This document shows positions 1-25,287 of a stretch of 25,287 bases of DNA, piece by piece (positions within the stretch are counted from its first letter, which is position 1; each line of letters opens with the position of its first letter). The notes under the pieces were generated by a model, which saw nothing but the letters and a program-made list of their open reading frames with translations, was not told the origin of the DNA and made no database searches. The stretch covers positions 1 through 25,287 of IMG/VR virus record IMGVR_UViG_3300020472_000154. The stretch is one strand, 5' to 3'. The position numbers were made by a program, and so were the translations under genes. Source of the stretch: a virus.

Positions 1-152
1 CAATCGCTAAAGCCTGTTGGTCCAGCTTTGATAGTAACATCAACACCGTTTGAACCACCATGCATTTTTCTAACACCAAAAGTAAACTTTGGAAACGTAG
101 CTTTAAGTTCGTTTCTAATTGCAGTAACGTCTTCTTTGTTAATATATGCCAT
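1..152 (-). CDS. LPD29-like phage protein, N-terminal part (runs off the window)
   Basis: The gene starts at an ATG at 152 on the minus strand and stays open for 50 codons to the window edge. The N-terminus reads MAYINKEDVTAIRNELKA and continues TFPKFTFGVRKMHGG, then VDVTIKAGPTGF. An opening helix with an ELKxxFPxxxFxVR pattern followed by a V-T-I-x-x-GP strand matches my memory of the small LPD29 domain found in phage and polyvalent proteins. Its function is unknown. A purine-rich AGAGAGAGAAAAATTAA precedes the start, and a sigma70-like promoter lies about 35 bp further upstream. The family call is a recollection, not a search result. Confidence 0.6.
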   Translation of the reverse strand, partial: MAYINKEDVTAIRNELKATFPKFTFGVRKMHGGSNGVDVTIKAGPTGFSD

Positions 153-188
153 TTAATTTTTCTCTCTCTTGTTTCTAACTATACATAT

Positions 189-217
189 ATAATAAGACAT
201 CTTGCTCTCAAAGTCAA
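189..217 (-). promoter_or_regulatory. Sigma70-like promoter for the LPD29-like gene
   Basis: On the minus strand TTGACT (217-212) and TATTAT (194-189) are separated by exactly 17 bp. They lie in the only gap between the GIY-YIG gene and the next gene. The same layout is seen at 2924-2952 and 15294-15322, suggesting host RNA polymerase reads these units early or throughout infection. Confidence 0.65.
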
Positions 218-234
218 CCGAAAAATGCATCTTT

Positions 235-729
235 TTACACTTTTTCTAATCTTTTTTCTGCTAAATGTACACTTTCATCATTAGCTAAAGGAATAGTCTG
301 TGCAATAATGTCTGTTTCCATACGTTCTATTTCAAATTTATTTGTTAGTGGCATATACTTGTCTTTTAATAGATCTGTGCCATAATCATCTAAAGGCTTT
401 GCACTTAATTGTATTAGTTTTACTTCTGCATTAAAGAAGTCAAAGTCTATATCGTGTTTACGAAAGACTTCACGTATTGTTCTATAACCATGTGTTTGTC
501 TACCTACACATTTAAAACGTAGATCCTGATGTTCTGTTACTACTTCATGACAGTTATCTCTATCCGGATACTTTTTATCACCATAAAACTTTGCCATATG
601 TGTTTTAAATCGTGCTTGTACATCTCTAAGACTCATACCAACATAAAAAGGTATTTCCTTATTATACATAATTTGATATATAAAAGCACCAATAGGTTTG
701 CTTTGTAATACTGTTTTTACTGTAACCAT
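235..729 (-). CDS. GIY-YIG-like nuclease domain protein
   Basis: This 164-aa protein has GAFIYQI near residues 14-20 and PFYVGMS near 27-33, followed by RDVQARFKTHM. That is the GIY...YVG pattern with the helix carrying the conserved Arg and the R-F-x-x-H segment of GIY-YIG nucleases. In phages such domains occur in free-standing homing endonucleases and DNA-processing nucleases. The C-terminal 90 residues show no DNA-binding motif I recognise. The ATG at 729 overlaps the end of the upstream SGNH-like gene by 13 bp, and it is the last gene of the 2898-235 unit. The first Tyr is at the usual place, but the G-I-Y triplet is G-A-F-I-Y, so nuclease activity is inferred. Confidence 0.6.
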   Translation of the reverse strand: MVTVKTVLQSKPIGAFIYQIMYNKEIPFYVGMSLRDVQARFKTHMAKFYGDKKYPDRDNCHEVVTEHQDLRFKCVGRQTHGYRTIREVFRKHDIDFDFFNAEVKLIQLSAKPLDDYGTDLLKDKYMPLTNKFEIERMETDIIAQTIPLANDESVHLAEKRLEKV

Positions 730-1853
730 TTACACCATAACTCCGCCCATTCTGTATGTGCTTGTGCTACTGGATGAGTGCCCGGGTGATGTTCTCCATC
801 TTTTACCCATCTCCACCAATCTGCAAAACCAATTTTCAAATATTCATTATCACTACCTGCTCTATATCTTCCACCATCAACCTGAAAAACTTTTTCAGCA
901 TGTATATACTCATTATGCATTAGAACATCAAGATATGGATCCGATTTGTGTTGTTCATTATAATTAATATATGCTCCAGTTACTGGTTGGCCACCTTGGT
1001 ATTCTTCACCAAGCATAATACACCAAGCATCAATATGGCTCCATGCAGAAGTTTCATACAGTGGTATTCCTTCTGCTTTACAGTACTGTCTTAGATAATC
1101 ACGCCAATATAAATCATCATGTAAAAACTTCAACTGCATATGATGATGTTCTAAAGTTCCAAATAAATTAAGCACATTTTCATAGTCTTCTCCACCGCCA
1201 GACTCTTTTATCATTTGCTGTCTCAATTGACCAGCTGTATTTTTGCCTTTGTTTTCTGGTTGTTCTGCTTCTAGTATCATGCCAGCAGTTGATGACGGAT
1301 ACCAAATTTGATCACAAAACTTTCCGGAGGGATTCGACCCTATTTGAGCGTTATTTGCAACAATAGCACTATGGTTTCTAAAATGTACTCTTTGTATGCT
1401 AGTCCACATCACATAGGCCGCCGTAGGTCGTGATTTACGCAACCAATATAACATACGTCTTGCTATGTGTTGATTGGCAATGCCACTCTGTGCTGAATTA
1501 AAAACAGTTTTATCTGGATGTCTAAATTCTCTAATGCGTTCAGGCCATGTTGAGTCAGAAAATTCACATTGCAAATATTCACCACTACCTGCCCAGTCCC
1601 ACATTTCAGCACCAGCAGTCATAGAGCAACCACCTACTAAAATATAAGTGTCTGGTTCAGGAAAAAGAGATTCAATGGTTGGATAACGTTTAAAAAATCC
1701 ACCTTTTTGTTTTTTTCCTTTATTTGGATCTCCGGACATGGCGATATTATTACCATCTGGAGAGTCTGGAGAGGAAAGTGTAGAATCTGCTTGATTAGGT
1801 GGATTCTCCTGACCTCCATAACTTTTAAAACGACTGCTTTCTAAACTTTTCAT
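717..1853 (-). CDS. SGNH/GDSL hydrolase-like protein
   Basis: This 378-aa protein opens with about 55 polar, low-complexity residues (Ser/Pro/Asp/Asn-rich, then GKKQKGG). A fold resembling SGNH hydrolases follows. Block I is ILVGGCSMTAG (residues 71-81), with Ser78 as the candidate nucleophile. NSAQSGIANQ resembles block II, VMWTSIQR lies where block III would be, and the C-terminus has HPGTHPVAQAHTEWAELW, a plausible block V His region. SGNH enzymes are esterases, acetylesterases or lipases; the substrate here cannot be read, though phage glycan deacetylation is one possibility. The start overlaps the rpiB stop as ATGA. A shorter relative without the N-terminal extension is at 5413-6180. Confidence 0.55.
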   Translation of the reverse strand: MKSLESSRFKSYGGQENPPNQADSTLSSPDSPDGNNIAMSGDPNKGKKQKGGFFKRYPTIESLFPEPDTYILVGGCSMTAGAEMWDWAGSGEYLQCEFSDSTWPERIREFRHPDKTVFNSAQSGIANQHIARRMLYWLRKSRPTAAYVMWTSIQRVHFRNHSAIVANNAQIGSNPSGKFCDQIWYPSSTAGMILEAEQPENKGKNTAGQLRQQMIKESGGGEDYENVLNLFGTLEHHHMQLKFLHDDLYWRDYLRQYCKAEGIPLYETSAWSHIDAWCIMLGEEYQGGQPVTGAYINYNEQHKSDPYLDVLMHNEYIHAEKVFQVDGGRYRAGSDNEYLKIGFADWWRWVKDGEHHPGTHPVAQAHTEWAELWCKWLQ

Positions 1854-2272
1854 ATTTTTTCTATTCTTTTTTCGTGTCTACCGCCTTCAAACTCTGTATT
1901 AAAGAACGCACCTAATAAATCATGTAATATAGCTGGGTTTGTATTCCTAGCACCTATACATAATACATTAGCATCATTATGTTTACGAGTCATTTCAGCA
2001 GTTCCGCCATCTTTGCACAAGGCCGCTCTTATGCCCTTGTGTCTGTTTGCCGCCATGCTCATGCCTATACCGGTGCCACATATTAATACACCCATTTGAG
2101 TGCCACCCTGTTCTATTGCTTCACAGACTGTGTGAGCAAACTCTGGATAATCTACACTATCCTCGTTCTCTGGACCAAAGTCTCTAACATTGTGTCCTTG
2201 TTCTTCTAGCCATTTACTGATTTTAGTTTTAAATTTAAAACCAGCATGGTCACTTGCTATTGCTACTTTCAT
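1850..2272 (-). CDS. rpiB: Ribose-5-phosphate isomerase B
   Basis: A 140-aa RpiB/LacAB-family protein, full length for the family (about 145 aa). It interconverts ribulose-5-phosphate and ribose-5-phosphate. Visible signatures are AIASDHAG at residues 4-11 (Asp8, His9), the active-site loop GVLICGTGIGMSMAANR with Cys65, and KHNDANVLCIGAR with His98 and Asn99. The start is coupled to the Smr gene by an ATGA overlap, and its stop overlaps the SGNH-like gene the same way. With PRPP synthetase on the neighbouring unit, it would supply ribose-5-phosphate for PRPP and nucleotide synthesis during infection. Confidence 0.93.
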   Translation of the reverse strand: MKVAIASDHAGFKFKTKISKWLEEQGHNVRDFGPENEDSVDYPEFAHTVCEAIEQGGTQMGVLICGTGIGMSMAANRHKGIRAALCKDGGTAEMTRKHNDANVLCIGARNTNPAILHDLLGAFFNTEFEGGRHEKRIEKI

Positions 2273-2505
2273 ATTATTGGCCTCTTTTTTAATTTAACTA
2301 TAAACCTTCCTGGGTTTCTAGGATCTTGTTTAAAATCTTTAACATGTTCATGATTGTTAGCCCACGTTGGAAACTCCAACATTATTTTACCCTGACCAGT
2401 AATAAATGTCACGGATTTTGTTTGTTTCGCACGATATTCCATAGTTGTTACTGAACGGAATAATTCCCAAGCACTATGTAACGTATATCCATGTAAATCA
2501 TACAC
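2269..2505 (-). CDS. Smr-domain protein
   Basis: A 78-aa protein starting at a GTG. It begins with YDLHGYTLHSAWELF, the DLHG motif at the start of Smr (MutS2 C-terminal-like) domains, and then VTFITGQGK, the TGxG motif. Smr domains are nucleases that act on branched DNA or on mRNA, including collided-ribosome mRNA cleavage. The chosen GTG at 2505 puts a GGAG about 10 bases upstream, and no in-frame ATG exists before the DLHG motif. The domain is compact and stands alone without a MutS part. Placement beside RpiB tells little about its role. Whether it cuts DNA or RNA is unknown. Confidence 0.75.
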   Translation of the reverse strand: MYDLHGYTLHSAWELFRSVTTMEYRAKQTKSVTFITGQGKIMLEFPTWANNHEHVKDFKQDPRNPGRFIVKLKKRPII

Positions 2506-2508
2506 GAA

Positions 2509-2898
2509 TTAGCTTCTCCTCATTTGTGATACTTCTATTGCTTGTTTTTTATCAGTAATAGGAACGGCATTACTTTTATGCATTGTAGCAATACCTTTAA
2601 TTAATGTTCCTGTATATTTTTGGGTTTCTTTTTTCAATCCGGATCCAGCCACAACATCGCTAGTAGGGATATTATTACCACTAGAGCGATAATCAGGGAC
2701 ATTATAAAGAGTATTTCTAATATTCCTATTTCGCTCATCTTGTTTCTTCTCTGCCAACTGCGAAGGGTGTACACCCATCTTTCGTAACCACTTGTCGTGA
2801 TGTCGTTGTGCTTCTTGGTCTTTTTTATTTAACCGTTTTTGCTTACGTTTTTTGTAGTTTGTAGTGGTCATATAAGGACCAACAAGATGCATACTCAT
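2509..2898 (-). CDS. Conserved basic phage protein of unknown function
   Basis: A 129-aa, strongly basic protein. The N-terminal third (KKRKQKRLNKKDQEAQRHH) is a Lys/Arg-rich helix, the middle has NVPDYRSSGNNIPTSD, and the C-terminus has KYTGTLIKGIATMHKSNAVP. The tail resembles a family I associate with T4-like marine phages, but I cannot assign a function; nucleic-acid binding is plausible from its charge. The ATG at 2898 has AGGAG seven bases upstream. It is the first gene of its unit, directly behind a strong sigma70-like promoter. Confidence 0.7.
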   Translation of the reverse strand: MSMHLVGPYMTTTNYKKRKQKRLNKKDQEAQRHHDKWLRKMGVHPSQLAEKKQDERNRNIRNTLYNVPDYRSSGNNIPTSDVVAGSGLKKETQKYTGTLIKGIATMHKSNAVPITDKKQAIEVSQMRRS

Positions 2899-2923
2899 AT
2901 TTAACTCCTATAAAGTTTTATAT

Positions 2924-2952
2924 AGTATAGCTGATTTTGTTCAAGATGTCAA
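2924..2952 (-). promoter_or_regulatory. Sigma70-like promoter for the basic protein-Smr-rpiB unit
   Basis: Minus strand TTGACA (2952-2947), a perfect -35 box, is followed after 17 bp by TATACT (2929-2924). The -35 box overlaps the stop codon of prs. The start codon of the first gene lies 26 bases beyond the -10 box. Confidence 0.8.
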
Positions 2953-3890
2953 CTGTCAAAAAGACTGCTCACTGACTCTTCGTTGTGTATTCTACGCATG
3001 GCTTCACCAAACAGAGTGCCCACACTTACCTGTCTGGTTTTCTTGCATGAGTCAGGACAATGATCCAGTATTGAGTTTGTGATAACCATTTCTTCCAGTA
3101 TTGAAGATTCAACTTTTTCACATGCTTCACCAGACAGTACACCATGTGTGATGTATGCTCGTACACTCAAAGCACCTGACTCCATGATTGCTTTTGCGGC
3201 CTGACATAGTGTACCACCTGAGTCTACAATGTCATCCACCAGTATTGCATGTTGATTGGTAACATCACCGATAACATTCATTACTTCAGATACTCCAGCT
3301 TTGGGTCGACGTTTGTCAACAATGGCATAGTTTGAATTGTACAGTTCTGCAAACTTTCTTGCTCGTACAACACCACCTGCATCTGGCGATACAAATATAA
3401 TACCATTGTTTTCATTGATATCAACATTGCGTCTGATATCTTTTTGAAAGACTGGCCTGCTGGTTAAATCGTCCACAGGAATATCAAAAAATCCTTGTAT
3501 TTGACCAGCATGTAAGTCCATTGTGAGTATTCTATCTGCTCCAGCAGTGGTTAGTAGATTGGCAACAAGTTTGGCAGTTATGGGTGTTCTTGATGCTGAT
3601 TTACGATCCTGTCTTGCATAACCAAAGTAGGGCAACACCGCAGTGATTCTAGTTGCACTAGATCTACGAGCGGCATCAATCATTATCATTAATTCCATTA
3701 AATGATCATTTACAGGTGTTGAAGTGCTTTGCACAATAAAAACATCTTCTCCTCTGATGTTTTCATGAAATTCAACGTTGGTTTCACCGTCAGCGAATGT
3801 TGAGATATTGCAAGGGGTGAGATCAACAAAACAATGTTTGGCAATCTCTATAGCCAGTTCAGGGTTGGCATTGCCCGATAGTATTTTCAT
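2949..3890 (-). CDS. prs: Ribose-phosphate pyrophosphokinase (PRPP synthetase)
   Basis: A 313-aa, full-length class I PRPP synthetase, which makes PRPP from ribose-5-phosphate and ATP. Visible features are YARQDRK (residues 91-97, ATP-binding), the metal-binding DLHAGQIQGFF at 125-135 with His127, and the PRPP loop LVDDIVDSGGTL at 217-228. The start has AAAGGA seven bases upstream. A TATAAATA box lies between this gene and the phosphate transporter upstream. Base composition is richer than in much of the window (3181-3240 is 48% GC), which may mean a separate or more recent origin. With RpiB it forms a ribose-5-P to PRPP route. Confidence 0.96.
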   Translation of the reverse strand: MKILSGNANPELAIEIAKHCFVDLTPCNISTFADGETNVEFHENIRGEDVFIVQSTSTPVNDHLMELMIMIDAARRSSATRITAVLPYFGYARQDRKSASRTPITAKLVANLLTTAGADRILTMDLHAGQIQGFFDIPVDDLTSRPVFQKDIRRNVDINENNGIIFVSPDAGGVVRARKFAELYNSNYAIVDKRRPKAGVSEVMNVIGDVTNQHAILVDDIVDSGGTLCQAAKAIMESGALSVRAYITHGVLSGEACEKVESSILEEMVITNSILDHCPDSCKKTRQVSVGTLFGEAMRRIHNEESVSSLFDS

Positions 3891-3917
3891 AAAATATCCT
3901 TTATGATTTAACTTTTG

Positions 3918-3925
3918 TATTTATA
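3918..3925 (-). promoter_or_regulatory. T4-late-like promoter box upstream of prs
   Basis: TATAAATA on the minus strand, immediately after the stop codon of the transporter gene and 28 bases before the prs start. It matches the T4 late promoter -10 element. No -35 element is expected for such promoters. Confidence 0.5.
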
Positions 3926-4885
3926 TTATAATCCGTTAGGAACTATTATATAATGTATGGAAAGCACAACGCCTACTGACGCACCCAATCCTATCATCAT
4001 TTTTATAAAGTCTTTGGTAATCAAAGGAAATACTGTTTTAAACTTTTCCTTGCCTGTGACTGTTGCCATAGCAAGTTCTCGTCCACATAGTAGTCCTACG
4101 AACACCCAAGTTGTTGACATCGGAATATCATTTAGTTCTTTAAAGAAGAACAGTATTACAAAATATACACAGTCAATTATTGTTGCTGATCTAACATATC
4201 TAGTGTTGTGTTTTTCCAATACAATTTGTTGTATCTTACCACCACCAGTATAAAATATATAACCTAAACCAAATACAAATACTGCACTTACCATTATCAT
4301 TAGATCCCATGGTATTTCTCTTGGTAAAAACACAGCAATGTTTGCCATGTCATGTGACAACCAAGTGAACCATAAGAAGCCTGTTGTAAACCATTGTGCA
4401 ATACGCCACCATCTTTTGTTTTGTTCATTGACTGGTTTTGCTTCGTTAAGTACTTTGGTTACGCCTATCCAAATAACATAGGCGGCCACAGCCGCGACAG
4501 CATAACCCATCATCGACTTTACCAGCATTTTTTCCAATACAAACGTACTAGCAAAAGCACTTAAAACTAAAAAAGACGTACTCACCGGTACGCCTATTCT
4601 GGTTAGTATTAATAGCAAGCCTGGTGCGGCGGCATGATACCATTGTATTTCTTGGAATGGTATTTTGTTAAGTCGGCCGTAACTGATGTCACCTCCGTTT
4701 GTGTACCACCCATACCACAAAGTATAAAGGAGAACTGCTGATGCGGCTCCCCATAAAACTTTCCAATTAAATTTTTCGTTGTTTGATGCGATCCATGTAC
4801 CCAACGTTTGTACTGAATCATTTGCAATTACTGAATATGCGGCAAATAGAAAACCTATTGCCATCCATAGTGTTAAAGCGTCCAT
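3926..4885 (-). CDS. PiT-family inorganic phosphate transporter
   Basis: A 319-aa integral membrane protein with about eight to nine hydrophobic segments. The two inverted PiT signatures can be seen in degenerate form. VIANDSVQTLGT (near residue 20) corresponds to the GANDxAN motif, and GVPVSTSF to the PVSTT motif. In the second half LSHDMANIAVFLPR and IPMSTTWVFVG repeat both. PiT proteins are low-affinity, cation-coupled phosphate importers of the inner membrane. At 319 aa this is shorter than most bacterial PiT proteins (400-500 aa), apparently because of a shorter central loop. It lies next to prs, which consumes ribose phosphate, and behind a possible structured leader. Phosphate is the expected substrate; sulfate is used by some related CysP proteins. 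Confidence 0.82.
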   Translation of the reverse strand: MDALTLWMAIGFLFAAYSVIANDSVQTLGTWIASNNEKFNWKVLWGAASAVLLYTLWYGWYTNGGDISYGRLNKIPFQEIQWYHAAAPGLLLILTRIGVPVSTSFLVLSAFASTFVLEKMLVKSMMGYAVAAVAAYVIWIGVTKVLNEAKPVNEQNKRWWRIAQWFTTGFLWFTWLSHDMANIAVFLPREIPWDLMIMVSAVFVFGLGYIFYTGGGKIQQIVLEKHNTRYVRSATIIDCVYFVILFFFKELNDIPMSTTWVFVGLLCGRELAMATVTGKEKFKTVFPLITKDFIKMMIGLGASVGVVLSIHYIIVPNGL

Positions 4886-4953
4886 AAATTTCTCCTATAG
4901 CTTGACGGCTTTACCCCGTCGCTCGCTTTGAGTTGTTGTTGACTACTCGCCGG
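4886..4953 (-). promoter_or_regulatory. Structured 5' leader of the phosphate transporter mRNA
   Basis: The leader runs from just after a TATAAATA box to the transporter start. It contains a stable hairpin GACGG-7 nt-CCGTC (4920-4904) directly before the AGGAG ribosome binding site, with flanking AGC/GCT bases that could lengthen the stem. An upstream GAGT...ACTC pairing is also possible. It is noticeably GC-richer than the surrounding DNA. There is no oligo-U tract, so it is not an intrinsic terminator. I do not recognise a known riboswitch class. Confidence 0.45.
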
Positions 4954-4961
4954 TATTTATA
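4954..4961 (-). promoter_or_regulatory. T4-late-like promoter box upstream of the phosphate transporter
   Basis: TATAAATA on the minus strand, directly after the stop codon of the 83-aa basic protein gene. This is the same arrangement as at 3918-3925. Confidence 0.5.
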
Positions 4962-5213
4962 CTACTTTGACTTATATGCTGATTTCCAAACGTCTCTAGC
5001 ATTTACTCGTATAAATCTTTTATTTGTTTCGTTTTTATTTGGATTTTCTATTGTAAGCATTACATTCTTACCACGAGTGAATGCAACGTATTGATTGTGC
5101 AATCTTGCAATGGTAGTCTTGTATTCTCTTCTGTTTGCCTTAGATGCATACGATCGTTTTTGACAATGTACGCCTTTTGAAGTGTATCCACTACTAGTTC
5201 TTTTCTTACCCAT
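4962..5213 (-). CDS. Small basic protein of unknown function
   Basis: An 83-aa, strongly basic protein beginning MGKKRTSSGYTSKG and ending RDVWKSAYKSK. It is soluble and has no recognisable catalytic motif; the middle (YVAFTRGKNVMLTIENPN) suggests a small beta-rich fold. I chose the ATG at 5213 because the longer reading to 5273 would run inside the upstream membrane-protein gene; this start leaves an 8-bp overlap. An AGG lies about 12 bases upstream, so the binding site is weak. Nucleic-acid binding is a guess from charge only. Confidence 0.6.
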   Translation of the reverse strand: MGKKRTSSGYTSKGVHCQKRSYASKANRREYKTTIARLHNQYVAFTRGKNVMLTIENPNKNETNKRFIRVNARDVWKSAYKSK

Positions 5214-5412
5214 TATTACTATTACCTGCCATTTCGAAAAGTGCTGGACCAAAACTACTAATAGCCCAACCAAGTGCCACTATAGTTATTACTCCATATA
5301 TTAACCATTTAATTTTAAAGTCATCTACGACCATTTTGAGTGCAACAAGTTCGTTACCGAGAATTCTTACTGCGACCTCCATTTTTCCTGTATTATCTTC
5401 TTTATCCGCCAT
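5206..5412 (-). CDS. Small single-pass membrane protein
   Basis: A 68-aa protein. A polar, possibly amphipathic N-terminal half (residues 1-33, EVAVRILGNELVALKMVVDD) is followed by one hydrophobic helix, IKWLIYGVITIVALGWAIS (about residues 34-52), and a short Gly/Asn tail. An AAAGGA lies upstream of the ATG, which sits directly after the stop of the SGNH-like gene (ATG-TAA-ATG). Helix-then-TM small proteins of this kind occur among phage spanins and holins, but nothing specific supports that here. Confidence 0.6.
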   Translation of the reverse strand: MADKEDNTGKMEVAVRILGNELVALKMVVDDFKIKWLIYGVITIVALGWAISSFGPALFEMAGNSNNG

Positions 5413-6180
5413 TTACATATTCCTTTCTATGTGTGGTTTTAAATAATTAGCCCAATAAACTTGAGCATCTTCTAAGTAATGTCCGCCTTCGCCTAAGTCC
5501 CAATTACGTTTCATACCTTCCCAAGTCCAATTACTATGCTTATTTAAAAAATTTTCGTTATTTTTAAAATGTTTGTAACCTGGATGATTTGCTATATTTA
5601 AAGTATATCCTTTTATAGGAGAGCTACCGTTATCATAATAGTAGTCTAATTTCCATTCTTCGTTTAATAATCCACCTTTAACATCACAACCAAACCATTG
5701 TATACAAGGCGTATTTAATTTTGCAAAATGTAATACAACTGCATAATAATAATTTAACCATTCAAGTATATTTCTAGGATAACTGTTTATGCTACGCCAT
5801 ACTCGCATAAAACTTTCATCATCTAAATTTGCTCCTGGCAATCTAACTAGTGTATTATTCAAATTATAATCTCGTACATTTCTTGCATTGTAAAACTTAT
5901 CGCTATAAGTTAATTTACTATTTTCTTGTTCTGTAAAAGTTATGTTTCTGCTAAAGAAACTCCATTGTATTAAAACTAAATCAGCTGGTTCTTGTATTTT
6001 ATCTAAACAACGTTGCAGTATTTGAAAATTACAATCACCTCTGTGCGAATAATTATGTTCTTCTGCATTAAACATATTAGACGTTAATGCACTATATCTA
6101 TCTTTTTCAGGATTGGTAAGTTCCATTCCGGTAGTATGACTACAGCCTAACCAATGAAACCGTCTTCGTTGTGTATCCAA
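5413..6180 (-). CDS. SGNH hydrolase-like protein
   Basis: A 255-aa protein starting at TTG. The first in-frame ATG lies after the key motif FHWLGCSHTTGMELT, so a TTG start is needed to keep it; GGAAAAGT precedes the TTG. GCSHTTG (residues 12-18, Ser14) is an SGNH block I. DLVLIQWSFFSRN matches the strand before block III, and GGHYLEDAQVYWANYL near the C-terminus resembles the Asp/His block V region. A longer relative is at 717-1853. Proteins of this type are common in T4-like marine phages and are presumed esterases acting on glycans or lipids. Activity and substrate are not visible. Confidence 0.55.
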   Translation of the reverse strand: MDTQRRRFHWLGCSHTTGMELTNPEKDRYSALTSNMFNAEEHNYSHRGDCNFQILQRCLDKIQEPADLVLIQWSFFSRNITFTEQENSKLTYSDKFYNARNVRDYNLNNTLVRLPGANLDDESFMRVWRSINSYPRNILEWLNYYYAVVLHFAKLNTPCIQWFGCDVKGGLLNEEWKLDYYYDNGSSPIKGYTLNIANHPGYKHFKNNENFLNKHSNWTWEGMKRNWDLGEGGHYLEDAQVYWANYLKPHIERNM

Positions 6181-6800
6181 ACTTTTCCACCTCGTTGCCT
6201 AAAGTCGTGTAATGAATTTTGTAATAAACTAAAGTCCTCATATAAATGTGAACTATCGTTATCATAATCAAATATATTACTTAGGTAAACACTTGCTGGA
6301 GTTATATCTAATAGGTTAGCTATATACTCAGGTTCTTGTACTACGTTAACAAGTGTCCATGTAATATTACAATCGCTTATGTCCCTCTTTCCTATCTGTT
6401 CCCATAACGGGTCTCTTATATTATAGTTAAATTCAGGATTAAGGTCAACCAGTTTCTCACGTGGATCTATATTTTCTTTATACAACCAATTAAACATTTG
6501 TTGTTTAATTTCTAAATTATCTTTTCGTATGTCAAAGAAGTGTATGTCGGTTGCACTAGTTTTATCTAGTAACCAAAAACACTTTAATCCAGCTAATACA
6601 CTTATAAGTCTTTTATCATTGGCAACCATAATGCGTTCACGATCGCTAATAGCATCATCTCCTGTTATCCAAACAGAAGGCTCCATTATTACATCTGCAA
6701 GTATTGATAAATCTTCCCATGGCCAATGTTGAACCTGTTCGTATATTTCACGTACAGTTTTACGTCCACAACTGTCAATTAATTTTTTTATTTCTGCCAT
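6147..6800 (-). CDS. Protein of unknown function (possibly methyltransferase-like)
   Basis: A 217-aa soluble protein. The reading frame extends to a TTG at 6848, but the ATG at 6800 overlaps the upstream gene by only 13 bp and starts MAEIKKLIDSCGRKTV. Segments SVWITGDDAISDRERIMVAN, KCFWLLDKTSATDIHFFDI and ASVYLSNIFDYDND vaguely recall a Rossmann-type methyltransferase (acidic strand end, then LSNxxDY). No clear GxGxG SAM-binding motif is seen. It overlaps the SGNH-like gene downstream by 34 bp, an unusually long overlap. I do not recognise the family. Confidence 0.45.
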   Translation of the reverse strand: MAEIKKLIDSCGRKTVREIYEQVQHWPWEDLSILADVIMEPSVWITGDDAISDRERIMVANDKRLISVLAGLKCFWLLDKTSATDIHFFDIRKDNLEIKQQMFNWLYKENIDPREKLVDLNPEFNYNIRDPLWEQIGKRDISDCNITWTLVNVVQEPEYIANLLDITPASVYLSNIFDYDNDSSHLYEDFSLLQNSLHDFRQRGGKVWIHNEDGFIG

Positions 6801-7351
6801 TGCTGATTGTTTATTATTGTTTTTACATGAGAATCTAATACTAAACAATCATCATTGAATAATTGTATATTTTCTATTTTATATGTTCGTCTTATTACAC
6901 TTATAAATTCAATAATACTATGTAACTGTTGACCGTTTGCACAAGCCCAACCTGTTCTATCGTTAGTGCATCTGATCCAATCGTTTTCAACAGGATCTCC
7001 CCACCAAGTTCTCCATATACCATTTGCATCTTCATGTAACGGACCTGGGTTAATTAATTCTACTAATACTGTGTTAGCATCATGATCGCCTTTTAAACAT
7101 TTTAATGGCAATTGATGTTGTACAATAGCACCATCTTCGCCTATAATAAAATGAGCACCATCATTTGTTGTACCTTGTTGATAATATATTGCTTGTCCTA
7201 ATGCATTTAATACACCATTACTAGTACGTAATTTTATAGAATTAGCTTCTTGATCTGATAACATATCGTCAGGCGGAGAATATGCTCCCTTAACCCAATC
7301 ACGTTTATCAGGAGATATCCAAAGTCTGTGTTCATGAAATTTATACTTCAT
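6788..7351 (-). CDS. N-acetylmuramoyl-L-alanine amidase-like (Amidase_2/PGRP fold) protein
   Basis: A 187-aa protein whose centre, DGAHFIIGEDGAIVQHQL followed by DANTVLVELINPGPL, matches the core of Amidase_2/T7-lysozyme domains (sHyvIgxdGxIyQ...vGIEl.NpG). These zinc enzymes cleave the peptide stem from peptidoglycan. The zinc ligands are doubtful. The position usually holding the first His (IVIHHTA) reads IKLRTSNG, and no clear distal H...C/D pair is seen; SHVKTIIN near the C-terminus is the only candidate. It could be a non-catalytic binder or a derived enzyme. There is no signal peptide. The start overlaps the DUF6356-like gene by 11 bp. Confidence 0.55.
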   Translation of the reverse strand: MKYKFHEHRLWISPDKRDWVKGAYSPPDDMLSDQEANSIKLRTSNGVLNALGQAIYYQQGTTNDGAHFIIGEDGAIVQHQLPLKCLKGDHDANTVLVELINPGPLHEDANGIWRTWWGDPVENDWIRCTNDRTGWACANGQQLHSIIEFISVIRRTYKIENIQLFNDDCLVLDSHVKTIINNQQWQK

Positions 7352-7604
7352 CAGTAAATTTAATTTGTTTCCATATCTCTAAATTCGGTAGTGCTTTATT
7401 CAATCTTTTTAACATATCTATTTGCCATTGTATCATATCAAACCCGTATAAGAACGGAAAAAAGCTATGTACAAAGGCGGCAAAAGTTGCGTATGCTAAA
7501 AACATTGTTTCTTTTAATCCTAACCACATGTGCTTAAAATAATCGCTAACTTTGACAGCTTTAGTACTGCCACTTGCTAACTTTGCTTCCTTCAAATGAC
7601 CCAT
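7341..7604 (-). CDS. DUF6356-like small membrane protein
   Basis: An 87-aa protein. After a polar N-terminus it reads VSDYFKHMWLGLKETMFLAY (residues ~19-38), then ATFAAFVHSFFPFLYG, then IDMLKRLNKAL. The pattern of Y-x-x-H-M, a hydrophobic helix and a VHxxFPFL motif agrees with what I remember of DUF6356, a family of unknown function in alphaproteobacteria and marine phages. The ATG at 7604 is chosen because AGGAG lies seven bases upstream. It overlaps the C-terminal codons of the ANL enzyme by 44 bp. Confidence 0.6.
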   Translation of the reverse strand: MGHLKEAKLASGSTKAVKVSDYFKHMWLGLKETMFLAYATFAAFVHSFFPFLYGFDMIQWQIDMLKRLNKALPNLEIWKQIKFTDEV

Positions 7605-8571
7605 CACTAAACTCCTGTGTTCGATCTATTTTTCGTAGATTATTATCTACTTTTATTTCTTGTACTTTATGATATCTAACTTTAGGTATCTCTCCTAAAT
7701 CTAATTTAGATTTACTTAATGTGCCTGTGTAGTATATTGTACAATAACCATTTACTTGTCTGCATAATGCTAAATCTGCACCAGCACTTACTACTTTACG
7801 TTCTATTTGTTCTGGATAAACACGTATACCACATTCACCCATTTTAAACATATTCAATTCACGGCCTACTAACTTATATCCGTTATCTGTTTCTTCTACT
7901 AAATCTCCACTACGCCAAGGTCTATCTTGTACTTTCCAACGTGCTATGATTTGTCCATCTTCTATATGTACTTCGCAATCTGGATTGCTATCTAATGTAT
8001 AAGTGTTTGCAACTTCACTCATTAATACATTAGGAGGTACTTCTGTTGCACCATAAACATTGTAAACACTTTGAGCACCTTTGCTACGTAAATCTTCTAA
8101 GCAACCATCAGCAGTATAATCACTTCCAACAATGCATTGTTCATAACTGCTTAAATCTAAAGTGGCCCAACGCCTGTGCTTATGTAATACACGCCACATA
8201 TTAGGAAGTATTAATCCGTGTGTAGGTCTTATTTCATGCACACGATCTATAAAACGAGGCGATACATCTGTTTCTATATATAAATCACAATTAGCTAATA
8301 TACAAGGATATAAACTCATTGTAGTAAATGCTATGCCTCTTGTACTGTATAAACTTAACATTTTACTTCTATCTGTTAAGCCAAACCAATCAGCATTAAA
8401 TTTACTAATATGTTCAATTACTTCCGGGGAATGTGTTACAGAATGAGGATGTCCTGTTGTACCACTTGTAGTACAAGTAACTTCCATGTTTTCTATTTTT
8501 TCTATTATGTGACTTCTGAAATGATCGTTGTCACTTTCTAGGTACGGGGTTCCGTCTATGTATATTTCCAT
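7561..8571 (-). CDS. Minimal ANL-superfamily adenylating enzyme
   Basis: A 336-aa AMP-forming ligase of the acyl-CoA synthetase/NRPS-adenylation superfamily. Core motifs in order are TTSGTTGHPHS (A3, residues 34-44), YGATE (A5, 173-177), WRSGDLVE (A7, 219-226), GRELNMFKMGECGIRVYPEQ (A8, 236-255) and NLRKIDR (A10, Lys314). It is far shorter than the usual 500-600 aa. The 150-200 residues normally before A3 are missing, yet the C-terminal subdomain with its catalytic Lys is kept. Such enzymes activate a carboxylic acid as an acyl-adenylate. No carrier-protein gene is visible, so the acceptor may be CoA, an amine or a host carrier. It lies 16 bp downstream of the halogenase. Confidence 0.85.
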   Translation of the reverse strand: MEIYIDGTPYLESDNDHFRSHIIEKIENMEVTCTTSGTTGHPHSVTHSPEVIEHISKFNADWFGLTDRSKMLSLYSTRGIAFTTMSLYPCILANCDLYIETDVSPRFIDRVHEIRPTHGLILPNMWRVLHKHRRWATLDLSSYEQCIVGSDYTADGCLEDLRSKGAQSVYNVYGATEVPPNVLMSEVANTYTLDSNPDCEVHIEDGQIIARWKVQDRPWRSGDLVEETDNGYKLVGRELNMFKMGECGIRVYPEQIERKVVSAGADLALCRQVNGYCTIYYTGTLSKSKLDLGEIPKVRYHKVQEIKVDNNLRKIDRTQEFSDGSFEGSKVSKWQY

Positions 8572-8587
8572 TATTCAATTACGTAGT

Positions 8588-10294
8588 TCATGATGCCTTT
8601 AGATACTTATGTTGAACACCTGTCATTTGATGAGCGTCTTCTAATATCTCATGTGGTTCAGCACCGTCATACAAATGGTCTCTGGAATATTCATACACAT
8701 TTGGTGCATACTTGGCAATAGCTGTTTGTTTTTCTTTGAGATATTTGAAATCAATCTCTGCCAGAGGTAGAATGTCAGGATCTATGTTCAGTTTGCAAAT
8801 ATCATCGTCCCACCTATCCAAATAACGGTGTTGCTGAGCCCATTGATAATCCAAATAAATGTTTCTTCCTAGATATGATCTAGGTGACTTATACCAATCC
8901 CAATTCCTTTGTATGTGATCATTTGCCAATCCATATTCTCCCCACTTTTGCCACAGTGGATGATCTCTACGTTTTGAAAGTGTGTAATGAAAACTCACAA
9001 AGTCTGCTGTCTGATTTTCTAACTTTTGTACCTGTCTTGAATATGCTCTTTTGGTAAAATCAGTGATGATTCCACCTTTGTATTTGTTCAGTGCTTTGTC
9101 CAACAATTCCATGCCACTCTGTGCAATGTATATTGAATTGGCTTCCATTGGATCAATGAAACCTTGAGCCATGCCAATGCCACAAACATTTTTTGTCCAT
9201 GCTTGATCAAAATAACCCTGCTCCCATTGTATAAGTTTAGGATCTCTGAGCATTTTGTATCCATCCCAATATCGTATAAAACGTTCACGAGCTGAATCTG
9301 GGTCTTCTGAGTTTTTATCAAATATATAACCAGAACCCATTCTACTGTATAATGTAATAATAAAATTCCAGCCATTTGCTTGTGCATACGACTGTGTGTA
9401 CGGTCGCATTTCTGTTTTAGGATCATTGTATGCAATAGGACATACCCACGCAGATTGTGTGGGCAAGTGTTCCATGGCATTCCATTTTTCTTCCATTGTT
9501 TTCATTATTATACGATTAAATCCTGTGCAATCCAGAAATAAATCGCCGCCAATGGTTCTACCATCACGTAACTGTAATGATGTAACATAACCATCTTCGT
9601 CTTTATGAATGTGTTCAACGTGTCCTTCTGTGTGTTTAACACCCAGAGGCATCGCAACTTGATTTCTAACAATCAAAGGAAAACGTTCAGCATCTACATG
9701 CCAAGCATACGAATGCCAATCACCCAATAAAAAATCGCCATTGTTATCATAAGGTGATTTATTATTGACAGCCAATTGATATTGTTCTGTTACATGATCA
9801 GATGTTTCCCACCATTTGTATTTGCCCTGTCTAACTAATTCTAGCCAATAATCATAACTCTTATGATCTATTCCAAATGTGTTATCTGAATCATAAAAGA
9901 AATCATCTTTCTTAAGACTGCCATAATAAGAATTTTTAAATGCTTTGTCACGCCATGTGTATGAAAAAGCATAATATTGTTGTTCAGTGATGTCACAGTC
10001 CCAGTGATTTTGCACACGTGGCATGGGCTTTTCTGTGTTCCATGCACCAAACATATTACCAAGTTTGTATATACTGTGTGTGCCTTGCATCCATTTCTTT
10101 TCATCGACATCCAGCCATTCTAGCATGTCGCCGAGTTGAGGTATGGTGCTCTCTCCTACTCCTAAAATTGGAACATACGGAGACTCTACTAATTCTACAC
10201 TTAACTCTGGGTGCTTCTTTTTCATTGTGGCCGCTGTAAACCAGCCGATCACCCCACCACCTAATATTGTAATTGATTTAATTTCTTTTTTCAT
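8588..10294 (-). CDS. Flavin-dependent (tryptophan-type) halogenase
   Basis: A 568-aa protein of the FAD-dependent tryptophan halogenase family, close to full length. The N-terminal FAD loop is LGGGVIGWFT (residues 11-20). VGESTIPQLGDMLEWL is the family-typical second motif, and THSIYKLG holds Lys77, equivalent to the catalytic Lys79 of PrnA. DPMEANSIY holds Glu384, equivalent to PrnA Glu346. The WxWxIP signature is altered to WNFIITL (309-315). Family members make hypohalous acid from reduced flavin, oxygen and halide. A cyanophage member (VirX1) has been studied and halogenates free substrates. A partner flavin reductase is not seen here. The start overlaps the preceding small gene as ATGA. 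Confidence 0.92.
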   Translation of the reverse strand: MKKEIKSITILGGGVIGWFTAATMKKKHPELSVELVESPYVPILGVGESTIPQLGDMLEWLDVDEKKWMQGTHSIYKLGNMFGAWNTEKPMPRVQNHWDCDITEQQYYAFSYTWRDKAFKNSYYGSLKKDDFFYDSDNTFGIDHKSYDYWLELVRQGKYKWWETSDHVTEQYQLAVNNKSPYDNNGDFLLGDWHSYAWHVDAERFPLIVRNQVAMPLGVKHTEGHVEHIHKDEDGYVTSLQLRDGRTIGGDLFLDCTGFNRIIMKTMEEKWNAMEHLPTQSAWVCPIAYNDPKTEMRPYTQSYAQANGWNFIITLYSRMGSGYIFDKNSEDPDSARERFIRYWDGYKMLRDPKLIQWEQGYFDQAWTKNVCGIGMAQGFIDPMEANSIYIAQSGMELLDKALNKYKGGIITDFTKRAYSRQVQKLENQTADFVSFHYTLSKRRDHPLWQKWGEYGLANDHIQRNWDWYKSPRSYLGRNIYLDYQWAQQHRYLDRWDDDICKLNIDPDILPLAEIDFKYLKEKQTAIAKYAPNVYEYSRDHLYDGAEPHEILEDAHQMTGVQHKYLKAS

Positions 10295-10512
10295 ACTACC
10301 TCTGCTACTTCACTTTGTACCATTTGCAAGTACTCTCTGTCGTCATCTGACAGAACTCTATAAAACTTACTTATTGTAGGGATTATCTGTTCGCACGTTT
10401 CATAATCCCCTAATTCAAAAAAATGTTGTAATTCATCCATACGAGATTTAATTTTTTCCTCGATTGGAATCTTTTCGTTGTAACTATAGTTATCTTCTGA
10501 GTTCGTATTCAA
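10291..10512 (-). CDS. Small conserved acidic protein, coupled to the halogenase
   Basis: About 73 aa, reading EEKIKSRMDELQHFF, GDYETCEQIIPTISKFYRVL and SDDDREYLQMVQ. It is an acidic, helical protein reminiscent of a small family near the replication genes of T4-like marine phages. The start is uncertain. TTG at 10512 gives a 23-bp overlap with the GNAT gene. An ATG at 10563 would overlap it by 74 bp, and an ATG at 10452 would cut into the conserved helix. Its stop overlaps the halogenase start (ATGA), so translation of the two is probably coupled. Function unknown. Confidence 0.6.
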   Translation of the reverse strand: MNTNSEDNYSYNEKIPIEEKIKSRMDELQHFFELGDYETCEQIIPTISKFYRVLSDDDREYLQMVQSEVAEVV

Positions 10513-10903
10513 AATTATAACTTTCTGCGTTATCTTGTAGCAATGTTGCTCCGTTACGTTCATGGAACCTTTTTGCCATTTCTGTTTTAGGACTCATTGT
10601 AATTAATCTATCAACAGATCCTGCATCTATAAACAAATCACGTAATTCAAAAATAATTTCTCTACCTGCTCCTGGTTTGTTACTCCATACTGTATAGGCG
10701 ACAGCAATATCGCCATATTCTTCTTTATATTCTTCTAACTCTATTTCTGTAGTTGGAACATCTTTACAATAGCAAACACACACTACTGCTGACAAATCAT
10801 CTAGAACGTACACTTGTTTGCCTTTTCCTGTTTTATCTACATTAGGTCTAACTGGATCTTCTTTAAGAATATCCATTTCCTTTATATTAATTAATCTTAT
10901 CAT
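10490..10903 (-). CDS. GNAT-family N-acetyltransferase
   Basis: A 137-aa protein. VYVLDDLSAVVCVCYC and DIAVAYTVWSNKPGAGREI contain the central strands and the acetyl-CoA loop of GNAT proteins (K-P-G-A-G-R at the start of helix 3). MSPKTEMAKRFHERNGATLL is the typical C-terminal helix before the last strand YNFEYEL. GNATs transfer acetyl or other acyl groups to amines. The substrate is unknown; in this setting it could be a small molecule, a tRNA or a protein. The ATG at 10903 overlaps the upstream gene by 17 bp, and its ribosome binding site is weak. Confidence 0.75.
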   Translation of the reverse strand: MIRLINIKEMDILKEDPVRPNVDKTGKGKQVYVLDDLSAVVCVCYCKDVPTTEIELEEYKEEYGDIAVAYTVWSNKPGAGREIIFELRDLFIDAGSVDRLITMSPKTEMAKRFHERNGATLLQDNAESYNFEYELRR

Positions 10904-11900
10904 ACTCTTTATAATATACCTCTGGATCAAACTCTATTTCTACTACGTCATGACAAAGTTTGTCTGTATGGTATGTTTGTCTACTCCGTTCTTGTTCCAT
11001 TTTAATTAAAAACCAATCATATACTTCTTGATGGTTGTCTACTAATGCCATATTTGCGTCATAATATTTGTCTATTAAATCCGAAAATATAGAAATTTTA
11101 TGGTTTATCTTTAACCAATCGCATAACATATAATAGGCGGCTTTCTCTCTCTTTATAAAAAAATCATCATATAATATACTATAGCAGTCACACACCGGTT
11201 TGTCAATGAACAAATGCATACTATTATGACCATTAGAAAATTCATTTTCTAAATATTGCCATCTGCTCTCGTATATATCTAATAAAATCCATATGTCTCC
11301 TAGCGTTTTTAATTTACCTGCACTTATCCATTCTTCGCACATAGCACGATTTTCTTTAGTGTCCATATCTAAATCACGTAATGTAAATAAACATTCTTGT
11401 ATACCGGGTACAGGATGCTCCCATTGTTTAATAACATCTAATGTTCTATAAAAGGCGTGGTCGTTATTACCACGTGGTACTATACTTAATAACTGGTGTT
11501 TAGGATCTAGTATATTTTGCAAAATATAATTAGGGCAATGTGTTTGTGCAAACATTCTATCCCATTGATTATATTCGCTATCAGGATCATTTCTTAATAC
11601 ATCTAAGCACTTAGCCATTATACTGGAATGTGCTTCTAATTTTCCAATTCGTTTTGCATCATAATCAAATGTTGCTTTTTGCATGACATGTTCAGCATTG
11701 AATAATGGCATACTACTAATATATTCATTATTTTCAGGTATATGTCTATCAAACTGCTGAAAGAATCCTGTATGCTGTCCTAATAGATATTGTAAAAAGT
11801 TTGCACCTGCACCTCCGTCTTGTGCAAGAAACACAACTTGTTTAACTATCCTATCGACTGTCCATACACGTGGATCAATATCAAGTCTATGAGAGTTCAT
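10887..11900 (-). CDS. P-loop, sulfotransferase-like protein (tentative)
   Basis: A 337-aa soluble protein. VVFLAQDGGAGANFLQYLLG (about residues 22-41) is a strand, glycine-rich loop and helix like the 5'-phosphosulfate-binding loop of sulfotransferases. The rest is helical and rich in aromatic residues, with two Cys in KPVCDCYSILYDDFF. A protein of similar length and plan is at 20318-21298. A sulfotransferase would move a sulfuryl group from PAPS, which a marine host can supply, but the 3'-phosphate motif is not obvious. The ATG at 11900 overlaps thyX by 14 bp without a clear ribosome binding site. Confidence 0.4.
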   Translation of the reverse strand: MNSHRLDIDPRVWTVDRIVKQVVFLAQDGGAGANFLQYLLGQHTGFFQQFDRHIPENNEYISSMPLFNAEHVMQKATFDYDAKRIGKLEAHSSIMAKCLDVLRNDPDSEYNQWDRMFAQTHCPNYILQNILDPKHQLLSIVPRGNNDHAFYRTLDVIKQWEHPVPGIQECLFTLRDLDMDTKENRAMCEEWISAGKLKTLGDIWILLDIYESRWQYLENEFSNGHNSMHLFIDKPVCDCYSILYDDFFIKREKAAYYMLCDWLKINHKISIFSDLIDKYYDANMALVDNHQEVYDWFLIKMEQERSRQTYHTDKLCHDVVEIEFDPEVYYKEYDKIN

Positions 11901-12579
11901 TTGCTAAAGGAAATATTTCTGCTATAACTTTGGCACACGCATGAGCAATCTCCATGTGTTCCTTTTGCGTACCATGTCCACCACGTAATTCAATGTAATG
12001 TACCCAACTACGCAATGTACCATTCATGTATAGTCTTGTTTTGGTTAAGCCTTCAGGCAAAACAACACGAGCTTGTTCTTTAGCAATCCCGTTTTCGATA
12101 GCCCACTTGTAGGCATCTTTTGCTTCTTGTATTACTTTGTTTTGGTAGCTACTCCAAATCATTGCTAGACGTACATCTTCTTGATTATTTTCATCCAAGT
12201 CTACACTATTTTGTCTATTCTTTTTATCCTGCATACGAGCTTCACGATGTACAAACATATCACCTAATTCATTTACATCAGCATAACGTTGACTAAACTC
12301 TTGGAAACTAAAACTTCTATGTCTTACTATTTGGTGTGCAATATCTCTTGTAGTGTTTATTTCTAAACAAGCATTAACCATTTCTAGTGGTGACCAATGC
12401 TGATGTTTAATTAAATATTTTATTAATTTTTCATTTGTTTCTTTATTGTTTTGATTAGCTGGATTGCTTACTCTGGCACAATAAGCAACAAGGTCTTGAC
12501 AGTTTTCTACGTCATGCCTACTTGTTGGTACTGTGAAAAAGTCTGCTGGTTTAGTATAGCTTATTAGTTTAACTTGCAA
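11887..12579 (-). CDS. thyX: FAD-dependent thymidylate synthase ThyX
   Basis: A 230-aa flavin-dependent thymidylate synthase, which methylates dUMP to dTMP with methylene-tetrahydrofolate and NAD(P)H. The family signature RHRSFSFQEFSQRY is at residues 86-99. The C-terminal RLYMNGTLRSWVHYIELR followed by GTQKEHMEIA matches the dUMP/FAD-binding Arg and the ELR...Q.E segment. I start the gene at TTG 12579, since AGGAG lies seven bases upstream and the next codons give QVKLISYTKP. The longer frame to 12615 would run inside the upstream gene. It overlaps that gene by 11 bp. Phage ThyX is common in T4-like marine phages. Confidence 0.96.
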   Translation of the reverse strand: MQVKLISYTKPADFFTVPTSRHDVENCQDLVAYCARVSNPANQNNKETNEKLIKYLIKHQHWSPLEMVNACLEINTTRDIAHQIVRHRSFSFQEFSQRYADVNELGDMFVHREARMQDKKNRQNSVDLDENNQEDVRLAMIWSSYQNKVIQEAKDAYKWAIENGIAKEQARVVLPEGLTKTRLYMNGTLRSWVHYIELRGGHGTQKEHMEIAHACAKVIAEIFPLANELS

Positions 12580-13654
12580 AATAATTCTCCTGATTGCCTT
12601 CTCGATGTATATCAAGTGTTATGCAGTGAAGTCCACCATCCCAAAACCATCTATACTTCCAAGGTATTACTGTATAGTCACTGCCTAAAGGTTTTGGTGG
12701 TGTGTTTGAAACGTAAACATGTCCTTCATCTCTTACTAAACAATTTACGTCAAAAAACGATTCTGATATATTTCCTGTCCAATGTTCTATTTGTTTATTA
12801 ACAAATCGTAATGTTTCTATTTCTTTTAATTCATCTTGTGTTAAACTATCAAACTCTGGTTTATGTTGTATAAAATTCCAATTTGGAAATGTATCTTTAT
12901 ATAAAGTTGTTCTACTTTTACTTGTTAATGCTGTTCCGGGTCTAAGTACAGCAAATTGTCCGTCACTATGTCGACCATCTACGTATCCGCTTCTATGTAC
13001 GTCTGTATTATATTGAATACTTAATGCTTTAGCAAATGTATCAGGGCCTAAGCACTTTTCTATTTGTGGAGTTTCATGTACTGCTTCTTCAATAATAACC
13101 TTTTTGCCTAATCTAACAATACTAGGAGGAACTAAGCCCAGCCAATGATCTGTGTTAATAAATCTAACGTCATAACCATTTAAAATATATTCGTTTAATG
13201 TATTTCCCCACCATGCCATTGCTCTGTTATAACTTAAATTAACAAACAATGTTTGTCCGTATACTATAAAATTATCTCTAGGATTCATTTCAGGTACATG
13301 ATGTTTTTTACGATCTTCTCTTTTAAAATAATATCCTAATTCTTTTTTAAACTTTTCGAAGTTACCTGTACTAACAACATGTTTGTCAAATATTTCTTCA
13401 AAGTAGTCTTTATGTGTTTGCCAATTATCAAATACTTCTTTTGGACCTGGCATACAAGGTCTACGCACTAATATACCATCGTCTTCCATTATACGTTGAA
13501 ATGTATTAAGTTGTTCTTCTGTTACATTTGTTATGTTACGTAAGTTTTCTTGGTCCTTAGTATCTGTAAATATAACTTCTTCCCAGCCAGCTGGCCATGG
13601 TGCTCCTAACCATACTTCTTTGAGTGGTTGAAAACCTGTCCAGCTATTGATCAT
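12569..13654 (-). CDS. Glycine amidinotransferase-like pentein enzyme (catalytic residues present)
   Basis: A 361-aa protein of the amidinotransferase (GATM/AGAT-like) superfamily. Key residues are in order: PRDN at 125-128 (Asp127), HSDGQFAVLRPG at 229-240 (His229 and Asp231, in the HxD position), and GGLHCITLDI at 340-349 with Cys344, the nucleophile position of AGAT. AGAT moves an amidino group from arginine to glycine or other amines; related penteins hydrolyse guanidines. A shorter start is favoured: ATG 13654, with GGAG eight bases before it, overlapping the 55-aa gene by 11 bp. The paralogue at 13812-14894 lacks the Cys. The actual acceptor amine is unknown. Confidence 0.85.
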   Translation of the reverse strand: MINSWTGFQPLKEVWLGAPWPAGWEEVIFTDTKDQENLRNITNVTEEQLNTFQRIMEDDGILVRRPCMPGPKEVFDNWQTHKDYFEEIFDKHVVSTGNFEKFKKELGYYFKREDRKKHHVPEMNPRDNFIVYGQTLFVNLSYNRAMAWWGNTLNEYILNGYDVRFINTDHWLGLVPPSIVRLGKKVIIEEAVHETPQIEKCLGPDTFAKALSIQYNTDVHRSGYVDGRHSDGQFAVLRPGTALTSKSRTTLYKDTFPNWNFIQHKPEFDSLTQDELKEIETLRFVNKQIEHWTGNISESFFDVNCLVRDEGHVYVSNTPPKPLGSDYTVIPWKYRWFWDGGLHCITLDIHREGNQENYFAS

Positions 13655-13811
13655 ATTTTCTTCTCCATTCAACGTAGGCTTGTATCTTAAGCTCGTATTC
13701 GCATACTTTAGGATAATTTAAACTTAATTTACGTTCTTCTATTATACGTTTAAGCCATGCAGGATTAGCAGTACAGTCTAAATAGAATTTTTCGTAAGTT
13801 GGTCTTTCCAA
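13644..13811 (-). CDS. Small basic/aromatic protein between the two penteins (TTG start)
   Basis: A 55-aa ORF that fills the gap between the two pentein genes. It reads (M)ERPTYEKFYLDCTANPAW, then LKRIIEERKLSLNYP, and ends YVEWRRKYDQ. The TTG at 13811 directly follows the stop codon of the upstream gene, with GAGG six bases before it. It runs to a TAG at 13644, overlapping the next gene by 11 bp. It has no ATG and is soluble, basic and helix-rich. The tight fit between its neighbours and the good ribosome binding site argue that it is real. Function unknown; a partner of the pentein pair is possible. Confidence 0.6.
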   Translation of the reverse strand: MERPTYEKFYLDCTANPAWLKRIIEERKLSLNYPKVCEYELKIQAYVEWRRKYDQ

Positions 13812-14894
13812 TTAGATCCTCGTTAAGTCTGCAATGTATCCACGCAAACTATGACCCCATAGATATTTGTGTCTAAAAGGCACACTTATTAAATCTACAT
13901 TAAATGCTTTTAAAGCATCAGCTTGATCTTTATCTGTTCCCATAGTCATATAAGTTTCTCTATTAAGGGAAACGCCGTCTTGTTCAAAAGGTGTTACGCC
14001 CATTGTAAAGTTTGCCCAATATTGACAAAATGCTTGAACTTCTTTTAAAATATTTTCGTCGCCTGTTTCTATAAAACGATCTAGCCACCATTTATTACTG
14101 TTTAATTTTAACATTTCAGAAATAGCACTATTAATAAATGTATCCATTTGAGTAATATTTTTTGTTTCACGTAACCATTTTTGACTAGACATTCCATAAC
14201 TGTATACTTTAGGTATATCTAAACAAGCCTGTGGGCCTTTATCTTCATCATGTCCACTATAATGTATTAAATCTTCACGGATCCATTTAATGAAATTTTG
14301 TCCGTTATCTTCTTCTACTATTAATTCTGTACTTTCTGGCAACATACTTTTTAATATTTCTATTTGCTTTTCGTTTAGTTCTTCACTATCAGCCCAAACA
14401 GTATTGCCTAAACGTTGTACACTTTGAAAAGGAAACTTTTTAAGACTTGTATTATTAGGATCTCTTTCTACTGTTATACCACGTGATTCAAGTTTATTAA
14501 AAATACTACCATATTCAACATCTTTTTCTTCGCAAGTATATAACTTATTATTAAATAACCATAAGTCAAATCCTGGTGTCATTGGAGCATCTACGTTTGC
14601 AAGTAAATCAAACATTGTACTACTGTTTGTATTATCATCTTGCCCAGTCATGTCACCAACAATTAATTCTTTTTGTACATCGGCTGTATCAGGCTTATAA
14701 ACTGTTATACCCTGTTGGTTTAATGTTTTTTCTATACTTGCTAAATCTTCTAATACTTCTTCGCTTATACGTTTAAATATATCACGTATAGTATTAACGC
14801 CGGCATCTTCTAAATGAAACCAGTCGTCCCAAAAGTCAGGTGTATAAAAGTCTGCAAGTACACATTCTTTTAAAGTTCCATATTCGTGAAGCAT
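13812..14894 (-). CDS. Degenerate amidinotransferase-like pentein (catalytic Cys missing)
   Basis: A 360-aa protein related to the gene at 12569-13654. Its start, MLHEYGTLKECVLADF, is the typical opening strand of amidinotransferases. The C-terminus aligns without gaps: PFRHKYLWGHSLRGYIADLTR here against PWKYRWFWDGGLHCITLDIH there. At the catalytic positions His-Cys have become Arg351-Gly352. The HxDG motif is also not evident, though LIHYSGHDED may be its remnant. It is probably not a working amidinotransferase or deiminase; a regulatory or structural partner of the active paralogue, or a new activity, are possibilities. It lies 24 bp downstream of the tmRNA and has AGGA before its ATG. Confidence 0.65.
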   Translation of the reverse strand: MLHEYGTLKECVLADFYTPDFWDDWFHLEDAGVNTIRDIFKRISEEVLEDLASIEKTLNQQGITVYKPDTADVQKELIVGDMTGQDDNTNSSTMFDLLANVDAPMTPGFDLWLFNNKLYTCEEKDVEYGSIFNKLESRGITVERDPNNTSLKKFPFQSVQRLGNTVWADSEELNEKQIEILKSMLPESTELIVEEDNGQNFIKWIREDLIHYSGHDEDKGPQACLDIPKVYSYGMSSQKWLRETKNITQMDTFINSAISEMLKLNSNKWWLDRFIETGDENILKEVQAFCQYWANFTMGVTPFEQDGVSLNRETYMTMGTDKDQADALKAFNVDLISVPFRHKYLWGHSLRGYIADLTRI

Positions 14895-14961
14895 TTATAT
14901 CCTATTGTTAGTTGTAAGGTGTCACTTTTCTGTTCCGAGGCAAGTGACCAGCCCGTCAGCA

Positions 14962-15006
14962 TTATGCCGCTAAGGCGTAATCTGAAGGTGCAAAATTATC
15001 GTTTGC
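14962..15006 (-). other. tmRNA proteolysis-tag reading frame
   Basis: Fourteen sense codons starting GCA (Ala resume codon) and ending TAA encode ANDNFAPSDYALAA. The ANDNFA opening and the hydrophobic ALAA end are typical of alphaproteobacterial SsrA tags recognised by ClpXP and its adaptor. Confidence 0.9.
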
Positions 15007-15097
15007 ATTTATTAAGTTTGACCAATAACGCAGTCATCCGGTTGACTCCACTTCGCTAGTTCGCCTGTCGATCCTAGTTCGGCCCCATTAAAACACA

Positions 15098-15205
15098 CTA
15101 CTCTTTGTTTGTTTCTTTAACTTTTAATGCAGTATAATAACCTGCTGTAAAACTTAATCCAATTACTGTAACTACTACTAGTCCGTGCCAAAGTAAAAAT
15201 TCCAT
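15098..15205 (-). CDS. 35-aa single-pass membrane peptide inside the tmRNA spacer
   Basis: An ORF of 35 codons starting at ATG 15205 encodes MEFLLWHGLVVVTVIGLSFT and then AGYYTALKVKETNKE. It has one hydrophobic helix (about residues 3-26) and a short charged C-terminus. AGGAG lies six bases upstream, at 15216-15212, which is only ten bases after the tmRNA 3' CCA. The TAG stop ends 11 nt before the coding piece begins. Ribosome binding site plus ORF therefore use 119 of the 139 spacer nucleotides. It would be translated from the tmRNA precursor or from the excised spacer. Holin-like, toxin-like or host-membrane-active roles are all conceivable. No homologue is known to me. Confidence 0.75.
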   Translation of the reverse strand: MEFLLWHGLVVVTVIGLSFTAGYYTALKVKETNKE

Positions 15206-15293
15206 TATCTTCTCCTAATGTGTTTTGGTGGAGCCGCCGGGTACCGCCCCCGGGTCCAGCTCGTGTTCACGTTGCTTCAACGCCAACAATATA

Positions 15294-15322
15294 TTTATAA
15301 CATAAAATACCACAAACGTCAA
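15294..15322 (-). promoter_or_regulatory. Promoter of the tmRNA: sigma70-like, overlapping a late-type box
   Basis: TTGACG (15322-15317) and TATAAA (15299-15294) are 17 bp apart, and transcription would begin near 15287, where the acceptor piece starts. The -10 region reads TATAAATA, which is also the T4 late box, so this promoter might serve both early and late. The -35 box overlaps the stop codon of the preceding gene. Confidence 0.75.
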
Positions 15323-15660
15323 CTAAAATCCATACGCCAAGGTAACATTGTATAACCCAGTGGTGATAAAACGTATGTTTCAGTACAGTAAAGTACAACT
15401 AATGCAAATATGCCTCTAGCCCACCAAGGCAATTTCTTTATTCTGTTTACCAATGGTCCTAATACCCATTCTAATAATCTTGTATATGCTCCCCAAAAAC
15501 GATCACTAATACTGTAAGGTGGAGTTTTTAATATTACAAGACCAAATGCTATCCACCAAACCCATATAGGGTGTTCTTCGCTTACTCCATAACCAAACAT
15601 AAACGGCAACAATACTGCCGTTAGATATAATCCTATATATTGTCTAAGATGTTTTAGCAT
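15319..15660 (-). CDS. Multi-pass membrane protein of unknown function
   Basis: A 113-aa protein from ATG 15660 (MLKHLRQYIGLYLTAVLL). Hydrophobic segments are at about residues 8-24, 30-45 and 79-95, with PPYSISDRFWGAYTRLLEWV and RIKKLPWWARG between them. The frame is open to 15702, but GGAAAAATT precedes the ATG at 15660 and gives a modest 17-bp overlap with the upstream DUF2061-like gene. The family is not recognised. It is the last gene of its unit and forms a trio of small membrane proteins with the DUF2061-like gene and the 35-aa peptide in the tmRNA spacer. Confidence 0.6.
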   Translation of the reverse strand: MLKHLRQYIGLYLTAVLLPFMFGYGVSEEHPIWVWWIAFGLVILKTPPYSISDRFWGAYTRLLEWVLGPLVNRIKKLPWWARGIFALVVLYCTETYVLSPLGYTMLPWRMDFS

Positions 15661-15865
15661 AATTTTTCCATGTTTCATGCAGTACATAAAACCAAACACC
15701 ATTAATGAGTGGTTCTACTATTGCATCTATTGTTGCAAGTTCTAAACTTGCTCCTGTTATAACCATAACACACACGATTGCTATTATCATATGTCCTATT
15801 GTATATACGATAGCAAGTGTAACACTACTGCCACCTACTAACCATTTTACTATATCGTTTATCAT
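15644..15865 (-). CDS. DUF2061-like membrane protein
   Basis: A 73-aa protein with two hydrophobic helices (about residues 13-36 and 42-62). It reads VKWLVGGSSVTLAIVYTIG, then TGASLELATIDAIVEPL and VWFYVLHETWKNY. The pattern WR/KxxGSxxT...TG...A..I......K..xYYxHExxW is that of DUF2061, a small membrane family in proteobacteria and marine phages with no known function. AAGGA lies about seven bases before the ATG at 15865. Confidence 0.75.
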   Translation of the reverse strand: MINDIVKWLVGGSSVTLAIVYTIGHMIIAIVCVMVITGASLELATIDAIVEPLINGVWFYVLHETWKNYAKTS

Positions 15866-15874
15866 TTTCTTTCC

Positions 15875-16909
15875 TTACTGCCTTATGTGATTAGCTTTGT
15901 TACGTTGTGAACTATCTATTGCACAATTATCTGTACAAGTCCAACACGGCTTATCACTATCATAATTGCCTTTAACATTGTTCCATTCAGCTGAATTCAT
16001 TATTTCAGAAAAACTTCTTTTATGTAAGTTATTCCAATCAGCTGGCAAGCCCATTAAAGACATTACATCTTCTCTAACCCACTTAGTTGGATTATAATAA
16101 TTTCCTGCTGTCATACAACAAGGAAATACTAAACCGTCACCTCTTATGTGTACGTATTGTCCTAGTTCGCATTGAGGTTCCATAATTATATCATTTGGTA
16201 TTTCTTCTACAGGTTCATCATCTTTCCAACCATCTTCTATTGTTGGAGGTCGCTTATAAATTTTAAGTATATTTTCTCCATTAACAATGTTTCTATCTAT
16301 CATTTCATCTGGTGATTGATTCTCTGTTGTTAAGAATCTTTTAAATTTAAGTACTTTAGCTAATTTCTCTGCAAGTTGTATTTGATGTTTATTATGTGTA
16401 AATTCTATCATTTTCCATTGTGCATTACCACCAGCTTCTATAAATGCCATAGCATTATCTACTACTTTGTTAAAATCTACATTTTTTCTATATAAATGAT
16501 TAGTATCCTTTAATCCGTCTATGCTAAAAACTATTTTACGTTTTTTAATAAATGGCATAAGTTCTGCTAATTGTTTAAATGTTTTTGTGTTACGTAGACT
16601 TCCATTTGTATGTATTTGCATAGAACAGTTTGGTGCATGTTCTACTATTGTTGCAATTATTTCTACAATATCTTTATTTGCTAATGGATCTCCTACAGTA
16701 CCTATACAATCTATTTGTACTGTTTCATCTAAAGGAAACCCTGTCATAATATCCTTTACCATATCTACTGTTAAATGTGAATTTAAATCAGCATTAGGAT
16801 TTTCGTATAAACCACCATTATGTTCTATATAACGTGGACATACACTACAATAAGCATTACAGGAACTACTAAGCTCAAACTCGAGTGTTTGGATCTTCTT
16901 GTATATCAT
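15875..16909 (-). CDS. Radical SAM/SPASM-domain enzyme
   Basis: A 344-aa radical SAM protein. The cluster motif CNAYCSVC holds Cys17, Cys21 and Cys24 (CxxxCxxC), binding the [4Fe-4S] cluster that reduces SAM to the 5'-deoxyadenosyl radical. GTVGDPLANKDI and MQIHTNGS match the downstream GGEP-like and TNG motifs of the barrel. The C-terminal GDGLVFPCCMTAGN and CWTCTDNC supply Cys ligands of a SPASM/twitch auxiliary cluster, which is typical of peptide-modifying and some sugar-modifying members. I start at ATG 16909 (GGA before it) rather than 16930. No precursor-peptide gene is obvious beside it. A second member is at 23264-24202 on the other strand. Confidence 0.88.
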   Translation of the reverse strand: MIYKKIQTLEFELSSSCNAYCSVCPRYIEHNGGLYENPNADLNSHLTVDMVKDIMTGFPLDETVQIDCIGTVGDPLANKDIVEIIATIVEHAPNCSMQIHTNGSLRNTKTFKQLAELMPFIKKRKIVFSIDGLKDTNHLYRKNVDFNKVVDNAMAFIEAGGNAQWKMIEFTHNKHQIQLAEKLAKVLKFKRFLTTENQSPDEMIDRNIVNGENILKIYKRPPTIEDGWKDDEPVEEIPNDIIMEPQCELGQYVHIRGDGLVFPCCMTAGNYYNPTKWVREDVMSLMGLPADWNNLHKRSFSEIMNSAEWNNVKGNYDSDKPCWTCTDNCAIDSSQRNKANHIRQ

Positions 16910-17105
16910 TTTTTCCAAAGTCGATATCAAAATCTACTGGCCCATGGATAATATCCTGTGCTATTGCTCTTATATCTGATACCATGTGTTTACATTGTGC
17001 TTCGTCGTATGATCCACTTATTTTGTATCTTTCACGATGCAATGCTATTGCTTTTTCATGCAGTACTCCACATTTTTTATAGAACTCTTCTACACTATGA
17101 CTCAT
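16875..17105 (-). CDS. Small protein of unknown function
   Basis: A 76-aa, helical and acidic protein: MSHSVEEFYKKCGVLHEKA, then a helix around KHMVSDIRAIAQDI, and a C-terminal tail HGPVDFDIDFGKNDIQED. GGAG lies seven bases before the ATG. The gene overlaps the OPRT-like gene by 11 bp and the radical SAM gene by 35 bp. Its place directly before a radical SAM/SPASM gene makes it the best local candidate for a partner or substrate protein, but no leader/core pattern is visible. Confidence 0.6.
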   Translation of the reverse strand: MSHSVEEFYKKCGVLHEKAIALHRERYKISGSYDEAQCKHMVSDIRAIAQDIIHGPVDFDIDFGKNDIQEDPNTRV

Positions 17106-17544
17106 TACTTTTCTCCGGCATTGTGAATAACGCTTTTACATCATCATTCGGGTTTATGGGTTTACGTGCAAATACGCACCATTTATACGCAAACATTGTT
17201 TCTTTTTGCGTACAAAATTCTCTAAAACTTGTACCTGTTGTATACACATCATCACATACTAACCAAGGATGGTCTCCTTCTGTAACATGTTGCTCAAGTG
17301 CATATTGTAATGGTAAACCGCCTCTTGGTATACCTACAACTTTACTGAATGGTTCTGTTTGGTAATCCATAATCATTGTTGCAAAACAATCCCATTCTTG
17401 TGGTTTAATTGCATCACATTCTATTTTCCACTTTAATGGTAAACCTGCATGTGATATAAAATCTACTTTTTGAAATAAATCTGGTGCTCCAGATGTTTCT
17501 TTGGATATTCCGTAATCCAATGCATTTTTATTCCAATTTGTCAT
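17095..17544 (-). CDS. Orotate-phosphoribosyltransferase-like protein
   Basis: A 149-aa type I phosphoribosyltransferase. The PRPP-binding loop is LVCDDVYTTGTSF (residues 95-107), and VVGIPRGGLPLQYALEQ (69-85) is the preceding loop and helix. VDFISHAGLPLKWKIECDA resembles the OPRTase F-x-L-x-S-G-x-x-S-x-Y-x-D segment. OPRTase is about 200 aa, so this copy is short. It would use PRPP, which the phage-encoded Prs makes. The start at ATG 17544 has a textbook AAGGAG five bases upstream and lies just after the previous stop. Phosphoribosylation of orotate is likely but not proven; another base is possible. Confidence 0.75.
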   Translation of the reverse strand: MTNWNKNALDYGISKETSGAPDLFQKVDFISHAGLPLKWKIECDAIKPQEWDCFATMIMDYQTEPFSKVVGIPRGGLPLQYALEQHVTEGDHPWLVCDDVYTTGTSFREFCTQKETMFAYKWCVFARKPINPNDDVKALFTMPEKSNES

Positions 17545-17546
17545 TA

Positions 17547-18329
17547 TTACTCCTTGTGTGCGATCCAAACTGTTACGCCAGTTTTGGTCCACCCTAAATC
17601 CATAGCACCTGCGACATGTATTTGTGGTGATACCCAACTAATAACACCTTGTGGTTGCCAATCATATAATTCCTTTACTGTAAATCCTTCAAGGATATCC
17701 TTAGGAATATGTCTAAGGTATTTGTTATATGTATCTTCATTTATGTGATATCCTGGATCTATTCTTTCAATATATTTGTGTACACGATCTTTATGTCCAT
17801 TATAGTAAATGCTTTCGACACCCCAATAGGATTGATCAAATACTACTGTACTAGCTTCGTGTGAAAAGTCAAGTGGAAAAACGTATGTCATGTAAGGTTT
17901 GTATACATGTTGAGGATGTTCTGTTAACCAATTTAACAGTTTGTCGCCTTTGTTGTTAGGTGCTTTTACACCTTGTGTTTTAACCATGTTCCAATTATCT
18001 GTATGTATTCTATCCCAAACCTTTTGTCCATGTATGTGATATAGTCTACCACTTATAAAACGCCAACCATCATGCCCAACGAGATCTCTGATAGTATCTC
18101 CGATAATAGGATCCAACTGTTCCCATTCGTAAGGAAAACGTAGGCTAGCACCACCGCCGGCTTCAAACTGTTGTTCATCTTTATGATTAGCCCATAAGTC
18201 CATAAGTTGAGCATGTTGTTTCTCCGTTATATGATTTTTATATTGTTTAGGTGCCCTGTACATAGACTTCATAAAATCTATATCTTCCTTAGTACGGAAT
18301 TCAGGTATTTTAGTTGTGGTCTCTTCCAT
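17547..18329 (-). CDS. 2OG-Fe(II) oxygenase-like protein (third of three)
   Basis: A 260-aa protein with the iron triad of cupin-type 2-oxoglutarate dioxygenases. DRIHTDNWN has His109 and Asp111 (HxD), and SPQIHVAG has His238. WTKTGVTVWI follows, and its Lys might bind 2-oxoglutarate, though Arg is more usual. The core beta strands YMTYVFPLDFSHEASTVVFD lie between. Such enzymes hydroxylate, demethylate or halogenate small molecules, bases or peptides. The start overlaps the SDR gene by 20 bp; GGAAATACACC precedes the ATG. The protein begins with about 55 polar residues outside the core fold. Confidence 0.65.
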   Translation of the reverse strand: MEETTTKIPEFRTKEDIDFMKSMYRAPKQYKNHITEKQHAQLMDLWANHKDEQQFEAGGGASLRFPYEWEQLDPIIGDTIRDLVGHDGWRFISGRLYHIHGQKVWDRIHTDNWNMVKTQGVKAPNNKGDKLLNWLTEHPQHVYKPYMTYVFPLDFSHEASTVVFDQSYWGVESIYYNGHKDRVHKYIERIDPGYHINEDTYNKYLRHIPKDILEGFTVKELYDWQPQGVISWVSPQIHVAGAMDLGWTKTGVTVWIAHKE

Positions 18330-18873
18330 GGTGTATTTCCGGTTGTAATGTTACTTCAGTGGGTCTTATATCACTTGGTAATTCTATTATTCTGCGTATA
18401 GCTAGTGCTAAACTGTTAGGGCTCATTGCTGACACATGTTTTTCTTTGGGTATTCTATCTGTTGCTGTATATCCAGGACGTATGTTTATTACTCTGCATG
18501 GTGCATTTAAATGTGCTAACTGTCTGCATGTATGGTCTATCTGCATTTTATAACTTGGATACTTACGTAATTTTTTCTTCCAAGTATCAGCAGAGTTGCT
18601 ACTGATAACAACTATTGTTTTTAATTTACTTTCAAATGCATTGTACAATTCACAAAGCATATCATGTTGTGCATCTTTAACTTCATCACTAAAAGCATTT
18701 AATATAATAGTATCAAACCCACGTGCTATTTCCAGCACTTTTCTTCTGTCTGATGAACGAGTAATATCATGTCCTGTGGCTCTTGAACAGCCTATCGCAT
18801 CTTGGTCCGCGGTAAACACTTTTAAAAGTTGTTGTCCTATTCCTCTGGTGTGTCCTATAACCAAAACCGTCAT
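18310..18873 (-). CDS. Short-chain dehydrogenase/reductase
   Basis: A 187-aa classical-type SDR, somewhat shorter than the usual 250 aa. VIGHTRGIG (residues 5-13) is the GxxxGxG NAD(P)-binding loop. DTIILNA corresponds to the NNAG strand, VVISSNSA contains the catalytic Ser, YPSYK (105-109) gives Tyr105 and Lys109 of YxxxK, and IRPGYTATD is the PG motif. Arg10 in the loop favours NADP. It would reduce or oxidise an alcohol/ketone of unknown identity. The ATG at 18873 overlaps the stop of the 27-aa peptide gene (ATGA), which decides this start over the longer frame from 18900. Confidence 0.85.
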   Translation of the reverse strand: MTVLVIGHTRGIGQQLLKVFTADQDAIGCSRATGHDITRSSDRRKVLEIARGFDTIILNAFSDEVKDAQHDMLCELYNAFESKLKTIVVISSNSADTWKKKLRKYPSYKMQIDHTCRQLAHLNAPCRVINIRPGYTATDRIPKEKHVSAMSPNSLALAIRRIIELPSDIRPTEVTLQPEIHHGRDHN

Positions 18874-18953
18874 TGAGTAACACCCATTGCTATTAAACAC
18901 ATCTGTGATACAATTAAAACCATTACCAACTGTAACATATATTCATTGTCCAT
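18870..18953 (-). CDS. 27-aa membrane peptide
   Basis: A short ORF reading MDNEYMLQLVMVLIVSQMCL and then IAMGVTQ, one hydrophobic helix with four charged or polar N-terminal residues. GGGGAG lies seven bases upstream of ATG 18953. Its start overlaps the oxygenase stop (TAATG) and its own stop overlaps the SDR start (ATGA), so it is translationally coupled on both sides. That arrangement is hard to explain by chance. Function unknown. Confidence 0.65.
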   Translation of the reverse strand: MDNEYMLQLVMVLIVSQMCLIAMGVTQ

Positions 18954-19567
18954 TATAACACTCCCCTAGGTGTGTCTTTAGGTAGCCTTTCATAAGTGCC
19001 TTCGTATGAAGCCAACAATTTGTCTGAACAAAACACAATATGATCTCTGTATTCTTCGCCAGAGTTACAAGCTGTATGTCGCGGACAAGTGTTAGTATAC
19101 CAAGCAGTTGATTGTGGCATGTGTAAATGACTTCTCCAGTCTGGCCAAAACATAAATGAACCTGGATTTGTTCTTAGTACAATATGAAAACGTGGAGACT
19201 TATCAATATGCACACTATACATACTTTTAGGCCATAAACGCATTACACGCATTTTATAACAATCATATTCATTACACAACTTTTCAAATTCAGTATCTTT
19301 AAACAATGCATTAACTACATTCCAATCTGAACTTTTATATGGTGTGTCTTTTAATTGTTGTCTACCACAACTACTAGTATATTCGTTTGTATCCAATGGT
19401 CCACTTTGTACTGCTACTTGACTACTGTGTCTGCTTTCATATCCAAACCAATGATAAGCTCTAAGCCTAGGTTCTAAATCTTTCCATTGACTTGTAAGTT
19501 TAGGCAAGTCTATTTTTAAATTTATTTGTTCGTGTAATAAACGATTTACATGTTTTGTTTTTGTCAT
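18953..19567 (-). CDS. 2OG-Fe(II) oxygenase, aspartyl/asparaginyl beta-hydroxylase-like
   Basis: A 204-aa protein whose second half is a beta-hydroxylase type cupin fold. SVHIDKSPRFHIVLRTNP has His120 and Asp122 (HxD), with the conserved Arg126 and His128. CPRHTACNSGEEYRDHIVF has the second iron His164 and Arg174 for 2-oxoglutarate. AspH-like enzymes hydroxylate Asp/Asn in proteins, and bacterial relatives act on amino acids. The N-terminal 80 residues are outside the core. The gene is coupled by an ATGA overlap to the upstream oxygenase gene and by TAATG to the 27-aa peptide gene. All ligands are present, so it is probably active. Confidence 0.82.
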   Translation of the reverse strand: MTKTKHVNRLLHEQINLKIDLPKLTSQWKDLEPRLRAYHWFGYESRHSSQVAVQSGPLDTNEYTSSCGRQQLKDTPYKSSDWNVVNALFKDTEFEKLCNEYDCYKMRVMRLWPKSMYSVHIDKSPRFHIVLRTNPGSFMFWPDWRSHLHMPQSTAWYTNTCPRHTACNSGEEYRDHIVFCSDKLLASYEGTYERLPKDTPRGVL

Positions 19568-20343
19568 ATTTTTTTAAAGAAGCATAACAATAATCCTGAT
19601 TTTTGATGCCACGGAGGGTTGCCTTTGTTTGTTGTATGTAATTGCCAACTATCAAATGCAAACGCCATTCCTGGGATCCAATCAAACATTATTTCTACTT
19701 CTAGTCCTCTAAATCTATCTATGTTTTCATCAAAGTGAAGCATGTATTCGGCAGGCTCCATTGTTTTATCTTGCCACGGCATGTGTGTACCATCTGCATC
19801 ATAAAACGTATCTATTTCAGCATAGTTCCTACACACAGGATATGTTGTAGCAACATCATCTTCGTTATTATGTTTATATACTTTTGCCCAATCAACATCA
19901 CGTTGCTTAAAAAATAGTATTTGACTATCTGCTTTAGCAGGTGCTTGCCATAATGGTATTAGTATATTACGCCATGGATAATATTCTCCGTTTATCGCTC
20001 CATTTTCTTCCCAACGCCATTTTGGTATACTATCGTTGTGTAAACCATATTGATGTGGCGTTATAAAAAAGTTTCCATCTATATCAGGTGTTTCTGAACA
20101 ACCTGGTAATACTTTTTCTAGTTTCCGTTTATAACGACTTATTATACTACGAAAGTTGCCAGATGTAAAGACTGTTCCGTTATCATTTCTTCTACTATTT
20201 GGAGTTTGTGTGCGGCCAAAATCCTCTAGCCATTCTAAATCATCTGCATCAAATAAATTATGCACTATATTAGTAGGTTCTAATGTTTTTACTATTTGAT
20301 CGCGATGTATGTCTACATCACCTATTAAACTCATTAAATTCAT
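19564..20343 (-). CDS. 2OG-Fe(II) oxygenase-like protein (first of three)
   Basis: A 259-aa protein. YGLHNDSIP has His102 and Asp104 (HxD). LIPLWQ and SQILFFKQRD are core strands, and FDSWQLHTTNKG has His236 with a Lys/Arg-type residue about 12 positions later (Lys248). This fits a prolyl-hydroxylase/PhyH-like 2-oxoglutarate oxygenase, although the 2OG-binding residue is Lys rather than the usual Arg. The start at ATG 20343 overlaps the upstream sulfotransferase-like gene by 26 bp, and the stop overlaps the AspH-like gene (ATGA). The substrate is unknown. Three such oxygenases within 2.8 kb suggest a shared pathway or successive tailoring steps. Confidence 0.72.
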   Translation of the reverse strand: MNLMSLIGDVDIHRDQIVKTLEPTNIVHNLFDADDLEWLEDFGRTQTPNSRRNDNGTVFTSGNFRSIISRYKRKLEKVLPGCSETPDIDGNFFITPHQYGLHNDSIPKWRWEENGAINGEYYPWRNILIPLWQAPAKADSQILFFKQRDVDWAKVYKHNNEDDVATTYPVCRNYAEIDTFYDADGTHMPWQDKTMEPAEYMLHFDENIDRFRGLEVEIMFDWIPGMAFAFDSWQLHTTNKGNPPWHQKSGLLLCFFKKI

Positions 20344-21298
20344 TTTTTAATGTTCTACTCCATAAGTTAACCATTTCATCGGCATATTCTTTTTTACGTT
20401 TTTGATCTACACCTGGTACTTCTTGTAAAAACTGTGAATAGCCATTTGCAAAAAGTCCATCATTTGTTTTTATATGTTCTAACATTAACACTTCAGACGG
20501 ATGGAATGTGTCTGTACTAAACCAATGATGATATGTATTATCTGCCTTATTATTTACTAATGACATATCGTGTATAATGTTCTTGCTATACCAACTATTA
20601 AACATACTTGTTTTAAACTCGCCTTGCACAGTTTGTGCAATTTTTACATTTCTAGGATCATCTAATGCATACGTTTCTAGTATTCTATGTTGCATTCTAG
20701 ATGCTAAGTGTTTACCTACATGATTTACTGGCAATAGTTTTAGCACACTCATATCTTTAAAATAACCTAACCAGTTTAGTATATGGTTGTTCCATTTGTT
20801 AATGCTTAGTACAACTGTTCGTAAGTCATTCTTTTCTTTATATTTTTCAATTAAGTCATAACTTTTTCCAAAATCAAATTTAGGTTTATGTATTAATTGT
20901 TGTATATTATATAAATCTTCATCTGTTTTATTAATAGGCTTAAAACCATCTGCTTTAGGACCTAATCCATTTGCAATGTTATGTGTATATCGTTGTAAAA
21001 ATTCTACACCAGTTCCAGGCAATCCTGCTATTACTACAGTTTCTATAGGACATACTTTATCTATTTGGTAAGAAGTATGTACCATCATTTCTCCACAAAA
21101 TAATTTCCAATCTGTTTTCCAATTATTTGTTATATACTGCATTAACTGATTATCAGTTAAAGTGTTTTTCATTAAAACTTTAATGTGGCCTGCAAGTCTT
21201 GTCTTATCAATAGTCGTAAGTGTTTTAAAATCACGTTCTCCAAATAGTTCGTGAAATATCCTTAACATAAGTTTTTCAGTAGTATTAAAGTCTTGCAT
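20318..21298 (-). CDS. Sulfotransferase-like P-loop protein (tentative)
   Basis: A 326-aa protein. ETVVIAGLPGTGVEFLQRYT (about residues 84-103) is a strand, loop and helix closely resembling the 5'-PAPS loop of sulfotransferases (GxPRTGTT). RTVVLSINKWNNHILNWLGY and LKLLPVNHVGKHLASRM could form the second half of the fold. The plan resembles the 337-aa protein at 10887-11900. A general P-loop kinase is an alternative, but the Walker A Lys is replaced (GLPGTGV). AGGA lies upstream of the ATG. It is the first gene of the leftward unit and faces a divergent promoter region. Confidence 0.5.
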   Translation of the reverse strand: MQDFNTTEKLMLRIFHELFGERDFKTLTTIDKTRLAGHIKVLMKNTLTDNQLMQYITNNWKTDWKLFCGEMMVHTSYQIDKVCPIETVVIAGLPGTGVEFLQRYTHNIANGLGPKADGFKPINKTDEDLYNIQQLIHKPKFDFGKSYDLIEKYKEKNDLRTVVLSINKWNNHILNWLGYFKDMSVLKLLPVNHVGKHLASRMQHRILETYALDDPRNVKIAQTVQGEFKTSMFNSWYSKNIIHDMSLVNNKADNTYHHWFSTDTFHPSEVLMLEHIKTNDGLFANGYSQFLQEVPGVDQKRKKEYADEMVNLWSRTLKNEFNEFNR

Positions 21299-21360
21299 AT
21301 AGTGGTATCCTAACTAGGTTTCCGGTAAATACGTATATTATTAGAGTGGAGAGTAATTAT
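21299..21360. promoter_or_regulatory. Divergent intergenic region at the strand switch
   Basis: The only divergent gap in the window, about 60 bp between the leftward and rightward units. It contains GGTAAATACGTATATTATT, an AT-rich and partly palindromic stretch that could hold -10 elements for both directions. No TTGACA-like box is placed correctly for either side, and there is no exact TATAAATA. GGAG at 21348-21351 is the ribosome binding site of the rightward gene. Confidence 0.35.
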
Positions 21361-21789
21361 ATGACACCCGACCAAGTAGGAATGGAAATAACCAATTTGA
21401 TAATGCCTTTTATTAGTGCTCTACTAATATTAGTTATCACTTTATGGTTTAAGGATTTTGCAACAAAAATTGCAAAAGGTATGATGTTTAAAATGAACAA
21501 GTCATTCAATGAAGGTGACTCAGTGGTATTAGATGGCGAAGATGCTATAATAGTTAAAATTGGTTTGTCTGAATCAGTGTTTGGTGTATATGGGCCACGT
21601 GGTTACACATGGCGTTATGTGCCCAACGAAAGAATACCAATGTTAAAATTAGAAAAAGTTATTAACAAAGATTTACATTTAGACACCGATGCTGAAAAGG
21701 CCTTAAAGTTACAAGGCATGATAGATAGTTCACAAAATGATAAGATTGCTGAGAACAAAGAAGAAATTAATAAACTAAAGGGGAAATAA
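21361..21789 (+). CDS. MscS-like beta-domain membrane protein
   Basis: A 142-aa protein with one N-terminal membrane helix (IMPFISALLILVITLWF, about residues 14-30) and then KSFNEGDSVVLDGEDAIIVK and YVPNERIPM. These match the MscS beta domain (F.vGD.V.i.g..G.V..I ... viPN). The C-terminus is a charged helix (EKALKLQGMIDSSQNDKIAE). It lacks the three-helix sensor of MscS (286 aa), having only one TM segment plus the beta domain. It may make a small channel or a scaffold on the membrane. I use ATG 21361, with GGAG nine bases before it; GTG 21346 is an alternative. Confidence 0.7.
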   Translation: MTPDQVGMEITNLIMPFISALLILVITLWFKDFATKIAKGMMFKMNKSFNEGDSVVLDGEDAIIVKIGLSESVFGVYGPRGYTWRYVPNERIPMLKLEKVINKDLHLDTDAEKALKLQGMIDSSQNDKIAENKEEINKLKGK

Positions 21790-22568
21790 TGTCAGAGGGC
21801 TTCATCTCAGTTATATATCAAGGGTTGCCACGTATGATACTGGATACAATAGACAATCATGCAGTCAATTTTGAACATGTATCACAGATTGTGTATTGCA
21901 CAATCAAACCCGATGATCCAGATATTGAAGAAAAGATTACAGCAAAATGGAGCGAACATATTGATGTTGATGTACAGTTTCGTTGGACTAACCACCAGGA
22001 TAGACTAGAAATACTGGAAGAAATTTATCAAGCAAATTCAATTGATGACAAACACAATTTATGGTCATGGTTGAAGCAACCTATATCTAGACATCTTGCT
22101 ATAAACAAAATAGATCATACAGAAAATTTTATTGTAATTACAAGAACTGATATAGACATAGTTGAATTCAAGTTTGGTAACGACTTTAACAAATGGAACA
22201 ATAAAATTTATGTGCAAGGTTATAATTATGTTCTCGGTGGCCCGGTTGGACCGTGTGGTTCTATTCACATAACACCCGATTCATGGATGGGAAGTAATTT
22301 ACAAACGTTTAAACGTTCAATAGGAACAGATATATTTGCAAACATAGATGCATATCTTAAACAACATAAACTAGACTGGCAGTCTGAAACTGAACATCAA
22401 ATTATGTTGGGTTATTTGGAGAACTCATATTTTAGATCAATTTGCAGTTATCCGGTTACTATAAAAGATAGTAAAAGTATATACATGAATGTAATAAGTG
22501 AAGACCGACCAGAGAGTTGGGTATATTGTAAAGAAAAAATTATAAGGAATGACTATGTTAGAGGGTAG
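21789..22568 (+). CDS. WavE-like glycosyltransferase-family protein (tentative)
   Basis: A 259-aa soluble protein. It opens with FISVIYQGLPRMILDTI, followed by IVYCTIKPDDPD. FIVITRTDIDIVEF (about residues 117-130) carries an R-T-D-I/D motif, like the kiRtDi signature of WavE-type LPS biosynthesis proteins. WSWLKQPISRHLAINKI precedes it, as does the (R..Q)-x-x-R segment of that family. These proteins are thought to transfer or modify sugars, so surface-glycan alteration of the host is one possibility. Its start overlaps the stop of the MscS-like gene (TAATG) and its end overlaps the lipase gene. Confidence 0.45.
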   Translation: MSEGFISVIYQGLPRMILDTIDNHAVNFEHVSQIVYCTIKPDDPDIEEKITAKWSEHIDVDVQFRWTNHQDRLEILEEIYQANSIDDKHNLWSWLKQPISRHLAINKIDHTENFIVITRTDIDIVEFKFGNDFNKWNNKIYVQGYNYVLGGPVGPCGSIHITPDSWMGSNLQTFKRSIGTDIFANIDAYLKQHKLDWQSETEHQIMLGYLENSYFRSICSYPVTIKDSKSIYMNVISEDRPESWVYCKEKIIRNDYVRG

Positions 22569-23337
22569 TTTAGAAAATCATATAGGCGGTTTTAGTTGGG
22601 GCAATGCATCACATTTAGCATGGTGTTCAGCATTTGCATATCAGCAACCATTAACAGGTAGAAAAATAGCCAAAGAAGCCGGCTACAAAGAATGTAAGTT
22701 TTTTGATAAAGATGGTGCTCAAGGTTATGGACTAGCAAAAGAAGATCATATTGTTATTGCACTACGTGGAACAGAACCCAAAGAAAAATCAGATGTTGTA
22801 GCTGATTTAAAAGCATGGAAAAGCAGTAGCAAATACAAAGGCAGAGTACATGCAGGTTTTAAAGACGAAGTATTAAAAATAATGGATCAAATTGAAAAGT
22901 TTGTTAACAAACACGAAGGTAAAAAGATATATGTTACTGGACATTCATTAGGAGCGGCCATGGCAACTGTGGTAACTACTAGACTAGAACAAAAACCAGA
23001 AGCTACATATACATTTGGATCACCTAGAGTAGGTAATAGAACATTTGCACATCATTTCGATAAAGATTACAACTGTTATAGATTTGTAAATAATAATGAT
23101 ATAGTAACTGCGGTTCCAGGCCCTATAATGTATGACCACGTTGGTAAATTATATTATATAAGCTATAAGAAAACAATACACACAGGCTTAGGCACAAACC
23201 CTGTACGCAGGTTTTGGGATAAGTTACGTGGTATGTTAAGAGCATGGCGAAAAGGAGAAATATTTGACCACGTCTATGATCATGACATTACTCGATACGC
23301 ATCGATCGTTACAAGCAGAGCAAGACAAAAAGTTTAA
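22555..23337 (+). CDS. Class 3 lipase
   Basis: A 260-aa alpha/beta hydrolase of the lipase class 3 family (triacylglycerol or phospholipid lipase). IVIALRGTEPKEKSDVVADL is the N-terminal oxyanion strand. IYVTGHSLGAAMATVV holds the nucleophile Ser131 in GHSLG, TFGSPRVGNRTFA is the family-typical GSPRVGN, VNNNDIVTAVPG has Asp182, and YDHVGKLYYI has His195. The complete triad is present. There is no signal peptide, so it acts in the cytoplasm or is released at lysis. ATG 22555 has AAGGA six bases upstream; ATG 22549 would have no spacing. It may degrade host membrane lipids. Confidence 0.92.
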   Translation: MLEGSLENHIGGFSWGNASHLAWCSAFAYQQPLTGRKIAKEAGYKECKFFDKDGAQGYGLAKEDHIVIALRGTEPKEKSDVVADLKAWKSSSKYKGRVHAGFKDEVLKIMDQIEKFVNKHEGKKIYVTGHSLGAAMATVVTTRLEQKPEATYTFGSPRVGNRTFAHHFDKDYNCYRFVNNNDIVTAVPGPIMYDHVGKLYYISYKKTIHTGLGTNPVRRFWDKLRGMLRAWRKGEIFDHVYDHDITRYASIVTSRARQKV

Positions 23338-24202
23338 CAGTAACGAACACCTAGCAGATAGAGCAGAACGAGCAGAGTCTGGTTGGGTATCCAATCCAGC
23401 ATTACCTGGTCTACGAACTGTTGAAATAAACATTAGTGAATTATGTAATAGAACTTGTAGCTTTTGCCCTCGTAGCGATCCTGATGTATATGCTAATCAA
23501 AAATTGTTTATGAGTACTACAACTGGTATGGAAATAGGTAAGCAATTAAGCGAAGCTGAATTTGATGGTGAAATACATATTACAGGATTTGGCGAGCCAT
23601 TAACACACCCAGAAATATTTGAACTTTTAATTAGTATTGCACAAAATTGGTGTCACCATATAGAAATAACAACTAATGGAGATAGATTAGAAGCAGATCA
23701 GAGTTTAATAAACAAACTATTCGCATGTGGTATTAGTAGAGTTACAATAGACAGTTATGATGGGCTAGAGCAATATGATAGGTTTGTACATATGATGCGA
23801 CACTACCCAGAGGATCGTTGGCGTATACGCAATCATTATGATGATCCTAATAAAGATAAAAATGAACTTATAACTGAATACAACTTTAATAATAGAGCCG
23901 GTAATTCAGCTGAAGCGGAAGCATTACAAAATAAGTGCTACTTGCCTTTTTATAAAACTATGATTGACTGGAATGGTGACTTAGTATTATGTTGTAATGA
24001 CTGGCAACGTGCCAGTGGTGCTTTTGGCAACATAAATGAAACTAATTTAAGTGATATATGGTTAAGTGAACCTATAGTTAATATAAGACGCCAGCTAAGC
24101 CAAGGTATACGTAAAGGACCTGCATGTGGATCGTGCAATGTAGGAGGGACGGCATTTGGCGAAAAATCCTTTAACCTGCACCGTAATAATTACTTGCAGT
24201 AA
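23264..24202 (+). CDS. Radical SAM enzyme with C-terminal SPASM-like cysteines
   Basis: A 312-aa radical SAM protein. CNRTCSFCPR holds Cys61, Cys65 and Cys68 (CxxxCxxC). HITGFGEPLTHPEI is the GGEP-like motif and EITTNGDRL the TNG motif. C-terminal cysteines occur in NKCYLPFYKTM, GDLVLCCNDW and GPACGSCNVGG, as in SPASM/twitch auxiliary domains. It is related to the protein at 15875-16909 in plan. The start is unusual: TTG 23264 has AGGAG five bases upstream and overlaps the lipase end by 74 bp, while ATG 23276 and 23282 lack a binding site. The end overlaps the convergent DUF3307-like gene by 32 bp. Substrate unknown. Confidence 0.85.
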   Translation: MTTSMIMTLLDTHRSLQAEQDKKFNSNEHLADRAERAESGWVSNPALPGLRTVEINISELCNRTCSFCPRSDPDVYANQKLFMSTTTGMEIGKQLSEAEFDGEIHITGFGEPLTHPEIFELLISIAQNWCHHIEITTNGDRLEADQSLINKLFACGISRVTIDSYDGLEQYDRFVHMMRHYPEDRWRIRNHYDDPNKDKNELITEYNFNNRAGNSAEAEALQNKCYLPFYKTMIDWNGDLVLCCNDWQRASGAFGNINETNLSDIWLSEPIVNIRRQLSQGIRKGPACGSCNVGGTAFGEKSFNLHRNNYLQ

Positions 24203-24554
24203 TTACAATGATCATATATGTTGTAAAATGTAGGGCTTGATCTAATGCTTGTACTTTCCAAAAACGTTGTTCGTTTCTATGCCAACCTAACTTATTCATT
24301 AAGTTAGCTTTAGGAAAATCTATCATACTGTGTATAAACAAATCAAACACACCTAATGCTAGTGCAACTTTCCATTCATCAACACCAAAACATAACATAA
24401 ACACTAAAGCAGTATATGTGCCGTGATCAAAATAATGTCTAAATCCATTTAAATATATTATCTTATTTGCAGGAGGTCGTGTTGCTTGAAGATATAAATC
24501 TACCCAAGCATGTTTAATAACTAAACCAAATAATAGCCATGTAAAAACTGTCAT
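24171..24554 (-). CDS. DUF3307-like integral membrane protein
   Basis: A 127-aa membrane protein. LFGLVIKHAWVDLYLQATRP, RHYFDHGTYTALVFMLCFG, FDLFIHSMIDFPKANLM and KVQALDQALHFTTYMIIV form three to four helices with buried His/Asp residues. The spacing HxxxD..K and DQxxH fits DUF3307, a membrane family of phages and bacteria without known function. The start overlaps the ligase stop (ATGA), so it is coupled to ligase translation. Its 3' end runs 32 bp into the convergent radical SAM gene. Confidence 0.7.
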   Translation of the reverse strand: MTVFTWLLFGLVIKHAWVDLYLQATRPPANKIIYLNGFRHYFDHGTYTALVFMLCFGVDEWKVALALGVFDLFIHSMIDFPKANLMNKLGWHRNEQRFWKVQALDQALHFTTYMIIVITASNYYGAG

Positions 24555-25287
24555 AGTATATCTGCCTTATCTTTATCTAATCTTACTTCTAAGAAACGAG
24601 GCAAGAATAAACTTTTTGTTGAACTGTTTTTGTCTTGTATTATTTCGTTGTATCTAACTGTAATTATGCTACCTAATATATTGTCTTTAGTAATTTCATC
24701 TCTAAGCTCGTCACTAAAGCCACTACCTACATTAACAACTACTGCACCGTCTGCACTTTCGACAGTTAATGCTCCTAGTCTTCCTTCATTACGTCCTGTA
24801 CCTTCTATCCAATCTGTAACAACTAAGTCAGCTTCTAGTTCTGCTTTAATTTTAATTTGATGACTAACTCGTTTACTTTCGTATGTACCAGCAGTTGATT
24901 TAAGTATAATACCTTCATGTCCTTGCTTCATAACTTCTTGAGCCCATGTATTAGCTTCTTCGTAGTTAGCAACTTGTCTAGTAACTACTAATTGCATTTT
25001 AGGTTGTATAGTTTCGCCACATTGTGCCATACCAGCAATCCAACCTTGAGTAAAACCTGTAAGGTATTGATGCAAACTTTTAAATCTAAGATTATAATTA
25101 AATCTATTATCTTCGCCTTTAGCAAAGCCATCGCCTTTGATCATATCCCAAACAACCATTCTAACACGTTTAGCATCTTCAGGAGTTATTGTGCCTTTTA
25201 CTGCTTTGTTAAGAATACCATTGCCTGTTTTTCTATCTAACGGATTGCCATCATCACCTAACACAAGTAATTCACCATCAAACACCC
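24551..25287 (-). CDS. ATP-dependent DNA ligase, C-terminal part (runs off the window)
   Basis: The last 245 codons of a T4 gp30-like ATP-dependent DNA ligase, open to the window edge. FDGELLV at the left end of the protein is motif III. EGIILK (motif IV) and HQIKIK (motif V) follow, and then an OB-fold region (LGALTVESADGAVVVNVGSG). The adenylated Lys motif KxDG lies outside the window. The apparent first start (GTG at 25285) is inside motif III, so this is an interior piece and not a start. Ligase joins Okazaki fragments and nicks during phage replication. Confidence 0.9.
   Translation of the reverse strand, partial: VFDGELLVLGDDGNPLDRKTGNGILNKAVKGTITPEDAKRVRMVVWDMIKGDGFAKGEDNRFNYNLRFKSLHQYLTGFTQGWIAGMAQCGETIQPKMQLVVTRQVANYEEANTWAQEVMKQGHEGIILKSTAGTYESKRVSHQIKIKAELEADLVVTDWIEGTGRNEGRLGALTVESADGAVVVNVGSGFSDELRDEITKDNILGSIITVRYNEIIQDKNSSTKSLFLPRFLEVRLDKDKADIL

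Follow-up and report, generated by a model that had tools for sequence, protein, structure and literature searches.

The window analysed here is the 25,287-base IMG/VR virus record IMGVR_UViG_3300020472_000154, apparently a fragment. Its minus strand carries, in the direction of transcription, an ORF of 146 residues, a small ORF, a gene of the flavin-dependent halogenase family (hereafter HAL), a gene for a short adenylate-forming (ANL) ligase (LIG) and an ORF with a DUF6356 domain (Table 1). The stop codon TGA of the small ORF overlaps the HAL start codon (ATGA) and 16 bp separate HAL from LIG; an earlier note, made from this DNA alone, had given the same coordinates, overlap and gap, and all of them were confirmed on the sequence.

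Table 1 Features of the locus, in window positions.
Feature	Position	Strand	Basis
Protein of 146 aa, similar to malonyl-CoA decarboxylase in its GNAT-fold domain	10490..10930	-	Profile comparison with 4ksa, E=6.3e-7
Small ORF, 73 aa from TTG (10291..10563 from an alternative ATG start)	10291..10512	-	ORF reading
HAL, flavin-dependent-halogenase-family protein, 568 aa	8588..10294	-	PF04820, E=4.8e-85; PDB Trp halogenases, VirX1
HAL, catalytic lysine K77	10064..10066	-	Aligns with Thal K79; invariant in 20 relatives
HAL, WNFIIT at the site of the canonical WxWxIP	9353..9370	-	Motif comparison of viral HALs
HAL, catalytic glutamate E384 in FIDPMEANSIY	9143..9145	-	Thal alignment; invariant
LIG, short ANL ligase, 336 aa, motifs A3 to A10, N-terminal subdomain absent	7561..8571	-	PF00501, E=1.4e-14; 29-sequence alignment
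LIG, motif A3 (P-loop) TSGTTGHP, residues 35-42	8446..8469	-	Alignment of 29 relatives
LIG, A10 lysine K314 (LRKIDR)	7630..7632	-	Invariant in 29 relatives
Small membrane protein with DUF6356, its ORF overlapping the end of LIG	7341..7607	-	PF19883, at its cut-off

A halogenase-family protein and a short ligase

HAL matches the PF04820 profile with 286.6 bits (curated cut-off 21), carries GxGxxG as GGGVIG at residues 12-17, and places K77 and E384 on the catalytic residues of Thal. Its best PDB sequence matches are the free-substrate Trp halogenases (E down to 3e-58), with VirX1 following at 4.6e-48. With Thal, RebH and PrnA, which are among these best matches, it has in common the catalytic lysine and glutamate as well as GxGxxG, and it differs from them at two further motifs. 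The Trp4 tryptophan-anchoring motif (PMC8269204) was found in none of 54 ligase-linked HALs, so that HAL is not classed here as a tryptophan halogenase. The WxWxIP motif is absent, WNFIIT standing at its place; ligase-linked HALs mostly read WxFxI[T/S/P/G] and ligase-free viral HALs mostly WxWxIP. Since some proven halogenases also lack WxWxIP (PMC8407142), HAL keeps its place in the superfamily with less certainty about its activity, and because of the altered motif we infer, rather than read directly, that it halogenates.

Halogenases acting on carrier-bound substrates form a separate class (PMC8407142), and none of these carrier-dependent enzymes (variant B, PltA-type) appeared among the 30 PDB sequence matches of HAL. 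By sequence, HAL thus resembles the free-substrate and not the carrier-dependent halogenases. A carrier-protein family was found in none of six of the seven longer related records tested, and the PP-binding ORF in the seventh (the record of L096) lies distant from the cluster. On both counts a carrier-bound substrate, which the earlier note had mentioned as frequent in this halogenase family, is unsupported.

The ligase is unusual in its length. Its PF00501 match spans only profile positions 162-337 of 384, and the full N-terminal domain that precedes A3 in ANL enzymes is missing: about 30 residues stand before A3 in the window LIG, about 65 in some relatives and about 120 in the full-length phage homologues of L093-L101. 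What follows is intact, as the earlier note had also read it. LIG retains A3 (TSGTTGHP), A5 (YGATE), A7 (SGD), A8 (GR...FK...VYPEQIE) and the A10 lysine K314, all invariant or nearly so when 29 distinct relatives are aligned; the invariant A3 residues are S36, G37, T38, T39, G40 and P42. With motifs A3 to A10 preserved, both ANL half-reactions should be possible for LIG.

The best PDB match of the LIG profile is Cfl (7a9i, E=1.1e-9), which has similar adenylation motifs but is full-length; in the best-matching PDB entries the alignment begins near residue 150-240. As the matches are weak and fall on diverse enzymes (coronafacate ligase Cfl, fatty-acid ligases and feruloyl-CoA ligases), the substrate cannot be read from them. 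Two shorter entries with the adenylation motifs also match weakly, namely PDB 4gs5 (358 aa; E=0.0072) and the NCBIfam DVU_1553 family (331 aa; E=3.4e-4, far below the cut-off). LIG is therefore described as a short ANL and not as a typical one. Each of the two enzymes comes from a known superfamily, and short ANL proteins have precedent.

HAL and LIG form a conserved unit

Searching viral contigs with the HAL and LIG sequences and with alignments of each gave about 160 loci. The earlier note had proposed that the two genes are coupled, with synteny in other phages as the check and orthologous halogenases mostly lacking a ligase as the pattern that would speak against it. The pair proved to be conserved: every HAL with 40% or more identity to that of the window adjoins an ANL ligase, and the usual overlap of HAL and LIG, seen in 31 loci, is exactly 4 bp. 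Below about 33% identity HALs have no adjacent ligase, save for one second small clade. When 67 HALs were placed on a tree, those linked to a ligase fell into two clades (of 21 and 4 rows; SH-aLRT 99 each), and ligase linkage changes twice on this tree, compared with about 20 times in shuffles. Searches with LIG supplied most rows of the second clade, a source of bias there; one of these rows shares its contig with L113, which a HAL search had picked up.

VirX1, from cyanophage Syn10, and further 'tryptophan halogenases' of cyanophages are, like HAL, PF04820 proteins of T4-like marine phages, and the alignment of VirX1 with the window HAL runs almost to the C-terminus. VirX1 is about 26% identical to the window HAL, falls in the ligase-free part of the tree, and has no annotated ligase or acyltransferase gene next to it in Syn10.

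The LIG tree shows at least four changes in HAL status. In L005, LIG is the sister of the window LIG (support 97), yet the HAL belongs to the second HAL clade and the two genes stand in reverse order. The pairing has thus been broken and remade, which fits poorly with plain hitch-hiking. Since both proteins and their side-by-side placement are conserved in independent contigs, chance is ruled out, and HAL and LIG constitute a conserved unit that was formed or re-formed more than once. In many phages the pair is probably co-translated; in L002 an aldolase-like ORF is inserted between the two genes. When LIG records without an adjacent HAL were searched whole (14 records plus L070 and L080, all of which may be fragments), a HAL match was found elsewhere in four (L017, L053, L072 and L070), so that the lack of a HAL beside LIG does not always mean its lack in the phage.

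Neither LIG nor the acyltransferase family fam3, described below, matched anything in 50,697 phage records. Pattern scans of 84,980 GTDB bacterial and archaeal species genomes, with two short peptide patterns each, which divergent relatives can escape, gave no relative of LIG or the window HAL clade. On these searches, uncultured viruses are the only known source of the cassette to date. In annotated phages the full-length ligase matched only ordinary bacterial-type ligases at low identity, which we take to be host genes in such records. The marker gp23 occurs in three of seven longer related records, which points to T4-like phages. A recurrent phage cassette of halogenase, short ligase and GNAT was undescribed in the literature searched, which largely excluded subscription papers and preprints.

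An acyltransferase is the steadier partner of the ligase

At 58 of the 62 LIG loci with enough flank a GNAT-fold acyltransferase lies in the operon, while HAL lies within 60 bp at 32 of them; near-copies are included in these counts, and removing LIGs more than 92% identical cut the first survey to 29. GNAT is accordingly a steadier partner of LIG than HAL. The two-enzyme scheme of the earlier note holds as regards the pair but not as a complete system, given the near-constant GNAT and the many LIGs that have no adjacent HAL.

Two main genomic contexts recur. In the first, HAL and LIG stand between T4-like gp44 and gp62/regA (the latter two recognised by eye and position); after them comes fam11, a protein of about 197 aa, and 11 loci also have a fatty-acid desaturase. 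The second context consists of a tail-fibre-like gene, often a DUF6356 gene, LIG, in some cases HAL, and fam3, a protein of about 200 aa. AlphaFold models of fam11 and fam3 (mean pLDDT 82 and 80) show a GNAT fold with a Foldseek probability of 1.00. Matches of fam3 include FeeM (2g0b, TM ~0.5) and BjaI, and LasI is the third match of fam11, but general acetyltransferases match both models too; the models therefore make the GNAT fold of both families secure and leave the exact reaction less so. The likeness of fam3 to FeeM is one of fold only, as the Pfam FeeM profile scores 12.3-13.1 bits (E=0.08-0.15) against a cut-off of 27. Homology between fam3 and fam11 was considered and set aside, the profile comparison being non-significant (0.5% probability) and the fold alone being common to them. 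TAL-effector matches of the fam3 profile were judged an artefact of repeats or composition, the fold comparison giving GNAT.

Larger clusters occur in L093-L101, whose HALs are 41-46% identical to that of the window. These line up a full-length ANL, HAL, a GNAT-like protein and a FabF-like beta-ketoacyl synthase (PF00109, 5.5e-37), with a desaturase as well in some loci. Such a gene set suggests acyl or polyketide-like chemistry and makes an isolated two-enzyme reaction less likely.

The window itself belongs to the four of 62 LIG loci from which the standard GNAT is absent, together with L002, L039 and L049. Malonyl-CoA decarboxylase is a GNAT-fold enzyme, and the malonyl-CoA-decarboxylase-like ORF upstream of HAL in the window, which is also present in L002, may possibly encode the acyltransferase of this version of the cassette; its occurrence in L103 and L104, which have no LIG, makes its membership uncertain. 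A better candidate member is the DUF6356 protein, likely a component of the system: homologues occur in 29 LIG-bearing loci of both lineages, adjoin LIG in those inspected, and include a copy in L050 with E=2.2e-8. A literature search for DUF6356 returned a single passing mention. The small ORF, which the earlier note had counted as part of the cassette, was found only in the window, in L002 and in duplicates of that contig, and had no match in the phage collection; we do not regard it as a member, confined as it is to the closest relatives of this phage.

A candidate pathway to halogenated amides

Halogenase genes are common in marine phages, and to our knowledge the natural substrate of none of them has been established. 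Family knowledge suggests how the enzymes described here could cooperate. HAL, supplied with flavin reduced by the host, would halogenate a free, electron-rich aromatic building block. LIG would adenylate an acid and load it as an acyl thioester on CoA or on a host ACP, and GNAT would move the acyl group to an amine, yielding an amide in the manner of FeeM or LuxI-type synthases. In the window, which has no standard GNAT, acyl transfer could fall to the protein encoded at 10490-10930 or to another enzyme, or LIG could form the amide directly as in Cfl.

FeeM-type enzymes convert acyl thioesters to N-acyl aromatic amino acids (PMC8762209). The FeeM/LuxI-type synthases have a fold like that of the GNAT partner, and their pathways likewise join an activated acid to a GNAT; against this stand an identity between FeeM and the GNAT partner of about 10%, under the Pfam cut-off, and the missing standard GNAT in the window. 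We know of no halogenase in the Fee scheme. Taken together, the pairing, the catalytic residues, the GNAT fold and the FeeM-type precedent make a halogenated N-acyl amide the likeliest type of product, and our leading, still tentative, reading is that HAL and LIG belong to a phage-borne cassette that makes such a compound in the infected cell. Against this reading count the four loci, this window among them, that have no standard GNAT, the general acetyltransferase matches of both GNAT models, the low Pfam FeeM score of fam3, the altered WxWxIP site of HAL, and the roughly one half of LIG loci that have no HAL within 60 bp. In these last phages LIG works with no HAL beside it.

Alternatively, HAL and LIG could act on a single aromatic acid, LIG forming the acyl-adenylate or CoA ester and HAL halogenating before or after activation, with no amide step. 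It is possible that one aromatic acid serves both enzymes, as the overlapping genes, the co-inheritance of just HAL and LIG, and the window with its lack of a standard GNAT would allow. As a full account we consider this unlikely: GNAT accompanies LIG more constantly than HAL does (58 compared with 32 of 62 loci), HAL resembles free-substrate halogenases, and a carrier protein is absent from six of the seven related records.

The setting of one large group, in which LIG and GNAT follow a tail-fibre-like gene near radical-SAM and possible glycosyltransferase genes, would suit the acylation of a virion part, such as the tail fibre or its glycan, with HAL as an added tailoring enzyme. The HAL-rich group has its cassette between the replication genes gp44 and gp62 with no structural gene nearby, and such a role is improbable. 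The genes might also be separate auxiliary functions with no common pathway, kept together through exchange as one block. Phage gene blocks do recombine, and LIGs without HAL are common, as are HALs without LIG. Yet the pairing is seen again with either HAL clade and either gene order, with 4-bp overlaps and in unrelated genomic contexts, and we rate this explanation as improbable. Modification of DNA, in which LIG would activate an acid, a Mom-like GNAT join it to a base and HAL halogenate it, is very improbable, since for all the location of the cassette among replication genes and the appearance of phage Mu Mom at rank 48 in the Foldseek comparison of fam11, many ordinary GNATs outrank Mom, the cassette lies beside tail genes too, and no DNA-binding feature was seen. 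A role in anti-phage defence was also considered, and PADLOC gave no match.

Returning to the halogenated N-acyl amide, the virus of the window is a marine virus of bacteria, and phages bearing the pair probably make a halogenated compound in their hosts. More speculatively, and doubtful as a whole, uncultured marine T4-like phages may carry a modular pathway of halogenase, ligase and N-acyltransferase, in some cases with a ketosynthase and desaturase, whose halogenated N-acyl amide would serve as a signal, a membrane-active agent or a weapon during infection. The fixed partner set of ligase and acyltransferase narrows the search to two questions: which acid LIG activates, and whether HAL halogenates the molecule to which that acid is joined. 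If confirmed, the pathway would mean that T4-like phages own small biosynthetic clusters.

Neighbours of the ligase and other window proteins

The short ANL ligase is repeatedly adjoined by a DUF6356 small membrane protein; the window copy and its homologues, counted together, occur at 29 loci in total. A class I aldolase-like ORF is inserted between halogenase and ligase in L002, the closest relative of the window. Pfam returned no match for the 367-aa and 360-aa window proteins, the former of which appears, by eye, to resemble amidinotransferase-like proteins; a similar protein lies near a halogenase in L106 and L110.

Coordinates of features discussed in this part
Feature	Coordinates	Remark
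DUF6356 small membrane protein	window 7341-7607	homologues form fam14
367-aa protein	window 12569-13672	unannotated
360-aa protein	window 13812-14894	unannotated
Class I aldolase-like ORF	L002:9164-9991	
ANL-halogenase-GNAT-like-ketosynthase cluster	L097:6624-11508	example
Three tandem halogenase-family genes	L114:52-5268	viral contig of 5.7 kb
Tail-fibre locus of second context	L062:4338-16633	similar loci exist

Halogenase genes in other viral contigs

Besides the tandem array in L114, two or three halogenase-family genes per contig were observed in L111, L124, L132 and L142. On the more distant phage contigs L093-L101, a full-length ANL ligase, a halogenase, a GNAT-like protein and a FabF-like ketosynthase adjoin one another, with a desaturase as an additional gene in L094 and L095; this gene set is a small biosynthetic cluster of its own.

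Tail-fibre locus of the second context

Where the ligase follows a tail-fibre-like gene (L062 and similar loci), radical-SAM proteins and possible glycosyltransferases crowd the locus, which suggests heavy modification chemistry there.
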